From NCBI GenBank assembly GCA_002280515.1, contig NCEA01000018.1, positions 43,900-107,899 on the forward strand: a stretch of 64,000 bases of DNA. The letters are read 5' to 3'. Under the pieces are notes generated by a model. That model ran no database searches. It was not told the DNA's origin and saw only the letters and a list, made by a program, of their open reading frames with translations. The first letter of the stretch is position 1; each line of letters starts with the position of its first letter. Of this stretch, positions 1-64,000 are shown in pieces. The position numbers and the translations under genes were made by a program. This DNA is from Rhodobacterales bacterium 32-67-9 (GTDB lineage: Bacteria; Pseudomonadota; Alphaproteobacteria; Rhodobacterales; Rhodobacteraceae).

Positions 1-152
1 TCACGCGCGGTCGGTCGATGACCAACAACTTCCAGCTCAATGAGCGCGCGAAGCGCTGGATCCACGGCATCAAGTCCGCCTTTTCGGCCACGCCGCTGCC
101 GATGGCCGAAGCCGGCCCGGCGCTGGCAGACCCGGCCTTCAAGATCATGTGA
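1..152 (+). CDS. 3' end of an unidentified gene
   Basis: An open frame runs in from the left edge (codons from base 3) and stops at TGA 150-152. About 49 C-terminal residues are visible, including the stretch TNNFQLNERAKRW. I do not recognise the family. Its stop overlaps the start of the next gene (GTGATG context), so it is probably the upstream partner of the C45 amidase in one transcript. Function unknown. Confidence 0.55.
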   Translation, partial: TRGRSMTNNFQLNERAKRWIHGIKSAFSATPLPMAEAGPALADPAFKIM

Positions 153-1141
153 TGGACCTCTGGTGGCGGGCCATAAGCGAGGCGGAACCCGGCCCGAAAT
201 GGGCCGGGCTCTTCGCCGAGCTTTGGCCCGCCTACAAGGCGTGGTGGTTGCGCGAAGGGGCGGATGCGCGGCCGACCTATCTCGAAAGCCTGCGCGCGCT
301 CGAGGCGCACATGCCGGAGATCGTGCCGCTTTACGAACGGCTCTGCGATCTGGCGGGCGGTGGCGATCTGGCGGCTCGGTTTCTCAGCTTCTACCGCCCG
401 CCGCCCTACCTGTCGGGGTGCAGCCAGGCGATCTGGCCGGGGCGGGCGCCGGTTCTGGTGCGCAACTACGATTACGACCCGCGCGCCTTCGAGCGCGTCG
501 TCCTGCACAGTTCGTGGCAGGGGCGCACAGTCATCGGCACCTCGGACGGGCTCTGGGGGCTGGTCGACGGGATGAACGACGCGGGCCTCGCGGTGTCGCT
601 GACCTTCGGCGGGCGCCGGGTCGTCGGTGATGGGTTCGGCGTGCCGCTGATCCTGCGCTACGTTCTTCAGACCTGCACCACGGCCGAAGCGGCGGGCGAG
701 GCGCTGGCACGTATCCCGACTCATATGAGCTACAACGTCACCGTGGTGGACCGGAAGCGCCACTTCCTTACCGCCTTCATGGCACCGGACCGGCCGGCGG
801 CCCTGACCCATGCCGCAGTCGCGACCAACCATCAGGAACGCGTCGAGTGGGACGCCCATGCCCGCATGACCGCCTCGGTGGAACGTGAACGCTTCCTGCT
901 TCAGCGGCTGACCCTGCACGTGGAGCCGGAAGAGAAGTTCATCGCCGCCTTCCTGCGACCGCCGCTTTATTCCACGGCCTTCGATCGCGGGTTCGGCACG
1001 CTCTATACCGCCGTCTACCGGCCCCGGAAGGGCGAGATGGAGCTGCGCTGGCCGCGCGGTGCCTGGGGGTTCGACCTCAACAATTTCGTCGAAGGTGCGC
1101 GCTGCATTGCGACGCCAGAGCCGCAGAGCCGGGTGTCGTGA
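152..1141 (+). CDS. C45-family autoproteolytic acyltransferase/amidohydrolase
   Basis: About 329 residues. The centre contains GCSQAIW followed by VLVRNYDYDP, the usual nucleophile region of the C45 (isopenicillin-N acyltransferase, Ntn-hydrolase) family. In that family the proenzyme cuts itself so that the Cys (about residue 90) becomes the N-terminal nucleophile. Substrates are amides or acylated amines; the one here cannot be read from sequence. An ATG at 152 and a GTG at 149 are both possible starts; both overlap the stop of the previous gene, which implies translational coupling. It precedes a class III aminotransferase and a glutamate-synthase-like protein, so a role in releasing an amine or amino acid from an amide is an inference. 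Confidence 0.8.
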   Translation: MDLWWRAISEAEPGPKWAGLFAELWPAYKAWWLREGADARPTYLESLRALEAHMPEIVPLYERLCDLAGGGDLAARFLSFYRPPPYLSGCSQAIWPGRAPVLVRNYDYDPRAFERVVLHSSWQGRTVIGTSDGLWGLVDGMNDAGLAVSLTFGGRRVVGDGFGVPLILRYVLQTCTTAEAAGEALARIPTHMSYNVTVVDRKRHFLTAFMAPDRPAALTHAAVATNHQERVEWDAHARMTASVERERFLLQRLTLHVEPEEKFIAAFLRPPLYSTAFDRGFGTLYTAVYRPRKGEMELRWPRGAWGFDLNNFVEGARCIATPEPQSRVS

Positions 1142-1325
1142 CCGGCGGGGGCCGATATGCGGGCAGTGATCGTCGCCTTTGCGGCCAATTTGCCGACGAT
1201 GCCCGGATTGGCGGTGGTCTTGGCCTTCCTGGTCCGGCGATCTGCGTTATGGTCCACACCGGGTATCCGCGAGGCCGGCGCGGCACAGGGGCCGCCAGCC
1301 TGTCCGATACGAAAGGAGCCGAACC

Positions 1326-2645
1326 ATGTCTCATGTCTTTCCGCGCCACACCAAGTCGCAGCCCCCCGTCGCGGTGGGCGGCGATGGCTGCTACCTGATC
1401 GACGCCTCGGGCAAGCGTTACCTCGACGGGTCGGGCGGCGCGGCGGTGTCCTGTCTAGGCCATGGTGACGCCGAGGTGACGGCGGCTATCAAGGCACAGC
1501 TCGACAAGGTGGCCTTTGCCCATACCGGCTTTTTCACCTCCGAACCGGCCGAGGCCCTGGCCGATCTTCTGATCGCCCATGCGCCCGAGGGGATCGACCG
1601 GGTCTATTTCGTCTCCGGCGGGTCCGAGGCGACCGAGGCGGCAATCAAGCTCGCCCGGCAATACTGGGTCGAAAAAGGCGAGCCACAGCGCGGCCGCCTC
1701 ATCGCCCGAAAGCAAAGCTATCACGGCAACACCATCGGTGCCCTGTCGGCGGGCGGCAACGAATGGCGCCGCGCGCAGTTCGCGCCGCTCTTGCTTGACG
1801 TGAGCCATATCGATCCATGTTACGAATACCGCCTGCGCGACGAGGGCGAGAGCCTCGAAGCCTATGGTCGCCGCGCCGCGGATGCTTTGGAAGAGGAATT
1901 GCTTCGGGTCGGTCCGGAGACGGTCATGGCCTTCATGGCCGAGCCGGTCGTCGGCGCCACCGCCGGGGCGCTGACCCCGGCACCGGGTTATTTCAGACGC
2001 ATCCGCGAGATCTGCGACAAATACGGCATCTTGCTGATCCTTGACGAGGTGATGTGTGGCATGGGCCGGACCGGCACGCTTTTTGCCAGCGAGCAGGATG
2101 AGGTGCGTCCTGACATCATCTGCATCGCCAAGGGTCTCGGCGCCGGGTACCAGCCGATCGGGGCGATGCTGTGCTCAGCCGAGATCTACAGCGCTATCGC
2201 CGATGGCTCGGGCTTCTTTCAGCACGGCCACACCTATATCGGCCATCCGGTCGCGACGGCGGCCGGCCATGCGGTGGTCTCGGCGATCCTCAATCGCGGG
2301 CTGTTGTCACGGGTGCGGGAGCAGGGCGACAAGCTTGCCGCTGCGTTCGAGGCCCGTTTCGGTCAGCATCCGCATGTCGGCGACCTGCGCGGCCGGGGCC
2401 TTTTTCGTGGCATCGAACTGGTCGAGGATCGTGCCACCAAGGCACCCTTCGATCCGGCACGCGGGGTGGCCGCCAAGATCAAGAAGGCGGCGTTCGAGGA
2501 GGGGCTGATCTGCTACCCTATGTCCGGCACGATCGACGGGCGGTCGGGCGACCACATCCTCATCGCGCCGCCCTTCATCATCGAGGACGCGCAGATCGGG
2601 GAACTGACGGACAAGCTCGCGCGTGCCATCGGCGCGGCGATCTGA
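1326..2645 (+). CDS. class III PLP-dependent aminotransferase
   Basis: 439 residues, normal for the family. The PLP-binding signature LDEVMCGMGRTG is followed by CIAKGLGAGYQP, where the Lys forms the Schiff base with PLP. The N-terminal GGSGGAAVSCLGHG-type segment and VSGGSEATEAAIKLAR (phosphate-binding) are also present. Members transfer amino groups from omega-amino acids, diamines or similar amines to pyruvate or 2-oxoglutarate. The start is ATG 1326 because AAAGGAG lies 8 bases upstream; the open frame extends further upstream but without family sequence. It ends 12 bases before the glutamate-synthase-like gene and is probably co-transcribed with it. The exact substrate is unknown. Confidence 0.85.
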   Translation: MSHVFPRHTKSQPPVAVGGDGCYLIDASGKRYLDGSGGAAVSCLGHGDAEVTAAIKAQLDKVAFAHTGFFTSEPAEALADLLIAHAPEGIDRVYFVSGGSEATEAAIKLARQYWVEKGEPQRGRLIARKQSYHGNTIGALSAGGNEWRRAQFAPLLLDVSHIDPCYEYRLRDEGESLEAYGRRAADALEEELLRVGPETVMAFMAEPVVGATAGALTPAPGYFRRIREICDKYGILLILDEVMCGMGRTGTLFASEQDEVRPDIICIAKGLGAGYQPIGAMLCSAEIYSAIADGSGFFQHGHTYIGHPVATAAGHAVVSAILNRGLLSRVREQGDKLAAAFEARFGQHPHVGDLRGRGLFRGIELVEDRATKAPFDPARGVAAKIKKAAFEEGLICYPMSGTIDGRSGDHILIAPPFIIEDAQIGELTDKLARAIGAAI

Positions 2646-2657
2646 AGGGGTTTTGTG

Positions 2658-4322
2658 ATGGAACGGTATCTGGCTTTCGCCCTTGTCGTCGCGCTGACGC
2701 TGCTGTCGGCGCTGGGGCTGATCTGGAGCGGCTGGTTCCTGCTGCCGCTCGGCGTCTTCGGTGCGCTCTCAGCGCTCGGGGTCCACGATGTCGGGCAACG
2801 CCGGCACTCGATCCTGCGGAACTACCCGGTCATCGGCCACATGCGCTTCCTCTTCGAAGGGATCAGGCCAGAGATTCGCCAGTACCTGATCGAAAGCGAT
2901 CAGGACGAGGAGCCGTTTTCGCGCGACGACCGATCGCTCGTCTATCAGCGCGCCAAGGGGGTGGAGGACAAGCGCCCCTTTGGTACCCGCCAGCGGGTCT
3001 ATGACGCGGGCTATGAATGGATCACCCATTCGATGGTGCCCCAGCACATCGCCGACCACGATTTCCGGGTGCGGATCGGCGGGCCCGACTGCCGGCAACC
3101 CTACGACGCCTCGCTCTACAACATCTCGGCGATGAGTTTTGGCGCGCTTTCCGGCAATGCAATCCTCGCGTTGAACCGTGGCGCGAAGAAGGGCAGGTTC
3201 GCGCATGACACGGGCGAGGGCGGCATCAGCCGCTATCACCGGCAAGGCGGCGGCGATCTCATCTACGAGGTCGGATCGGGGTATTTCGGCTGCCGCACAC
3301 CGGACGGGCGGTTCGATCCGGAGCGGTTCCGCGAACAGGCCGCCGATCCGCAGGTGAAGATGATCGAGCTGAAGCTGAGCCAGGGAGCCAAGCCCGGTCA
3401 CGGCGGGGTGCTGCCGTCGTCGAAGGTCTCTTCAGAGATCGCCGAGGCGCGCGGTGTGCCGATGGGCACCGACTGTGTCTCGCCCGCCGCGCATCCGGAG
3501 TTCTCGACCCCCGTCGGACTGATCGAATTCATCGGCAGGCTCCGCGATCTCTCCGGCGGCAAGCCGGTCGGTTTCAAGCTCTGTATCGGGCACCGGCGGG
3601 AATTCATGTGCGTGGTCAAGGCGATGCTGGAGACGGGGATCGTTCCCGACTTCATCGTCATCGACGGCAAGGAGGGCGGCACCGGTGCGGCACCGCTGGA
3701 GTTTGCCAACCATATGGGGATGCCGCTGGTCGAAGGGCTGACCTTCGCCCACAACACGCTGCGCGGTGCCGGCCTCAGGGATCGGCTGAAACTTGGCGCC
3801 TCGGGCAAGCTTGTCACCTCGTTCGACATCGCGCGGGTTCTGGCGCTTGGTGCCGATTGGGCGAATTCGGCGCGGGGCTTCATGTTCGCAATCGGGTGCA
3901 TCCAGGCCCAGGCGTGCCACACCAACCGCTGCCCGGTCGGCGTGGCGACGCAGGATCTGCTGCGCCAGCGCGCGCTTGATCCGGTCGACAAGGCGGAACG
4001 GGTCTACCGCTTTCATGAAAACACACTGAAGGCGCTCGCCGAAATGACCGGTGCAGCCGGCCTGTCCCATCCCGGAGAGTTCCTGCCACATCACCTGATC
4101 ATGCGCGAAACTGACCGCGACATGGTGACCGGCGATGAGATCTATCCCTATCTGCCCGATGGCTTCCTCTTGCGCGAAGAACCGGACGAGTTCGGATATC
4201 TCATGCGCTGGCGCCGGTCGCGGGCGGAAAGTTTCGCGCCCTTCGTCCCGCCGCCGGCGATGTCGAACGGAGAAGGCGCGCGCGGCAAGCGGGCGCGGCC
4301 TTTGGCGCCGGCGCAGGTCTGA
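2658..4322 (+). CDS. membrane-anchored FMN-binding glutamate synthase family protein
   Basis: 554 residues. The N-terminal 35 residues are hydrophobic (one or two membrane spans). The rest is the FMN-binding TIM barrel of glutamate synthase: SQGAKPGHGG, DGKEGGTGAAP and a late Cys cluster in CIQAQACHTNRCPVG that matches the 3Fe-4S site of GltB. There is no glutaminase domain, so ammonia or an amine must come from elsewhere. Relatives include the stand-alone archaeal-type synthase domain and MgsC of N-methylglutamate synthase. With an aminotransferase upstream and a C45 amidase before that, a role in forming or opening a glutamyl-amine is a reasonable inference. ATG 2658 is preferred over GTG 2655 because of the AAGGGG seven bases upstream. 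Confidence 0.85.
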   Translation: MERYLAFALVVALTLLSALGLIWSGWFLLPLGVFGALSALGVHDVGQRRHSILRNYPVIGHMRFLFEGIRPEIRQYLIESDQDEEPFSRDDRSLVYQRAKGVEDKRPFGTRQRVYDAGYEWITHSMVPQHIADHDFRVRIGGPDCRQPYDASLYNISAMSFGALSGNAILALNRGAKKGRFAHDTGEGGISRYHRQGGGDLIYEVGSGYFGCRTPDGRFDPERFREQAADPQVKMIELKLSQGAKPGHGGVLPSSKVSSEIAEARGVPMGTDCVSPAAHPEFSTPVGLIEFIGRLRDLSGGKPVGFKLCIGHRREFMCVVKAMLETGIVPDFIVIDGKEGGTGAAPLEFANHMGMPLVEGLTFAHNTLRGAGLRDRLKLGASGKLVTSFDIARVLALGADWANSARGFMFAIGCIQAQACHTNRCPVGVATQDLLRQRALDPVDKAERVYRFHENTLKALAEMTGAAGLSHPGEFLPHHLIMRETDRDMVTGDEIYPYLPDGFLLREEPDEFGYLMRWRRSRAESFAPFVPPPAMSNGEGARGKRARPLAPAQV

Positions 4323-4353
4323 ACATGACCCTTTGCCAGAGACGGAGAACCGG

Positions 4354-4911
4354 ATGACAGATCCCCTGCCGCTTCGCCCGCTCGACGATGCCGAATGGCC
4401 CGAGGCGCTGGCCGACATGCAGACCGGCTTCGCCGGCGGGCTGAACGTCTACCGGACAATGGCGCACCATCCCGCGCTATTGCGGGCATGGGCCGGGTTG
4501 CGCGATCATGTAGTGGTGCAGACGACGCTTGGCCGCGAATTGTCCGAGGTGGCGATATTGCGCACCGGGGTGCGGCTCGGTTCTTCCTATGAGTGGAACC
4601 AGCATGTCGCGCGGGCGCGCAAATGCGGGCTCACCGATGCGCGCATCGGGACGATCCGGGGGGCACCAGAGGCGATGGCACCGGTGGACGGGGTGATCGC
4701 GCGGGCGGTCGATGAGCTTTTCGACACCTCCCGCCTGACGCCCGAGACGGCGGCCGACCTCGCCGGGGCGGTCGGCAAGGAGGGGGTGCTGGACCTCATG
4801 GCGACGGTGGGATTCTATTCGACGCTCGGCTTCATCCTCAACACCTTCGCCACGCCGCTAGACGACGACATCGCCGCCGAACTGGCCGCACGGCCCCTCG
4901 ACCCGGATTGA
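4354..4911 (+). CDS. carboxymuconolactone decarboxylase (AhpD-fold) family protein
   Basis: 185 residues, all-helical AhpD-like. The core reads SSYEWNQHVARARKCGLTDARI, with the conserved Glu and His of the family but without the CxxC redox pair of AhpD. It is therefore more like the gamma-carboxymuconolactone decarboxylase or peroxidase-unrelated group. The real activity is unknown. The start ATG 4354 follows GGAGAACCGG. It lies 31 bases after the glutamate-synthase-like gene on the same strand and looks like the last gene of that unit. Confidence 0.75.
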   Translation: MTDPLPLRPLDDAEWPEALADMQTGFAGGLNVYRTMAHHPALLRAWAGLRDHVVVQTTLGRELSEVAILRTGVRLGSSYEWNQHVARARKCGLTDARIGTIRGAPEAMAPVDGVIARAVDELFDTSRLTPETAADLAGAVGKEGVLDLMATVGFYSTLGFILNTFATPLDDDIAAELAARPLDPD

Positions 4912-5006
4912 TGCCCGGGCCCACTTGATCTGGGTCATGGCTTTCGTGCGCCAATCTGAGATGATTTGCGGAAGTCCGACGAATGGAGCTTGATTTCCCT
5001 CCATTA

Positions 5007-5024
5007 CATTCATAAATGTGAATG
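5007..5024. promoter_or_regulatory. inverted repeat CATTCA-N6-TGAATG; ATTC-N8-GAAT operator
   Basis: A perfect 6-base inverted repeat with a 6-base spacer lies 22 bases before the DUF2892 gene. Its core, ATTC (5008-5011) and GAAT (5020-5023) separated by eight bases, is the recognition pattern reported for the SqrR/BigR/YgaV group of ArsR repressors that respond to sulfide or sulfane sulfur. A weak promoter can be drawn through it (TTGATT 4990-4995, CATAAA 5011-5016, spacing 15), so a bound repressor would cover the -10 region. No ArsR gene is in the window. The link to SqrR is an inference from the motif and from the DUF2892 gene it controls. Confidence 0.6.
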
Positions 5025-5045
5025 CGTAGAAACCCGGAGGTTGTC

Positions 5046-5246
5046 ATGTCTCTCGATCGCACTGTCCTCGCCTTTGCCGGCGCCATGGTTCTTCTGTCAG
5101 TGGTGCTCACGGTATGGGTGTCGCCCTATTTCGTCTGGTTCACCGTCTTCATCGGGCTGAACCTCCTGCAATCGGCCTTCACCGGCTTCTGCCCGGCCGC
5201 GTCGATCTTCCGCAAGTTCGGTGTGAAGCCCGGCTGCGCATTCTGA
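5046..5246 (+). CDS. DUF2892 (YgaP transmembrane domain-like) membrane protein
   Basis: 66 residues with two hydrophobic segments (about 7-25 and 30-46) and the end SAFTGFCPAASIFRKFGVKPGCAF. The FTGFCP(A)xxI motif is the hallmark of DUF2892, the membrane part of YgaP, which in other proteins is fused to a rhodanese. Here it stands alone, with two Cys. Family context points to sulfur (sulfide/persulfide) handling. The start ATG 5046 has GGAGG five bases upstream. It is followed after 13 bases by an RND adaptor and a pump on the same strand, so it heads that operon. The mechanism is not known from sequence. Confidence 0.8.
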   Translation: MSLDRTVLAFAGAMVLLSVVLTVWVSPYFVWFTVFIGLNLLQSAFTGFCPAASIFRKFGVKPGCAF

Positions 5247-5259
5247 AAGGTCGCATGCC

Positions 5260-6222
5260 ATGCGCGCGTTCCTGCTGATCACCAGCCTTCTGGCGTCCGG
5301 TCCGCTTCTGGCGGAGACGATCACCCTCGAACCGTCGCCGCTGACCGAGTGGAAATCGGTCTACGGCAGAGTCGAGACGCGCGAAACCGTGCCCGCACGG
5401 GCACGGATCGGCGGCATCGTCCAGTCGCTCTCGGTCAGCGAGGGCGACACGGTCACGGCGGGGCAGGAAATCGCGGTGATCCATGACGACAAGATCGCCT
5501 TCCAGATCGCCGCGCTCGACGCGCAGATCGCGGCGTTGAAAGCCCAGCTCGCCACCGCCGAGACCGAGCTTGAGCGCGGCCAGGCGCTGGTCGACCGGGG
5601 CGTGGCGACGGTGCAGCGCCTCGACCAGTTGCGCACCACGGTCGACGTGGTGCGCGGCCAGATCGCTTCGACCGAGGCGCAGCGCGACATTTCTGCCCAG
5701 CAGGCCTCGGAAGGCCGCGTCATCGCGCCGGGGGACGGGCTTGTCCTGACCGTGCCGGTGACGCTCGGTGCCGTGATCCTGCCGGGTGAGGCGGTCGCGA
5801 CGATCGGTGGCGGCGGCTTTTTCCTGCGGCTCGCGGTACCCGAGCGGCACGCCACCGCGCTGACCGAGGGAGCAGAGATTCGCATCACCTCGGCCGGGAC
5901 GGCGGAAGCCGGGCGCATCGCCAAGCTCTATCCCCAGATCACCAATGGTCGCGTCGTCGCGGATGTGGAGGTCGAGGGGCTCGACACCGCCTATGTCGAT
6001 GCTCGTGTTCTGGTGGAGCTTCCTGTCGGCGAGCGCATGGCGCTCCTGGTCCCGAAAGCCGCCGTCACCACGCGGTCGGGCCTCGATTTCGTCGCGGTCG
6101 AAGCGGAGGGGGGCGAGGCCGAGCGCGCCGTTGTCCTCGGAGAGACGGTGATCCGGGACGGCACCGAACTGCTCGAAGTGCTAAGCGGCCTCAACGCCGG
6201 CGACCGGGTGGTCGCGCCGTGA
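5260..6222 (+). CDS. RND efflux periplasmic adaptor (HlyD/MFP family)
   Basis: 320 residues. A cleavable signal peptide is visible (residues 1-18, ending GPLLA). A biotinyl-lipoyl-like half domain follows (ARIGGIVQSLSVSEGDTV), then a helical hairpin of about 60 residues rich in heptads (IAALDAQIAALKAQLAT region), then the second lipoyl half and beta-barrel. It would bridge an inner-membrane RND pump to an outer-membrane channel. No TolC-type gene is adjacent, so the channel must be encoded elsewhere. The last codons overlap the pump gene by four bases (GTGA), showing coupling. The exported substrate is unknown. Confidence 0.88.
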   Translation: MRAFLLITSLLASGPLLAETITLEPSPLTEWKSVYGRVETRETVPARARIGGIVQSLSVSEGDTVTAGQEIAVIHDDKIAFQIAALDAQIAALKAQLATAETELERGQALVDRGVATVQRLDQLRTTVDVVRGQIASTEAQRDISAQQASEGRVIAPGDGLVLTVPVTLGAVILPGEAVATIGGGGFFLRLAVPERHATALTEGAEIRITSAGTAEAGRIAKLYPQITNGRVVADVEVEGLDTAYVDARVLVELPVGERMALLVPKAAVTTRSGLDFVAVEAEGGEAERAVVLGETVIRDGTELLEVLSGLNAGDRVVAP

Positions 6223-9200
6223 GCAGCGAACCGCAGAAGCTTGGCATCGCCGGGGGGCTCACGCGGGCCTTCATCGTCTCGCCGCTGACGCCGCTTTTCC
6301 TGATGGCGGCCTTCGTCTTCGGCATCGTGGCGCTCCTCTCGCTTCCGCGCGAGGAAGAGCCGCAGATTTCCGTGCCGATGGTCGATATCCATGTCCAGGC
6401 CAACGGGTTGCGGGCCGAGGACGCGGTGAAACTGATCACCGAACCGCTGGAGACCATCGTCAAGGGCATCGACGGGGTCGAGCATGTCTATTCCCAGACC
6501 TCCGACGACCGTGTGATGGTGACGGCGCGCTTCCTCGTCGGTACTCCGTCCGACGCCGCGATCCTGCGCGTCCATGACAAGGTCCGCGCCAACAGTGACC
6601 GCATCCCGGTCGGCATTCCCGAACCGCAGATCGTCGGACGCGGCATCGACGACGTGGCGATCCTGTCGCTGACACTGGCGCCGAAACCGGAGGCGGCGGA
6701 CCGTGTCACCGCGCACGACCTGACCCGCATCGCCCGCGAACTGAGGACCGAGATCGCCAAGATCCCCGACGTCGGCCTGACCTATATCGTCGGCGAGACG
6801 AGCGAGCGCTTGCGCATCGCGCCGGACCCTGAGCGGCTGGCCCTTTACGGCGTCACGCTTCAGCAGCTTGCCGGCAAGGTCACCGGAGCCAACACCGCCT
6901 TTCCGACCGGACAGGTCCGCGACGCGGGCGAGCAGATCATGCTCGTCGCCGGCGAGACGCTGCGTTCGCCGGAAGAGATCGCCAATCTTCTGCTGACGAC
7001 GCGCGACGGGCGGCCGGTCTATGTCCGCGACGTTGCCGATGTCAGCTTTGCCGCCGATGGCGAGGAACACCTCGTCGCCACGGTGTCGAAGGCCGAAGAC
7101 GGGATCCGGCGCATTCCCTCGGTGACCCTTGCCGTGGCCAAGCGTGCCGGGTCCAACGCCGTGACAGTGGCCGAAGAGATCCTGCACCGCGCCCACGCGC
7201 TCGAAGGGACGCTGATCCCCGAAGAGGTCGGGTTGGAAGTCACCCGCGACTACGGCGAAAGCGCCAACGAGAAGGCGAACGAGCTTCTCTATCACCTTGC
7301 GCTTGCGACCGTGTCGATCATCCTGCTGGTCTGGATCGCCATCGGCCGGCGAGAGGCCTTCGTCGTCGCCATCGTGATCCCGGTGACGATCCTTCTCACA
7401 CTCTTTGCGTCGAACCTGATGGGCTACACGCTGAACCGCGTCTCGCTTTTCGCGCTGATCTTCTCCATCGGTATCCTCGTCGACGACGCCATCGTGGTGA
7501 TCGAGAACATTGCGCGCCACTGGGGCATGGGCGACGGACGCGACAGGCGGACAGCGGCTATCGACGCGGTGGCCGAAGTCGGCAACCCGACCATTGTCGC
7601 GACCCTGACCGTGGTCGCGGCCCTTCTGCCGATGCTCTTCGTCTCGGGCCTGATGGGCCCTTACATGTCGCCGATCCCGGCGAACGCTTCGGCGGCGATG
7701 ATCTTCTCCTTCTTCGTCGCGGTGATGGTCACGCCGTGGCTGATGCTCAAGGTCGCCGGCAAGGCGCCCGCACACGGCCATGCGGATGGCGGCCACGGCG
7801 GCGCGCTTGGCCGCGCCTATAGTGCCGTCGCCCGGCCGATCCTCGCCTCCAAGGCGCGAAGCTGGGCCTTCATCGCGGCAGTCCTCGTACTGACGCTCGG
7901 CTCGCTCGCGCTCTTTTACACCAAGCATGTGACGGTCAAGCTCTTGCCTTTCGACAACAAGTCGGAACTGTCGGTGACCATCGACCTGCCCGAAGGATCA
8001 TCGGTCGAGGCGACGGATGCGGTGGCGCAGGCGGTCGCGAACGTCGTGCTCGACCTGCCCGAGGTCCGCTCGGTCCAGACCCATGCCGGCACCGCCGCGC
8101 CCTTCAACTTCAACGGCCTCGTGCGGCATTCCTATCTGCGCGCCTCGCCCGAGATGGGCGAAGTGGCGATCAACCTCCTGCCCAAGGGCGACCGCGACCG
8201 CACCAGCCACGAGATCGCGCTGGAGATCCGCGAGCGGATCATGGCGCTGCCGGTGCCGGAGGGAACCAGCCTCAAGACCGTCGAACCGCCGCCGGGGCCG
8301 CCGGTGCTCGCCACGCTTCTGGCCGAGATTTACGGGCCAGATGCGAACACCCGCCGCACCGTCGCCGCCAAGGTCGAGGAGGCGTTCCGCTCCGTCCCCT
8401 TCATTGTCGATGTCGACAATTCCTACGGTGAGCCGGCGCGGCGGCTGCGCACCACCGTCTCGACCGACGCGGCGGAGTTCTTCCAGGTCCAGGAGGGCGA
8501 CGTCTTCGATACGATCGCCATCCTCAACGGCGGCACGACCATCGGTTATTCGCACCGGGGCGAAGGGCGTCCGCCGATCCCGATCCGCATCGAGCGGCCG
8601 AAGGGCGAACGCACGCTCGACGAACGCTTCCTGGCGACGCCGATTCCCGCCAACGTCCTGCCGGGTGCGCGCGGCGTGGTGGAGCTTGGCGACGTCGTCG
8701 AGGTCAGCGAGGAGCGCGCCTCCTTCCCGGTCTTCCGCCACAATGGCCGCGCCGCCGAGATGGTCACGGCGGAGCTTGCCGGCGATTTCGAGGCGCCACT
8801 TTACGGCATGCTCGCAGTTCAGGACGCGATCGACGCGCAGGACTGGACCGGGCTGCCGAAACCGACGATTTCGCTCCATGGCCAGCCGGATGACGAGACG
8901 CTGCCGACACTGCTCTGGGACGGTGAGTGGGAAGTGACCTGGGTCACGTTCCGCGACATGGGCGCGGCCTTCGGGATCGCGCTTCTGGGAATCTACATCC
9001 TCGTCGTGGCGCAGTTCGGCTCGTTCAAGGTGCCGCTGGTGATCCTGACGCCGATCCCGCTGACCTTCATCGGCATCCTCGGCGGCCACTGGGCCTTCGG
9101 CGCGCCGTTTTCCGCCACCTCGATGATCGGCTTCATCGCGCTTGCGGGCATCATCGTGCGGAACTCGATCCTGCTCGTCGATTTCATCCGCCATGCGAAA

Positions 9201-9419
9201 CGGCCCGACCGGCCGCTGACCGAGGTGCTGATCGAGGCGGGGGCGATCCGCTTCAAGCCGATCCTTCTGACGGCGCTCGCGGCAATGATCGGCGCGGCGG
9301 TGATTCTGACCGACCCGATCTTCCAGGGCCTCGCTATCTCGCTCCTCTTCGGACTCGCCTCGTCGACATTGCTGACGGTGCTGGTGATTCCGGCGGTCTA
9401 CCGGGTGCTGCGGACCTGA
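6219..9419 (+). CDS. RND family efflux permease (AcrB/MexF type)
   Basis: 1066 residues with the two-fold repeat of RND pumps: an N-terminal membrane helix, a large periplasmic loop, then six helices, and the same again from about residue 540. The helix-4 sequence GILVDDAIVVIENIARH carries the adjacent Asp pair used for proton relay. The second half ends in GFIALAGIIVRNSILLVDF. It is closer to the AcrB/CzcA-like 'hydrophobe/unknown' group than to a metal pump; no His-rich metal motif stands out apart from a short HGHADGGHGG loop near residue 525. The start is GTG 6219, inside the stop of the adaptor gene. Controlled by the operator at 5007-5024 if the operon is intact. Confidence 0.9.
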   Translation: MSSEPQKLGIAGGLTRAFIVSPLTPLFLMAAFVFGIVALLSLPREEEPQISVPMVDIHVQANGLRAEDAVKLITEPLETIVKGIDGVEHVYSQTSDDRVMVTARFLVGTPSDAAILRVHDKVRANSDRIPVGIPEPQIVGRGIDDVAILSLTLAPKPEAADRVTAHDLTRIARELRTEIAKIPDVGLTYIVGETSERLRIAPDPERLALYGVTLQQLAGKVTGANTAFPTGQVRDAGEQIMLVAGETLRSPEEIANLLLTTRDGRPVYVRDVADVSFAADGEEHLVATVSKAEDGIRRIPSVTLAVAKRAGSNAVTVAEEILHRAHALEGTLIPEEVGLEVTRDYGESANEKANELLYHLALATVSIILLVWIAIGRREAFVVAIVIPVTILLTLFASNLMGYTLNRVSLFALIFSIGILVDDAIVVIENIARHWGMGDGRDRRTAAIDAVAEVGNPTIVATLTVVAALLPMLFVSGLMGPYMSPIPANASAAMIFSFFVAVMVTPWLMLKVAGKAPAHGHADGGHGGALGRAYSAVARPILASKARSWAFIAAVLVLTLGSLALFYTKHVTVKLLPFDNKSELSVTIDLPEGSSVEATDAVAQAVANVVLDLPEVRSVQTHAGTAAPFNFNGLVRHSYLRASPEMGEVAINLLPKGDRDRTSHEIALEIRERIMALPVPEGTSLKTVEPPPGPPVLATLLAEIYGPDANTRRTVAAKVEEAFRSVPFIVDVDNSYGEPARRLRTTVSTDAAEFFQVQEGDVFDTIAILNGGTTIGYSHRGEGRPPIPIRIERPKGERTLDERFLATPIPANVLPGARGVVELGDVVEVSEERASFPVFRHNGRAAEMVTAELAGDFEAPLYGMLAVQDAIDAQDWTGLPKPTISLHGQPDDETLPTLLWDGEWEVTWVTFRDMGAAFGIALLGIYILVVAQFGSFKVPLVILTPIPLTFIGILGGHWAFGAPFSATSMIGFIALAGIIVRNSILLVDFIRHAKRPDRPLTEVLIEAGAIRFKPILLTALAAMIGAAVILTDPIFQGLAISLLFGLASSTLLTVLVIPAVYRVLRT

Positions 9420-9618
9420 GCGTTGTCGCCCACCGACGCGAATTCGCCGCAATCCACGGGCCGGTTTCCTTGGAGCAGGCCGCAATTGATTGCCGGGACG
9501 GATCAATACCCTGCGCCGATAGGGATTGCGGGCGGCGCGTATTTAAATCGCCGCTTCAACCGCCGCGAGAAATCCCCCGAAAATCCGCGACTGCGCCACG
9601 TTTCGGTCACCGTCCACA

Positions 9619-9630
9619 ATCATTAATGAT
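9619..9630. promoter_or_regulatory. 12-base perfect palindrome ATCATTAATGAT
   Basis: A perfect 12-base palindrome lies 33 bases before the small gene at 9664. The intergenic stretch 9420-9663 otherwise shows no coding signal and no good terminator. AT-rich palindromes this close to a start are often operators, but I cannot assign a regulator. Confidence 0.3.
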
Positions 9631-9663
9631 GTTGAGGGGCGTGAGACAAGACAGGACCGGAAC

Positions 9664-9825
9664 ATGAAAATCGCAGCGGCCATTATCAATCGTTTCTCCC
9701 GCAGCAAGACGGACGAGGTGGATGCGTTCGAGACGCGCCTGATGTCCATGGGCGCCGAGCGCACCCGCCGTAGCCGCGCTGTCCTGCCGACGCTTTTCGT
9801 CCGCGCCGGGCGCAGCATCGCCTGA
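9664..9825 (+). CDS. small hypothetical protein (53 aa)
   Basis: An ATG-started frame of 53 codons preceded by AGGACCGGAAC. The product is basic and Arg-rich (GAERTRRSRAVLPTLFVRAGRS). It has no signal peptide and no recognisable domain. It sits alone between the RND pump and the convergent mipZ gene, ending 6 bases before the mipZ stop. The start codon and base composition support a real gene; the function is unknown. Confidence 0.45.
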   Translation: MKIAAAIINRFSRSKTDEVDAFETRLMSMGAERTRRSRAVLPTLFVRAGRSIA

Positions 9826-9831
9826 GCGGTT

Positions 9832-10641
9832 TCAGATCGCCACGTCAACGCCGGGCAGGCGCAGTTCGCGCATCAGATCGCGCACTTCCTGCCGGGCCGC
9901 CACGTTGGAGATGTTGAGCCGCTCGACCCCGATGTCGCGCAGGTCAAGCAGCGTAAGCCCCCGCGGGAAAAGTTCGCGGAAGATTACCCGCTCGGAAAAC
10001 CCCGGCGCCACTCGGAACCCGATGCGCTTCGACAATTGTTCGAGCGCGCCGCCCACCTTCCGCTTGTTGTGCATCTGCTGCGCGCCAAGACGGTTCCGCA
10101 GAACGATCCAGTCGATCGGCGGAAGCCCGGCCCGCGCACGCAGTTGCCGCGCGTTCCAGACCATCTCGGAATAGATCGACGGGCCGATGACCCGGCTGGT
10201 ATCGGGATCGACCCGGGCGAGCAGGTCGAAATCGATGAAACTGTCGTTCAACGGCGTGATCAGCGTATCGGCCAGCGAATGCGCGACCTGGCTCAGGCGC
10301 GTATGCGAGCCGGGGCAGTCGATGATGATGAACTCGGCGTCCTTCTCGAGCCCGGCGACGGCGGCCGACAGACGCCGGTCATAGACATTCTCGCCGGCGC
10401 CAAGGCTCGCCTGGTCAATCTCGGGCAGGTCGCGGTAATCCGGCATCGGCAGATCGAGGCCTTCCTTGCGCGCGAAGGCCCGGCGGTTCTCGACATAGCG
10501 GCCGAAGCTGCGCTGACGAAGGTCGAGGTCGAGCGCGCCGACCTTGTGGCCCATGCGGACGAGGGCCGTCGCGACATGCATGCAGGTCGTCGATTTCCCG
10601 GACCCGCCCTTTTCGTTGCCGACAACGATGATATGCGCCAC
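9832..10641 (-). CDS. mipZ: MipZ, division-plane positioning ParA-like ATPase
   Basis: 269 residues. The N-terminus IIVVGNEKGGSGKSTTCMH holds the deviant Walker A motif of the ParA/MinD superfamily (Lys residues 11 and 16). DLDLRQRSFGRYVENRRA is the MipZ-specific extension of the Walker A' region, and FIIIDCPGS is Walker B. In Caulobacter MipZ binds the ParB-origin complex, forms a bipolar gradient and blocks FtsZ away from midcell. That role is taken from the family; here it is encoded singly, facing the small gene at 9664. The start has a normal ATG. Confidence 0.9.
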   Translation of the reverse strand: MAHIIVVGNEKGGSGKSTTCMHVATALVRMGHKVGALDLDLRQRSFGRYVENRRAFARKEGLDLPMPDYRDLPEIDQASLGAGENVYDRRLSAAVAGLEKDAEFIIIDCPGSHTRLSQVAHSLADTLITPLNDSFIDFDLLARVDPDTSRVIGPSIYSEMVWNARQLRARAGLPPIDWIVLRNRLGAQQMHNKRKVGGALEQLSKRIGFRVAPGFSERVIFRELFPRGLTLLDLRDIGVERLNISNVAARQEVRDLMRELRLPGVDVAI

Positions 10642-10746
10642 GTCTCTGTCCCCGTCCTAACCGTCTGCCACGGAATCAAAAGGCGCGCCGTTCCCAGCGC
10701 GCCCCTACTATATGTTGTGCGTTCCCGCTTGGGAAGCGCAACGGGC

Positions 10747-10968
10747 TCAGAATCCGAGGCCCGCGTACTTGTTCTTGAACTTCGACACGCGGCCGCCGGT
10801 GTCCATCAGCTTGGCCGAACCGCCGGTCCAGGCCGGGTGCACCGAGGGGTCGATGTCGAGCGACATCTGGTCGCCTTCCTTGCCCCAGGTCGAGCGGACC
10901 TTGAAGGTGGAGCCGTCGGTCATCTTGACCTCGATCATGTGGTAGTCGGGGTGAATGTCTTTTCTCAT
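10747..10968 (-). CDS. rpmE: 50S ribosomal protein L31
   Basis: 73 residues beginning [19 protein letters not shown], the usual L31 start. It lacks the CxxC zinc ligands, so it is a Cys-minus L31. It follows rplS by 11 bases on the same strand and is probably co-transcribed with it. The protein bridges the ribosomal subunits. Confidence 0.93.
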
Positions 10969-10979
10969 GGTCCCGCTCC

Positions 10980-11357
10980 TCAGGCTTCGGCTTTGGGCTT
11001 GTAGTTGGTGACTTCGGCGATCCGGGCGGATTTGCCGCGACGGTCGCGCAGGTAGTAGAGCTTGGCGCGACGGACACGGCCGCGGCGCACGACCTCGATC
11101 GAATCGATGTTGGTCGAGTAGAGCGGGAAGACGCGCTCGACGCCCTCGCCGAAGGAAATCTTGCGGACGGTGAACGAGGCGGCGATGGTGGCGCCACCCT
11201 TGCGGGCGATGCAGACGCCTTCATACATCTGGACGCGGCTGCGCGTGCCCTCGGTCACCTTGTAGCCGACACGAACCGTGTCGCCCGCCTTGAAGTCCGG
11301 TACGGACTTGCCGAGCGCAGCGATCTGCTCGGCCTCGAGTTCTGCGATCAGGTTCAT
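10980..11357 (-). CDS. rplS: 50S ribosomal protein L19
   Basis: 125 residues. The hallmark [22 protein letters not shown] and the [23 protein letters not shown] end are present. L19 lies at the subunit interface. In most proteobacteria rplS follows trmD directly; here a 100-residue unrelated gene (11606-11908) stands between them, and a strong promoter (11581-11609) restarts transcription ahead of rplS. The leader is about 220 bases and contains no clear gene. Confidence 0.95.
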
Positions 11358-11580
11358 CGCGGGATCCTTTCCTATGCTCGCGGTGGTTCCGCGATGGTGT
11401 TCGCGCCAGAGAGCTCCGCGTCTTCATCGGGTCCGCGCCGCACAGTGTCGGGGCGCCCGCCGGAGATCAGGTCATCGTTCCTTGTTCCTGTCGCAGCGTG
11501 CCGTCCCTGCCGAAGAAGACGAAGGACATGGGCAAACACACAACAGGCCCGGCCGACTCGATAGAGCCCCGGACGGGCGG

Positions 11581-11609
11581 GGTATAGGGGGAGGTCAGGC
11601 GCGCGTCAA
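11581..11609 (-). promoter_or_regulatory. sigma-70-type promoter for rplS-rpmE
   Basis: On the minus strand TTGACG (11604-11609) and TATACC (11581-11586) are separated by exactly 17 bases. The -35 box overlaps the last codons of the upstream hypothetical gene, so rplS-rpmE can be transcribed independently of the rpsP-trmD unit. No transcript data are available here. Confidence 0.6.
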
Positions 11610-11908
11610 CAATCGCTTGTTGTTTTGGCTTCGTTTTGTGTAAGAGCTTCGGCGGACCGGCTCTCCGATCCCGCAGCGTATCGAGGCAAATGCTCTAGTG
11701 CCGCGAGGTAGGCTGCGCGTATTTCCGTTTGGCTGTAGTCACGGTCCCACAACTCCGTCATCAATGAAACCATAACGTGTTGAAGCTCGCGCTCGTGCGG
11801 TACAGGACGGACTGTCCGCAGTTTTGCGCACGCGTCTCCCACACCCCAAGCAATACTATGGCAGCGGACAACCCAGGCTGTGTATGGGTCAAGTTCCTCA
11901 TCACTCAT
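11606..11908 (-). CDS. hypothetical protein inserted between trmD and rplS
   Basis: 100 residues, ATG start with AGGAGG seven bases upstream, so it is very likely translated. The sequence is acidic and helical (for example ELQHVMVSLMTELWDRDYSQ) and matches no family I know. The DNA is clearly AT-richer than the ribosomal genes on either side, with runs such as TTGTTGTTTTGG near its 3' end. This suggests later acquisition. It is in the same orientation as the flanking genes, so it would be read through from trmD. Confidence 0.6.
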   Translation of the reverse strand: MSDEELDPYTAWVVRCHSIAWGVGDACAKLRTVRPVPHERELQHVMVSLMTELWDRDYSQTEIRAAYLAALEHLPRYAAGSESRSAEALTQNEAKTTSDC

Positions 11909-11955
11909 GATTTCTACCTCCTAAGGGAGAGAAGATGACAAGCCGGTCCGTCAGG

Positions 11956-12771
11956 CTAGCGACCGCTATTGTGCTTGGCATACGTATTCCACAGATCCGG
12001 CCGCCTCTCCCGCGTCAGCTTTTCCGCCTCGGCCCGCCGCCACTTCGCGATCTCGCCGTGGTGGCCCGACATCAGGACGGGCGGGATCTCCCGCCCCTCC
12101 CAGACCGCTGGCCTCGTATACTGCGGATGTTCCAGAAGGCCGTGGGAATGGCTCTCCTCTTCCGTGGAGGCGGCATTGCCAAGCACACCGGGCAGGAGCC
12201 GCACTGTGGCGTCGATCATCGCTTGCGCCGCGATCTCTCCGCCGGTCAGGACGAAGTCGCCGAGCGAGACCTCCTCGACAACGTAGTGGTCAAGAACGCG
12301 CTGGTCGACGCCCTCGAACCGGCCGCAGAGCAGGGTGATGCCGTCAGCCGCGGAGAGCCGTCGAGCGGTGGCCTGATCGAAGGGTTTCCCGCGCGGCGAA
12401 AGGTAGATCACCGGCCAGCGCGCACGGTCCTTCGGCGTACCAATGGCGGCCTCGTCGAGCGCCGCGGCGACCACATCGGCGCGGAGCACCATGCCCGCGC
12501 CACCACCGGCCGGGTTGTCGTCGACATTCCGGTGCTTGCCGATCCCGAAGGGGCGGAAGTCGATGGTCTCCAGCGCCCAGAGCCCTTCCTGCAGGGCCTT
12601 TCCGGTCAGCGAGAGCCCGAGCGTTCCCGGAAACGCATCGGGGAAGAGCGTCACGATCTTCGCGCACCACGCCCCCTTGATGCGCGGCGTCGCGGTCATC
12701 AGTTCGCGTGGCTTGATCGACGCGGAAATCGCCAGCCGCCCGTGCGACCTCGGTTTGTCCGGGTCGCTCAT
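11956..12771 (-). CDS. trmD: tRNA (guanine37-N1)-methyltransferase
   Basis: 271 residues. SPOUT methyltransferase with the knot region [31 protein letters not shown] and the C-terminal helix bundle. It methylates G37 next to the anticodon using SAM and acts as a dimer. The start at 12771 gives an ATGA overlap with the rimM stop. The N-terminal 25 residues are an extension; a second Met at the [11 protein letters not shown] position is an alternative start. It belongs to the rpsP-rimM-trmD operon. Confidence 0.93.
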
Positions 12772-13277
12772 GCCTCGGTCTCCTCCGGCGGATCGACAAT
12801 GATCCGTCCGGCGGTGAGATCGACGGTCGGCACGATGGCCCGGGTGAACGGCAGGAGCAGCGTCGTCTTCCGCCCCGGTGCGAAGACCTCGAGAATGTCG
12901 CCCGCGCCGTGGTTGAAGACGGCACGCACCGTTCCGATCTTCGCACCGCCGGTGTCGAGCACGTCGAGCCCGATCAGGTCGGCATGGTAGAATTCGTCGT
13001 CCGGCAGGTTCGGCAGTTTCGATCTGTCGGCGAAAAGCGAGGTGCCGCGCAAGGCATCCGCCGCTTCCTTGGTCGCGACACCGGAAAGCCGCGCGGCAAG
13101 CCCGCCGGGAATTGAGCGGGTGATCTTCAGGGTGAAACTGCGGCTGCCGTCTTCGCTCCACAAGGGCGCGTAGTCGGCAATCGCGTCCGGTTCTGCGCAG
13201 AAGCTTTTCAGCCGCACCTCGCCCTTGATGCCGAACGCGCCCGAAATGGCGCCGACGCAGATCCGGTCAGTTGCCAT
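12768..13277 (-). CDS. rimM: 16S rRNA processing protein RimM
   Basis: 169 residues with the RimM N-terminal barrel ([19 protein letters not shown]) and PRC-barrel end ([14 protein letters not shown]... [14 protein letters not shown]). It assists assembly of the 30S head by binding S19. It overlaps trmD by four bases and the small membrane gene upstream by 11 bases, so the whole set is tightly coupled. Confidence 0.92.
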
Positions 13278-13419
13278 CGGTCGCCTCCGGGCAGTCGGCC
13301 GCCACTGTCGCGGCGGCCGGTCTTGCGGTGAAAAGCCGGTCGGTCTTCATCCCGAGCCAGAACGACCCCGCGCAGAGCGTGAGGGTGACGATCCGACGAA
13401 TGAAGAAGCCGATCAGCAT
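13267..13419 (-). CDS. small single-span membrane protein between rpsP and rimM
   Basis: 50 residues from ATG 13419: [20 protein letters not shown] gives one hydrophobic segment (residues 2-24), followed by a polar tail ending [10 protein letters not shown]. The reading frame overlaps the start of rimM by 11 bases. The tight packing inside the S16 operon and the clean membrane segment argue for a real gene. I know no function. Confidence 0.5.
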
Positions 13420-13433
13420 GACGGGTCAGCGCC

Positions 13434-13844
13434 TTACTCGGTCGCCGCTTCTTCGGTCGCGGCCACTTCGGGTGCAGCCTCTGCGGCCGGGGCTTCCTCG
13501 GCCGGTTTGGCGGCCTTCGCGGCCTTTTCCTCGGCGCGCTTCTTGGCCTTGTCGCCCGGCTCGGCCTTCTTCATGTTGGCGCGGGTGGCCTTTTCCTTCA
13601 CGCCGGCGGCTTCGAGCATGCGCGCGATGCGGTCGGTCGGCTGCGCGCCCTGGGCGATCCAGTGCTGCACACGCTCCACGTTCATCTTGACGCGGTCCTC
13701 GCTGTCCTTCGGCAGGAGCGGGTTGTAGGTGCCAAGCTTCTCGATGAAGCGGCCGTCGCGCGGCATGCGGCTGTCGGCGGCAACGATCGAATAGAACGGC
13801 CGCTTCTTGGAGCCCCCACGGGCGAGGCGGATCTTCATAGCCAT
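13434..13844 (-). CDS. rpsP: 30S ribosomal protein S16
   Basis: 136 residues. The first 80 are standard S16 ([33 protein letters not shown]). The last 45 are an Ala/Glu/Lys-rich tail typical of alphaproteobacterial S16. First gene of the rpsP-rimM-trmD operon. Start at MAMKI; the second Met two codons later is also possible. Confidence 0.95.
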
Positions 13845-13897
13845 GTCAGTATCTCCTATCTTGGCTTTGCAACAGGCATGCGCCTGTTATTCCTTGG

Positions 13898-14194
13898 TTA
13901 TTTTTGCAGTTTCTCATGGTGCCTGATGACTTCGCTGATCACGAAGTTCAGGAATTTCTTAGCGAAGACCGGGTCGAGATCGGCCTCGTCGGCGAGGGTT
14001 TCGAGCCGCGCGATCTGTGTCGCCTCGCGCGCCGGATCGGAGGGCGGCAGATCGTGTTCGGCCTTGAGCCGGCCCACCGCCTGGGTGTGCTTGAAGCGCT
14101 CGGCCAGCGTGAAGACGAGGATCGCGTCAAGGCGGTCGATCGACTCGCGGTGGCCCTTCAGCAGGGCGGCGGCGAGGCTCGTGGGATCACTCAT
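13898..14194 (-). CDS. chorismate mutase, AroQ type
   Basis: 98 residues, all helical. The pattern ESIDRLDAILVFTLAERFKHTQAVGRLKAEHDLPPSDPARE fits AroQ mutases: Arg/Lys in helix 1, R-x-K-x-L in helix 2 and a C-terminal FLNFVISEVIRHHEKLQ helix. It converts chorismate to prephenate for Phe/Tyr synthesis. It lies upstream of rpsP, with 53 bases between, on the same strand. Confidence 0.85.
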   Translation of the reverse strand: MSDPTSLAAALLKGHRESIDRLDAILVFTLAERFKHTQAVGRLKAEHDLPPSDPAREATQIARLETLADEADLDPVFAKKFLNFVISEVIRHHEKLQK

Positions 14195-14266
14195 TCGGAC
14201 CTCCGGGAATGCGGGTGGCAGGCAGGGGAGTGCGCCGGCTCCACGCGGCGCGCGCCGGCGTCGAGG

Positions 14267-14311
14267 CCGGGGCGCTGCCCCGGACCCCGGGATATTTGGT
14301 CCAAGTGGAAA
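14267..14311 (+). repeat. GC hairpin plus 'GATATTTGGxCCAAGTGGAA' tail, copy 1
   Basis: A CCGGGGC-GCT-GCCCCGG hairpin is followed by GGATATTTGGTCCAAGTGGAA. The same architecture recurs inverted near 54193-54240, and a related form occurs at 23163-23224, always in gaps at gene ends. This is a family of extragenic repeats common in Rhodobacteraceae; the hairpin may also help end transcription. Confidence 0.55.
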
Positions 14312-14317
14312 CCATGG

Positions 14318-14896
14318 TCATTTGCGGTTCTCCGCTTCCATATGGCGGTAGACAAGAAGGGTGTTGCCGAGCGCGCGTTCGGCCGCGTGATCACGCCGGG
14401 CGCCAAGCCGTTCGGCCAGCCGGGCCGAGCGCAGGTTGTCCGGGCCGACATAGCTGACGAACCCGCCCGCCCCGTAAAGGGCCGTGGCATGGGGCAGGAC
14501 GGCCGACGCGGCTTCATGGGCATAGCCCTGACCTTCCGCCGGTGCGCAGAGAACCCAGCCGAGTTCCGGTTCGGGATCGTTGAATTCCTGCCAGAGCGAG
14601 AGCCAGCCGAGGGGCGCGTCCTCTCCGTGACGGCAGATCGTCCACATCCCCGCGCCGCGCAGGAGCCATCCGGCGACCCCCTGACAGAAGTCGGCGAAGG
14701 CCGCCGCCGCGTCGAACGGGCCGCCCATGTGACGGGCGCGGTCAGAGCGGAAGACCGTCTCGTAGGCCGGGTAGTCGTCCAGCCGCGGCGCCCGCAGCAC
14801 CAGCCTTTCGGTTCGGAATTCCGGCACCACCGCCGCGAAGGTCCGGGCCATGTGGGCTGCGTCGCCGCGGGGCGGATGAAGCGAGGCGCAGGTCAT
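14318..14896 (-). CDS. GNAT family N-acetyltransferase (RimJ/RimL type), copy 1
   Basis: 192 residues. It opens with FRTERLVLRAPRLDDYPAY and carries the acetyl-CoA site in ELGWVLCAPAEGQGYAHEAA, closing with YVGPDNLRSARLAERLGARRD. These are the motifs of the Acetyltransf_3 (RimJ/RimL) group. It is the last of four tandem paralogues, joined to the next by an ATGA overlap. The target is unknown; members acetylate N-termini of ribosomal proteins or small molecules. Confidence 0.85.
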   Translation of the reverse strand: MTCASLHPPRGDAAHMARTFAAVVPEFRTERLVLRAPRLDDYPAYETVFRSDRARHMGGPFDAAAAFADFCQGVAGWLLRGAGMWTICRHGEDAPLGWLSLWQEFNDPEPELGWVLCAPAEGQGYAHEAASAVLPHATALYGAGGFVSYVGPDNLRSARLAERLGARRDHAAERALGNTLLVYRHMEAENRK

Positions 14897-15429
14897 GGAC
14901 GTGCCTCCGGCTTCGTGTGGCGGTAGACCAGGCAGGGATCGTGGTCGGGGCGCGGTGCCGCGTCGTCGCGCGTCGCGCCGAGCCGTTCCGCCAGCGCGAT
15001 GGAGCGGGCATTTTCCGGGTCGATGTAACTGACGGCGGTGTCCCAGCCGAGGTCGCGGAACGCGTGGTCGCGAGCGGCCGAGGCGGCCTCAAACGCGTAG
15101 CCCCTGCCTTCGCCGGCGTCGCTCCAGACGCTCCAGCCGATCTCGCGCTCGGGCCAGCCGGCGGGGAACCAGGGGCCGGTCATGCCAAGCGCGGTGTGGT
15201 CGCCGGTGCGGGTGAAGACGAAATTGCCGAAGCCGCGCAACACCCAGTGGCCGATCACATGGCCGAAGGCGCGCCAGATCCGGCCTTCGTCGATCTCTCC
15301 GGGGCGGACGAACGCGGAGCGGGGAGTGGTCATGAAGGCAGAGAAGGCCGGCCAATCCTGCGGATCCGGGGCGCGCAGCGTCAGCCGTTCGGTCACGAGG
15401 ACCGGGGTGTGAGCGAGGGCGGGGGTCAT
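14893..15429 (-). CDS. GNAT family N-acetyltransferase, copy 2
   Basis: 178 residues, a paralogue of its neighbours: VTERLTLRAPDPQDWPAF at the start, EIGWSVWSDAGEGRGYAFEAASAARDHA as the CoA loop, and SYIDPENARSIALAERLGATRD. Overlaps both flanking acetyltransferase genes by four bases, so the set is translated as one unit. Substrate not known. Confidence 0.86.
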   Translation of the reverse strand: MTPALAHTPVLVTERLTLRAPDPQDWPAFSAFMTTPRSAFVRPGEIDEGRIWRAFGHVIGHWVLRGFGNFVFTRTGDHTALGMTGPWFPAGWPEREIGWSVWSDAGEGRGYAFEAASAARDHAFRDLGWDTAVSYIDPENARSIALAERLGATRDDAAPRPDHDPCLVYRHTKPEARP

Positions 15430-15935
15430 TGGAGGCCCCCGAGATCGTGCCGGATCACCACGTCGCCCGGGTCGACACCCGGCAGGTCAGGGTCGATCAC
15501 GCCGCCGAGCCGGAGGCCGAGCGCGATGGAGCGGACGTTCGCCGGGTCGACGATATTGGTCAGATGCGTCCAGCCGAAGCTCTGCCGGGCCCAGAGCATG
15601 ACGGCGCGGGCGGCCTCGGCCGCGAAGCCCTTGCCTTCGGCCTCGGGCACCACGAACCAGCCCAGTTCGGGGCCGGGGTAGCCTTCGGGCTGATAGATGC
15701 CGACCTCGCCGACATAGGCGCCGGTGGCGCGGTCATCGAGGCCGAAGGGGCCGTAGCCCCTGAGCGTCCAGAGCGCCACATCGGCGGCCCAGGTGCGGTA
15801 GGCCTCGGCGCGCTCCATCATGCCGCGCTCATGCACCGAGCGCGACGAGGCGAAGAACGCCGCCCAGTGCTCGAAGTCCGAAAGCCTCGGCATGCGGAGA
15901 GTCAGGCGCCCGGTTTGGAGGGTCGGTGCAATCAT
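15426..15935 (-). CDS. GNAT family N-acetyltransferase, copy 3
   Basis: 169 residues from ATG 15935, chosen because it forms an ATGA overlap with the stop of copy 4; an upstream Met at 15965 would add ten unrelated residues. LQTGRLTLRMPRLSDFEHW and ELGWFVVPEAEGKGFAAEAARAVMLWA define the fold. The region around residue 135, NIVDPANVRSIALGLRLGG, matches the other copies. Confidence 0.85.
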   Translation of the reverse strand: MIAPTLQTGRLTLRMPRLSDFEHWAAFFASSRSVHERGMMERAEAYRTWAADVALWTLRGYGPFGLDDRATGAYVGEVGIYQPEGYPGPELGWFVVPEAEGKGFAAEAARAVMLWARQSFGWTHLTNIVDPANVRSIALGLRLGGVIDPDLPGVDPGDVVIRHDLGGLQ

Positions 15936-16456
15936 GCGCGCCCCTTCGGACCGGGGTGGCGCCACCGCAGGATATCCTTGCCACCGTTCGGTTCGTGCCT
16001 GGCCTCGATTGTGGCGTCGAGTTTTTCGGCGACGCGTGCAGAGGCCGTGTTGGCTGTGTCGATGAGGCTCATCAGGGGGGCGAGGCCCAATGTCGCATAG
16101 GCCCAGTCGCGCGCGTGTCGCGCCGCCTCGGTGGCGTAGCCCTTGCCCTCATGGGCCGGATAAATGACCCAGCTCAGCTCGGCTTCCGCCCGCCGGTCGG
16201 GATGGAAAATGCCGACCCGACCCACCGGCGCGTTGGTGGCAGTCTCGCTTACCCAGAACGTGCCATAGCCCCGGAGCAGCCACTGCCCCGCGTGGGCGCA
16301 GACGCTGTCCCAGCCGTCGTCTCGGCTGGCGGGCCCGCCGATGAACCGCGCCGCATCGGTCGTGACAAACGCCATGAAGGCCTTGGCATGAGCCAAGGTC
16401 GCAGGGCCAAGCGTCAGGCGCGCCGAAACGAGCGTGGGGGCGGCGGTCAGCGTCAT
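15932..16456 (-). CDS. GNAT family N-acetyltransferase, copy 4
   Basis: 174 residues. LVSARLTLGPATLAHAKAFMAF opens the domain, ELSWVIYPAHEGKGYATEAARHARDWA is the CoA loop, and SLIDTANTASARVAEKLDAT closes it. It directly follows ffh with a four-base overlap, so all four acetyltransferases are probably transcribed from the ffh promoter. It is somewhat more divergent than copies 1-3. Confidence 0.85.
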   Translation of the reverse strand: MTLTAAPTLVSARLTLGPATLAHAKAFMAFVTTDAARFIGGPASRDDGWDSVCAHAGQWLLRGYGTFWVSETATNAPVGRVGIFHPDRRAEAELSWVIYPAHEGKGYATEAARHARDWAYATLGLAPLMSLIDTANTASARVAEKLDATIEARHEPNGGKDILRWRHPGPKGRA

Positions 16457-17976
16457 TTCTTCTTGCCGAAGCCTCCAAGACCGGACAATCCGCCCGGCAG
16501 GTTGAGCCCGCCAAGGCCGCCGCCCATGCCGCCAAGACCGCCGGGCAATTTCGCGCCCATCGCCTTGGCCGCCTCTTCCATCGCCTTGGGGTCGTTCATG
16601 TCGGGCAGGGCGCCGCCCGGACCCTTGCCGCCGAACATGCCCTTCATGGCCTGTTTCAGCATGCCGCCCTTACCCATCTTGCCCATCTTCTTCATCATGT
16701 CCGCCATCTGGCGGTGCATCTTCAGAAGCTTGTTGAGTTCGGACACCTCGAGCCCGGCGCCGGTGGCGATGCGCTTCTTGCGGCTGGCCTGGAGGAGGTC
16801 GGGATTGGCGCGCTCCTTCTTCGTCATCGAGTTGATGAGTGCGATCTGGCGGCGGAGCACGCTGTCGTCGAACCCGGCCTCGTCCATCTGTTTCGACAGT
16901 TTGCCCATGCCCGGCATCATTCCCATGATACCCTGCATCCCGCCCATCTTCAGCATCTGGTCGAGCTGTCCCTTGAGGTCGTTCATGTTGAAGAGGCCCT
17001 TCTGGAACCGCTTCATCATCCGCTCGGCCTGCTCGGCCTCGAGCGTCTCCTGCGCCTTCTCGACGAGGGCAACGATGTCGCCCATGCCGAGGATGCGGCC
17101 GGCGATGCGCTCTGCCTCGAAGGTTTCGAGCGCGTCCATCTTCTCGCCGAGGCCGACGAAGCGGATCGGCTTGCCGGTGACGGCGCGCATGGAAAGAGCG
17201 GCACCGCCGCGCCCGTCGCCGTCCATCCGGGTCAGTACCACGCCGGTGATGCCGACCTTCGCGTCGAATTCCTGCGCCACCTCGACCGCGACCTGACCGG
17301 TCAGGCCGTCGACCACAAGGAGCGTCTCGCGCGGTTTGGCGATGGCGGCGACCTCGGCCACCTCGTCCATCAGCACCTGGTCGATCTGCAACCGGCCGGC
17401 GGTGTCGAGCATGAAGACGTCGTAGCCGCCGAGCGTCGCCTGCTGCTTGGCGCGTTTTGCGATCTGGACCGCGCTTTCGCCCTTGACGATGGGCAGGGTG
17501 TCGACGCCGATCTGGCTGCCGAGGATGGCGAGCTGCTCCATCGCCGCCGGGCGGTTTGTGTCGAGCGAGGCCATGAGGACGCGCTTCTTCTCGCGTTCCT
17601 TGAGACGCTTGGCGATCTTCGCGGTCGTCGTGGTCTTGCCGCCGCCCTGCAGGCCGACCATCAGGATCGGCGCGGGCGGGTTGTCGATCTTCAGGGCGCC
17701 GGGGTCTTCGGCGCCGCGCAGAACGTCGACGAGCGCGTCGTGGACGATCTTGACGACCTGCTGGCCCGGCGTGACCGATTTCGTGACCGCCTGGCCGGTG
17801 GCCTTGCCTTCGACCGCCTTGACGAAATCGCGCGCCACGGGCAGCGAGACGTCGGCCTCGAGAAGCGCCACGCGAACCTCGCGCAGCGCGGTCCGGACAT
17901 CCTCCTCGGAGAGGGCGCCCTGTTTCGTCAGCCGGTCGAAGACGCCGCCAAGACGTTCTGACAGGTTCTCGAACAT
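16453..17976 (-). CDS. ffh: signal recognition particle protein Ffh
   Basis: 507 residues. The N domain is followed by the GTPase domain with GLQGGGKTTTTAKIA (P loop), DTAGRLQID and TRMDGDGRGG. A Met-rich M domain follows, and a Gly/Met/Leu-rich tail (repeats of GGLGGMGG) ends the protein. It binds 4.5S RNA and signal sequences for co-translational targeting. ATG 17976 is chosen because AAGGAGGG lies seven bases upstream and the protein then begins MFENLSERLGGVFDRLT as in homologues. Confidence 0.95.
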   Translation of the reverse strand: MFENLSERLGGVFDRLTKQGALSEEDVRTALREVRVALLEADVSLPVARDFVKAVEGKATGQAVTKSVTPGQQVVKIVHDALVDVLRGAEDPGALKIDNPPAPILMVGLQGGGKTTTTAKIAKRLKEREKKRVLMASLDTNRPAAMEQLAILGSQIGVDTLPIVKGESAVQIAKRAKQQATLGGYDVFMLDTAGRLQIDQVLMDEVAEVAAIAKPRETLLVVDGLTGQVAVEVAQEFDAKVGITGVVLTRMDGDGRGGAALSMRAVTGKPIRFVGLGEKMDALETFEAERIAGRILGMGDIVALVEKAQETLEAEQAERMMKRFQKGLFNMNDLKGQLDQMLKMGGMQGIMGMMPGMGKLSKQMDEAGFDDSVLRRQIALINSMTKKERANPDLLQASRKKRIATGAGLEVSELNKLLKMHRQMADMMKKMGKMGKGGMLKQAMKGMFGGKGPGGALPDMNDPKAMEEAAKAMGAKLPGGLGGMGGGLGGLNLPGGLSGLGGFGKKK

Positions 17977-18219
17977 ATGCGGCCCTCCTTGGCCGGTTGA
18001 CTTCTTCGACCCCGAGATAGGTGCGGGACCGTCCAAACGCAAAACGCACCCGTGGGCGCAACGCGCTGACGGATGGCGATCCCCTGACCTTCGGGGACCG
18101 GAAGCACTTATGGCTACCGGATCGGGCGGGCTCTACGCGGTTGCGCGGCGCGAGTCAAGGCAAGGGGGGCCTCGCGGGGCAGGAGGGGGCGGATCAGCAT
18201 GGCGCGCCGGGTCCGGCCC
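17977..18219. other. intergenic stretch between ffh and rpmI
   Basis: The divergent gap between ffh and rpmI runs to 18325. This part holds the ffh upstream region; I see no gene, tRNA or clear hairpin in it. The rpmI promoter is listed separately at 18220-18248. Confidence 0.4.
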
Positions 18220-18248
18220 TTGCCAAACCGCCCCTGTCCGGCTATAGG
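18220..18248 (+). promoter_or_regulatory. sigma-70-type promoter for rpmI-rplT
   Basis: TTGCCA (18220-18225) and TATAGG (18243-18248) are separated by 17 bases, 77 bases upstream of the rpmI start. The fit to the consensus is good for a GC-rich genome. It implies a leader of about 70 bases; infC is not adjacent, so the usual infC-linked control of L35-L20 cannot be assumed here. Confidence 0.6.
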
Positions 18249-18325
18249 GCGCCTCTCGAATACCCCGCGGGGCCGGCCAAGTGGCATGCCGAGTCGCGCG
18301 TTCACTCTCGACCAAGGAGATGAAA

Positions 18326-18526
18326 ATGCCCAAGATGAAGACGAAATCGGCCGCGAAGAAGCGGTTCAAGATGACGGCCTCGGGCCGCGTCAAGGCTGGT
18401 GTCGCCGGAAAGCGCCACGGCATGATCAAACGCTCGACGGACTTCATCCGCAAGGCCACCGGCACGATGCTGCTGGCCGACGCGGACGCGAAGATCGTCA
18501 AGAAATACATGCCCTACGACCGCTGA
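18326..18526 (+). CDS. rpmI: 50S ribosomal protein L35
   Basis: 66 residues beginning [20 protein letters not shown], as in all L35. The start ATG 18326 has AAGGAG (18314-18319) six bases upstream; the ATG at 18320 is too close to the ribosome-binding site. Twelve bases separate it from rplT. Confidence 0.95.
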
Positions 18527-18538
18527 GGAGCCAGACCC

Positions 18539-18901
18539 ATGTCCCGCGTTAAATCCGGCGTCGTCACGCACGCCCGTCACCGCAAGGTCATCAAGAAGGC
18601 GAAAGGCTACTACGCCGCGCGTTCGACCAACTTCCGCACCGCCACGCAGGCAGTGGACAAGGCCAATCAATACGCCACCCGCGACCGCAAGACCCGCAAG
18701 CGCAATTTCCGCGCGCTCTGGATCCAGCGGATCAACGCCGCGGTGCGCGCCATCGACGCCGAGCTGACCTATTCGCGCTTCGTCAACGCGCTCGGCCTCG
18801 CCGGGATCGAGGTGGACCGCAAGGTTCTCGCCGATCTCGCCGTGCATGAGCCGGCGGCGTTTGGCGCCATCGTCGAAAAGGCGAAGGCCGCGCTCGCGTA
18901 A
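18539..18901 (+). CDS. rplT: 50S ribosomal protein L20
   Basis: 120 residues: [25 protein letters not shown] is the RNA-binding N-terminal tail, and [20 protein letters not shown] the globular domain. Needed for early 50S assembly. Followed by a clear terminator at 18927. Confidence 0.96.
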
Positions 18902-18926
18902 CTCCTCTCCAAGAGGGACAGTTGGA

Positions 18927-18965
18927 ACCCCGCGAGCGCCGGCAAGGCGCTTCGCGGGGTTTTTC
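18927..18965 (+). terminator. rho-independent terminator of rpmI-rplT
   Basis: The arms ACCCCGCGAGCGC and GCGCTTCGCGGGGT pair with a single bulge. The hairpin is followed by TTTTTC. It lies 26 bases after the rplT stop. Confidence 0.8.
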
Positions 18966-19030
18966 TTTGGTGCCTTGCAATGGCGGGGCGCCGTGGGTAG
19001 CACGAGGTCCGAATGGGACCGGAGGGTCAG

Positions 19031-20113
19031 ATGGACGGATTGGACGCGCTGAAGGGCAAGTATCTGGGCGGGATCGCCGGGGCGGGCGACGAGGCCGCGC
19101 TGGAGGAGATCCGGCTGGCGGCACTTGGCAAGAAGGGCGAGATCTCCTCGAAGATGCGCGAACTGGGCCAGATGGCGCCGGAAGAGCGGCAGGCGGCGGG
19201 CGCCGCGCTCAACGCGCTGAAGGATGAGATCGACGTAGCACTCCGCGCCCGGAAGGCGGGGCTGGCCGATGCTGCGCTCGACGAACGCCTGAAGGCCGAG
19301 TGGCTCGACGTGACGCTGCCGGGGCGGCCGCGCCGGCAGGGCACGATCCATCCGGTTTCGCAGGTCACCGAGGAAGTCACGGCGATCTTCGCCGACATGG
19401 GCTTTGCCGTCGCCGAAGGCCCGCAGATCGAAAGCGACTGGTACAATTTCGACGCGCTCAACATCCCGCCCGAGCATCCGGCCCGGCAGGAACACGACAC
19501 CTTCTTCATGGCGCGCGAGGCGGGCGACACCCGGCCGCCGCACGTCCTGCGCACCCATACCTCCCCGGTTCAGATCCGGGCGATGCAGACCCATGGCGCG
19601 CCGATCCGCGTCATCGCACCTGGCCGCGTCTACCGGATGGACATGGACCAGACCCATGCGCCGATGTTCCACCAGATCGAGGGGCTGGCGATCGACCGCG
19701 ACATCTCCATGGCCAACCTCAAGTGGGTGCTGGAGGAATTCTGCCGCGCCTTCTTCGAGGTCGATACCGTGGAACTCCGCTTCCGCGCCTCGCACTTCCC
19801 CTTCACCGAACCCTCGGCCGAGGTCGACATCCGCTATTCATCCGTCGGCGGCGCCCTGAAGATCGGCGAGGGCGAGAAGTGGATGGAAATCCTCGGCTCC
19901 GGCATGGTGCACCCGAAGGTGCTGGCGGCGGCGGGCGTGAACCCCGACGAATGGCAGGGTTTTGCTTTCGGCATGGGCATCGACCGGCTGGCGATGCTGA
20001 AATACGGGATTCCCGATTTGCGCGCGTTCTTCGAGAGCGATTTGCGGTGGCTGAGGCACTACGGGTTTGCGGCGCTGGACATGCCGACGGTGAGCGGGGG
20101 GTTGAGCAGGTAA
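19031..20113 (+). CDS. pheS: phenylalanyl-tRNA synthetase alpha subunit
   Basis: 360 residues. N-terminal coiled coil, then the class II core with motif 2 ([19 protein letters not shown]) and motif 3 ([18 protein letters not shown]). It charges tRNA-Phe as an alpha2beta2 tetramer with PheT. ATG 19031 is chosen because GGAGGG precedes it and [15 protein letters not shown] aligns with homologues. Unusually, pheT does not follow directly: a PemK-like toxin gene starts one base after its stop. Confidence 0.95.
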
Positions 20114-20114
20114 C

Positions 20115-20507
20115 GTGGCACTAAAGTTCTATCCTCGTGCCGGGCAGATCTTCGTCGGTGACTTCAGCGATCTCAAAGTACCGGAGATAACCAAGAAGCG
20201 TCCTGTCATCGTGATTTCGCCCAAACTGCCCTACCGTTCCGAACTCGCCACGATCGTTCCGATCAGTACGACGGCCCCGCGCCATACTCTACCCTTCGTC
20301 TACCAGTTGTCGCGCAACTACACGCCATGGGGCGAGTTGGACCTTGCTTGTTGGGCAAAGTGCGATCTGGTGATGAATATTTCGCTTGGACGGCTGTCAG
20401 CCTTCAAAGTTGACCGGAGGAGGTACGTCTACCCCACGCTCTCACCCGAGGACCTAGCCGGCGTTCGGCTCGCCGTTCTATCTGCGCTCGGCCTCGATGG
20501 TCATTGA
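20115..20507 (+). CDS. PemK/MazF-like toxin, no visible antitoxin
   Basis: 130 residues with GTG start one base after the pheS stop. The start of the domain (GQIFVGDF) and KKRPVIVISP followed by ATIVPISTTAP match the PemK/MazF SH3-like ribonuclease fold. These toxins cut mRNA at short motifs. No antitoxin-sized gene lies before or after it, so it is either an orphan or depends on a distant partner. The DNA is less GC-rich than pheS and pheT. Its place inside pheST and the terminator just after it (20636) suggest insertion. Confidence 0.72.
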   Translation: MALKFYPRAGQIFVGDFSDLKVPEITKKRPVIVISPKLPYRSELATIVPISTTAPRHTLPFVYQLSRNYTPWGELDLACWAKCDLVMNISLGRLSAFKVDRRRYVYPTLSPEDLAGVRLAVLSALGLDGH

Positions 20508-20635
20508 AGTTTAATGTGCAAGAGTGCATATTGCGCTGGTAGCCCGGTCGTCGGGCGCTAAGACCTAGAGTACTAGGCAGGCTGCTCACTGGTCGATGAC
20601 AAGGCCCGAGTAGTCTAAATACTGTCAAACGTCCC

Positions 20636-20665
20636 AAAGCCTCGCTTCGGCGAGGCTTTGTGTTT
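20636..20665 (+). terminator. perfect 10-bp hairpin with TTCG loop
   Basis: AAAGCCTCGC and GCGAGGCTTT pair perfectly around a UUCG tetraloop, followed by GTGTTTTG. It would end transcription after the PemK-like gene and so separate pheT from pheS. The gap 20508-20739 also contains a short CCTAG-AGTA-CTAGG hairpin but no other gene. Confidence 0.65.
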
Positions 20666-20739
20666 TGATGCGTCCGTTTCTGGACTTTGGCGAGCAATCC
20701 ACATAGACGGCAATTAACTTGCGACTTGTGGGAAAAACC

Positions 20740-23160
20740 ATGAAATTCACCCTCTCCTGGCTGAAAGACCATCTCGAGACCGAGGCGAGCCTCGACGAGA
20801 TCCTCTATGCGCTGACCGACCTCGGCCTTGAGGTCGAGGAGGTCGAGGACCCGGCGGAGAAGCTCGGCGCGTTCCGCATCTGCCGCGTGATCGAAGCCAG
20901 GCAGCATCCCGATGCCGACCGGCTGAAGCTCTGCCGCGTCGCCACCTGGCCCGACGGCCCCGAGGGCCGGATGGAAGAGGTGCAGGTGGTCTGCGGCGCG
21001 CCGAACGCGCGCACCGGCCTTGTCGGCGTCTTCGCCCCGGTCGGCACCCATGTGCCGGGCACCGGCGTCGACCTGAAGCCGGGCGTGATCCGCGGCGTCG
21101 AAAGCAACGGGATGCTCTGTTCCGAGCGGGAGCTGGAACTGTCGGACAACCATGACGGCATCATCGACCTGCCCGAGGATGCCCCGGTCGGGGTGCGATT
21201 CATCGACTGGCGCGGCCTCAACGACCCGATGATCTACATCAAGGTGACGCCGAACCGCCCCGATGCGCTCGGCGTGCGCGGCCTTGCCCGCGACCTTGCC
21301 GCGCGGGGGCTCGGCCGGCTGAAGCCGCAAGCGATTGAGCCGGTCAAGGGAGCGTTCAAGAGCCCGATCGGCGTCAGGATCGACCCGGCGCTGAAGGAGA
21401 AGGGCTGCCCCTTGTTCGCCGGCCGGGTGATCCGGGGGGTGAAGAACGGGCCGTCGCCGCTCTGGCTCCAGCAGCGGCTGAAGGCCATTGGCCTCCGTCC
21501 GATCTCGGCGCTTGTCGACATCACCAACTTCTTCACCTTCGACCAGAACCGGCCCTTGCATGTCTTCGATGCCGACAAGGTGAAAGGCGATCTGCGCATC
21601 CTTCCGGCGAAAGGCGGCGAGACGCTTCTGGCGCTCGACGACCGGACCTATGCGTTCCAGCCGGGGATGATGGTCATCTCTGATGACGCAGGGCCCGAAA
21701 GCATCGCCGGGGTGATGGGCGGCGAGCCGTCGGGCTGCACCGAGGAGACGGTGAACGTCTTTCTCGAAAGCGCCTACTGGGATCCGATCACCGTGGCGAC
21801 CACGGGGCGGGCGCTACGGATCAATTCCGACGCGCGCTACCGGTTCGAGCGGGGCGTGGACCCGGAGTTTACCCTGCCGGGGCTGGAAGCGGCGACGGCG
21901 ATGGTGCTGGAGCTTTGCGGCGGCGAAGCCTCGGACGTGGTCATGGACGGGGCTGTGCCGGCGGTGGAGCGCGCCTACCGGCTCGACCCCGAGCGGGTGG
22001 TGTCGCTCGTCGGCATGAACATCCCCGAGGGCGAGCAGCGCGCCACGCTGGAGGCGCTTGGCTTCACGCTGAAGGGCGACATGGCCACGCCGCCGTCCTG
22101 GCGGCCGGATATCCAGGGCGAGGCGGATCTCATCGAGGAGGTGGCGCGGATCGCGTCGCTGACGAAGCTTGAAGGCAAGCCGATGCGGCGCGCGAAACCG
22201 GGCGTGCCGAAACCGATCCTGACGCCGATGCAGATGCGCGAGAAGGCGGCACGGCGGATGCTGGCGGCCCTGGGCTACAACGAATGCGTGACCTATTCGT
22301 TCATCGACGGCGCCTCGGCCACGCTCTTCGGCGGCGGGGCGGAGGGGACACGGATCGAGAACCCGATCTCCTCGGAGATGACGCATATGCGGCCGTCGCT
22401 GCTGCCGGGGCTCCTCAAGGCCGCGGCGCGCAATCAGGCGCGCGGGTTCATGGACCTCGCGTTCTTCGAGGTCGGCCCGGTCTTTTCGGGCGGCGAGCCG
22501 GGCGAGCAGGAGATCCTCGCGACCGGCCTTCTGGTCGGGAACTCGGCGGCGCGCGATCCCTACGGGTCGCGGCGGGCGGTCGACCTTTACGATGCGAAGG
22601 CCGATGCGGAAGCGGTGCTGGCCGCGCTTGGCGCGCCGTCGAAGCTGATGTTCCAGCGCAATGCCAAGGACTGGTGGCATCCGGGCCGGTCGGCGCGGCT
22701 GTCGCTGGGGCCGAAGCTGATCCTTGGCTCGTTCGGGGAACTGCACCCGAAGGTGCTGATGGCGACCGGCGTCAAGGGCCCCGCCGTCGCCTTCGCCATC
22801 CACATCGGCGCCATCCCCTTTGCCAAGGCGCGGACCACCACGCGACCGGCGCTGGACAGTTCCGACCTTCAGGCGGTGGAGCGCGATTTCGCATTCGTCG
22901 TCGATCACGCTGTCGAGGCGCTGACCCTCGTCAATGCCGCGCAAGGGGTCGACAAGGCGCTGATCGAGGGCGTCCGGGTGTTCGACGAATTCGCCGGCGC
23001 CAAGGCCGAGGCGCAGATGGGGGTGGGGAAGAAATCGCTCGCCATCACGGTCCGGTTGCAGCCGCGCGACAAGACCCTGACCGACGAGGAGATCGAGGCG
23101 GTTTCGGCGAAGGTCGTCGCGAAGGTGGCGGCGGCCACCGGCGGCGTCTTGCGGGGGTAG
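20740..23160 (+). CDS. pheT: phenylalanyl-tRNA synthetase beta subunit
   Basis: 806 residues in normal order: the tRNA-binding (EMAP-like) domain near residues 40-150 (ADRLKLCRV, VCGAPNAR), B3/B4 editing domain, B5 domain, a catalytic-like core and a C-terminal ferredoxin-fold anticodon-binding domain (VERDFAFVVDHAVEA). Start ATG 20740 (MKFTLSWLKDHLETEASLDEI). Because a terminator stands between it and pheS, it probably has its own promoter in the 20660-20739 gap; I could not place one with confidence. Confidence 0.95.
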   Translation: MKFTLSWLKDHLETEASLDEILYALTDLGLEVEEVEDPAEKLGAFRICRVIEARQHPDADRLKLCRVATWPDGPEGRMEEVQVVCGAPNARTGLVGVFAPVGTHVPGTGVDLKPGVIRGVESNGMLCSERELELSDNHDGIIDLPEDAPVGVRFIDWRGLNDPMIYIKVTPNRPDALGVRGLARDLAARGLGRLKPQAIEPVKGAFKSPIGVRIDPALKEKGCPLFAGRVIRGVKNGPSPLWLQQRLKAIGLRPISALVDITNFFTFDQNRPLHVFDADKVKGDLRILPAKGGETLLALDDRTYAFQPGMMVISDDAGPESIAGVMGGEPSGCTEETVNVFLESAYWDPITVATTGRALRINSDARYRFERGVDPEFTLPGLEAATAMVLELCGGEASDVVMDGAVPAVERAYRLDPERVVSLVGMNIPEGEQRATLEALGFTLKGDMATPPSWRPDIQGEADLIEEVARIASLTKLEGKPMRRAKPGVPKPILTPMQMREKAARRMLAALGYNECVTYSFIDGASATLFGGGAEGTRIENPISSEMTHMRPSLLPGLLKAAARNQARGFMDLAFFEVGPVFSGGEPGEQEILATGLLVGNSAARDPYGSRRAVDLYDAKADAEAVLAALGAPSKLMFQRNAKDWWHPGRSARLSLGPKLILGSFGELHPKVLMATGVKGPAVAFAIHIGAIPFAKARTTTRPALDSSDLQAVERDFAFVVDHAVEALTLVNAAQGVDKALIEGVRVFDEFAGAKAEAQMGVGKKSLAITVRLQPRDKTLTDEEIEAVSAKVVAKVAAATGGVLRG

Positions 23161-23162
23161 GG

Positions 23163-23224
23163 CGGCCGGACCGGGGGCTTCGCGCCCCCGGACCCCCGCG
23201 AGGTATTTTGGAACAGAAGAAAGG
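23163..23224 (+). repeat. GC hairpin plus 'AGGTATTTTGGAACAGAAGAAAGG' type tail, copy 2
   Basis: A CCGGGGGC/GCCCCCGG hairpin (23171-23191) is followed by GGACCCCCGCGAGGTATTTT and an A/G-rich tail. It lies directly after the pheT stop. Same class as 14267-14311, with a different tail variant. Confidence 0.55.
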
Positions 23225-23238
23225 AAGGGCGGCGCGCG

Positions 23239-23922
23239 TCAGCCGCGCGACGGGATCGTCAGGCCGCGCTGCACGGCGGGTCGGGCGAGTAACCGGTCGA
23301 GCCAGCCCGGGACGTGTTTCAGCCTGGCCCAGCCGACCTCTTCGCCGGCGCCGTAATAGTCCTTGAGGGTCCGCAACCAGGGGCAGATCGCGATATCGGC
23401 GATGGAGTAGTCGTCAACGATCCAGTCGCGCCCCGCCATGCGCTCGTCGAGGACGCCGAGCAGCCGACGCGCCTCGTCGTAGTAGCGCTGGCGCGGCCTC
23501 GGGTCGTCGATCTCCTTCCCCGCTAAATGGTGGAAGAACACGACCTGGCCGAACATCGGGCCGATGCCGCCCATCTGGAACATGAGCCACTGGATCACCT
23601 CCCACCTTTTTGCACCGCCGGGGAGCAGCCGGCCGGATTTCTCGGCAATGTAGAGCAGGATCGCGCCGCTTTCGAAAAGTGCGAGCGGTGCGCCGCCCGG
23701 CCCGTCCGGGTCGAGAATCGCGGGGATCTTGCCATTGGGATTGAGGGAGCGAAATTCGATGCTGTGCTGGTCGTTCTTGCCGAAGTCGACGAAATGGGCG
23801 TCGTAGGCAAGACCGGTCTCTTCCAGTGCGATCGAGGCCTTGACGCCGTTCGGCGTGGTCAGGGACTAAAGCTGGATCGCCCCGGCGTGTCGCGGCGGCC
23901 ATCGCATGGTGATCGGAAACAT
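23239..23922 (-). pseudogene. glutathione S-transferase (YghU-like) with a premature amber codon
   Basis: From ATG 23922 the frame reads MFPITMRWPPRHAGAIQL, then TAG (23866-23868), then SLTTPNGVKASIALEETG and on without interruption to the stop at 23239. Homologues have Tyr (IQLYSLTTPNG) where the TAG stands, so a single base change (TAY to TAG) interrupts the thioredoxin-fold domain at about residue 19. The rest, including FESGAILLYIAEK and the C-terminal helical domain (DYSIADIAICPWLRTL), is intact. No ATG, GTG or TTG follows soon after the stop, so reinitiation could only make a C-terminal fragment. It could also be a sequencing error. Confidence 0.8.
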
Positions 23923-24095
23923 GGTCAAGTCGATCAAAAAATTCCCCCTTTGTGGTCTCTTCGCATCGGTTAGACGTAGCGCGTCATCGTAAGGAAAAAA
24001 GACAGTTCCGCGATGATAAATCGTGATACTGTCCGGCCGCGTAGGCGCGAGGACAGGAAACGCGCTTCAATCACAAGTATCGTGGGGACACTGAA

Positions 24096-24515
24096 ATGAT
24101 AAAAGAGTTCAAGGACTTCATCGCCAAGGGCAATGTCATGGACATGGCTGTTGGCATCATCATCGGCGCGGCATTCACGGCGATCGTGACCTCGCTGGTG
24201 AGCGATCTCATCAACCCGATCATCGGGTTCGTCACGGGTGGAGTAGACTTCTCCAATCTCTTCGTTAACCTCGGCGATGGCGAGTTCTCCTCGCTTGCCG
24301 CGGCGCAGGAGGCCGGCGCGCCGGTCTTCGCATATGGGTCGTTCTTCACGGCCGTGATCAACTTCCTTATCATCGCCTTCGTGGTGTTCCTGCTGGTCAA
24401 GATGGTCAACAAGGTGAAAGACTCCGCAATGAAGAAGGAAGAGGCGGCGCCCGCTCCGGCCGGACCGAGCGAGGTCGACCTTCTCATCGAAATTCGCGAC
24501 GCGCTGAAGAAGTAA
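24096..24515 (+). CDS. mscL: large-conductance mechanosensitive channel MscL
   Basis: 139 residues. [31 protein letters not shown] is the amphipathic N-terminus and first membrane helix. The second helix is [22 protein letters not shown]. The C-terminal helix ends [12 protein letters not shown]. Pentameric channel that opens under high membrane tension. Ends in a strong terminator. Confidence 0.96.
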
Positions 24516-24537
24516 GCGTGGACCTAGCGACCCGGTA

Positions 24538-24565
24538 AGGCCCGCCCCGGTGGCGGGCCTTTTTC
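24538..24565 (+). terminator. mscL terminator
   Basis: AGGCCCGCC and GGCGGGCCT form a perfect 9-bp stem with a CCGGT loop, followed by TTTTT. Confidence 0.85.
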
Positions 24566-24628
24566 GTTATGGGGGGCAGGCCAGGGTCAGAAAGCGAGAT
24601 GGCGATTCGCTACCCTGGACCCAAACGC

Positions 24629-24665
24629 AAACCGCCGCACCGGGTTCCGGTGCGGCGGCGGTTTT
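24629..24665 (-). terminator. hairpin after ald
   Basis: AAACCGCCGCACCGG pairs with CCGGTGCGGCGGCGGTTT, with a three-base bulge. Read from the ald side it lies 19 bases after the stop and is followed by a modest T-rich stretch. It probably ends ald transcription and faces the mscL terminator. Confidence 0.6.
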
Positions 24666-24683
24666 CGGTGCGGCGCGTCCGGC

Positions 24684-25802
24684 TCAGAGCTTGAGCGCGG
24701 CCTCGGCGGTGATCACCGGCAGGCCGAGCGCCTCGCCCACCGCGGCATAGGTCAGCTTGCCGGCATGGACGTTGAGGCCGTTGAGCAGATGCGGGTCATC
24801 GGCGCAGGCCTTCTTCCAGCCCTTGTTGGCGAGCGCCAGCATGAAGGGCATCGTTGCGTTGCCAAGCGCGATCGTCGAGGTGCGCGCGACGGCGCCGGGC
24901 ATGTTGGCCACGCAGTAATGCATGATGCCGTCGACCTCGTAGATCGGGTCCTGGTGGGTGGTGGCCTTCGAGGTCTCGAAGCAGCCGCCCTGGTCGATGG
25001 CGACGTCGACGAGCGCCGCGCCGGGCTTCAACTCGCTCAACTGCGCCTTCGAGATCAGTTTCGGCGCGGCAGCGCCCGGGATCAGCACAGCGCCGATGAT
25101 CATGTCGGCCTGACGCGCCAGTTCGATCGTGTTCGAGGCCGAAGCGTAGGAGTTCTTGAAGGTGCCGCCGAAGACATCGTCAAGATAGCGCAGCCGCGGG
25201 ATCGAGCGGTCGAGCACGGTCACGTCCGCGCCCATACCGGCGGCGATCTTGGCGGCATGGGTGCCGACGACGCCGCCGCCGATCACTAGAACCTTCGCCG
25301 GCCCGACGCCGGGCACACCGCCAAGCAGCACGCCTCGTCCGCCATTCGCCTTCTGCAGGGTCCAGGCGCCGACTTGCGGCGCGAGACGGCCGGCAACCTC
25401 GGACATCGGCGCCAGAAGCGGCAGGCCGCCGGAGCGGTCGGTGACGGTCTCATAAGCGATGCAGGTGGCGCCGGAGGCGATGAGGTCCTTCGTCTGCTCC
25501 GGATCGGGAGCGAGGTGAAGGTAGGTGAAGAGGATCTGGCTTGCGCGCAGCATCTTGCGCTCGACCGCCTGGGGTTCCTTCACCTTCACGATCATGTCGG
25601 CGGCGGCGAAAACCTCTTTCGCTGTGGCGAGGACCTTCGCGCCGACCGCGGTATAGTCCGCGTCGGTGAAGCCCGCGCCCATCCCGGCGTTGGTTTCGAT
25701 GACCACCTCGTGGCCGTTGTTCACCGCTTCCTGCGCGGCGGCCGGAGTCATGCCGACGCGGAATTCCTGCGGCTTGATCTCCTTGGGGCATCCGATCTTC
25801 AT
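24684..25802 (-). CDS. ald: alanine dehydrogenase
   Basis: 372 residues. MKIGCPKEIKPQEFRVGMTP at the start, the catalytic region with VKVKEPQ (Lys about 74) and TYLHLAPD (His about 95), and the NAD-binding VIGGGVVGTHAAKIAAGMGA. Interconverts alanine with pyruvate and ammonia. ATG 25802 matches homologues. Its divergent neighbour is an Lrp-type regulator, a common arrangement for substrate-induced ald control. Confidence 0.95.
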   Translation of the reverse strand: MKIGCPKEIKPQEFRVGMTPAAAQEAVNNGHEVVIETNAGMGAGFTDADYTAVGAKVLATAKEVFAAADMIVKVKEPQAVERKMLRASQILFTYLHLAPDPEQTKDLIASGATCIAYETVTDRSGGLPLLAPMSEVAGRLAPQVGAWTLQKANGGRGVLLGGVPGVGPAKVLVIGGGVVGTHAAKIAAGMGADVTVLDRSIPRLRYLDDVFGGTFKNSYASASNTIELARQADMIIGAVLIPGAAAPKLISKAQLSELKPGAALVDVAIDQGGCFETSKATTHQDPIYEVDGIMHYCVANMPGAVARTSTIALGNATMPFMLALANKGWKKACADDPHLLNGLNVHAGKLTYAAVGEALGLPVITAEAALKL

Positions 25803-25859
25803 GGCTCTCTCCCGAAAGAATTGTGCGCGTGATCGTGCCGTAATTGTCATGAAATTGCT

Positions 25860-25888
25860 TTGAAATTTTGCCCGTATTTTGCTATGAA
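25860..25888 (+). promoter_or_regulatory. candidate promoter for the Lrp-type regulator
   Basis: TTGAAA (25860-25865) and TATGAA (25883-25888) are 17 bases apart in the AT-rich ald/lrp gap. The gap (25803-25941) is the AT-richest short stretch of this part and must also hold the ald promoter and Lrp sites, which I could not define. Confidence 0.35.
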
Positions 25889-25941
25889 GCCCGTGATATA
25901 TCCGGAGATAATGCGATTTTTTCGAAGAAAGTTGCGCATAT

Positions 25942-26400
25942 ATGGAACTCGACGCGACAGACAGGCGAATTCTCGGTGTCTTGCAGAAGCATGGCCGGGT
26001 GACGAACGCCGACCTTTCCGATCAGGTGAACCTCTCGCCCTCGGCTTGCCACCGGCGTGTGCAGCGGCTGGAGGAGGAAGGCTATATCGACGGGTTCGTG
26101 GCGCTCCTGAACGCCCGCAAGATGAAGCGGCCGACGACGGTCTTTGTCGAGATCACGCTTTCGGGGCAGGCCGACGAGGTGCTGGAGGCGTTCGAGAAGG
26201 CGGTGACCCTGGTGCCCGATATCCTCGAATGCCACCTTATGGCCGGGTCGGCGGATTACCTTCTGAAGGTGATCGCCGAGGATACCGAGGATTTCGCCCG
26301 CATCCACCGGCAATACCTCGCCCGGCTGCCCGGCGTGGCGCAGATGCATTCGTCCTTCGCGCTTCGGACCGTGCGGCAGACGACGGCGATCCCGGTCTGA
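25942..26400 (+). CDS. Lrp/AsnC family transcriptional regulator
   Basis: 152 residues. The N-terminal HTH (LDATDRRILGVLQKHGRVTNADLSDQVNLSPSACHRRVQRLEEEG) is followed by the RAM ligand-binding domain (TVFVEITLSGQ... ILECHLMAGSADYLLKVIAED). Divergent from ald with a shared 139-base promoter region, so it is likely the alanine-responsive activator of ald; this role is inferred from position. Confidence 0.9.
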   Translation: MELDATDRRILGVLQKHGRVTNADLSDQVNLSPSACHRRVQRLEEEGYIDGFVALLNARKMKRPTTVFVEITLSGQADEVLEAFEKAVTLVPDILECHLMAGSADYLLKVIAEDTEDFARIHRQYLARLPGVAQMHSSFALRTVRQTTAIPV

Positions 26401-26464
26401 GCCGGGATTTGGCGATTCGCCGCAAACCTGCTATCACCGGCGCCATCGCCCTGGAGGACGGTCG

Positions 26465-27427
26465 ATGACGCGAATCCGTCATGCCGACACGGTTCTGGAA
26501 ACTGTGCAGTCGAATTCCGCCGCGGCGACCTCGCGGCTGGCGGCGTCGTGGCGACGCTCGGCTGTCAAGCACGGACTCGATCCGACTCACAGCGCTGCGC
26601 CGGAACGGATGGATGCCGGGAGCTTGCGCCAGCGCCGTGAGGCGCTCGATCCGTTCCTTCTGGTGGCGATGCCGAGGATGGACCAGTTGTTCGGCCTCGT
26701 TGGCCAGTCGGGGTGCAGTGTCCTGCTGACCGATTCCGAAGGCGTCGTTCTCGACCAGCGCTGCTCGGATGCGGATGCCGGGACGTTCCAGAGCTGGGGC
26801 CTCTGGTCCGGTGCGGTCTGGAGCGAGGAGGCCGAGGGCACCAACGGCATCGGCACCTGCCTGGCGGAGAACCGGCAGGTGGTGATCCACCGCGACGAAC
26901 ATTTCCTGTCGCGCAACACCGGAATGAGCTGCATGGACGCGCCGATCTACGGGCCCGATGGCAGCATCGTCGCGGCGCTCGATGTGTCATCGGCCCGAGC
27001 CGACCAGACCGAAGCCTTCACCCGGCTGATCGCCGCGATGGTCGCCCAGACCGCGCGGGCGATCGAGGCCGACCATTTCCGCGCCTCGTTCCCCAAGGCG
27101 CGGATCGTCGTGCCGGCGGGGGAGCGGCCGGACGAGGCGATGCTTCTCGCCGTTGACGACGATGATCTGGTGATTGGCGCCACCCGTGCCGCGCGCCGGG
27201 TCTACGGACTTGGCGCCACGGGCGCGATCCGGCCCTGTCCGGCAAGCGATGTCCTCGGCCGGATGGACGGGCGGTCGGGGTTCGAACGAGCCGAACGGGC
27301 AGCGGTGATTCGGGCGCTGGCGCGGGCCGACGGCAATGTCTCGGCCGCTGCGCGCGGGCTCGGCGTCGGGCGCGCCACGCTCTATCGGCGGATGAAGCGG
27401 CTCGGGATCGGCGAAAACGACCTCTGA
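26465..27427 (+). CDS. GAF-domain regulator with Fis-type HTH (AcoR-like, no AAA+ domain)
   Basis: 320 residues. The N-terminal two-thirds look like the sensory part of AcoR-type activators: SWRRSAVKHGLDP, then a GAF domain with EEAEGTNGIGTCLAENRQVVIHRDEHFL. The C-terminus is a Fis HTH (AVIRALARADGNVSAAARGLGVGRATLYRRMKRLG). The sigma-54-interacting ATPase domain (GAFTGA) is absent, so it must work as a simple activator or repressor. The next gene is an acetaldehyde-type dehydrogenase, the usual target of AcoR/ExaE-like proteins. A strong palindrome begins at its stop codon. Confidence 0.85.
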   Translation: MTRIRHADTVLETVQSNSAAATSRLAASWRRSAVKHGLDPTHSAAPERMDAGSLRQRREALDPFLLVAMPRMDQLFGLVGQSGCSVLLTDSEGVVLDQRCSDADAGTFQSWGLWSGAVWSEEAEGTNGIGTCLAENRQVVIHRDEHFLSRNTGMSCMDAPIYGPDGSIVAALDVSSARADQTEAFTRLIAAMVAQTARAIEADHFRASFPKARIVVPAGERPDEAMLLAVDDDDLVIGATRAARRVYGLGATGAIRPCPASDVLGRMDGRSGFERAERAAVIRALARADGNVSAAARGLGVGRATLYRRMKRLGIGENDL

Positions 27428-27450
27428 CCTGTCTCAGGGCTGAGACAGGT
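27427..27450. promoter_or_regulatory. 24-base perfect palindrome (11-bp arms), likely operator
   Basis: ACCTGTCTCAG and CTGAGACAGGT are separated by GG. The repeat begins at the last base of the regulator's stop codon and lies 98 bases before the aldehyde dehydrogenase start. No T-run follows, so it is less likely a terminator. The TGTCTCA/TGAGACA halves suggest the binding site of the regulator encoded just upstream. Confidence 0.55.
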
Positions 27451-27547
27451 CGCCCGGCCCGGCCCGTCCGGTGGGGCTGACCAGCTCTGTCAAAGCGTCA
27501 TTCTTCCTTCTGCCCGGGTCGAGGAGCCCGGTTCAGAGGAGGAATTC

Positions 27548-28845
<1,298 letters not shown>

Positions 28846-28852
28846 GCCTGTC

Positions 28853-28884
28853 GCGGGGCCCCTGACCGGGGCCCCGCTACTTTT
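28853..28884 (+). terminator. terminator after the aldehyde dehydrogenase gene
   Basis: GCGGGGCCCC and GGGGCCCCGC form a perfect 10-bp stem with a TGACC loop, followed by TACTTTT. The next 150 bases (28885-29033) show nothing I can name. Confidence 0.75.
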
Positions 28885-29033
28885 GGGTTGGTTGGCATTA
28901 CTCGGCCGGCCCAGGTGATCGCGACCGACGCCGCGCGCCCCGGTCTTGCCGACACCGACGCGGCGCCGGGAGGGGAGCGGCGTTTCACCGCGGACGAACA
29001 GGGAGACTTGGCAGAGGGCCGAGCGAGGCGTTC

Positions 29034-29420
29034 TTACGGCCAGGAACTTCCCGGCCCGAAGCGGCGCGGCAGGTCAGGCTTGGGTTCTTCCGGCGAAATC
29101 GCGGAGGCCACAATGCTGCTGATCGCCTCGAACGCGGCGATGCGCACCGGTGGCAGCATCATGGCGGCCCAGATAACCGCATGTAGTGCGACAATCATGT
29201 TCAGATTGCTGCGGAACGGTTCCTTGCGGGTCTTGTGCCGCAGCCGGTGCTGCGCAAGCTTGGCGCCGAGGCTGCCGCCGATGAACGCGAGGCGCAAAAG
29301 CGTCGCCTCCGAGATACGCCGACCCGCGCTTTGCGCCTGCCGCTTGTCTAGGACGAACATCGCGAAGGTGAAGAGGTTAATCGCGGCGAGGTAGGCGAAA
29401 AGCTTCAGGACCGCTGCCAC
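29034..29420 (-). CDS. DUF1294 family membrane protein
   Basis: 128 residues from GTG 29420, a start 11 bases after the preceding gene's stop. INLFTFAMFVLDKRQAQSAGRRISEATLLRLAFIGGSLGAKLAQHRLRHKTRKEPF is the DUF1294 signature, flanked by hydrophobic helices. The last 40 residues are a Pro/Ser tail. No function is known. An upstream in-frame Met exists, but inside the transglycosylase gene. Confidence 0.75.
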   Translation of the reverse strand: MAAVLKLFAYLAAINLFTFAMFVLDKRQAQSAGRRISEATLLRLAFIGGSLGAKLAQHRLRHKTRKEPFRSNLNMIVALHAVIWAAMMLPPVRIAAFEAISSIVASAISPEEPKPDLPRRFGPGSSWP

Positions 29421-29431
29421 CGCCGCCCCCG

Positions 29432-29881
29432 TCAGACCCGAAGCCCGGTCTCTTCCAGCAGGCCAAGCCGCTTGGCCTCGTAGTAATAGCCCTTGGCGTA
29501 CCACATCACCGCCCGGTCGCGGTTTCCGTTGGCGACGATCCAGGCGCCGCGCAGGTACTTGACCGCGTAGCGCAGGTTGGTGTCGGCATCGAGAAGGCCC
29601 TCGGGCGCGCCGCGATATCCCATCGTTGCGGCAGTCTGCGGCAGGATCTGCATCAGCCCGTAATAGGGCCCGTTCCGCGCCGCCGGGTTGTAACCGCTTT
29701 CGCGCTGCACGACGCGGTGGACCAGATCTTCGGGCACGTCGTAGGCGCGGGCGTGTTTCGCGATCAGGCGGTTGACCTCGGCCGGGCCCGCGGTGCGGGC
29801 ACGCCCCAGTTCACGCCGGCCGCAGGCGGCGAGGCCGGCGACGAGGAGCGACAGGGCGGCGCGGCGGGACATGGATTGCAT
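29432..29881 (-). CDS. lytic transglycosylase-like lipoprotein (SLT domain)
   Basis: 149 residues. A lipoprotein signal LLVAGLAAC places the lipidated Cys near residue 20. The SLT goose-lysozyme-like domain contains VVQRESGYNPAARNG (catalytic Glu) and GLMQILPQTAATMGY, then NLRYAVKYLRGA. It would cleave peptidoglycan glycan strands in the periplasm. AGGAG lies seven bases before ATG 29881. Confidence 0.88.
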   Translation of the reverse strand: MQSMSRRAALSLLVAGLAACGRRELGRARTAGPAEVNRLIAKHARAYDVPEDLVHRVVQRESGYNPAARNGPYYGLMQILPQTAATMGYRGAPEGLLDADTNLRYAVKYLRGAWIVANGNRDRAVMWYAKGYYYEAKRLGLLEETGLRV

Positions 29882-29958
29882 TGGTAGGCTCCTGGCTTTT
29901 TGCCGTCATAGCCTGGCATAGCCTGCGCGGAAAGCCCGTCGCCCGCGCCCGCCGCGCC

Positions 29959-30737
<779 letters not shown>

Positions 30738-30738
<1 letters not shown>

Positions 30739-31811
30739 CACGCAGCCACCTTTCTGATCCACTGGTCCACCGCGACGGCACCAATGATGAGCGCGCCGAT
30801 GAGGAGATAGGTCCATTGCGGGTCGGTGCCGAGCATCTTCAGCCCGAGCGAGAAAACCCCGACGATGAGCGCCCCGAACATCATGCCGAGGATCGAGCCG
30901 CGCCCGCCGAAGAGCGAGATGCCGCCGATCACCACCGCGGTGATGCTTTCGATATTCGCGAACTGGCCCGCGGTGGGCGAGACAGAGCCGAGCCGTCCGA
31001 TCAGCACCCAGCCGGCGAGCGCGCAGATCAGGCCCGAGAGGGTATAGACCGTGACGAGGATGCGCTTGACCTGAACGCCCGAGAGTTCCGCCGCCTCAGG
31101 ATCGTCGCCGACGGCATAGACGTGGCGCCCCCAGGCGGTGTGGCGCAGCACATAGGCGAGCCCGAGCACGAGGGCGATCATCGCGACCACGCCGTAGGTG
31201 AAGACCGCGCCGCCGATCCGGAAGCTTTCGCCGAAGAGTTGCAGGATCGGCGCCTCGTTCGTGATGTCCTGGCTGCGGATCGTCTCGTTGGCGGAATAGA
31301 GGAAGTTGGTGGCCAGAACGATCTGCCACATGCCGAGCGTGACGATGAAGGGCGGCAGCTTCATCCGCGCCACCAGCGTGCCGTTGATGAAGCCCATGAG
31401 CGCGCCGCAGCCAAAGCCGCAGAGCACCGCGAAGGCCGGCGGCAGGCCGTAGCGGAAGGTGAACTGGCCCATGACCACCGAGGAAAGCACCATGATCGCC
31501 CCGACCGAAAGGTCGATGCCGGCGGTCAGGATCACGAGGCTCTGTGCCGCGCCGACGATACCGGTGATCGCCACCTGCTGCAGGATCAGCGTCAGGGTAA
31601 AGGGGGCGAAGAACTTGCCGCCGAGCGCCACTGCGAAGATCGCGATCGCCGCGAGAAGCACGATGAGCGGCACCATCGACGGGGTCTGATGCAGCATATG
31701 CTGGAACCGCTGCACGCCCGACCGGTGTGTGGTGAATTCAGCCACGGCTTCGGGGCTGTTTCTTATGACCGCTTCATAGGATTGCGCGGCGCTGCCGGTT
31801 TCGCTTGCCAT
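30738..31811 (-). CDS. frcC: fructose ABC transporter permease FrcC
   Basis: 357 residues. About eight to ten hydrophobic helices of the BPD_transp_2 (RbsC) fold, with LVILTAGIDLSVGAIMVLSSV as the family motif and GGRGSILGMMFGALIVGVF near the end. Located 91 bases downstream of the binding-protein gene. Confidence 0.9.
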
Positions 31812-31833
31812 TCTGATCCCCCTCGGATGCGAC

Positions 31834-31859
31834 CGGGGGCGGCGTTGCCACCGCCCCCG
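31834..31859 (-). other. hairpin between frcB and frcC
   Basis: CGGGGGCGG and CCGCCCCCG form a perfect 9-bp stem with an 8-base loop in the gap between the binding-protein and permease genes. There is no U-tract on the minus strand. Such hairpins protect the upstream transcript's 3' end and let binding protein exceed permease; partial termination is the alternative. Confidence 0.55.
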
Positions 31860-31902
31860 ACTTCATTCTGTCCCCAGTACAGGTGTCAATCAATGCCCGG
31901 GC

Positions 31903-32916
31903 TCAGCCCCAGCAAAGTTCGGTGCCCTTGGCGGTGTCGATCGACTCCACGCCTTCGGCCGGCTTGTCCGTCACCAGCGAGACGCCGGTGTCGAAGAAGT
32001 CCTTGCCCGGCGTCGGCGCCGGCTTGGTTCCGTCCTTGGCCCAGGCGGCGATCGCCTCGATCCCGAGCGACGCCATGAGAAGCGGGTATTGCTGCGACGT
32101 CGCGCCGATCACCCCGTCCTTGACGTTGGCCACGCCGGGGCAGCCGCCGTCGACCGAAACGATCAGCACGTCCTTCTCGCGCCCGATCGCCTTCAGCGCC
32201 TCATAGGCACCAGCGGCGGCGGGTTCGTTGATCGTGTAGACGACGTTGATCATCGGGTCCTTGGCAAGAAGGCTCTCCATCGCCTTGCGGCCGCCTTCCT
32301 CGTTGCCCTGGGTCAGGTCGTTGCCGACGATGCGCGGGTCTTCCTCGTCACCCCACTTGCCGGGGTCCTTCACGTCGATGCCGAAGCCGGTGAGGAAGCC
32401 CTGGTCACGCAGGACGTCGACGGTCGGCTGGCTGACGTCGAGGTCGAGCATGGCGATCTTGGCGTCCGCCGTCGCATCGCCGAGCGCCGCCGCGGCCCAT
32501 TTGCCGATCAGCTCGCCGGCAAGGAAGTTGTCGGTGGCGAAGGTCGCATCGGCCGCGTCGATCGGGTCGAGCGGGGTATCGAGCGCGATCACCAGAAGGC
32601 CCGCCTCGCGTGCCTTCTGCACCGCCGGCACGATGCCCTTGGTGTCGGACGCGGTCAGCAGGATGCCCTTCGCGCCGTCGGCGATGCAGGTTTCGATTGC
32701 CGCGACCTGGCTTTCGCTGTCGCCGTCGACCTTGCCGGCATAGGACTTGAGCTCGATCCCGAGTTCGTTGGCCTTTGCGGTGGCGCCTTCCTTCATCTTG
32801 ACGAAGAAGGGGTTGGTGTCGGTCTTGGTGATCAGGCACGCGCTTTCGGCGGATGCCGCGGAGCCGATGCCAATGGCCAAAGCCGCGATCGCGGCGCTGG
32901 AAGCCAGTCTTTTCAT
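31903..32916 (-). CDS. frcB: fructose ABC transporter substrate-binding protein FrcB
   Basis: 337 residues. Signal peptide 1-23 (ends ASAES), then a periplasmic binding protein-I fold typical of sugar family 4: [77 protein letters not shown]. Start ATG 32916. Reads away from frcR, with the palindrome at 33035 between. Confidence 0.9.
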
Positions 32917-33034
32917 GTCGTCCTCCCTGACGTCGATCCGGGGGCGCGGGTCGCTGCCCCGATCATTTGGCGGGCAGACGCCATCCGGCCTGCCCTCGAC
33001 CCCGATAAAGCCCGAGTCGGTGGGCTCTGTCAAT

Positions 33035-33061
33035 AAATAAATAAACTTGATTTATTAATTT
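33035..33061. promoter_or_regulatory. 27-base AT-rich palindrome, probable FrcR operator
   Basis: The core AATAAA-CTTGA-TTTATT (33040-33056) extends on both sides with a further four matching pairs (AAAT/ATTT) and one mismatch, giving a 27-base near-perfect palindrome. It is the only strongly AT-rich block in the frcB/frcR gap and lies where both divergent promoters must be. ROK repressors bind such AT-rich dyads. Confidence 0.6.
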
Positions 33062-33083
33062 GAACACGCCTACACTTGACGTC

Positions 33084-34298
33084 ATGAAGACAGGCGATAT
33101 GGCAGAAAACATGGATGCCGTTTCAATCCGCGACCCGATGCAGGGGGCGAATCAATCCGGGATTCGCGATCACAACGAACGGCTCGTGCTGTCGTTGATC
33201 CAGCGGCATGGCGGCCTGCCGAGCGCCGATATCGCGCGCCGATCGAACCTCTCGGCCCAGACCGTGTCGATCATCATCCGGGCGCTGGAAAAGGACGGGT
33301 TGCTGGTTCGGGGCGAGCCGATTCGCGGCCGGGTCGGCAAGCCGTCGATCCCGATGGCGCTCAGCCCCGACGGGATCCTGTCACTTGGCCTCAACATCGG
33401 CCGCAAGAGCGCCGATCTGGTCCTGATCGACGTGACCGGCACCACGCGCGCCTATGTCAAACGGACCTACGCCTATCCGACACCCGCCGCCATCCGCGCC
33501 TTCCTGCGGGACGGGTTCGCGTCCCTCACCGGCGGCCTGACGGCACGTCAGAAAAGCAGCCTCGCCGGAATCGGCGTCGCCGCGCCGTTCGAGCTCTGGA
33601 ACTGGCTCGACGTGGTCAACGCGCCGAAGGACGAGATGAGCCAGTGGCGTGATTTCGACATCGCCGCGGCGGTCGGCGATGAAACCGGCCTGCCGGTGAA
33701 CGTGCAGAACGACGCGATTGCCGCCTGCACCGCCGAACATGTCTTCGGCCGGGGGCGCGAATTCGCAGACTATGCCTATTTCTTCATCGGCTCGTTCATC
33801 GGTGGCGGCGTGGTCCTGAACGACACCGTCTATACCGGCCGGACCGGGAATGCCGGGGCTTTCGGCTCGATCCCGGTCGCATCTGCACAAGGCACGCGGC
33901 AACTGATCCGGCATGCCTCGCTTTACCTTCTGGAACACCGGCTGGCGGCGGCCGGGCTCGATCCCGCCGCGATCTGGAAGCCCGACCTCGACTGGTCGGA
34001 GTTCGGCGCGCCTCTGGCAGATTGGATCGACCATACCGCGCGTCACCTCGCCATCGGCATCGTCGCCGTCGCCTCGGTCATCGACTTCGAGCGCATCCTG
34101 GTCGATGCGAACTGCCCGCCGGACGTGCGGAACGCGATCGTCGAGAGGACCCGACTGGCGATCCGCGACATAGACACGCAGGGGATCGAGGAGCCGGTGG
34201 TGATCGAAGCCTCGGTCGGCCGAAATGCCCGCGCCATCGGCGCGGCCGCCCTGCCGATCATCGACCGCTATCTGCTCAGTCAGCCGCGCTTCGGCTGA
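33084..34298 (+). CDS. frcR: ROK family transcriptional regulator FrcR
   Basis: 404 residues from ATG 33084. Winged HTH near residues 25-85 (HNERLVLSLIQRHGGLPSADIARRSNLSAQTVSIIIRALEKDGLL), then a ROK kinase-like sugar-sensing domain (SLGLNIGRKSADLVLIDVTG... FFIGSFIGGGVVLNDTVYTGRTGNAGAFGSIPV). The zinc-binding Cys cluster of many ROK proteins is absent. A TTG at 33060 would also open the frame but lies inside the operator; the Met codons at 33099 and 33111 remain possible. Divergent from frcBCA, hence its likely repressor. Confidence 0.8.
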   Translation: MKTGDMAENMDAVSIRDPMQGANQSGIRDHNERLVLSLIQRHGGLPSADIARRSNLSAQTVSIIIRALEKDGLLVRGEPIRGRVGKPSIPMALSPDGILSLGLNIGRKSADLVLIDVTGTTRAYVKRTYAYPTPAAIRAFLRDGFASLTGGLTARQKSSLAGIGVAAPFELWNWLDVVNAPKDEMSQWRDFDIAAAVGDETGLPVNVQNDAIAACTAEHVFGRGREFADYAYFFIGSFIGGGVVLNDTVYTGRTGNAGAFGSIPVASAQGTRQLIRHASLYLLEHRLAAAGLDPAAIWKPDLDWSEFGAPLADWIDHTARHLAIGIVAVASVIDFERILVDANCPPDVRNAIVERTRLAIRDIDTQGIEEPVVIEASVGRNARAIGAAALPIIDRYLLSQPRFG

Positions 34299-34321
34299 CG
34301 CCTTGCCTAGCCACGGCCAAC

Positions 34322-34352
34322 GAAAAACCCCCGCGGCGGAGCCTCGGGGGTT
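34322..34352 (-). terminator. rpsU terminator
   Basis: On the minus strand AACCCCCG and CGGGGGTT pair, followed by TTTTTCG. It also lies just past the frcR stop and may serve both genes. Confidence 0.75.
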
Positions 34353-34397
34353 GATCGTCTTCGCGGGATGGCTCCCGCCAGCTGTTCCAGCCGCTTC

Positions 34398-34604
34398 TCA
34401 GAGAGCGCCTTCGCGCTGGGCCTTCTTGCGTGCCAGTTTGCGGGCACGGCGGACGGCCTCGGCCTTCTCGCGCGCTTTCTTGACGGAGGGTTTCTCGAAA
34501 TGCTGCTTGAGCTTCATTTCACGGAAAACCCCTTCGCGCTGAAGTTTCTTCTTCAGGGCACGAAGCGCCTGTTCGACGTTGTTGTCGCGAACGCTGACCT
34601 GCAT
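34398..34604 (-). CDS. rpsU: 30S ribosomal protein S21
   Basis: 68 residues beginning [25 protein letters not shown], with the Lys/Arg-rich tail ([18 protein letters not shown]). S21 sits near the anti-Shine-Dalgarno region of 16S rRNA. Monocistronic, with its own promoter and terminator. Confidence 0.95.
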
Positions 34605-34657
34605 GTGGTTGTCACCACCTTCCTAAGTTAGAGTTGCATATCCTTGCAGGAAGCGCC

Positions 34658-34686
34658 CCTATAGCAAAGGCTCCGGCTTTTGTCTA
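34658..34686 (-). promoter_or_regulatory. sigma-70-type promoter for rpsU
   Basis: On the minus strand TAGACA (34681-34686) and TATAGG (34658-34663) are 17 bases apart, with five of six -35 bases matching. It lies 54 bases before the rpsU start. Confidence 0.6.
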
Positions 34687-34712
34687 CGGGGGGCCGAAAG
34701 GGGGCCGAGGCC

Positions 34713-35414
34713 ATGGATATCCGACACGATCTAGCGGGGGCGAAGGAACGGCTGCTCGATGCCGCGCTTCCGCATGTCGCCTTCGACGGCTGGTCGGACA
34801 CCACTTTCCGCGCGGCGGCGGACGACGCCGGCCTCGCCTTCGAGATTGCCCGCGCGATCTGTCCGCGCGGCGCGCTCGACCTCGCCGTGGCCTATCACCG
34901 GCGCGGTGACGCGGAGATGGAGGAGGGGCTGCGCTCCGGCGACCTTTCCGCCCTGCGGCTCCGCGACAGGATCGCGCGCGCGATCCGCCTCAGGCTCGAC
35001 GCGGCCGACCGCGAGGTGGTGCGGCGGGGCGCCGCGCTCTTCGCGCTGCCGCAGAACGCCGCGAGCGGCGCCGGGCTGGTCTGGGGCACGGCGGACGCGA
35101 TCTGGCGCGCCCTCGGTGACACGTCCGACGACATCAATTGGTATTCAAAGCGCGCCACCCTCTCTGCCGTCTATTCGGCCACCGCGCTCTTCTGGCTCGG
35201 TGACGAGAGTGACGGGCATGCGGCGACATGGGAATTCCTCGACCGGCGGATCGAAGACGTGATGCGGTTCGAGAAACTGAAGGCGCAGGTCAGGGACAAC
35301 CTGGTCCTGAGCAAGGTTCTGGCCGGGCCGCTCCGGGCGCTCGGTCGGGTCCGGGCGCCGGCCGGCGCCCCCTGGGATCTGCCCGGACGAATGAAGGACG
35401 AGGAGAAGGCATGA
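34713..35414 (+). CDS. COQ9 family protein
   Basis: 233 residues. DAALPHVAFDGWSDTTFRAAADDAGL is the TetR-like N-terminal part of COQ9, and DINWYSKRATLSAVYSATALFWLGDES the lipid-binding COQ9 signature. It binds quinone precursors and supports COQ7-type hydroxylation in ubiquinone synthesis. ATG 34713 is preferred. Overlaps the quinone oxidoreductase gene by four bases (ATGA). Confidence 0.88.
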   Translation: MDIRHDLAGAKERLLDAALPHVAFDGWSDTTFRAAADDAGLAFEIARAICPRGALDLAVAYHRRGDAEMEEGLRSGDLSALRLRDRIARAIRLRLDAADREVVRRGAALFALPQNAASGAGLVWGTADAIWRALGDTSDDINWYSKRATLSAVYSATALFWLGDESDGHAATWEFLDRRIEDVMRFEKLKAQVRDNLVLSKVLAGPLRALGRVRAPAGAPWDLPGRMKDEEKA

Positions 35415-36400
35415 CGCTGCCGAAGACGATGCGCGCGGTCGAAATCACCCAGCCGGGCGGGCCGGAGGTCTTGCAGATGACCGAGGTTGCGGTTCCTGAG
35501 CCGGGGCCGGGCCAGATCCTGATCGAGGTGGCTTATGCCGGGGTCAACCGCCCCGACGCGTTGCAACGCGCCGGCGCCTATGCGCCGCCGCCCTCGGCCT
35601 CGCCCCTGCCGGGGCTGGAGGCGGCTGGCCGGGTCTCGGCGATCGGGCCGGATGTCGCCGACTGGGCGGTAGGCGACCTTGTCACAGCACTTTTGCCGGG
35701 CGGCGGTTATGCCGACTATGTCGTGACGCCGGCCGCGCACGCCCTGCCGATCCCGAAGGGCCTTGACCTGTGCGCGGCCGCCTGCCTGCCGGAAACCTGC
35801 TTCACTGTCTGGTCCAATGTCGTCATGCGGGGCGGCTTGCGCGCGGGCGAGCGGTTCCTTGTCCACGGCGGTTCCTCCGGTATCGGCACGACGGCGATCC
35901 AGATCGCCAATGCCCTTGGCGCGCGGGTCTTCGCCACCGCCGGATCGGTGGAGAAATGTACCGCCTGCGTGACGCTCGGCGCCGAACGCGCGATCAACTA
36001 CCGCGAGGAGGATTTCGTCGAGGTGCTGATGGCGGAAGGCGGTGCCGACGTGATCCTCGACATGGTCGGCGGCGACTATATCGCGCGCAACCTCAGGGCC
36101 CTGGCCGAGGACGGACGGCTGGTGCAGATCGCCTTCCTGCAAGGCCCCAAGGCCGAGGTGAACTTCGCGCCGATGATGATGCGTCGCCAGACCATCACCG
36201 GATCGACGCTGCGCCCGCAGAGCAACCTTGCCAAGGCGCGCATCGCGGCCGAACTTCTCGCCCAGGTCTGGCCGATGATCGAGGCCGAGCGGCTCGCGCC
36301 GGTGATCGATTCGGAATTCCCGCTGGAAGAGGCGGCCGAGGCGCACCGGCGAATCGAAAGCTCCGGCCATATCGGCAAGATCGTGCTGAAACTGCGCTGA
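35411..36400 (+). CDS. NAD(P)H-quinone oxidoreductase (PIG3/zeta-crystallin type)
   Basis: 329 residues, medium-chain dehydrogenase fold without zinc ligands. MRAVEITQPGGPEVLQMTEV starts the GroES-like domain; FLVHGGSSGIGTTAIQIANALGARVFATAGSVEKC is the NADPH site; DMVGGDYIARNLRALAEDGRLV follows. Couples to coq9 by overlap, so quinone metabolism is likely, though many members reduce other enones. Confidence 0.88.
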   Translation: MTLPKTMRAVEITQPGGPEVLQMTEVAVPEPGPGQILIEVAYAGVNRPDALQRAGAYAPPPSASPLPGLEAAGRVSAIGPDVADWAVGDLVTALLPGGGYADYVVTPAAHALPIPKGLDLCAAACLPETCFTVWSNVVMRGGLRAGERFLVHGGSSGIGTTAIQIANALGARVFATAGSVEKCTACVTLGAERAINYREEDFVEVLMAEGGADVILDMVGGDYIARNLRALAEDGRLVQIAFLQGPKAEVNFAPMMMRRQTITGSTLRPQSNLAKARIAAELLAQVWPMIEAERLAPVIDSEFPLEEAAEAHRRIESSGHIGKIVLKLR

Positions 36401-36417
36401 CCGGCCAATTTCGGGAC

Positions 36418-36439
36418 AGGGCGGGTTCAAACCCGCCCT
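36418..36439 (+). terminator. perfect 10-bp hairpin after the quinone oxidoreductase
   Basis: AGGGCGGGTT and AACCCGCCCT are separated by two bases, 18 bases after the stop. No U-tract follows, so termination is likely but not certain. Confidence 0.5.
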
Positions 36440-36520
36440 CTGCGACGATTCCGTCCGTGCATCCGGTTCAAAACCGCTTTATGCTGCGCTGCGGCAATCG
36501 GGCGGAGGATCGGAGAGATC

Positions 36521-37153
36521 ATGTCGGGCAAGGTCATCGCCGTCGTGCAGCAGAAGGGCGGCTCGGGCAAAACGACGCTCGCGGTCAACCTCGCCGTCAA
36601 CTGCCTGAAGCGGGGGATGACCGTCGCGCTTCTCGACACTGATCCGCAAGGTTCACTCGGCCGCTGGTTCATGACCCGGCGCGAGAGGCTCGGCGTGGCG
36701 GGGGTGGAATTCTCCACATCCTCCGCCTGGGGCGTGTCCTACGAGTGCGAGAAGCTGAAGAAGACCGCCGATATCGTGATCGTCGATACGCCGCCGAAGG
36801 TCGATGCCGATCTGCGCCCCGCTTTGCGCGAGGCGGATCTGGTGCTGGTGCCGGTGGCCTCGTCCCATGTCGACCTCTGGGCCACGGAGGGGGTGCTCGA
36901 CCTCGCCGCACGGGAACGCAAGCGCGCCTGGATGGTCCTGAACCGGGCGCGGGCGGGGACGCGGCTTGGCGAGGATGTGGCGCGCGCGGCGGCGGAACTC
37001 AGCGCCGGGCTGACCGAGGCGCGGCTTGCCAACCGGGTCGTCTATGCCGAAACGCTGGGGCAGGGGCTCGGTGCGGCCGAGGCCGGGCGCGGGGCGGCGG
37101 TCGCGGAGGTGGCGGCGCTGACCGACGAGGTGCTGCGGCTTCTTGCCGAGTGA
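36521..37153 (+). CDS. ParA family ATPase
   Basis: 210 residues, the short ParA form. VVQQKGGSGKTTLAVNLAVN carries the deviant Walker A motif, LLDTDPQGSLGRWF the A' motif and DIVIVDTPPKVD Walker B. No ParB or centromere-like gene is adjacent, so it is not a classical plasmid partition unit. Such small ParA proteins position proteins or act in unknown pathways. Start has GGAGAGATC upstream. Confidence 0.85.
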   Translation: MSGKVIAVVQQKGGSGKTTLAVNLAVNCLKRGMTVALLDTDPQGSLGRWFMTRRERLGVAGVEFSTSSAWGVSYECEKLKKTADIVIVDTPPKVDADLRPALREADLVLVPVASSHVDLWATEGVLDLAARERKRAWMVLNRARAGTRLGEDVARAAAELSAGLTEARLANRVVYAETLGQGLGAAEAGRGAAVAEVAALTDEVLRLLAE

Positions 37154-37216
37154 CTTGCACGCTCGCGCCGGGTACCCATATCGGACGGGACAATCCGAAC
37201 AGGAGAGACCCGAGAG

Positions 37217-37498
37217 ATGAAATGTCCCGTCGACAACACCACGCTCGTCATGGCCGACAGGAACGGTGTCGAGATCGATTACTGCCCGAGCTGCCGCGGG
37301 GTCTGGCTCGACCGTGGCGAGCTCGACAAGATCATCGACCGGAGCACCGCCGAAACCCAGCGTCCCGTGGCGCTGAACGAGCCGGCGCGCGCCCCGCGCG
37401 AGGAGCGCCGCAGTCGCGACGACGATGACGACGACGACCGCCGCTATCCGCGCAAGAAGCGTCGCGAAAGCTTCCTGTCGGAGCTTTTCGACTTCTGA
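37217..37498 (+). CDS. zf-TFIIB domain protein
   Basis: 93 residues. MKCPVD...VEIDYCPSCRGVWLDRGELDKII is the zf-TFIIB zinc ribbon, with Cys residues near 3, 23 and 26. The tail is a low-complexity Arg/Asp stretch (SRDDDDDDDRRYPRKKRRE) and ends SFLSELFDF. Function not known; common as a small nucleic-acid- or protein-binding zinc protein. GAGAGAC precedes the start. Confidence 0.85.
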   Translation: MKCPVDNTTLVMADRNGVEIDYCPSCRGVWLDRGELDKIIDRSTAETQRPVALNEPARAPREERRSRDDDDDDDRRYPRKKRRESFLSELFDF

Positions 37499-37566
37499 TC
37501 GCGGTTTACAGCCGCCGTGCCGGGCGCGATAGTCGAGGTGAACGCGCCCTCGAACGGAGTCAGCCC

Positions 37567-37884
37567 ATGCCGAAGATTTCCAGCGACTTCAACGGCCAGA
37601 CCGTGATCACCACTTTCGAGATGACGCCGGGCACGGCGCACGACCTGATGGACGCGCTTCGCGATGCCTACGAACAGTTCATCCGTAACCAGCCCGGCTT
37701 CATCGCGGCGGGTCTCCATATGAACGATGCCCAGACCCGGATCGCGAACTATTCGCAATGGCGTGACCGGAAGGACTTCCAGGCGATGCTGCGGACCCCC
37801 GAGATGCGCGAACGGAACCGGCGCATCGCCGAACTCTGCTCGCGGTTCGAGCCGGTGATGTACGAGATCGCGGAGGTCTTCTGA
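37567..37884 (+). CDS. antibiotic biosynthesis monooxygenase (ABM)-like protein
   Basis: 105 residues, dimeric alpha/beta barrel type: EMTPGTAHDLMDALRDAYEQFIRNQPGFIAAGLHMNDAQTRIANYSQWRDRKDFQAML. The pattern QPGF...NYSQWRD is typical of ABM domains. No cofactor site is visible. Enzyme activity cannot be assumed. Confidence 0.75.
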   Translation: MPKISSDFNGQTVITTFEMTPGTAHDLMDALRDAYEQFIRNQPGFIAAGLHMNDAQTRIANYSQWRDRKDFQAMLRTPEMRERNRRIAELCSRFEPVMYEIAEVF

Positions 37885-37900
37885 CGCGGTTGTTAGGGGA

Positions 37901-38698
37901 TCAGTCTGGCGGCCGTGGCGGATCGCAGCGGTAGGGAGTGCCGTCGGGTAGGCGGCACAAGGTCTCGAAATAACCTTCCGGCAGCGGATCGTAGCTTCGC
38001 AGCCGCTTGGTGACGTCGAGCCGGTCGAGATAGGCGGCGCAGGCCGACGCGCGGTAGGTCTCGATCCGCCACGGTGAGACGAACCAGCGATCGAAGGCGG
38101 CCGCGACGGCGATTTCCGGTGAGGACCCGTCCGCCACCGCGCGCGCGAAGCTCGCCGCGACATCGGCATATTCCGGCATGGCTTGCACCGCTTCCCATGC
38201 GTCCGGCCGCCCGGCTTTGGCCAGTTGCCAGGCGTAGTACGTTGCGATCGCTTGGGCGTCGGCCTCGACCATGAAGGTGAGCCGTGCCATCTCGTCCATG
38301 TCGTAGTCGGTCGAGGGGCAGAAGCCGCGTTGGTACTGGTCGAGATGGCGCAGCTCATGGATCAGGATCAGGAGCTTCGCCCCGGTGCCGAGACTGGCGC
38401 GGAGCGCGATCAGGTTGCTGTCCACCTCGTAGCTGCCGCGCGCAACAGTCGGGCGATCCTCGACGCAGATCGCGGTGCCGCGGGATCGCAGCTTGCCAAG
38501 AAGCGGGTCCTCGCCCGGTGCCAGCGCCTCGATGTCGGCGACGAGGCTGCGGAGTTCGCGCTGGGCGTCGGTCGTGGCGCTTTGGTAGGGCGGCAGCAGG
38601 CAGAGTTCAGCCGCGCCGGGATGCCAGCCGGTCGGCGCCTCGGCCAGGGCCGGCAGCGCGGCGACGCAAAGGACGGTCAGTCGGACGAAGAACCCCAT
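37901..38698 (-). CDS. exported putative zinc metallopeptidase (DUF6782-like)
   Basis: 265 residues. Signal peptide 1-19 (ends PALAEA). The middle has LLILIHELRHLDQYQ, in which HELRH is an HExxH zinc motif, and FMVEADAQAIATYYAWQ about 35 residues later supplies a possible third ligand Glu. Eight Cys suggest disulfides in the periplasm. The exact DUF assignment is from memory and less sure than the motif. Stands alone on the minus strand. Confidence 0.7.
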   Translation of the reverse strand: MGFFVRLTVLCVAALPALAEAPTGWHPGAAELCLLPPYQSATTDAQRELRSLVADIEALAPGEDPLLGKLRSRGTAICVEDRPTVARGSYEVDSNLIALRASLGTGAKLLILIHELRHLDQYQRGFCPSTDYDMDEMARLTFMVEADAQAIATYYAWQLAKAGRPDAWEAVQAMPEYADVAASFARAVADGSSPEIAVAAAFDRWFVSPWRIETYRASACAAYLDRLDVTKRLRSYDPLPEGYFETLCRLPDGTPYRCDPPRPPD

Positions 38699-39020
38699 TG
38701 CGCCACACTCTGGCCGGGCGGCGGGGCGGAATCAAGCGCCGGCTGGTGCGGAGGGGGCAGCCGTCACCGATGGGCCGGGCCGACGTATCGCCGGGCAAGA
38801 CGTTTCGCGCCTCGGTCGGCGGCGAAAGCCGTTCCGGCGGTCGCGGACTTATGGGCGCGCGGTTGCCGAAGATGATGAGCGGGCCGGAGTTCCCGGCCAC
38901 CCGAAAGCCGCGCCGTCCGATCCCGGCCACGAGCCGGCCATGCCGGTGAAGCACTCGATGCCGCGCGCCCTGCGGCGAATGACGGCGCACTCTTGGCCTG
39001 CCTTCGAGGCGAAAAGGTCT
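38699..39020. other. no gene recognised
   Basis: The stretch between the metallopeptidase and the first hairpin repeat. Frames are open on both strands, as expected at this G+C, but none has a convincing start or family match. The remainder up to 39530 holds the three repeats listed below and a short frame (39274-39348, ending GGSGEVVPE) that I cannot assign. Confidence 0.4.
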
Positions 39021-39094
39021 GTAGGGTGCGTGATTTCACGCACCGGTTGGCGTGGATGAATGGTGCGTGCGAGCACGCACCCTACGGCTTGCTC
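39021..39094. repeat. double-hairpin extragenic repeat, copy 1
   Basis: GTAGGGTGCGTG (39021-39032) and CACGCACCCTAC (39074-39085) are exact inverted repeats. Each arm also folds on itself (GTGCGTGATTTCACGCAC; GTGCGTGCGAGCACGCAC). GGCTTGCT follows. It may be a non-autonomous mobile repeat (REP or MITE). Confidence 0.65.
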
Positions 39095-39132
39095 GGCCAT
39101 GGTGAGCCGCGGTTGGGCCGTCAGGTCCGATC

Positions 39133-39153
39133 AATCGCTCCAGTGGAGCGATT
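39133..39153. repeat. 9-bp hairpin AATCGCTCC-AGT-GGAGCGATT
   Basis: A perfect 9-bp inverted repeat with a three-base loop between the two double-hairpin copies. Sequences of this shape are scattered through Rhodobacteraceae genomes as extragenic repeats. Confidence 0.5.
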
Positions 39154-39200
39154 GAAGCGGCGAACGCCCGATCAGCAAGGATCGGGCCGGGAGGAGGGCT

Positions 39201-39271
39201 ATAGGATGCGTGATATCACGTACCGACTAGTGCGGGGATGGTGCGTGCGAGCACGCACCCTACGGCTTGCT
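39201..39271. repeat. double-hairpin extragenic repeat, copy 2
   Basis: The right arm (39240-39263) and the following GGCTTGCT are identical to copy 1. The left arm (ATAGGATGCGTGATATCACG, 39201-39220) has diverged by a few bases. Same orientation, 180 bases from copy 1. Confidence 0.65.
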
Positions 39272-39530
39272 GCGGATGAAGGACGGATTGCCGAAGCTCA
39301 AGGACTTCCCCGCCGAACTTGGCGGATCTGGCGAGGTCGTTCCGGAGTAGGGGCGGGGCCGTCTTTTGGCCGTCGTTTGACCGTCGGTTCGGCGTAGGTT
39401 TCGCGTAGTTTTTCCGTCCCTTCGCCCCGCGCCGCCGCAGGGCGGCGGTAAGGGGCTGCCTGTCCGCCAGGCACCTGCGTTCGGACGCGCGCTCCCATCC
39501 CCACGAGGGGGGAGGAAGGGAGGTATACAT

Positions 39531-40505
39531 TTAAAGCTGCAGTTTCAATTTGCCAGCGGCGATCAGGGCTGCGACGTGTGCGGATGCCTCCGGGTTGGTG
39601 CTACTACCGCCGAATTTCTTGTGCGGGTCGTATTGGCCAGGCGGAGCTATTGTCGAAACGGTGGATGCAACGCGCACGAACCTACGCTCCGTACTGTCTC
39701 CAGTTTTCTCATCGAGTTGATAATGACCAAGGAATCTGAATAGCCGATTGCCCAAGACGTCCTCAATTTTGCCAAAGACGTAGCGCTCTTTTGCATCCGG
39801 CTTTTTTGTATCGGAAACAACTGGATTTCCGTTACATCGCTTTTCAGTGATTATCGTCTCATCTTCGGAAAGTTCGTTAACCCAGGTGCCGCCCTCGAAG
39901 AATCTTGGAAACCAAACAACGAAGCCCGGGCGTTCGGGAATTCTCCATGTTCCATGCTGCAAGATTTCCTTGTTGAATCCAAAGCAGCGGAGCGCGGATA
40001 CCTTACTCCGGAAAATCGCGTGTTCGTCAGAAGATATCGAGCCTTTCTTATAATACTGCTCCGGATGATCCAAATTGTCAGCCGTCCAAGCAACGAAGGA
40101 ATTTACGCGGATCTGTTGCTCTTTCAAATCTTTCAGTCGTTCAACCAGACGGTCGACACTTTTGTTCACGGTCGCAAGTGTGTGTTCTTTGTGCGACGAT
40201 TTGTCATAAGTCGCTATCCTTACAATCTGATGTTTCGTCTTGGCCAAGATAATATCAGAGCGATGAGAGTCACGTTCTTCCTGACGCGCGTGCCCTCCCA
40301 CCTCATCGATCTCCAAATGCAGTTCGAACTGCGGAAAATAAACGTCAGTGAGGAACCTTGCCCCACCCGCGGCCACATGTTGTTGACAAATGAACTCGAT
40401 CTCCGGGTCGTCCAGACGATGCACTAGGCGATTTACTACATAGTGTTCCCAAGTTTTTCCGACCAGCTTTGCCAAGCTCTTTCTAATGTAGCTGTCTCGA
40501 TCCAA
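39531..40505 (-). CDS. PvuRts1I/AbaSI-like modification-dependent restriction endonuclease
   Basis: 324 residues, the size of the PvuRts1I family. The N-terminal half has FLTDVYFPQFELHLEIDE (residues 51-68) followed by a His at 72 and SDIILAKTKHQIVRI. This is a Vsr-like PD-(D/E)xK nuclease core as in PvuRts1I, where a TD-YFPQ-EVDE block is conserved. The C-terminal half has RYVFGKIEDVLGNRLFRF and a FVRVASTVST strand near 276-285, resembling the SRA-like domain that reads hydroxymethyl- or glucosyl-hydroxymethyl-cytosine. Such enzymes cut T-even-type modified phage DNA and need no own methylase; none is present. The gene is much AT-richer than its surroundings and sits beside extragenic repeats. 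Start is TTG 40505 with GGGAGA upstream and a TATATT-like -10 box near 40547. Family assignment is from recalled motifs. Confidence 0.7.
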   Translation of the reverse strand: MDRDSYIRKSLAKLVGKTWEHYVVNRLVHRLDDPEIEFICQQHVAAGGARFLTDVYFPQFELHLEIDEVGGHARQEERDSHRSDIILAKTKHQIVRIATYDKSSHKEHTLATVNKSVDRLVERLKDLKEQQIRVNSFVAWTADNLDHPEQYYKKGSISSDEHAIFRSKVSALRCFGFNKEILQHGTWRIPERPGFVVWFPRFFEGGTWVNELSEDETIITEKRCNGNPVVSDTKKPDAKERYVFGKIEDVLGNRLFRFLGHYQLDEKTGDSTERRFVRVASTVSTIAPPGQYDPHKKFGGSSTNPEASAHVAALIAAGKLKLQL

Positions 40506-40572
40506 CTGCGATCTCCCTAGAGAAATCCCTCGATACTGGGCGCCCGAATATAATCACCTGTTCTAAACTATG

Positions 40573-42750
40573 TCACCCCCTCCGCCTCTTCCCACCCCTT
40601 TGCCCCGGCCGTCCCGCCGTTGACCGCCCGCGCGCGGCGCCGGCCTTCTCCACCGCTTCCTCGACCGCCGATTGCCGCGCCAGCGGATCGTCGGACAGGA
40701 CCAGATCGACCGCCTCCAGCCGCTTGACTTCGTCCCTGAGCCGGGCGGCCTCTTCGAATTCGAGGTTCTCGGCGGCCTTGCGCATCGCGGTCCTGAGGGC
40801 GTCCAGATGCGCCTCCAGATTGGCGCCGTGCATCGGGCGGTCGACCTTCGCGGTCACCCGGTTCATGTCGACGTCGCCCTTGTAGAGCCCGGCGAGGATA
40901 TCCTCGACGTTCTTCCTGACCGTCGCGGGCGTGATGCCGTGTTCGATGTTATAGGCCACCTGTTTCTCGCGCCGCCGGCTGGTCTCGGCCAGCGCGCGCT
41001 CCATCGAGCCGGTGATCCGGTCGGCATACATGATGACGCGGCCTTCCGCGTTCCGCGCGGCGCGGCCGATGGTCTGGATCAGCGAGGTTTCCGAGCGGAG
41101 GAACCCCTCCTTGTCGGCGTCGAGGATCGCCACGAGGCCACATTCGGGAATGTCGAGCCCCTCGCGCAGAAGGTTGATGCCGACGAGCACGTCGAAAGCG
41201 CCAAGGCGCAGGTCGCGCAGGATCTCGATCCGTTCGATCGTGTCGATGTCGGAATGCATGTAGCGCACGCGGATGCCCTGTTCGTGCATGTATTCCGTCA
41301 GATCCTCGGCCATGCGCTTGGTCAGCGTCGTCACCAGCGTGCGGAAGCCCTTTGCGGCCACTTTTCGCACCTCGTCCAGAAGATCGTCGACCTGCATCTC
41401 GACCGGCCTGATCTCGATCTCGGGGTCGATGAGGCCGGTGGGGCGGATCACCTGTTCGGTGAAGACGCCGCCGGCCTGCTCCAGCTCCCACGCGGCGGGC
41501 GTGGCGGAAACGAAGACCGACTGCGGCCGCATCGCGTCCCATTCCTCGAACTTCAGGGGGCGGTTGTCCATGCAGGAGGGCAGGCGGAAGCCGTGTTCGG
41601 CCAGCGTGAACTTGCGTCGGAAGTCGCCCTTGTACATGCCGCCGATCTGGGGAACCGAGACGTGGGATTCATCGGCGAAGACGATGGCGTGGTCGGGGAT
41701 GAATTCGAAGAGCGTGGGGGGCGGTTCGCCGGGCGCGCGCCCGGTGAGGTAACGCGAATAGTTCTCGATCCCGGCGCAACTGCCGGTGGCCTCCAGCATC
41801 TCCAGATCGAAGTTGCAGCGCTGTTCTAGCCGCTGGGCCTCAAGCAGCTTGCCCTCCTCCTGCAACTGTTTCAACCGCAGGGCCAGTTCCTTGCGGATAC
41901 CCTGTATCGCCTGCTGGAGCGTCGGGCGCGGGGTGACGTAGTGCGAATTCGCGTAGATGCGGATCTTCTCGAACGTGTCGGTCTTCTGGCCGGTCAGCGG
42001 GTCGAATTCGATGATGCCTTCCAGTTCCTCGCCGAAGAAGCTGAATTTCCACGCCCGGTCCTCGAGGTGGGCGGGCCAGACGTCGACAGTATCGCCCTTG
42101 ACCCGGAAGGCGCCGCGCTGGAAGGCAGCGTCGGCGCGGCGGTATTGCTGGGCGACAAGCTCCGACAGGAACTTGCGCTGGTCGTAGAGCTTGCCGACCT
42201 CCATGTCCTGGGTCATCGCCGAATAGGTCTCGACCGAGCCGATGCCGTAGATGCAGGAGACGGAGGCGACGATGATCACGTCGTCACGTTCCAGAAGCGA
42301 CCGGGTCGCCGAGTGGCGCATCCGGTCGATCTGTTCGTTGATCTGGGATTCCTTCTCGATATAGGTGTCGGTGCGGGCGACATAGGCCTCGGGCTGGTAA
42401 TAGTCGTAGTAGCTGACGAAGTATTCGACGGAATTCTCGGGGAAGAAGCCCTTGAACTCGCCGTAAAGCTGGGCGGCGAGCGTCTTGTTCGGCGCCAGGA
42501 TGATCGCCGGGCGCTGGGTTTCCTCGATCACCTTGGCCATGGTGAAGGTCTTGCCGGTCCCTGTCGCGCCGAGGAGCACCTGGTCGCGTTCGCCGGACAG
42601 AACCCCGGCGGAAAGCTCGGCGATGGCGGTGGGCTGGTCGCCCGCGGCGTCGAAATCGGTCTTCATCACGAAACGCCGGCCACCTTCGAGCTTGGGGCGG
42701 GTCAGCACCTCGGGGCGCGGGCTGGGGGCGTTGGTATTGTTGTGCGGCAT
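40573..42750 (-). CDS. uvrB: excinuclease ABC subunit B
   Basis: 725 residues. [17 protein letters not shown] (Walker A), the beta-hairpin [32 protein letters not shown], helicase motifs V-VI ([32 protein letters not shown]), and a UvrC-binding UVR motif near the end ([28 protein letters not shown]). The tail is Arg/Gly-rich. Start ATG 42750 follows a GGAAGGAATC ribosome-binding site. Damage verification in nucleotide excision repair. Confidence 0.95.
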
Positions 42751-42915
42751 GACGATTCCTTCCGGTCCCCGAGATTTGATCTGTTTTTGTTCCGGTTCAA
42801 GGCCAATAGCGGCAGAGTATTGTCCATCATTGCGAAACGATGGGGGCGCATCTAGCGATCTGTCATTGTTGCGGAAAAGTTGACGGGAAATTGTCGAATT
42901 AAATTCAACTTTAGG

Positions 42916-43042
42916 TTGCGGTGCGCGAAATCCGGTCCTAGATTTAATGGGCAAGCAGCGCTGACTGCCGGTCCCGGCACCCACCCAGCCACCACCCACC
43001 CACGCTCCCCAGAGCATGAGACCGGCAGTCAGCCCTGCTTGC
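42916..43042 (+). ncRNA. candidate structured RNA: promoter, 23-bp stem, C-rich loop
   Basis: A promoter-like pair TTGCGG (42916-42921) and TAGATT (42939-42944), 17 bases apart, points to a start near 42950. There a 23-base arm (42951-42973) begins that pairs, with one mismatch, with 43020-43042. The 46-base loop between is almost free of G and built of CCACCC-like units. It could base-pair with Shine-Dalgarno sequences, as proposed for C-rich-loop small RNAs of alphaproteobacteria. No terminator is obvious before the convergent gene at 43269. No protein gene fits here. Confidence 0.4.
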
Positions 43043-43056
43043 GCCCGCGCCCTGCA

Positions 43057-43269
43057 TCAATCGCAGCATCCGGTGCCCGATTGCACCGGTGGGCAGGGAG
43101 TATCGCCCCAGGAGCAGAAGACGCAGCAATCGCCCTTGCGCGGCCGCAGAGTCGTTCCGCAGGCCGGACAGGTGTAGAACCATTGACAGGCGTCGACCGG
43201 CATCGTCTCCGAAGTGCGCTGGCCGCAGTGCGGGCAGGTGATGGTGGAGATGAGGATCGGTTCGGCCAT
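43057..43269 (-). CDS. small Cys-rich 'GDCCVFCS' protein next to MerT-like gene
   Basis: 70 residues from ATG 43269. Two CxxC pairs (TCPHCGQ and TCPACGT) resemble a zinc ribbon; GDCCVFCSWGDTPCPP and GCCD give further Cys. This conserved small protein occurs next to merT-type genes; a metal-binding role is likely but unproven. Two bases separate it from the MerT-like gene, so they are one transcript. Confidence 0.75.
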   Translation of the reverse strand: MAEPILISTITCPHCGQRTSETMPVDACQWFYTCPACGTTLRPRKGDCCVFCSWGDTPCPPVQSGTGCCD

Positions 43270-43271
43270 GG

Positions 43272-43595
43272 TCACATCCAGCTGATGAGATAGTCGTTCA
43301 GCCCGGCTTCGTTGAGGGCGATGGCCCAGGCAAGACCGGTAATGATCGTACTCGCGCCAAGTCGGCGCGCGAGACGGCGGAGACTGCCCCGTCGCCACGC
43401 CAACGCCCAGGCAGCGGCGATGAAGAGCGTTGTCGCGCCAAGGATATAAAAGCTCGCCGCCGAGATCTGGCCGAAGATGGCGATCCAGCTGCCGCCGACG
43501 CCCGCGAGCATAAGTAACATGGGCAGGACACAGCACGCCGAGGCGCCGAGCGATGTAAAGCTTCCCAGAAATCCGAAACCTGCAAGCCGGTTCAT
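43272..43595 (-). CDS. MerT-like mercuric ion transport protein
   Basis: 107 residues, three hydrophobic helices. The first holds SACCVLPMLLMLAGVGGSWI, the vicinal Cys pair used by MerT to accept Hg(II). The second cytoplasmic Cys pair of classical MerT is absent. There is no merP or merA nearby, so reduction and periplasmic binding must occur elsewhere or the transported ion is different. Divergent from a MerR-type regulator. Confidence 0.75.
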   Translation of the reverse strand: MNRLAGFGFLGSFTSLGASACCVLPMLLMLAGVGGSWIAIFGQISAASFYILGATTLFIAAAWALAWRRGSLRRLARRLGASTIITGLAWAIALNEAGLNDYLISWM

Positions 43596-43640
43596 CCTTT
43601 GCCTCCCTGTTGTCCGGTCTTTGCCGGTGGATCGGCATCC

Positions 43641-43671
43641 TGTATGACTCCTGTAGCGACTACAGGATCAA
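43641..43671 (-). promoter_or_regulatory. MerR-type promoter with 19-base spacer and dyad
   Basis: TTGATC (43666-43671) and CATACA (43641-43646) on the minus strand are separated by 19 bases. The spacer contains the perfect dyad TCCTGTAG-CGA-CTACAGGA (43649-43667). Overlong spacers with a centred dyad are the signature of promoters that MerR-family proteins untwist. It drives the MerT-like operon and overlaps the start region of merR, which suggests autorepression. Confidence 0.7.
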
Positions 43672-43687
43672 GAGGAGACGGTATCAA

Positions 43688-44077
43688 ATGACCGCGATTG
43701 GCGAGGCGTCGCGGCAGAGCGGCGTCGGGATCGAGACGATCCGGTATTACGAACGGGCGGGCGTCCTGCCCCGCCCAGCGCGCATGCCGAACGGCCGGCG
43801 CGACTATTCCGAGGTCGAGATCGGCTGGCTCCGGTTTCTCAAGACCTGTCGCACCCTCGGCTTTCCGCTCGCCGACGCGCGGCGGCTGCTCGCCCTTGCC
43901 CGGGCCGAGGCGCCGGACTGCGCGGCGGCGGCAACCCTCTGCAAGACCCACCGGGAGGAGATCCGCCAGCGGATTGCCGAGCTTCAGGCGCTCGATGCGG
44001 CCCTCGCGGCGCTTGCGGCAGACTGCGAGGCGGGCAATCCCCGCTGCCCGATGATCGACCGGATGAGCGACGTCTGA
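43688..44077 (+). CDS. merR: MerR family regulator, mercury-type
   Basis: 129 residues from ATG 43688. [43 protein letters not shown]. The C-terminal part has a dimerisation helix and Cys at about 78, 85, 113 and 120 ([21 protein letters not shown]). This resembles the metal-binding Cys arrangement of MerR, where one Cys at the helix start and two near the end bind Hg(II). GAGGAG lies upstream of the start. Controls the divergent operon via the dyad at 43649-43667. Confidence 0.78.
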
Positions 44078-44157
44078 TGCCGCGCCGCGCAAGCTGGCCT
44101 CTTGCGAAGGACGGCGGGTTCCCCGATAAGGGAGCCGGATCGAGACGGAGTTTGCCC

Positions 44158-44469
44158 ATGCGTGCGCGCATCTACCAACCCTCCCGCAATGCGATGCAGT
44201 CGGGAACGGCCAAGACAAGGGTCTGGATTCTCGAATACGCCCCGGCCGAGGCGCGCGAAGTCGATCCGCTGATGGGCTGGACCGGGTCCGGCGACACGCA
44301 GGCACAGGTGCGCCTGCGCTTCGACAGCCGCGACGCTGCGGAGGAATACGCCCGCGCGCACGGGATCGAGGTTTCCGTTGCCGAACCGCACAAGCGCAAG
44401 GCCAACGTCCGCCCGCGCGGCTACGGCGAGAACTTCGCCACCGACCGCCGCAGCCCCTGGACCCACTGA
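44158..44469 (+). CDS. NDUFS4-like complex I accessory subunit (ETC_C1_NDUFA4 family)
   Basis: 103 residues: [26 protein letters not shown]... [36 protein letters not shown]... RRSPWTH matches the ETC complex I subunit conserved region. In alphaproteobacteria it is an accessory subunit of NADH:quinone oxidoreductase. ATG 44158 is preferred to the ATG at 44077, which would add 27 unrelated residues. Confidence 0.88.
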
Positions 44470-44555
44470 GCGCCGGTTCCGCCGGCAGCAATTCGGTGAG
44501 GTTCGTTCCGGGGCGCGACGTGGCGCCCCTTACCTTTTAAAAGAATAGGTTTGCG

Positions 44556-46007
44556 ATGTTCCTTCGCCTGTCCGCCGTCGCCGTGCTGTGCCTGACCTCC
44601 TCGCCCGCCGGGGCGGTTCCTGCGACACCGGAGGGCGCGGCGCGGGTCGAGGCGGCGTTGCGCACCTATTTCGGCCCGCTCGACGGGGTCGTGGAGGTGG
44701 TGCCGGAGGGTGAGACCTATGCGCTGACGCTCGACGCCACGCCGGTGATCGCGCTCGGCAAGGAGGCGGGCATCACAGGGGCGGTCTCGCCCTTCCACCT
44801 GACACTGACCGATCTGGGCGACGGAAAATGGAGCGTCGCCGAGGAGGAGCCGTTTGCACTGACGCTCGATGTGTCGGGGGTGCTGTCGCTGGACGCCAGC
44901 GCCGGGGCGACGCGCTTTACCGGCATCTTCGACGAGGCGCTTCTGGCGTTCACCTCGTCGGAGGCGGGCTATGAGGACTTTCGGGTGAAGGAGCGCTTCA
45001 CCGAGCCGGGCAGGCCAGAGACCGTGGTCGATTACCGGATCGACCGGTTCGACGTCACGACATCGGCGGCCGCGGCGCCGGGGGGCGGGGTGGACGGCAC
45101 GATGCGCTATGCGGCAACGGGGCTGTCGGAAATCATCTCGGTCGCGGCGGGCGAGGGGCTGTCTGAGCCGATGCAGTTCGAGGTGTCGGCAGCGCAATAC
45201 GATGTCGAGACAACAACGAATGGCCTGCGGACGGAAGGTATTCTCGGGCTCATAGCCTGGCTTGTCGCGCATCCGTCGGAAGAGGCGGTGCGCGCGGATT
45301 TCGACGGGCTCAAGGACGCGATCAGGGCGGCGCTACCGTTCTGGAACAGCCTCACTGGAACAGGTGAGATTCAGGACATTGACGTCACCACGCCGTTCGG
45401 CGCGGGCGGCGCCGAGAGCATGAGCATCGCTGTCGATTTCAACGGAGTTGTCGCGGACGGGCGGCTGCGCGAGACGGTCGCGATAAAGGGGCTGGATCTG
45501 CCTGAGGCGCTGATGCCCGACTGGGTGCCGGCGCTGCTGCCCGACGAGGTGACCTTCGACGTCGCAGCCTCCGGCTTCGACCTCGCGACGCCGGCGCAGA
45601 TCCTGCTCGATGAGATCGCGCTCGATACCGAGCCGGCGCCAGACATGCCGGCGCGGCTTGTCGGTGCGCTCCTGCCGGCGGGCAAGGTCAACATCGCGCT
45701 CGGCCCGCAGGGGGCGGCTTCGCCGATCTACACGCTCGATATCGAAGGCGCGCTCGATGCGGGGCCGGGGCAGATGCCGGTCGGCAGCGTCACCATCGGC
45801 GCCACCGGAATCGAGGCGGTGCTGGAGGCGCTGGCTGCGGCGCCGGAGGACGTTCGCGCCGGTGCGGTGCCGGGGCTGATGATGATGCGCGGGATCGCCA
45901 AGCCCGCCGGGGTCGGCCGCTTCGTCTGGGTGGTCGAGATGACGCCCGACGGCAAGGTACTGGTCAACGGGCTCGACATGTCGGCACTGATGGCGGGGCA
46001 GCAATGA
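44556..46007 (+). CDS. exported protein of unknown function (possibly DUF2125)
   Basis: 483 residues. Signal peptide 1-20 (ends SPAGAVP). The mature part is a long series of beta-strand-like repeats (LTLDATPVIAL, FHLTLTDLGDGKWSV, ISIAVDFNGVV, VTFDVAASGFDLATP) without catalytic motifs. It may be a periplasmic beta-rich protein of the DUF2125 group. Overlaps a GNAT gene by four bases. Function unknown. Confidence 0.6.
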   Translation: MFLRLSAVAVLCLTSSPAGAVPATPEGAARVEAALRTYFGPLDGVVEVVPEGETYALTLDATPVIALGKEAGITGAVSPFHLTLTDLGDGKWSVAEEEPFALTLDVSGVLSLDASAGATRFTGIFDEALLAFTSSEAGYEDFRVKERFTEPGRPETVVDYRIDRFDVTTSAAAAPGGGVDGTMRYAATGLSEIISVAAGEGLSEPMQFEVSAAQYDVETTTNGLRTEGILGLIAWLVAHPSEEAVRADFDGLKDAIRAALPFWNSLTGTGEIQDIDVTTPFGAGGAESMSIAVDFNGVVADGRLRETVAIKGLDLPEALMPDWVPALLPDEVTFDVAASGFDLATPAQILLDEIALDTEPAPDMPARLVGALLPAGKVNIALGPQGAASPIYTLDIEGALDAGPGQMPVGSVTIGATGIEAVLEALAAAPEDVRAGAVPGLMMMRGIAKPAGVGRFVWVVEMTPDGKVLVNGLDMSALMAGQQ

Positions 46008-46465
46008 TCCTCATTGGCAAGGAAAGCCCTCTCGGGGCCGATCTGGCGCTGCTCCATGAGCGTCACACGGCCGACATGCATTCCGAGACCCCGCCCGAAA
46101 GCATCCATATGCTGCCGGCGGGCGCGCTTGCCGCACAGGGAATCGACTTCTTCGTGATGCGCGAAGCGGGCCGTCCGATCGGCATGGGCGCGCTGAAGCG
46201 GATCGACACGGGCCATGCCGAGATCAAGTCGATGCATGTGCTGATCGAGGAGCGGGGACGCGGCCTCGCGCGGCGGATGCTCGACCATCTGATCGCCGAG
46301 GCACGGGCAGCCGGCTACGGGCGCATCAGCCTCGAAACCGGCGTGCAGCCCGGCTTCGCCGCGGCCCGGGGGCTTTACGCGCGGGCGGGCTTCGCCGAAT
46401 GCGGGCCCTTCGAAGGCTACCGCCCCGATCCGAATTCGGTCTTCATGACGCTTGGTCTTGCCTGA
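46004..46465 (+). CDS. GNAT family N-acetyltransferase
   Basis: 153 residues. IKSMHVLIEERGRGLARRMLDHLIAEARAAGYGRISLETG is the acetyl-CoA-binding motif A/B, and LYARAGFAECGPFEGYRPDPNSVFM the C-terminal arm. This is the YhbS/PhnO-like type rather than RimJ/RimL. Translationally coupled to the exported protein (ATGA). Substrate unknown. Confidence 0.85.
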   Translation: MILIGKESPLGADLALLHERHTADMHSETPPESIHMLPAGALAAQGIDFFVMREAGRPIGMGALKRIDTGHAEIKSMHVLIEERGRGLARRMLDHLIAEARAAGYGRISLETGVQPGFAAARGLYARAGFAECGPFEGYRPDPNSVFMTLGLA

Positions 46466-46496
46466 GGGGCGGGCCAGAAGCTAAAGGGGGCGCAGC

Positions 46497-46573
46497 GGTC
46501 CCGTAGCTCAACTGGATAGAGCACCTGACTTCTAATCAGGATGTTGGGGGTTCGAGTCCTCCCGGGATCGCCA
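46497..46573 (+). tRNA. tRNA-Arg (anticodon UCU)
   Basis: 77 bases. Acceptor arms GGTCCCG and CGGGATC pair (one G-U), the D arm is GCTC/GAGC, the anticodon stem CCTGA/TCAGG encloses CTTCTAA with TCT at 46531-46533, the T arm is GGGGG-TTCGAGT-CCTCC, discriminator G, and CCA is encoded. Reads AGA. It marks the left border of the carbohydrate region. Confidence 0.95.
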
Positions 46574-46579
46574 GTAGTT

Positions 46580-47518
46580 TCACGACAGTGCGGCGGGTGC
46601 GCGGGCCAGGAGCGCCTCGACCTCGGCCAGTGTCGGCATCGACGGGGCGGTGCCGGGGCGCGTGACCGAGATTGCGGCGGTGGCGCAGCCGAACCGGACC
46701 GCCGCGATCGGGTCGGCGCCGCGGGCGAGGGCGGCCGCGAAGCCGCCGTTGAAGGCGTCGCCGGCGCCCGTGGTTTCCACGACCGGGCCGGCACTGAAGA
46801 CCGGAACATGGACCGTTTGCTGCCCATCGTGATAAAGCGCGCCGTTTTCGCCGAGGGTGATGATCGCCGCGCCGACGCCTTGCGACAAGAGTTTCCCGGC
46901 CGCCGCTTTCGCTTCCGCTATGGAGGTCACTGGAAGGCCGGTGATCCCCTCGGCCTCGGACTCGTTCGGAGTGACGTAGTCGCAAAGCGCCAGCATCTCC
47001 GGGGCGATGGCGGCGGCCGGCGCGGGGTTGAGGATCGTCTTCGCGCCACCGGCTCGGGCGATCTCGAGCGCGCGGTGGGCTGCCGCCATCGGCTGTTCGA
47101 GCTGGGTCACGAAGACGGCGGCATTTCCGATCAATTCGGCCCGCGCCTCGACATCCGAGACCGAGATCCGGCCCGCCGCGCCGGGTGAGATGATGATCGC
47201 GTTGTTGCCGGTCGCATCCTCGATGAAGATATAGGCCGCACCGGTATAGCTTTCGGCATCCTCGGTCACCTCGGGCGTGACGCCCGCCCTGGCCCAGGTC
47301 GCCCGCGCCATGTCGGCGAAGGGATCGCACCCGAGGCGGGTGATGAAATGCACATCGCCGCCCGCCATCGCGGCGGCGACCGACTGGTTGGAGCCCTTGC
47401 CGCCGGGGCCGAGGGCGAAACTGCGCCCGAGGATGGTCTCGCCCATCTTCGGCTGGCGCTCAGCGCGGTAGGCGGTGTCGGCGACGAAGACGCCGAGGAT
47501 GACAATCGTTTGGGACAT
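46580..47518 (-). CDS. rbsK: ribokinase (PfkB family)
   Basis: 312 residues. GPGGKGSNQSVAAAMAGGDV (substrate Gly-Gly motif), NPAPAAAIAPEML, TPNESEAEGITGLP, and the catalytic ETTGAGDAFNGGFAAALARG (general base Asp). Phosphorylates ribose or a similar pentose/deoxy sugar. Followed 9 bases downstream of a broken RbsD/FucU gene on the same strand, the usual pairing of mutarotase and kinase. Confidence 0.9.
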   Translation of the reverse strand: MSQTIVILGVFVADTAYRAERQPKMGETILGRSFALGPGGKGSNQSVAAAMAGGDVHFITRLGCDPFADMARATWARAGVTPEVTEDAESYTGAAYIFIEDATGNNAIIISPGAAGRISVSDVEARAELIGNAAVFVTQLEQPMAAAHRALEIARAGGAKTILNPAPAAAIAPEMLALCDYVTPNESEAEGITGLPVTSIAEAKAAAGKLLSQGVGAAIITLGENGALYHDGQQTVHVPVFSAGPVVETTGAGDAFNGGFAAALARGADPIAAVRFGCATAAISVTRPGTAPSMPTLAEVEALLARAPAALS

Positions 47519-47527
47519 GGGAACTCC

Positions 47528-47964
47528 TCAGGCGTCCGGCGGGATCACGCCCTTGCGGAAGATGAAGCAGCCGTAGAACCGCCGTTCCCCGGTCTGGATC
47601 ACCGCATAGCTTTCGCGGGCGCGGTCGTAGAAGTCGAAACGCTCGATGCCGACCATCGGACGCGGCTTGCCTTCGGCGCGGTCGATCTCGGCCCCGGGGG
47701 CACTTCGGCGGGGCTGCCGACGATTTCCATCCGTCCGGCGAAGTCGTCGACGAAGGTGTCGAGCGGCAGGATCGAGAGGATTGCGTTCACCGCCTCGGCG
47801 GCGGTCAGGTTCTCCATCCTGAGAAGCTCGCCGTAGACGGTGTGGCGCGCCACGGAATCAGAGGGGAAGTTGGTGTCGGCGATCACCAGCGCGTCGCCAT
47901 GCCCCATCGAGCGCAGTACATAGAGCACGTCGGCGTTGAGCCGGTTGTCGATCCCTTTCAGCAT
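47528..47964 (-). pseudogene. RbsD/FucU-type sugar mutarotase, frameshifted
   Basis: From ATG 47964 (GGAGG six bases upstream) the frame reads MLKGIDNRLNADVLYVLRSM and VIADTNFPSDSVARHTV, with the family's His and Asp residues, up to MEIVGSPAEVPP. There the frame changes in a GCCCCCGGGG run (about 47691-47703). The other frame continues EIDRAEGKPRPMVGIERFDFYDRARESYAVIQTGERRFYGCFIFRKG to the stop at 47528. Homologues have about ten more residues at the junction, so a short deletion rather than one base is likely. FucU/RbsD proteins interconvert sugar anomers. The C-terminal active-site segment is out of frame, so the product would be inactive unless this is a sequencing error. Confidence 0.8.
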
Positions 47965-48022
47965 CCTCATCCTCCCTTGGTCAGAACCTAGACGCGCCGG
48001 GCCGGGCGGGCAATCGCGGCGT

Positions 48023-48664
48023 TTACCCCAGCATCTCGGCGACGATTTCGCCGATGGCGCGGCCGAGCGCGGCATGCGCCCCCGCATCGAAATGCACCCC
48101 GTCGACGGGCGACACCGCGATATGGGCGCCGGCGTCGAGAAAACGCGCGCCGTGGGCGGCAGCCACCCGTTCGGCAAGCGGCGCGAGGGCGGCGGACTTC
48201 GCAGCGCCGCCGCGGAACATGCCGGCAAGGCAGCCGGTTTCAAGGACCGGCGGCGGGCAGACCAGAAGGATGTCGGGGGCGCCGCGATCCTGCCCAACCT
48301 CGGCCGCGCGGATGGTCCGGATCAGCCGGTCGAGCGAGGCCGCCACGTCCTCCGCCGTCACCGAGAACCTCGCCTTCATGTCGTTGGTGCCGAGCATCAG
48401 GATCACGAGGTCGAGCGGGCGGTGGCTTTCGAGGATCGCCGGCAGGATCGTCAGCCCGTTGCGGTGGGCGCCCTCGATCGGGTCGTCGTGGAGGGTAGTG
48501 CGGCCGGGATGGCCTTCCTCGATCATAAACGTGTCGGAAGGCAGCAGGCGCCGCGTATGGCCGGTCCAGCGGATGTCCGGACTGAAGCGGGCCTTGTCCC
48601 CGGCATTGGCCATCGGCGCGGTGCCATGGGTGTTGCTGTCGCCGTAGGCGAGGACGGTGCGCAT
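48023..48664 (-). CDS. SGNH/GDSL hydrolase
   Basis: 213 residues from ATG 48664. Block I VLAYGDSNTHGT (nucleophile Ser), block III VILMLGTNDMKARF, block V SPVDGVHFDAGAHAALG (Asp-x-x-His). Same family as small cytosolic arylesterases and sugar-ester hydrolases. Four bases after the ABC ATPase gene, hence part of that operon; removing acyl groups from the imported sugar is an inference. Confidence 0.88.
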   Translation of the reverse strand: MRTVLAYGDSNTHGTAPMANAGDKARFSPDIRWTGHTRRLLPSDTFMIEEGHPGRTTLHDDPIEGAHRNGLTILPAILESHRPLDLVILMLGTNDMKARFSVTAEDVAASLDRLIRTIRAAEVGQDRGAPDILLVCPPPVLETGCLAGMFRGGAAKSAALAPLAERVAAAHGARFLDAGAHIAVSPVDGVHFDAGAHAALGRAIGEIVAEMLG

Positions 48665-48668
48665 CGCG

Positions 48669-49733
48669 TCAGTCGATCCTGACACCGCTCTCGCGGTCGA
48701 AAAGATGAAGGTGTTGCGGCTCGGCGGTCAGGTGCAGCGGCTGGCCAGGCTTGAACGGATGGCGTTCGCGGAAGACCGAAACGATTTCCCGCCCCTCGGA
48801 ACGGATCACGACATGGGTCTCGGATCCGGTCGGCTCGACGACCGAGACGGTGCCGGCAAGGCCGGCCTCGGCCAGCCGGAGATGTTCGGGGCGGATGCCG
48901 ACCGTGACGTGCCGCCCCTCGGCCAACGGCGCGTCCGATGACAACGCAAGCTCAGCGCCGCCGAGGCTGACCACCGGTGCGCCGTCCTTGCGGCCGGCGG
49001 TGCCATCGAGAAGGTTCATTGCCGGCGAACCGATGAAGCCCGCGACGAAGACATTCGCCGGCCGGTCGTAAAGATCGAGCGGCGAGCCGACCTGCTCGAT
49101 ATGGCCGCCCTGCATCACCACGATCCGGTCGGCCATCGTCATCGCCTCGATCTGGTCGTGGGTGACATAGACGGTCGTCGTCCGCAGCCGCTGGTGAAGC
49201 TCGCGGATCTCGGCCCGCATCTGGACGCGGAGCTTGGCGTCGAGGTTCGACAAGGGCTCGTCGAAAAGAAAGACCTGCGGGTCGCGTACGATGGCGCGGC
49301 CCATCGCGACGCGCTGGCGCTGGCCGCCGGAAAGTGCGCGGGGGTAGCGGTCGAGATAGGGGGTGAGGCCGAGGATTTCCGCGGCGCGGGCGACGCGGCC
49401 GGCGATCTCGGCCCTGTCCATGCCGCGCATGCGGAGCGAGAACGCCATGTTCGCGGCGACCGTCTTGTGCGGGTAAAGCGCGTAGTTCTGAAACACCATC
49501 GCGATGTCGCGGTCAGCCGGCGGCAGGTTGTTCACCAGCCGCTCGCCGATATGGATCGTGCCGGAACTGATGCTTTCAAGCCCGGCGATCATCCGGAGCA
49601 GCGTCGATTTCCCGCAACCGGACGGCCCGACGAGCACGACGAATTCGCCATCCTCCATATCGACGTCGAGGCCGTGGATCACCTCCACCGCGCCGTAGGA
49701 TTTGCGAAGCTCCCGTACCCTGACCTCAGCCAT
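48669..49733 (-). CDS. CUT1 sugar ABC transporter ATP-binding protein (UgpC/MsmK type)
   Basis: 354 residues from ATG 49733. [20 protein letters not shown] (Walker A), [22 protein letters not shown] (signature), [16 protein letters not shown] (Walker B), then the C-terminal MalK-like regulatory barrel ([12 protein letters not shown]). Energises the importer encoded on the other strand (49988, 52086, 53195). Divergent from the binding-protein gene, with a palindromic operator between. Confidence 0.92.
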
Positions 49734-49804
49734 TCCGCCCCGTCTCTCCGGCCCCGTTTCCCCACGATTAACCGAGCCGGCAGGGCCTGTCCATGCTCTG
49801 ATCA

Positions 49805-49819
49805 TGCTAACATGTTAGT
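49805..49819. promoter_or_regulatory. operator TGCTAACATGTTAGT, site 1
   Basis: The core CTAACATGTTAG (49807-49818) is a perfect 12-base palindrome in the 254-base divergent gap between the ABC ATPase and the binding-protein genes. The same 15 bases, with one change, occur at 58253-58267, and overlapping versions occur at 61376-61397 before the GntR gene. TTGACA (49822-49827) lies just to the right on the plus strand. Likely bound by the regulator at 60649-61383. Confidence 0.7.
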
Positions 49820-49987
49820 CCCTTGACAGGTTCCCCCTTCGCTGAGATGGTTTGCCCCGGGCCTTCGCTTTCGGAGGGGGGAGTTTCCGGAAGACTGACC
49901 GCCATGACGGCAAGGAACTTCGGCCTTGTTCCGTCCGCGCCGCATCCCGCGAGAGGAGGGCGGCGTCCATTTCAGGGAGGACACCGC

Positions 49988-51661
49988 GTGAAAGTCGACA
50001 TCTACAACCACATGATCCGGAACGGCCTGAGCCGTCGAGGCGTGCTGAAAGGCGCCGCCAGTGTCGGCGCTCTCGCGGCCCTCGGCGGCGTGGCGACCGG
50101 GCTATCGGCCGGCCGTGCGCTGGCGCAGGATAATCTCAGGGCCGAGATCCTGAAGGTCCCCGGCGTCGGGCAGGGCTCTCCCACCGACGCCGACTGGCAG
50201 AAGGTCGGGGAAATGTGCCTCGGGCCGACCAGGGCGGCGGTCGCGGAAGGCGAATTCGCGGGGGTCGAGCTGACCTTCATGGGACTCAACAACCAGAACC
50301 TGCACAACTTCCTCTTCCGCGGCTTCCTGAAGCCGTGGGAGGCTTATACCGGCGCGAAGATCAACTGGATCGACCTCGCCCAGGCCGACTACAACGCGCG
50401 GCTGCAGCAGTCGATTGCCACCGGCACCGTCGATTTCGACATCATCGAGATGGGCGCGCCGTTCGAGGGCGATGTCCTCGGCAAGGGGCTTGCCTCGGAG
50501 ATGCCGGACTGGGTGAAGGCCCAGATCGACATGGACGACTATGTCGGCTACCTCAAGGCGCCGGTCGGCACCTGGGACGGCAAGACTTACCGCATCTCGA
50601 TCGACGGCGACTGCCACACCTTCTGCTACCGCAAGGACTACTATGAGAACGCGGAATTCGCCGAGGCCTGGGCGGCCGCCGGCAACACCACCGAATGGGC
50701 GCCGCCAAAGACCTGGGCCGAGGTGCAGGCGCAGTCGAAATTCCTCGCCGGCAAGACCGACCCGCTGACGGGGCTGGAGGCGCACGGCTTCCTCGATCCG
50801 CTCAAAGGCTGGGGCGGCTTTGGCTTCTACTTCCTCGAGGACCGGGCGACGGCCTATGCCAAGCACCCGAACGACCCGGCCTGGCTTTTCGATCCCGACA
50901 CGATGAAGCCGAGGGTGAACAACCCCGCCTTCGTGCAGGCGATCCAGGACGTGATGGACCTGATCGCTACGCCGGGTGCCTATCCGGCCGATCAGATCAA
51001 CGCCGATCCGGGCACCACCGCCTTCTCGCAATTCCTAGCCGGCAGCGGCAGCATGATTGCCTGGTGGGGCGACGTGGGATCGTCCGCGCGCACCTCCGAC
51101 ACCTCGGTCGTCGGCGATGTCGTCGGCTTCTCGACGCTGCCGGGGTCCGACAAGGTCTGGAACTCCGCCACCGGGGCGTGGGAAGAAACCCCGAACGAGG
51201 CGCCGAACATGGCCTATATCGGCTGGGGCGTCTATGTCATGGCCCGCGTCGACGGCGACGAGAAGCGTCACAAGGCGGCGTGGTCGGCGGCGGCGCATCT
51301 TGGCGGCAAGGACATCGCGCTCTGGATGTCGGCCTATCCGTCGGGCTTCCAGCCCTACCGCAACTCTCAGTTCCAATATGACGAATGGGAAGCGGCGGGC
51401 TACGACCGGGCCTTCATCGAGGATTACCTCGGCTCGAACGCGGACAGCTACAACCACCCGAACGCGGCGATCGAACCGCGTATCCCCGGAATCTTCCAGT
51501 ACTATTCGGTGGCCGAGGACGAGTTGGCGAAGGGCTTTGCCGGACAGTATGCCGGGGCGCAGGAAACTGCGGATGCCATCGCCGCCGCGTGGGAGAAGAT
51601 CACCGACCAGATCGGCCGCGACAGTCAGATCGCCCTCTACAAGGCAAGCCTCGGGATGTGA
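49988..51661 (+). CDS. sugar ABC transporter substrate-binding protein (Tat-exported)
   Basis: 557 residues from GTG 49988, with GGGAGG upstream. The N-terminus NGLSRRGVLKGAASVGALAA is a twin-arginine signal with cleavage near GRALAQ. The mature part is a family 1 extracellular solute-binding protein, longer than most (WEAYTGAKINWIDLAQADYNARLQ; WWGDVGSS; GWGVYVMARV). Export in folded form by Tat is unusual but known for this class. Delivers the sugar to the two permeases. Confidence 0.88.
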   Translation: MKVDIYNHMIRNGLSRRGVLKGAASVGALAALGGVATGLSAGRALAQDNLRAEILKVPGVGQGSPTDADWQKVGEMCLGPTRAAVAEGEFAGVELTFMGLNNQNLHNFLFRGFLKPWEAYTGAKINWIDLAQADYNARLQQSIATGTVDFDIIEMGAPFEGDVLGKGLASEMPDWVKAQIDMDDYVGYLKAPVGTWDGKTYRISIDGDCHTFCYRKDYYENAEFAEAWAAAGNTTEWAPPKTWAEVQAQSKFLAGKTDPLTGLEAHGFLDPLKGWGGFGFYFLEDRATAYAKHPNDPAWLFDPDTMKPRVNNPAFVQAIQDVMDLIATPGAYPADQINADPGTTAFSQFLAGSGSMIAWWGDVGSSARTSDTSVVGDVVGFSTLPGSDKVWNSATGAWEETPNEAPNMAYIGWGVYVMARVDGDEKRHKAAWSAAAHLGGKDIALWMSAYPSGFQPYRNSQFQYDEWEAAGYDRAFIEDYLGSNADSYNHPNAAIEPRIPGIFQYYSVAEDELAKGFAGQYAGAQETADAIAAAWEKITDQIGRDSQIALYKASLGM

Positions 51662-51716
51662 TGGCGATCGGTGAAAAGGGCGTGCGGCCCCGGCCGCGCG
51701 TCCGAACCCGACAGGG

Positions 51717-51920
51717 TCAGATGTCGCGCTCGCCGGTGCGGAGGGTGCGGCAGGACCAGCGCGATATGGTCCATTTCGGATGCCCGGCGACCCATTCGGC
51801 CAGCGCCGGCTGGGCGCCCACCAGGCAGGTCATCGGCGAGATGTCCTGAAAAAGCAGGCTCCGTTCCTCGCAGGTCGCGGGAGCGGCGCCCAGGCAGACG
51901 ACAAAGAGGAGTTCGATCAT
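51717..51920 (-). CDS. small conserved hypothetical protein
   Basis: 67 residues from ATG 51920. A short hydrophobic start (MIELLFVVCLGAAPATCEE) could be a signal or anchor. Then SLLFQDISPMTCLVGAQPALAEWVAGHPKWTISRWSC, with four Cys in total. The ending 'HPxWxIxRWxC' is a pattern I have seen in small Rhodobacteraceae proteins. It lies on the opposite strand inside the transporter operon. Function unknown. Confidence 0.6.
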   Translation of the reverse strand: MIELLFVVCLGAAPATCEERSLLFQDISPMTCLVGAQPALAEWVAGHPKWTISRWSCRTLRTGERDI

Positions 51921-52085
51921 GTCAACCTCACTTCCTGCCCCTCCCAAGCTACAGGATAGTGCGGCGGCATGGTTAATTTTTGGCGCTCGCGGTGCACTTT
52001 CGGGCATCAATGGGACCGCGCGCCAAATTCTGCGGGCGCGAAAAACCCGAGGCGCTGCCCACTTGGCAGGGGCTAACATCCGGGC

Positions 52086-53192
52086 ATGACAACGCAAGGC
52101 GATCTTCTTCACGTCGTCACGGCCGATAATATCTCGGCAACCCGGCGGCGGGTTGGACACGGGCTGATCTGGGGATCGGCGGGCATCATGGCGCTGGTCG
52201 CGGTTCTCCAGATCCTCCAGTCGGCCGGCGCCCGCGATTTCGGCTTCGAGACCTGGCGCCCGACGCTCTATGCCTATGCACTCTGGTCGGTCTGCCTCTG
52301 CGCCGGGCAGGTGATCACGCGGGGCGAGCAGGGCAAGCGGGTGCTCTTCGTCTTGCCGGCAGCCCTCTTCGTGCTGTCGATGGTGGTCTTTCCGCTGATC
52401 TTCGGCCTCGGCATCGCGTTTTCGAACTGGAACCTCTCCTCGCCCGATGGCCGGCAGTTCAACGGGCTCGGCAATCTGCGGCAGATGTGGGCCGACCCGT
52501 TCTACTGGAACGCATTGAAGAACATGGTCTGGTACGTGCTCGCCATCCTGCCGGAATACGCGGTGGCGTTCGGCCTCGCGCTCTTGCTCAACGCCGAGAT
52601 CCGCGGCCGGAAGTTCTTCCGCGTCGCGTTCCTGCTGCCCCTGATGCTGTCGCCGGTCGCGGTCAGCTGGATGATCGGCAAATCGATGATGGAGGTCCGC
52701 TTCGGCCCTCTCGCCCGTCTCGCCCGGGAACTCGGCTGGCAAAGCCCGTCCTTCTTCGGCTCGCCCGAAATCGCGCGGGCGACGATGATGCTGATGGATG
52801 CCTGGACCTTCATTCCCTTCATGATGATCATGATTCTCGCCGGCCTGCAGGCGATCCCGAAGGAATTGCAGGAGGCCGCCCGGGTCGACGGCGGAAGCGG
52901 CTGGCGCTCGTTCTGGGAAGTGACGTTTCCGCTGATGCTGCCGGTCTCGATCACGGCGATCCTGATCCGGGTGATCTTCAAGCTGAAGCTCGCCGACATC
53001 GTGATCAACGTGACCTCCGGCGGGCCGGGCGGCGCCACCGACACCGTAACCAGCTTCATCTTCCGCGAATACCGCGACCGCTCGAACGTCGGCTACGGGA
53101 CGCTGCTGGCCATGGTCTACCTCGTCATCATCGTCATCGCGATGACGATCCTGATGAAACTCGCCGACCGCTGGATGCGGCCGAGGTATTGA
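52086..53192 (+). CDS. sugar ABC transporter permease 1
   Basis: 368 residues, about seven membrane spans with an N-terminal pair before the MalF-like core. The EAA loop reads IPKELQEAARVDGGSGWRSFWEVTFPLMLPV. Pairs with the permease at 53195, two bases downstream. Confidence 0.9.
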   Translation: MTTQGDLLHVVTADNISATRRRVGHGLIWGSAGIMALVAVLQILQSAGARDFGFETWRPTLYAYALWSVCLCAGQVITRGEQGKRVLFVLPAALFVLSMVVFPLIFGLGIAFSNWNLSSPDGRQFNGLGNLRQMWADPFYWNALKNMVWYVLAILPEYAVAFGLALLLNAEIRGRKFFRVAFLLPLMLSPVAVSWMIGKSMMEVRFGPLARLARELGWQSPSFFGSPEIARATMMLMDAWTFIPFMMIMILAGLQAIPKELQEAARVDGGSGWRSFWEVTFPLMLPVSITAILIRVIFKLKLADIVINVTSGGPGGATDTVTSFIFREYRDRSNVGYGTLLAMVYLVIIVIAMTILMKLADRWMRPRY

Positions 53193-53194
53193 AG

Positions 53195-54112
53195 ATGAGC
53201 ACACAGATCTTCCATGACGGAGAGGCGGACCGGACGTTCCGGGCGAAGTGGTGGAGCGGCCGGCTTCTGATCTACGCCGTCCTGATCCTCTGGGCGGCGA
53301 TTTGCCTTTTCCCGATCTACTGGACCGCCACGACCTCGTTCAAGATGGCGCCCGACGTGATGAAGGGTAACATGGTGCCTTTCCTCGACTACACGCCGAA
53401 ATGGCTCGGCTGGAAGTCGCTCGGGCTGTCGCCCGACACGATCTGGACCGAGTCGACCGTGCGGGAGGAATTCCTGCGCCGGTTCTGGAACTCGACCGTG
53501 ACCGCGCTCGCCTCCTCGGCGCTGGCGGTCGCCCTGGGAAGCTGCGCGGCCTACGGATTGTCGCGGTTCTCCTACCGCTTCGGTTTCATGAAGAACTCCG
53601 ACATCTCGTTCTTCTTCCTCAGCCAGCTGATCCTTCCACCGGTCGTGCTCGCCCTGCCGTTCCTCGTCCTCTACAAAGCGCTCGGCCTGCTCGACACGAC
53701 GATCGGGCTGATCCTGCTCTACACGCTCACGGTCCTGCCCATCGTCATCTGGATCATGCGCGACCAGTTCGCTGGCATCCCGACCGAGCTGGAAGAGGCG
53801 GCCCTGGTCGATGGGCTGTCGATCTGGGGCGCCTTCCTGACCATCGTCATGCCGGTCGCCCTGCCAGGCATGGTCGCGGCCTTCATCCTCAGCCTCGTCC
53901 TCACCTGGAACGAGTATTTCTTCGCCGCCCTCCTGACCTCGACCAACGCCAAGACCCTGCCGGTCATGGTGGCGAGCCAGACCGGAAGCCAGGGCATCAG
54001 CTGGTGGTCGATGGCGGCCCTCTCCTTCGCGGCGATCCTGCCGCTGATCGTCATTGGCATCGTGCTGGAGCGCTACATCATCAAGGGAATGGCGGCCGGC
54101 GCGGTGAAATAA
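53195..54112 (+). CDS. sugar ABC transporter permease 2
   Basis: 305 residues, six spans of the MalG type. EAA loop: IPTELEEAALVDGLSIWGAFLTIVMPVALPG. Ends ERYIIKGMAAGAVK, the common CUT1 ending. Start ATG 53195 lies two bases after the first permease's stop. Confidence 0.92.
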   Translation: MSTQIFHDGEADRTFRAKWWSGRLLIYAVLILWAAICLFPIYWTATTSFKMAPDVMKGNMVPFLDYTPKWLGWKSLGLSPDTIWTESTVREEFLRRFWNSTVTALASSALAVALGSCAAYGLSRFSYRFGFMKNSDISFFFLSQLILPPVVLALPFLVLYKALGLLDTTIGLILLYTLTVLPIVIWIMRDQFAGIPTELEEAALVDGLSIWGAFLTIVMPVALPGMVAAFILSLVLTWNEYFFAALLTSTNAKTLPVMVASQTGSQGISWWSMAALSFAAILPLIVIGIVLERYIIKGMAAGAVK

Positions 54113-54192
54113 CGGGCCGGCCGACCGGCCCCGATGTCGGATGCCTCCGGCGGAGGTATTTCGGGCAAGGTGAATGCAAAACCGTTCTCCCC

Positions 54193-54240
54193 TTCCACTT
54201 GGGTGAAATATCCCGGGGGGCGGGGGGCAGCGCCCCCCGG
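54193..54240 (-). repeat. GC hairpin plus 'GGGATATTTCACCCAAGTGGAA' tail, copy 3 (inverted)
   Basis: Read on the minus strand, a GGGGGGCGCTGCCCCCC hairpin is followed by a GGGATATTT...CCAAGTGGAA tail, as at 14267-14311. It fills the convergent gap between permease 2 and the SIS gene, together with a 'GGAGGTATTTCGGGCAAGGTGAA' variant at about 54154 on the plus strand. The hairpin may end transcription from either side. Confidence 0.5.
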
Positions 54241-54267
54241 CGGGTCGCTGCGCCCCGCGCGGCGAAG

Positions 54268-54782
54268 TCATTCCATATTGGTGTGCCGTGCGCGCATCTC
54301 TTCCGCGCTTTGACCGAGCCTGTCCCGGAGCTGCAGCACCATGGTCTCGAGCAAGAGGAACATTGCCCCTTCGTAGAGCGATCCCATCGGCAGGACCGAA
54401 CCGGCGCGATCCAGATCCCGTGCCATGGTCTGCGCCGGGATCACCAGAACCTGGTCGGCGGACCGAGCCGCGGCGGCCCCCGGCTCGGCGGTCAGGAACA
54501 GAACGCGGGCTCCAGCGCGCCGCGCCACCGACATGAGAGCGGAGACCGTCGACAATTCTCCCGGTCCGGCGGATGTGACGAAGAGGTCGCCAGGCCCAAG
54601 CGGCGGCGCGGTCATTTCGCCCTGCACCGCGACCCGGAGGCCGAGGTGATGGAGCCGCATCGCGAAGGCCCGCAGCATCAGCCCCTCGCGCCCGCAGCCG
54701 TGGAGCATGATCCGCCCCGCCTCCGCGATCAGGGTTTCACCCGGCCGAGGTCGTCGAGCGCGATCCGGGCGAGGCGCTTCAT
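54268..54782 (-). pseudogene. SIS-domain sugar-phosphate isomerase (HxlB-like), frameshifted near the start
   Basis: ATG 54782 overlaps the kinase stop (ATGA) and gives MKRLARIALDDLGRV, then the frame hits TGA three codons later. From about 54737 the other frame continues LIAEAGRIMLHGCGREGLMLRAFAMRLHHLG, then FVTSAGPGELSTVSALM and PMGSLYEGAMFLLLE to the stop at 54268: a complete SIS domain. Roughly ten residues expected between the two segments are missing. The family interconverts keto- and aldo-sugar phosphates (6-phospho-3-hexuloisomerase type). The damage may be real or an assembly indel. Confidence 0.7.
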
Positions 54783-56275
54783 CGCGTTTCTCCAAGCGCA
54801 TGGGCAATGTCGCGCGTCTGGGCGTAGAGGCGCTGGAACTGGGTGTGGGCGGCGACATATGCTTCCGCATCCGTCGCCGCGACCTCGTGTGTGGGCGGGT
54901 TCCATCGGCTGATATCGGACCTTTCGACCCGGCCCGTCGCGACAGCGGCAAGGAAGGCGTCGCCGTAGCTCGCGCCGAGGGTGATCCCGCTCAGGATCTG
55001 GCCGATCCGCCCGATGTCCGAGGTCGCCTGCAGCCAGACCGCGTTCTTCGTACCGCCGCCGACGGCGAGAATGCGAGCGGGCGGTTGGCCGATCTCGCGG
55101 AAGGTGTCGATGACATGGGCGGTGCCATGGGCGATGCCTTCGAGGGTCGCGCGGTAGAGATCACCACGCTCATGCGTGAGGTCGAGGCCGAAGATCGCCC
55201 CCTTTGCCTTCGGATCGTGGATCGGCGTGCGCTCGCCGGAGAAATACGGCAGGACCAGAAGCCCCTTGGCAGCCTTCGGGCTCGCCGCGGCCTCTGCCGC
55301 GAGCGTGGCGAAGGCGGTTTCCGCAGGCAGGTCGCGGGCGAACTGGTCGCGGAACCAGTGGGTCAGCGTGCCGGAGGTCGCGAGCCCGGCCATCGAGGCG
55401 TGTTCGCCCGGAAAGAGCCAGGGCGCGTACCAGAGGCGGGCGTCGGCGACGCGGGCTTCGGTTCGCTGGATGATGAAGATGGTGGAGCCGTACATCATCA
55501 TCATGTCGCCGGGATCGCGAAGCCCGACGCTGATCGCCTCGGCCGCCGCGTCGATCGTGCCGCAGGTGACGGGTGTACCGACGGCAAGCCCGGTCTCGGC
55601 CGCCGCCGCCGCCGTCACATGGCCGGCGATCCCGGTCGACCACATCAGGCGCGGCAGGTGATCCGGCCCGATGATACCGGGGGCCATGTCGAAGGCCCAG
55701 TCGAGCCGGCCGACGTCGTAGAAGGGCGAAAAGCTTGCCGCCGTGTAATGGTCGATCACATAGGCGCCGGTCAGCCGGAAGGTCACGTAGCTTGTCGAGG
55801 TCAGGATCTTCGCGGTCTTGGCGAAGAGGTCCGGGCGATTCCGCGCAAGCCAGAGGATCTTCGGCCCGACCGACTGCGAGGTCAGCGCATTGCCGCAGCG
55901 CGCGAGGATCGTCGCGGCGCCGATGCTGGCGGTCAGCTCGTCGATCTCCCGTGCCGCGCGGGTGTCGACGCCGTAGAGGACGCCGTTCATCAGCGGCCGG
56001 CCGTCGTCGTCGACGGGCAGCATGCAGGGGCCGATGGCGCTTGTGGCGACGGCGGCGATCCGGTCCGCCGCGATGCCGGACGTGCGGAGAAGCTCCTTCG
56101 TGATGTAGACGAAATCGCCCCACCAATCCTCCTCGGCCCGGTGTTCGGCCCAGCCGGCCTGCGGCACCAGTAGTTTGTGCGGCCGGGCGGCCGACGTGAC
56201 GATCCGGCCGTCGCCATCAACCAGCACGCCTTTCGATTCGAAGGTGCCGATATCGACCCCGAGCGTGTAGCTCAT
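54779..56275 (-). CDS. FGGY family carbohydrate kinase
   Basis: 498 residues. LGVDIGTFESKGVLVDGDGRIV (phosphate 1), the substrate-binding first half, YGSTIFIIQRTEA and GTLTHWFRDQF, then ILAVGGGTKNAVWLQATSDI (adenosine motif) and GASYGDAFLAAVATG. Closest in style to xylulokinases and L-fuculokinase-like proteins; the sugar cannot be told. Coupled by overlap to the M42 gene upstream and the SIS gene downstream. Confidence 0.9.
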   Translation of the reverse strand: MSYTLGVDIGTFESKGVLVDGDGRIVTSAARPHKLLVPQAGWAEHRAEEDWWGDFVYITKELLRTSGIAADRIAAVATSAIGPCMLPVDDDGRPLMNGVLYGVDTRAAREIDELTASIGAATILARCGNALTSQSVGPKILWLARNRPDLFAKTAKILTSTSYVTFRLTGAYVIDHYTAASFSPFYDVGRLDWAFDMAPGIIGPDHLPRLMWSTGIAGHVTAAAAAETGLAVGTPVTCGTIDAAAEAISVGLRDPGDMMMMYGSTIFIIQRTEARVADARLWYAPWLFPGEHASMAGLATSGTLTHWFRDQFARDLPAETAFATLAAEAAASPKAAKGLLVLPYFSGERTPIHDPKAKGAIFGLDLTHERGDLYRATLEGIAHGTAHVIDTFREIGQPPARILAVGGGTKNAVWLQATSDIGRIGQILSGITLGASYGDAFLAAVATGRVERSDISRWNPPTHEVAATDAEAYVAAHTQFQRLYAQTRDIAHALGETR

Positions 56276-57372
56276 GGCGCGGGCCCGTCGCGGCCGAGCG
56301 CAAAACCGGGGCCGATCCGGGCGAGCGCGGCGTCAAGCAGGTCAGCCAGCGCCGCAAGGTCGGCAAGGTCACAAACCTCGAGGCTAGAATGCGAGGCGCG
56401 CATCGGGAAACCGACGTCGATGGCGACGCAGCCCTCGCCGACAAGCTGGACATAGGAGAGGTCGGTCAGCACACCGACCTGGGCCGAGCGTTGCAGCGGG
56501 ATGGCTTTCGCCGCCGCCGCATCCTCGAAAAGCCGGACGGCGGAGGGGTGCGGGATGACGCCGTTCAGCGTGCCACGACCGTGGAAGGAATAAAGGCTTA
56601 TGCCGGGGCCGCCGCCCAGCAGCATCTCGCCCCGGTCTGCCATGTCGGGTGTATCGGTGGCGAGCATGAGGTCGATCTGGATTGCGATGTCGGGTGCGAG
56701 CGTCTGCGCCGCTACGAGGGCGCCGCGCAGGTTGAACTCTTCCTGAACCGACCAGACCGCGTGGACCGTCGGCCCGCCACCCCGTCGCGCGAGTCGTCGG
56801 GCGAGGTCGAGCAGCACCGCGCAGCCGGCACGGTCGTCGATGCTGGTCCCGGCGATGCGATTGCCGGCGAGCGGCAGGACATTCGGCCGGTAGGTGACGG
56901 GCGTGCCGATGCGGATCCCGGCCGCCTCGACCGCCGCCTTGGAGCCGTGCCCGGTGTCGATCACGATGTCCGCCGTCGCGACGACATGCATCTTCTCGTC
57001 GGGCCGGGTCGCGTGGTGCGCCTTGTTGAGGATGACGCCCGGCACATCGCGGCTCTCACCAACGCAGAGGAGGACTGCCTGCGAGGCCAGCGCCCGGTCA
57101 GGCACACCGCCAAGGCGTTCGACCCGGATCAGGCCGTCGGCCTCGATCTTGCGGACGATGAAGCCCAACTGGTCCATATGGGTGAAGACCATGACTGACG
57201 GTGCCTTCGGGTCGCCCGCGAAAGTCGCGATCAGGTTGCCCATGCGGTCCGAACGGCTCTCGATCCCGTCGGCGGCGAGGGCCGCCGCGAGATGGCGGCG
57301 TACCCGGTCCTCGTGCCCCGACAGGCCGGGGATCAGCATGAGGTCGGTCAGATTCTGACGGAGCGTTTCCAT
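56272..57372 (-). CDS. M42 family metallopeptidase-like protein (SgcX/FrvX-like)
   Basis: 366 residues. LMLIPGLSGHEDRVRRHLAAAL is the M42 N-terminus, followed by VFTHMDQLGFIVRKI (first metal His-x-Asp), TSIDDRAGCAVLLDLARRL (bridging Asp), SVQEEFNLRGALVAA (catalytic Glu pair) and MRASHSSLEVCDLADL (last metal His). M42 proteins in sugar operons (SgcX, FrvX, YsdC) were annotated as glucanases but have the aminopeptidase fold; their role there is unknown. ATG 57372 overlaps the SgcQ-like stop; a GTG at 57375 is also possible. Confidence 0.88.
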   Translation of the reverse strand: METLRQNLTDLMLIPGLSGHEDRVRRHLAAALAADGIESRSDRMGNLIATFAGDPKAPSVMVFTHMDQLGFIVRKIEADGLIRVERLGGVPDRALASQAVLLCVGESRDVPGVILNKAHHATRPDEKMHVVATADIVIDTGHGSKAAVEAAGIRIGTPVTYRPNVLPLAGNRIAGTSIDDRAGCAVLLDLARRLARRGGGPTVHAVWSVQEEFNLRGALVAAQTLAPDIAIQIDLMLATDTPDMADRGEMLLGGGPGISLYSFHGRGTLNGVIPHPSAVRLFEDAAAAKAIPLQRSAQVGVLTDLSYVQLVGEGCVAIDVGFPMRASHSSLEVCDLADLAALADLLDAALARIGPGFALGRDGPAP

Positions 57373-58184
57373 CACCGGCCCCGACGTACCGCGCGGGCGC
57401 GCGCCATGAAATCCGCCGCCCGGTCGGGATCGACCGGCTTCCAGGTGTCGCCGTCCTGCTTAAGCGCCGAACCGACGATGCAGCCGTCGGCAACGCGCAG
57501 CACCTCGGCCACGGTCGCGTGTTTCACCCCAGTGTTTGCCAGGACCGGCGTGTCGGGCAGCACGGCCTTCACCGCTTCGAGGTCTTCCATCCGCGCGGCT
57601 TCGCCGGTGATCTGGCCAGAGACGAGAACCGCGTCAGGGATCGAGGAAAATACGGCGGAGCGCGCCCGGTCTGGCAGGGGCCTGCGGTCGAGGCTGTCGG
57701 CGAACTCGGCCGATATGTTGTAGAGCATCGCCACGTCGCTCGCGCCGAGCCGGTCGCGGTAGCGCATGGCCCGGCCCGCGTCAGGCGCCCAGTGGCCCAT
57801 GTCGCTTGCGTAGGTGCCGGTGAAGATCTCGCGCACGAACCGGGCGCCGGTCGCGGCCGCCAGGGCCAGCGTCGCCATCGGGTCCCAGAGGACATTGACG
57901 CCGAAGGGCACGGTGATCTCGGGCCGGAGCCGCCCGATCACATAGGCCATCGTCGCGGTCGAGGCGGTGTCGACATCAAATTCGTAAGGGCGGTCGTTTT
58001 CATTGCCGAACATGACCGCGTCGAAGCCCGCGTTCTGCAAAGCGTGAAGGTCGGCGCGGCAGCCGTCTATGAGACCGTCGATCCCGGCTTCGGCATCATG
58101 GAGCGGGCTGCCCGGAAGTGCTCCGAAATGCACCATGGCGATCACCGGCTTGCCGTCGCCGAAAACGGCCCTGAATTTCCTCAT
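57372..58184 (-). CDS. BtpA/SgcQ family protein
   Basis: 270 residues, TIM-barrel BtpA family: VIAMVHFGALPGSPLHD, FDAVMFGNENDRPY, ITVPFGVNVLWDPMATLALAAATGARFVREIFTG, VLANTGVKHATV. In E. coli the homologue SgcQ stands in the sgc sugar operon with the M42 protein SgcX, just as here. The biochemical activity is not established. First gene of the minus-strand unit SgcQ-SgcX-kinase-SIS, driven from the operator-containing gap at 58185-58285. Confidence 0.88.
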   Translation of the reverse strand: MRKFRAVFGDGKPVIAMVHFGALPGSPLHDAEAGIDGLIDGCRADLHALQNAGFDAVMFGNENDRPYEFDVDTASTATMAYVIGRLRPEITVPFGVNVLWDPMATLALAAATGARFVREIFTGTYASDMGHWAPDAGRAMRYRDRLGASDVAMLYNISAEFADSLDRRPLPDRARSAVFSSIPDAVLVSGQITGEAARMEDLEAVKAVLPDTPVLANTGVKHATVAEVLRVADGCIVGSALKQDGDTWKPVDPDRAADFMARARAVRRGR

Positions 58185-58252
58185 CTGTCGTTCCCTTTAT
58201 GGCATTTCGTTGCCGAGACTAGCGTGGAAAGGATTGGCCCCCAAGTGATTCA

Positions 58253-58267
58253 TGCTAGCATGTTAGT
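58253..58267. promoter_or_regulatory. operator TGCTAGCATGTTAGT, site 2
   Basis: Differs from site 1 by a single base. It lies between the divergent SgcQ-like and aldo/keto reductase genes, 19 bases before the latter's start, where it would block a plus-strand promoter. Same spacing logic as site 1. Confidence 0.7.
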
Positions 58268-58285
58268 GGAATCCCGGAGGTATGG

Positions 58286-59314
58286 ATGACCCTTGCGACA
58301 CGGCACTGGGACAGGCTCGGCAACGGCGGGCTCGACTTCACCGAACTGGGCTTCGGCGGCGCGCCGCTTGGCAATCTCTACCGGGCGATTTCGGAGGCGG
58401 AGGCCGAGGCGATCCTCGACGCGGCCTGGGCGGCGGGCGTGCGCTATTTCGACACCGCGCCGCTTTACGGCTTCGGCCTGTCGGAGACGCGGCTGAACCG
58501 TTTCCTGCGCGGCAAGAGGCGCGACGACTACGTGCTCTCGACCAAGGTCGGGCGGTTGCTTCGGGCGGTGCCGGAAGCGCAGCGCGACGGCATCGGCAAG
58601 TGGTTCGACGTGCCGAACCGGGCCGAGGTCTACGATTACGGCTATGACGCGGTCTACCGCTCCCTGGAGGTCTCGCTGGAGCGGCTGGGTCTGGACCGGG
58701 TCGACATCCTCTATGCCCATGACCTTGACGTCTTCAACCACGGCTCGCAGGCGGCGCTCGACGCGCGGCTTGCGGACTTCATGGCGGGCGGTTACCGGGC
58801 GCTGGTGGAGATGCGCGATCAGGGGGTGATCCGCGCCTTTGGGGCGGGGATCAACGAATGGCAACCCTGCCAGTGGATGGCCGAGCGCGGCGATTTCGAC
58901 CTTTTCCTTCTTGCCGGGCGCTATACGCTTCTGGAGCAGGAGGCGCTGGAAAGCTTCCTGCCGCTCTGCGCGGTGCGGGGGATCGGCATCGTCATCGGCG
59001 GGCCCTACAACTCCGGCATTCTCGCCACCGGCGCGCGGCCCGGCGCCTTCTACAACTACGATCCTGCCCCGCCCGAGATACTGGACAGGGTGGCGCGGAT
59101 CGAGGCGGTCTGCGCCCGTCACGGGGTGCGGATGGTCGATGCGGCGTTCCAGTTCCCGCTCTGTCATCCCTCGGTGGTCTCGGTCATTCCGGGCGGCCAG
59201 CGCGTCGCGGAGGTGAGGGCCAATCTCGAAGCCGCGACGGCCAGAGTTCCGGCGGCACTCTGGGCCGATCTCAAGGCCGAGGGGCTGATGCGCAGCGACG
59301 CGCCGGTAGGGTGA
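58286..59314 (+). CDS. aldo/keto reductase, sugar 1-dehydrogenase type
   Basis: 342 residues. Tetrad residues: YFDTAPLYG (Asp 56, Tyr 61), VLSTKVGR (Lys 87) and ILYAHDLD (His about 144). It resembles D-threo-aldose / L-fucose 1-dehydrogenases, which oxidise the free sugar to the lactone with NAD(P). This fits the lactonase, dehydratase and SDR genes that follow. CGGAGG lies five bases before ATG 58286; another ATG four bases earlier is out of frame. Confidence 0.87.
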   Translation: MTLATRHWDRLGNGGLDFTELGFGGAPLGNLYRAISEAEAEAILDAAWAAGVRYFDTAPLYGFGLSETRLNRFLRGKRRDDYVLSTKVGRLLRAVPEAQRDGIGKWFDVPNRAEVYDYGYDAVYRSLEVSLERLGLDRVDILYAHDLDVFNHGSQAALDARLADFMAGGYRALVEMRDQGVIRAFGAGINEWQPCQWMAERGDFDLFLLAGRYTLLEQEALESFLPLCAVRGIGIVIGGPYNSGILATGARPGAFYNYDPAPPEILDRVARIEAVCARHGVRMVDAAFQFPLCHPSVVSVIPGGQRVAEVRANLEAATARVPAALWADLKAEGLMRSDAPVG

Positions 59315-59319
59315 CGGCG

Positions 59320-60174
59320 ATGGAGAGGATCGACGCGCATCAACACTACTGGAACCCCGCGAGGGGCGATTACGACTGGATGCCGAAGGACGATCCGGTG
59401 CTCGCGCGGGTCTACGGTCCGGCCGACCTTGCGCCGGAGCTTGCGGCGCAGGGCATCGGGCGGACCGTTCTCGTGCAGGCGGCGGCGACGGTGGCCGAGA
59501 CGGACTACCTGCTCGGCATCGCCGATGCGACACCTTCGGTGGCCGGGGTCGTCGGATGGGTGGATTTCGAGCGACCCGAAGACCGGGCTGTTCTGGAACG
59601 GCTGGCGGGGCATCCGAAGTTCCTCGGGGTGCGGCCGATGATCCAGGACATTCCCGACGTCGACTGGTTGCTGCGCGAGGATGTCCAATGGGGTTTCCAG
59701 GCGATCACGGATCTCGGGCTCAGCTTCGATGCATTGGGGTTTTCCAGACATCTTGGGAATTTTCTGGAAATCCTGAAGCGATATCCGGAGATACGGGTGG
59801 TTCTCGATCATTGCATGAAACCCGCGATCCGCAGCCACTCGCCCGAAGTCTACGGCCCCTGGGCCGAGGGCATGACGCGGCTGGCGGAAGAGACCGGGGC
59901 CTGCGTGAAGCTCTCAGGACTGGTGACCGAGGCGCGGGAGGGTTGGACGGTGGAAAACCTGCGTCCCTACGCAGACCATGTCCTCGCCGCCTTCGGGCCG
60001 GAGCGGGTCATGTGGGGATCGGACTGGCCGGTTTGCCGGCTGCGTTGTGAGTATTCGGACTGGCTGCGGGCGGCGGAGGCGCTGACTGCGGGGTTGAGCA
60101 ATCCGGACCGGGCGCGGGTCTTCGGCGGGACGGCGGCGGAATTCTACCGGCTTGGGCCAAATTCGGCTGGCTGA
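59320..60174 (+). CDS. amidohydrolase family lactonase (COG3618)
   Basis: 284 residues. RIDAHQHYWNPARGDYDWM (metal His-x-His), VLDHCMKPAI, CVKLSGLVTEA and RVMWGSDWPVCRL (catalytic Asp). This is the 2-pyrone-4,6-dicarboxylate lactonase / L-fucono-1,5-lactonase group, which opens sugar lactones. GTG 59311, overlapping the previous stop, is an alternative start. Step two of the proposed route. Confidence 0.87.
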   Translation: MERIDAHQHYWNPARGDYDWMPKDDPVLARVYGPADLAPELAAQGIGRTVLVQAAATVAETDYLLGIADATPSVAGVVGWVDFERPEDRAVLERLAGHPKFLGVRPMIQDIPDVDWLLREDVQWGFQAITDLGLSFDALGFSRHLGNFLEILKRYPEIRVVLDHCMKPAIRSHSPEVYGPWAEGMTRLAEETGACVKLSGLVTEAREGWTVENLRPYADHVLAAFGPERVMWGSDWPVCRLRCEYSDWLRAAEALTAGLSNPDRARVFGGTAAEFYRLGPNSAG

Positions 60175-60198
60175 AGGGGTGTAAACTCACCTTGGGCC

Positions 60199-60546
60199 TC
60201 AGGGTCCGGAGATGAGTCTCAGGACCGTGTCTCCGCCCGCCGTTGCGGCCTTTGCCACGAGGCGTACGGGGGCCAGGGCCTGATTGCCGCCGTTTCCGAC
60301 AAAGGCGTAGCGGGCCGATTCGCCGAGACCTGGAAGCGTGATCGCCACGTCCAGCATCCGTGCAAATGCGCGGAGTTCGTACGGCTAGTATTCGACGGAG
60401 ATGTCGCGGGCGGGATCGTAGTCGGCCATCTCGGCGTATGCGGCAATGGTGGCATTCCTCATCCGCTGGCAATCAGCCTGGAAGGCATAGTCGAACCCGT
60501 CCTGCCCCATCCAGAGCGCCATCCGCCGCCCAAGCCGCCCGTGCAT
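60199..60546 (-). pseudogene. remnant of a sugar isomerase (xylose-isomerase-like barrel)
   Basis: On the minus strand an open piece from 60546 reads MALWMGQDGFDYAFQAD and AYAEMADYDPARDISVEY, then TAG (60385-60387), then PYELRAFARMLDVAITLPG and on to TGA at 60199. The segment WMGQDGFDY...ISVEYKP is typical of L-rhamnose-type and related sugar isomerases (ISIEYKPNEPRSF), with TAG replacing the Lys codon. The N-terminal barrel and the metal-binding end are missing, and the last 40 residues do not resemble the family. It lies between the lactonase and GntR genes, so a sugar isomerase was probably once part of this cluster. Confidence 0.6.
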
Positions 60547-60648
60547 CGAGCCCGCGTTTCGTCTCGCCGGTGGCGGAGCGGCGGATGCGTGGTCGGGATA
60601 GTTTAGGTCGGGGGCGTCTGCATCCGTTGGTCCATCCGCAGGTTCGCG

Positions 60649-61383
60649 TCAGTCGGGGTCGAAGAGGTCGGGTCGTTCGCGTTCGAGGGGCACGAGGAAT
60701 TTCATGAGCTGACGGAGGTGCCACCGCATTTCCTCCCGCGCGCGGTCGGGGTCGCGCGCCTCGAGCGCGTCGAGGATCGCCTGATGTTCCTTGAGTGTCG
60801 CGGCGACGCGGCCGGGCACCGGCAACACCTGCTGGCGGGCGCGGTTGACGTGAAGCCAGGCGGATTCCGCGACCTGGCCAAGCTTGCGATAGCCGGTGAA
60901 CGACAGCAGCATTGCGTGCATCTCGGCATCTAGCTTGTAGAAGCCGGCGAAGTCGGCATCCTCCACCAGCGCTTCCTGCACACGGATGTTGCGGCGGAGC
61001 TGGACGAGCTGGTCTTCGGTCATCGCCGGCGCGATCATCTCGATAGCGGCCAGTTCGATCGCCTCGCGCAGGAACGCGCCTTCGCGGATCTCTGCCATCG
61101 AGAAGCGGGCGACGAAGGTGCCGGCCTGCGGCACCACGTCGACCAGGCCTTCAGTGGCGAGCCGCGCGATCGCTTCGGAAACCGGCGAGCGGGAGACGCC
61201 GAGCTCCGCGCAGATATCACCCTTGCGCAGCAGTTCGCCGGGGCGGTAGGCCAGTTGCAGGATTGCCTCGCGCAGCGACTGATAGGTGCGCGCCGCCAGC
61301 GAACCCGAGAAGAGGTCGAGCTTGCGAAGCCGGGGGGCGGAGGGAGTTCTCTCTTGCGGTTCCACGTCGGGCCTATGTAACAT
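60649..61383 (-). CDS. GntR family regulator, FadR subfamily
   Basis: 244 residues. Winged HTH: TYQSLREAILQLAYRPGELLRKGDICAELGVSRSPVSEAIARLATEGLVDVVPQAG; then an FCD ligand domain with conserved metal-type residues (EMHAMLLSFTGYRKL; HQAILDALEARDPDRAREEMRWHLRQLM). The ATG at 61383 lies inside the operator, so GTG 61365 may be the true start. By position and operator sharing it controls all the surrounding sugar units, most likely as a repressor released by a pathway acid. Confidence 0.88.
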   Translation of the reverse strand: MLHRPDVEPQERTPSAPRLRKLDLFSGSLAARTYQSLREAILQLAYRPGELLRKGDICAELGVSRSPVSEAIARLATEGLVDVVPQAGTFVARFSMAEIREGAFLREAIELAAIEMIAPAMTEDQLVQLRRNIRVQEALVEDADFAGFYKLDAEMHAMLLSFTGYRKLGQVAESAWLHVNRARQQVLPVPGRVAATLKEHQAILDALEARDPDRAREEMRWHLRQLMKFLVPLERERPDLFDPD

Positions 61384-61397
61384 GTTAGCATGTTAGT
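61376..61397. promoter_or_regulatory. double operator, site 3 (TAACATGTTA overlapping TTAGCATGTTAGT)
   Basis: Two overlapping copies of the palindromic half-sites found at 49805 and 58253 lie between the divergent GntR and dehydratase genes. The right-hand copy, TTAGCATGTTAGT (61385-61397), matches 12 of 13 bases of site 2. The doubled site suggests tight autoregulation. Confidence 0.7.
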
Positions 61398-61451
61398 GTG
61401 GACCGGATGGCTGTCAAGCACTCCGGCCGCCTCGCTCCGCGGAGATGCTAT

Positions 61452-62978
61452 ATGACTGAGCCTGCCGCAAGGACCATCCGCCTGCATCCGGGCGACAATG
61501 TCGTCATCGCGCTTTCCGACCTTGCTGCGGGTGCCGAGGCGCCGGGGGTCCCGGTGCCGCTGACCCAGCCGGTGCCCCGCGGGCACAAGATCGCCGTCCG
61601 GGCGCTTTCGAAAGGTGAAAACATCCTGCGCTATGGCCAGATCATCGGCGCGGCGACCGAGGACATTCCGGCGGGCGCGCATGTCCACAGCCACAACCTC
61701 GGTATGAGCGGGCACAGCGAGGACTACGCCCATGCGTCGGCCAATACGCCGCTGCCGCCGGTGGAGGACGGGCGGACCTTCCTCGGTTATCGCCGCGCCG
61801 ACGGTCGTGTGGGCACGCGCAACTACCTCGGCATTCTCACCTCTGTGAACTGTTCGGGCAGCGTCGCGCGTTTCATCGCCGAGGCGGCGGAGAAGGCGCC
61901 CTGGCTCGCCGATCTCGCCCATGTCGACGGCGTCGTGCCCATCGTCCACGGCACTGGCTGCGGAATGTCCGGGGTGAACGAGGGCTACCGGACCCTGTTT
62001 CGCACGCTGCAGGGCTATGCCCGCAATCCGAATTTCGGCGGCATCCTGCTGGTCGGTCTCGGCTGCGAGGTGATGCAGATCGCCGATCTGGTCGGGCAAG
62101 GGCGGCTCCGCGCGGGCGGCAACTTCCGCTACATGACGATCCAGCAGACCGGCGGCACACGCGCGACGATCGAGGCGGGACTTGCCAGGCTGCGCGAGAT
62201 GGGGGCGGAGGCGAATGCCGCCCGGCGCGAGCCGGCACCGCTGAGCGAGTTGACCATCGGCCTGCAATGCGGCGGCTCTGACGGCTATTCCGGCATCACC
62301 GCGAACCCGGCGCTCGGCGCGGCCTCGGACCTGCTGGTGCGCCACGGCGGCACCACGATCCTTTCGGAGACGCCGGAAATCTACGGGGCCGAGCATCTTC
62401 TGACCCGCCGCGCGGTCAGCCGGGAGGTCGGCGAAAAGCTCATCGAGCGGATTCGCTGGTGGGAAGACTACACCGCCCGCAACGAGGGCGAGATGGACAA
62501 CAACCCCTCGCCCGGCAACAAGCGGGGCGGGCTGACGACGATCCTTGAAAAGTCGCTTGGTGCCGTGGCGAAGGGCGGCACCGCGCCGCTTGCCGGGGTC
62601 TACAAGTTCGCCGAGCCGATCGACACCAAGGGTTTCGTCTACATGGACAGCCCCGGTTACGATCCCTGTTCGGTCACCGGCCAGATCGCCTCCGGCGCCA
62701 ACCTCATCGCCTTCACGACGGGGCGCGGATCGGTCTCAGGCTACAAGCCGGTGCCCTGCTACAAGCTCGCCACCAATTCCGAGATGCACGCGCGGATGGA
62801 AGAGGACATGGACATCAACTGCGGCGACATCGTCAGCGCAGGCATGAGCGTCGAAGAAAAGGGGCGACAGATCTTCGAGGACCTGATCCGCGTCGCCTCG
62901 GGCGAACGGACAAAGAGCGAGGCGCTGGGCTTTGGCGGCGCGGAATTCGTGCCGTGGCAGATTGGCGCGGTGATGTGA
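61452..62978 (+). CDS. UxaA family sugar-acid dehydratase (altronate/galactarate dehydratase type)
   Basis: 508 residues from ATG 61452. N-terminal SAF domain (IRLHPGDNVVIALSDLAAGA; VPRGHKIAVRAL), then the UxaA core: LGYRRADGRVGTRNYLGILTSVNCSGSVA, HGTGCGMSG, GLQCGGSDGYSGITANPALG, MDNNPSPGNKRGGLTTILEKSLGAV. Fe(II)-type dehydratases that turn aldonates into 2-keto-3-deoxy acids. Given the neighbours, L-fuconate or a related aldonate is the likely substrate. Confidence 0.88.
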   Translation: MTEPAARTIRLHPGDNVVIALSDLAAGAEAPGVPVPLTQPVPRGHKIAVRALSKGENILRYGQIIGAATEDIPAGAHVHSHNLGMSGHSEDYAHASANTPLPPVEDGRTFLGYRRADGRVGTRNYLGILTSVNCSGSVARFIAEAAEKAPWLADLAHVDGVVPIVHGTGCGMSGVNEGYRTLFRTLQGYARNPNFGGILLVGLGCEVMQIADLVGQGRLRAGGNFRYMTIQQTGGTRATIEAGLARLREMGAEANAARREPAPLSELTIGLQCGGSDGYSGITANPALGAASDLLVRHGGTTILSETPEIYGAEHLLTRRAVSREVGEKLIERIRWWEDYTARNEGEMDNNPSPGNKRGGLTTILEKSLGAVAKGGTAPLAGVYKFAEPIDTKGFVYMDSPGYDPCSVTGQIASGANLIAFTTGRGSVSGYKPVPCYKLATNSEMHARMEEDMDINCGDIVSAGMSVEEKGRQIFEDLIRVASGERTKSEALGFGGAEFVPWQIGAVM

Positions 62979-62988
62979 GGAGATGGTG

Positions 62989-63723
62989 ATGCGATTGACG
63001 GGAAAGCGGGCTTTCGTGACAGCCGCGGGGGCGGGGATCGGACGCGCGACGGCGCAGGCCTTCGCGGTCGAAGGTGCCGAGGTGATCGCCACGGATCTCG
63101 ACATGGGCGCGCTTGAAGGGCTGGCGGGCGCGGGGATCCGTACCCGCTGGCTCGACGCGACCGATGCGGCGGCGGTGGAGGCGGCGGCACGCGAGGCGGG
63201 TGCGGTCGATATCCTTTTCAACTGCGTCGGCTTCGTCCATCACGGCACCATCCTCGATTGCGACGAGGAAGCGTTCGACCTCTCGATGAACATAAACGTC
63301 CGGTCCATGTACCTGATGACCCGCGCCTTCCTGCCGGCGATGATCGCGGCGGGCGGCGGCTCCATCGTCTCGGTCGCCTCGGTCGTGTCGTCGGTCATCG
63401 CGGCGCCGAACCGCTTCGTCTACGGGGCGACCAAGGCGGCGGTGATCGGGATGACCAAGTCGGTTGCCGCAGATTTCATCGGCCAAGGCATCCGTGCCAA
63501 CGCGATCTGCCCGGCGACAGTGGAAAGCCCTTCGCTCGAGGCGCGGATGCGGGCGCTCGGCGACTACGAGACCGCGCGCGCCGCCTTCATCGCGCGCCAG
63601 CCGATGGGCCGGCTCGGCCGGCCGGAGGAGATCGCTGCGCTCGCCGTCTACCTCGCCAGCGACGAGAGCGGGTTCGTCACCGGTCAGGCGATCAACATCG
63701 ACGGCGGTTGGGCCAACGTCTAA
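62989..63723 (+). CDS. SDR family oxidoreductase, probable 2-keto-3-deoxy-L-fuconate dehydrogenase
   Basis: 244 residues. TAAGAGIGRATAQAFA (cofactor), NCVGFVHHGTILDCDEEAF, SVASVVSS (Ser 131), YGATK (Tyr 145, Lys 149), ICPATVESPSLEARM and the ending GQAINIDGGW. The NCxGFVHHGTIL and ICPxTVESPSL segments are characteristic of 2-keto-3-deoxy-L-fuconate/rhamnonate dehydrogenases. ATG 62989 gives GAGGAG a six-base spacing; the ATG at 62983 touches it. Confidence 0.88.
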   Translation: MRLTGKRAFVTAAGAGIGRATAQAFAVEGAEVIATDLDMGALEGLAGAGIRTRWLDATDAAAVEAAAREAGAVDILFNCVGFVHHGTILDCDEEAFDLSMNINVRSMYLMTRAFLPAMIAAGGGSIVSVASVVSSVIAAPNRFVYGATKAAVIGMTKSVAADFIGQGIRANAICPATVESPSLEARMRALGDYETARAAFIARQPMGRLGRPEEIAALAVYLASDESGFVTGQAINIDGGWANV

Positions 63724-63897
63724 TCAGAACCCGATGAGCCGGGCGCCCGCGACGGTCACCGCGCTCGCCACGCCGAGGACGCTGCCGAGCGCGGTGGTAA
63801 AGCCGAGCGACAAGTGGATGATCGAGATCGCCGGCATCGTGTTGCCGAACGGCACCGGCAGTGTGACCATGAGGCCGAGGAAAAGCACGATCGCGAC
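63724..63897 (-). pseudogene. C-terminal fragment of an ExoD-like membrane protein, cut by an insertion
   Basis: 57 residues in frame: VAIVLFLGLMVTLPVPFGN, TMPAISIIHLSLGF and a third hydrophobic stretch to the stop at 63724. The LPxPFGNxxPAxxI pattern is that of ExoD (exopolysaccharide synthesis) proteins. The frame is broken by TAG at 63898-63900 where unrelated sequence begins. The N-terminal part, if it exists, lies beyond the window. Confidence 0.6.
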
Positions 63898-64000
63898 CTA
63901 ACAGGTCGCTGAAACAATCCCTGAGCCGGAACGCTGTTTCTTCATCAGGGCTGGGTCTGGGGATTGCGATGTCTGTCAGCGCTTTCGACATGCGCGCCTG
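63898..64000 (+). mobile_element. probable left end of an insertion sequence
   Basis: From about 63899 the sequence changes abruptly inside the ExoD-like gene. CAGGTCGCTGAAACAATCCC looks like a terminal repeat. An ATG at 63969 opens MSVSAFDMRA and runs off the window end, as a transposase start would. GCGACCT-AAC-AGGTCGC spans the border as a short inverted repeat. The family cannot be named without the right end. Confidence 0.5.

Follow-up and report, generated by a model that had tools for sequence, protein, structure and literature searches.

An AbaSI/PvuRts1I-family nuclease gene as probable cargo of a variable islet behind uvrB in a Rhodobacterales genome

Analysis of a 64,000-nucleotide stretch of Rhodobacterales DNA, from now on referred to as the window, revealed an open reading frame at 39531-40505 on the reverse strand which, judged by its sequence, is a genuine member of the AbaSI/PvuRts1I family. 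The reading we favor, with a probability of roughly 0.78, is that the product of this gene is a stand-alone type IV (modification-dependent) restriction enzyme belonging to that family and that the gene arrived as cargo of a variable islet located behind uvrB. The activity, substrate, dimerization, role in phage defense and expression route of the nuclease are what we infer. The gene and its parts are located as follows:

39531..40505, reverse strand: putative AbaSI/PvuRts1I-family modification-dependent endonuclease gene, assigned from ORF, Pfam, PADLOC and PDB matches; TTG start, 324 aa
40513..40518, reverse strand: AGGGAG, Shine-Dalgarno-like, 7 nt ahead of the TTG, read directly from the sequence
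40161..40490, reverse strand: PvuRts1I-like N-terminal PD-(D/E)XK nuclease domain, aa 6-115 (PF21598, 70 bits against a cut-off of 27)
39654..40055, reverse strand: SRA reader domain, aa 151-284 (PF18491, 77.4 bits against a cut-off of 30.2)
39534..39641, reverse strand: C-terminal tail, aa 289-324, past the profile and PDB matches

The TTG is the sole in-frame ATG, GTG or TTG between the upstream stop codon and the conserved N terminus and aligns with the starts of relatives, PvuRts1I included, which bears out the ORF, strand, start and length proposed in an earlier sequence-only reading of this DNA. That reading had also described a composition unlike that of the neighboring genes, and indeed the GC content of the gene is 0.493 against 0.66 for the whole window, with the window minimum (975-bp stretches scanned in 325-bp steps) beginning at 39651, within the gene. 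The nuclease gene starts 67 bp past the uvrB stop codon and is co-directional with uvrB.

Both halves of the protein are similar to characterized family members. The PvuRts1I-like N-terminal nuclease fold and the SRA-like C-terminal reader, first proposed from the sequence, are matched by PF21598 and PF18491, respectively, while PADLOC assigns the protein to mREase_II (E 7e-73) across aa 1-288. The solved structures matched by sequence are PvuRts1I (4OKY, 4OQ2) and AbaSI (4PAR), with E values from 6e-44 to 4e-41; the one ranked after them stands at 0.12. Searching NCBIfam profiles with the nuclease yielded no matches, yet plasmid records label relatives as "AbaSI family restriction endonuclease". 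Structure prediction and overlay, proposed as a check alongside the original reading, pointed the same way: using an AlphaFold2 model built from five aligned sequences (mean pLDDT 66, pTM 0.52; residues 70-86, 291-308 and 320-324 below 50), Foldseek returned five PDB matches at E <= 0.001, all of them PvuRts1I/AbaSI chains (E 6e-25 to 6e-23). The orientation of the domains in the model is unsure because TM is about 0.5 and rmsd about 9-10 Å against these chains. The C-terminal extension noted earlier is likewise real, as profile and PDB matches stop at residue 284-288 of 324, though a tblastn match to a Thioclava protein extends to residue 305. This tail of 36 residues is mostly modeled with low confidence and contains one possible helix at 305-316.

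Functionally important residues were mapped via PvuRts1I in an alignment of 18 sequences, consisting of the nuclease and 17 relatives, some of them mutually close (row L010 has no start codon and begins where its match does, row L023 three residues earlier than its match), with contact and mutant data drawn from two PvuRts1I papers (PMC4027163, PMC4157451). Active-site residues K17, E20, D54, E65 and E68, corresponding to K17, E20, D57, E68 and E71 of PvuRts1I, are all kept, as are P58, D67 and H72 of the nuclease domain. The pocket of the SRA domain maps to W198, P200, R201, F203, G205, W208, N210, E221, V230 and R241, and base-pocket residues W198, P200, W208, N210 and E221 (PvuRts1I W205, P207, W215, N217 and E228) are all kept. 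Ala or Lys changes at PvuRts1I E20, D57, E71, W215 and E228 abolish or strongly reduce cutting (PMC4027163, PMC4157451). PvuRts1I dimer contacts H21, N25, R26 and D32 are kept in the nuclease; S12 and S15 are not.

The motif DEVGGH of the nuclease contains one extra residue between E68 and H72, a spacing unique among the 18 aligned sequences, with E-x-x-H found in all 17 relatives. In PvuRts1I enzymes, H74 is listed as absolutely conserved, and mutants in the conserved residue set are stated to be inactive, D70A excepted, in a statement that does not name them individually (PMC4157451). Because the DEVGGH spacing is found in none of the relatives and H74 is described as absolutely conserved, catalysis could be altered by the extra residue ahead of H72. 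It has to be considered that the enlarged active-site spacing and the odd tail reflect relaxed selection after transfer and that the nuclease is inactive or decaying, a possibility which would fit its long branch and the damaged family members seen in related genomes, where G117 carries a copy with a broken frame and G371 a partial copy at the edge of a contig. We regard such decay as distinctly improbable, as all 324 codons of the reading frame are open while the two remaining forward frames contain 13 and 20 stops, and 21 columns are invariant in a 16-row alignment that includes the window protein. Further, the active-site loop varies in length among the aligned relatives and is disordered in one PvuRts1I crystal (PMC4157451), so that His72 may still reach the active site.

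With regard to substrate, Tyr210, A212 and Y237 of PvuRts1I are replaced by Phe203, G205 and V230 in the nuclease. Positions 212 and 237 also vary among relatives, and Phe at the Tyr210 position is otherwise found in 1 of 17 relatives (L018). In PvuRts1I carrying the Y210F change, the 5hmC:5mC:C ratio is 256:8:not detected, up from 32:4:1 (PMC4157451). Since this change sharpened the selectivity of PvuRts1I and Phe203 is natural here, the nuclease is predicted to be a strict 5hmC reader. The same fold might also have acquired a shifted specificity, with the pocket accepting another cytosine modification or being unusually strict for 5hmC over 5mC owing to F203/G205. We give this idea serious weight, in view of the Y210F result and the natural Phe, but lean against it, because it draws on a single-residue analogy at 37% identity and because the stacking and Watson-Crick-edge residues of the pocket are kept.

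As a stand-alone type IV enzyme, which remains our preferred reading, the nuclease would, by analogy with its family, dimerize through its nuclease domains. Enzymes of the family cleave DNA that carries 5hmC or 5ghmC on opposite strands at a spacing of about 20-22 bp (PMC4027163, PMC4259335). Each SRA domain would thus flip out a 5-hydroxymethyl- or glucosyl-hydroxymethylcytosine, on opposite strands and at that distance, and the paired PD-(D/E)XK domains would make a double-strand break between the two modified cytosines. Hydroxymethylated phage DNA would be cut and host DNA spared, with no methylase partner needed. No 5hmC-bearing phage of this host group was recognized in the open-licence published literature. 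Expression of the nuclease could occur through read-through from uvrB or from a promoter of its own.

The nuclease gene is rare and patchy among relatives. Matches were found in 7 of 390 genomes drawn from the order, 2 of 385 from the class and 2 of 398 from the phylum, its own genome being counted each time and the other phylum match being weak (E 8e-4); the frame-broken G117 and fragmentary G371 copies are among the order matches. PF18491 is present in 3 of 394 genomes drawn from the family. The best full-length identity is 40% (G086), with short pieces reaching 54% over 68 residues (G117) and 62% over 39 residues (G371). Among named records, matches are found in 48 plasmids (27 Providencia, 8 Moellerella, 5 Proteus, 1 Thioclava and 7 others) and 10 phage records (the same match in 6 Streptococcus phages and half a gene each in 4 Acinetobacter phage MD-2021a records). 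No viral carrier emerged when the window protein was used as query against viral_contigs (0 matches); with PvuRts1I and the G086 protein as queries, a single contig (L042) came up, at 83% identity to the G086 protein. The window nuclease stands on a long branch of the tree (2.53), and no well-supported group contains it. It thus appears to be a divergent new branch of a small known enzyme family which is already annotated in Rhodobacterales. The original suggestion that members from Rhodobacteraceae are little described holds in so far as no study of a Rhodobacterales AbaSI/PvuRts1I-family enzyme was found in the open-licence published literature, but not for annotation, as a Thioclava plasmid gene already carries the AbaSI family label.

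A few of these relatives have settings of their own. On plasmid p2 of Thioclava sp. GXIMD4216 (L015:7989-12297), the AbaSI-family gene adjoins Mu-type transposase, TniB and TniQ genes. In Streptococcus phage YS225 (L016:2866-5828), it is annotated as hypothetical and lies two genes past a SAM-dependent methyltransferase gene. The broken copy in G117 (L040, G117:C10:15000-30000, contig position ~22107-22932) is interrupted between the active-site loop and the SRA part.

Compared with known enzymes, the nuclease shares domain order, catalytic and main pocket residues and start position with PvuRts1I of Proteus vulgaris plasmid Rts1, to which it is 37% identical in alignment A1 and 34% by tblastn. 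The two differ in the active-site motif (DEAHH in PvuRts1I, DEVGGH here), in the Y210/A212/Y237 to F/G/V replacements and in the 36-residue tail of the window protein; in addition, the PvuRts1I gene lies on a conjugative plasmid backbone whereas the window gene lies behind uvrB. AbaSI of Acinetobacter baumannii has both domains as well (E 4e-41 to chain 4PAR, whose sequence is common to 4PBA and 4PBB). Its homologue L020 carries a long insertion in the active-site loop and is 30% identical to the window protein in A1. The AbaSI-family proteins of Rhodobacterales (Thioclava sp. GXIMD4216 plasmid p2, G086, G145, G157 and G179) belong to the same family and are full-length, but show 27-40% identity to the window nuclease, fall on other tree branches and have the standard E-x-x-H spacing.

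A horizontal origin of the nuclease gene, suggested at the outset, is supported by its composition, by the lack of any nuclease match in the 13 other genomes of the genus searched (G099 and 12 more) and by other AT-rich genes occupying the same place in two congeners. Under the favored reading, the variable islet directly behind uvrB would have acquired the gene as cargo. The neighborhood is made up of the following features:

40573..43017, reverse strand: uvrB ORF with a mechanical ATG start; the islet starts behind its stop codon
39203..39263, no strand: palindromic repeat and degenerate partner, with a folding energy of -30.5 kcal/mol (z -3.6) for 39195-39270
39021..39085, no strand: pair of extragenic palindromic repeats, with a folding energy of -44 kcal/mol (z -5.6) for 39005-39100
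38851..39019, reverse strand: degenerate small block, with 76% DNA identity to a block that follows the cargo gene in congener G106, and also found in L083
37901..38698, reverse strand: DUF6782 putative metallopeptidase gene, located between the islet and the right-flank markers
37567..37884, forward strand: ABM monooxygenase-like gene, which marks the right flank and occurs downstream of uvrB in 15 of 41 regions
37217..37498, forward strand: Zn_ribbon_TFIIB gene, right-flank marker, downstream of uvrB in 8 of 41 regions

The true uvrB start may lie further in, because matches in relatives begin at residue 5-98 of the mechanical ORF. Among plasmid records, the 8 best matches of the uvrB product are from Paracoccus (4), Pseudorhodobacter (1) and Thioclava (3), which indirectly supports placement in Rhodobacterales. 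Past uvrB, the order in the window is nuclease, palindromes, degenerate block, DUF6782 gene and flank markers; the identified neighbors, namely the uvrB, DUF6782, ABM and Zn-ribbon genes, include no methyltransferase. A ParA-like gene is found downstream of uvrB in 4 of 41 regions, and the ABM, Zn-ribbon and ParA-like markers lie at 0.2-7 kb. Paracoccus ferrooxidans pFER4 carries a short form of the neighborhood, in which a 288-bp hypothetical gene, then ParA and ABM come after uvrB. The right flank is not universal, since two inspected Thioclava plasmid copies of uvrB have other neighbors and most of the 41 regions are without markers within reach.

The repeats that had been noticed in the sequence are real and lie downstream of the nuclease gene, on that side only, so that the initial description of the islet as repeat-flanked was too strong. 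Palindromic units are located at 39025-39044, 39062-39081 and 39240-39259, inside the two strong-hairpin stretches. A genome-wide abundant repeat can be ruled out, as a search allowing up to 2 mismatches finds the palindromes in just five places of the 3.7-Mb draft genome, the two in the window among them. Across the 41 regions, two palindrome types gave 23 matches in seven genomes, 19 of which, in five genomes, lie at most 2 kb behind uvrB. Perfect 9-bp stems are densest in the first kb behind uvrB (0.68 per kb compared with 0.07-0.34 elsewhere). The palindromes begin at the uvrB stop in L094 and L110, both of which fail the low-GC test described below, and follow the cargo gene in the window, L111 and L090. 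This suggests that they are a boundary mark in a few genomes, though they may merely reflect non-coding DNA. Clusters of the second palindrome type, GGTGGGCA...TGCCCACC, were observed 0-1.6 kb behind uvrB in L090 and L110. Promoter and terminator signals in 39000-41000 were dismissed, with 2 promoters compared with a shuffle mean of 1.0 and 2 terminators compared with 2.2; one promoter-like match lies at the uvrB-nuclease junction (40576-40547), in a region where such matches are not above chance.

Across this bacterial family, AT-rich cargo genes, most of them unrelated to one another, are often located behind uvrB. Congener G099 encodes a 246-aa protein with a Fic domain there, congener G106 a 178-aa protein and G003, from another genus of the family, a 177-aa protein, the latter two without a Pfam match; the G106 uvrB frame as detected overruns the usual end, hence its cargo ORF was scanned as 149 aa. 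A first sample consisted of 16-kb regions around uvrB from 41 genomes (the window, G099, G106 and 38 more), several of them cut by contig ends, and a second of the next 40 genomes. The 38 and the 40 genomes were taken non-randomly from 120, in order of uvrB identity to the window, with some genomes skipped that had uvrB near the contig start; the 80 regions besides the window are loci L073-L112 and L174-L213. A place was called AT-rich when the first 500 bp past the uvrB stop were at least 0.08 below region GC, a threshold chosen after viewing the first sample and before the second. This was the case in 23 of 41 regions, while of the 925 windows taken elsewhere in these regions 10 qualified; in the second sample, it was the case in 9 of 40 compared with 24 of 872 (Fisher p 4e-6; p-values overstate independence because neither sample is random and the genomes share ancestry). 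The signal is missing from 18 of 41 and 31 of 40 regions, and the first 500 bp are the region GC minimum in 19 of 41 and 6 of 40, respectively. The second sample, in which uvrB is less like that of the window, thus reproduces the uvrB 3' signal at lower strength.

The same signal could arise if the uvrB 3' end were an AT-rich spacer tolerating any insertion, as perhaps found behind other operon-terminal genes, and not a landing site. Most of the cargo is without known family, the site shows no integrase, clear duplicated uvrB end or junction sequence, and the controls are recA, uvrA and nearby ORFs only. We consider a mere spacer rather unlikely, given that in 30 of the first-sample genomes the low-GC test was passed by recA in none, by uvrA in 1 and by uvrB in 18, and that 0 of 85 3' ends of conserved ORFs passed it (uncurated mechanical ORFs that are 200 aa or longer and have blastp matches in three or more other regions). 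Further, 30 of 32 low-GC places (22/23 and 8/9 in the two samples) contain an AT-rich ORF, with the first one co-directional with uvrB in 29/30 and starting at most 120 bases from the uvrB stop in 24/30. Some second-sample ORFs (L174, L197, L208), being short or mildly AT-rich, may be spurious.

The cargo is diverse. A single first-sample pair is related by blastp (L073/L083), and the L199 cargo resembles that of L085 by eye. A Pfam scan covered 23 first-sample and 6 second-sample proteins, leaving out the second ORF of L083, L174, L197 and L208. Matches above cut-off are Fic (L111), Abi_alpha (L079), DUF4145 (L092), DUF5677 (L095) and HNH_3 (L100 and L176, both barely above it), with PADLOC matches of the Fic, Abi_alpha and HNH proteins being weak and partial. 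Two further loci with matches above cut-off carry gene pairs: L086:8075-9151 has, behind uvrB, an HTH_66 (HTH/DUF433-like) gene and then a PIN_10 gene, an arrangement that resembles a toxin-antitoxin pair, and L196:8013-8932 two overlapping AT-rich genes behind uvrB, one without a Pfam match and one Peptidase_M78 (PADLOC capP, E 2e-25). Including the window nuclease, the cargo looks defense-like at 7 of 30 loci as a raw count; 3 of 30 are unscanned and the others have no family or a DUF.

No integrase was found among the 29 cargo proteins scanned. Direct repeats of the uvrB end exceeded 20 control draws in 1 of 23 places (L111, 12 bases compared with a maximum of 11), so that site-specific integration with duplication of the uvrB end is unsupported. 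The longest inverted match to the uvrB end spans 14 bases (L079), these matches having no controls of their own, and no junction sequence was seen by eye. SOS coupling via a LexA box (GTTC-N7-GTTC or GAAC-N7-GAAC) ahead of uvrB was rejected as a general mechanism, since 3 of 41 upstream stretches contain such a box and the window does not.

Use of uvrB transcripts is suggested by the co-directional cargo and short gaps. Tentatively, and at somewhat less than even odds, we propose that the uvrB 3' end in this bacterial family is an undescribed cargo site: single defense-type genes, the AbaSI-family nuclease included, would be swapped in behind the stop codon, mostly within 120 bases and co-directional, and would be expressed from the repair-gene transcript without an integrase of their own, with palindromes marking the outer edge. 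No description of a uvrB 3' cargo site was found in the open-licence published literature. Core-genome defense hotspots such as those of Pseudomonas aeruginosa (PMC10250203) are alike in that variable, partly defense-like cargo recurs at a fixed core place; the uvrB site differs in holding one or two genes each time, co-directional with uvrB, with no integrase in the cargo scanned.

For the enzyme family, which serves 5hmC mapping, the window nuclease offers a natural Phe at the position whose engineered Tyr-to-Phe change sharpened the selectivity of PvuRts1I. If the uvrB 3' end is indeed a reusable cargo site, it would provide a simple way to list candidate defense genes across the bacterial family, and the cargo proteins, most of them now without known family, would be candidates for new anti-phage systems.
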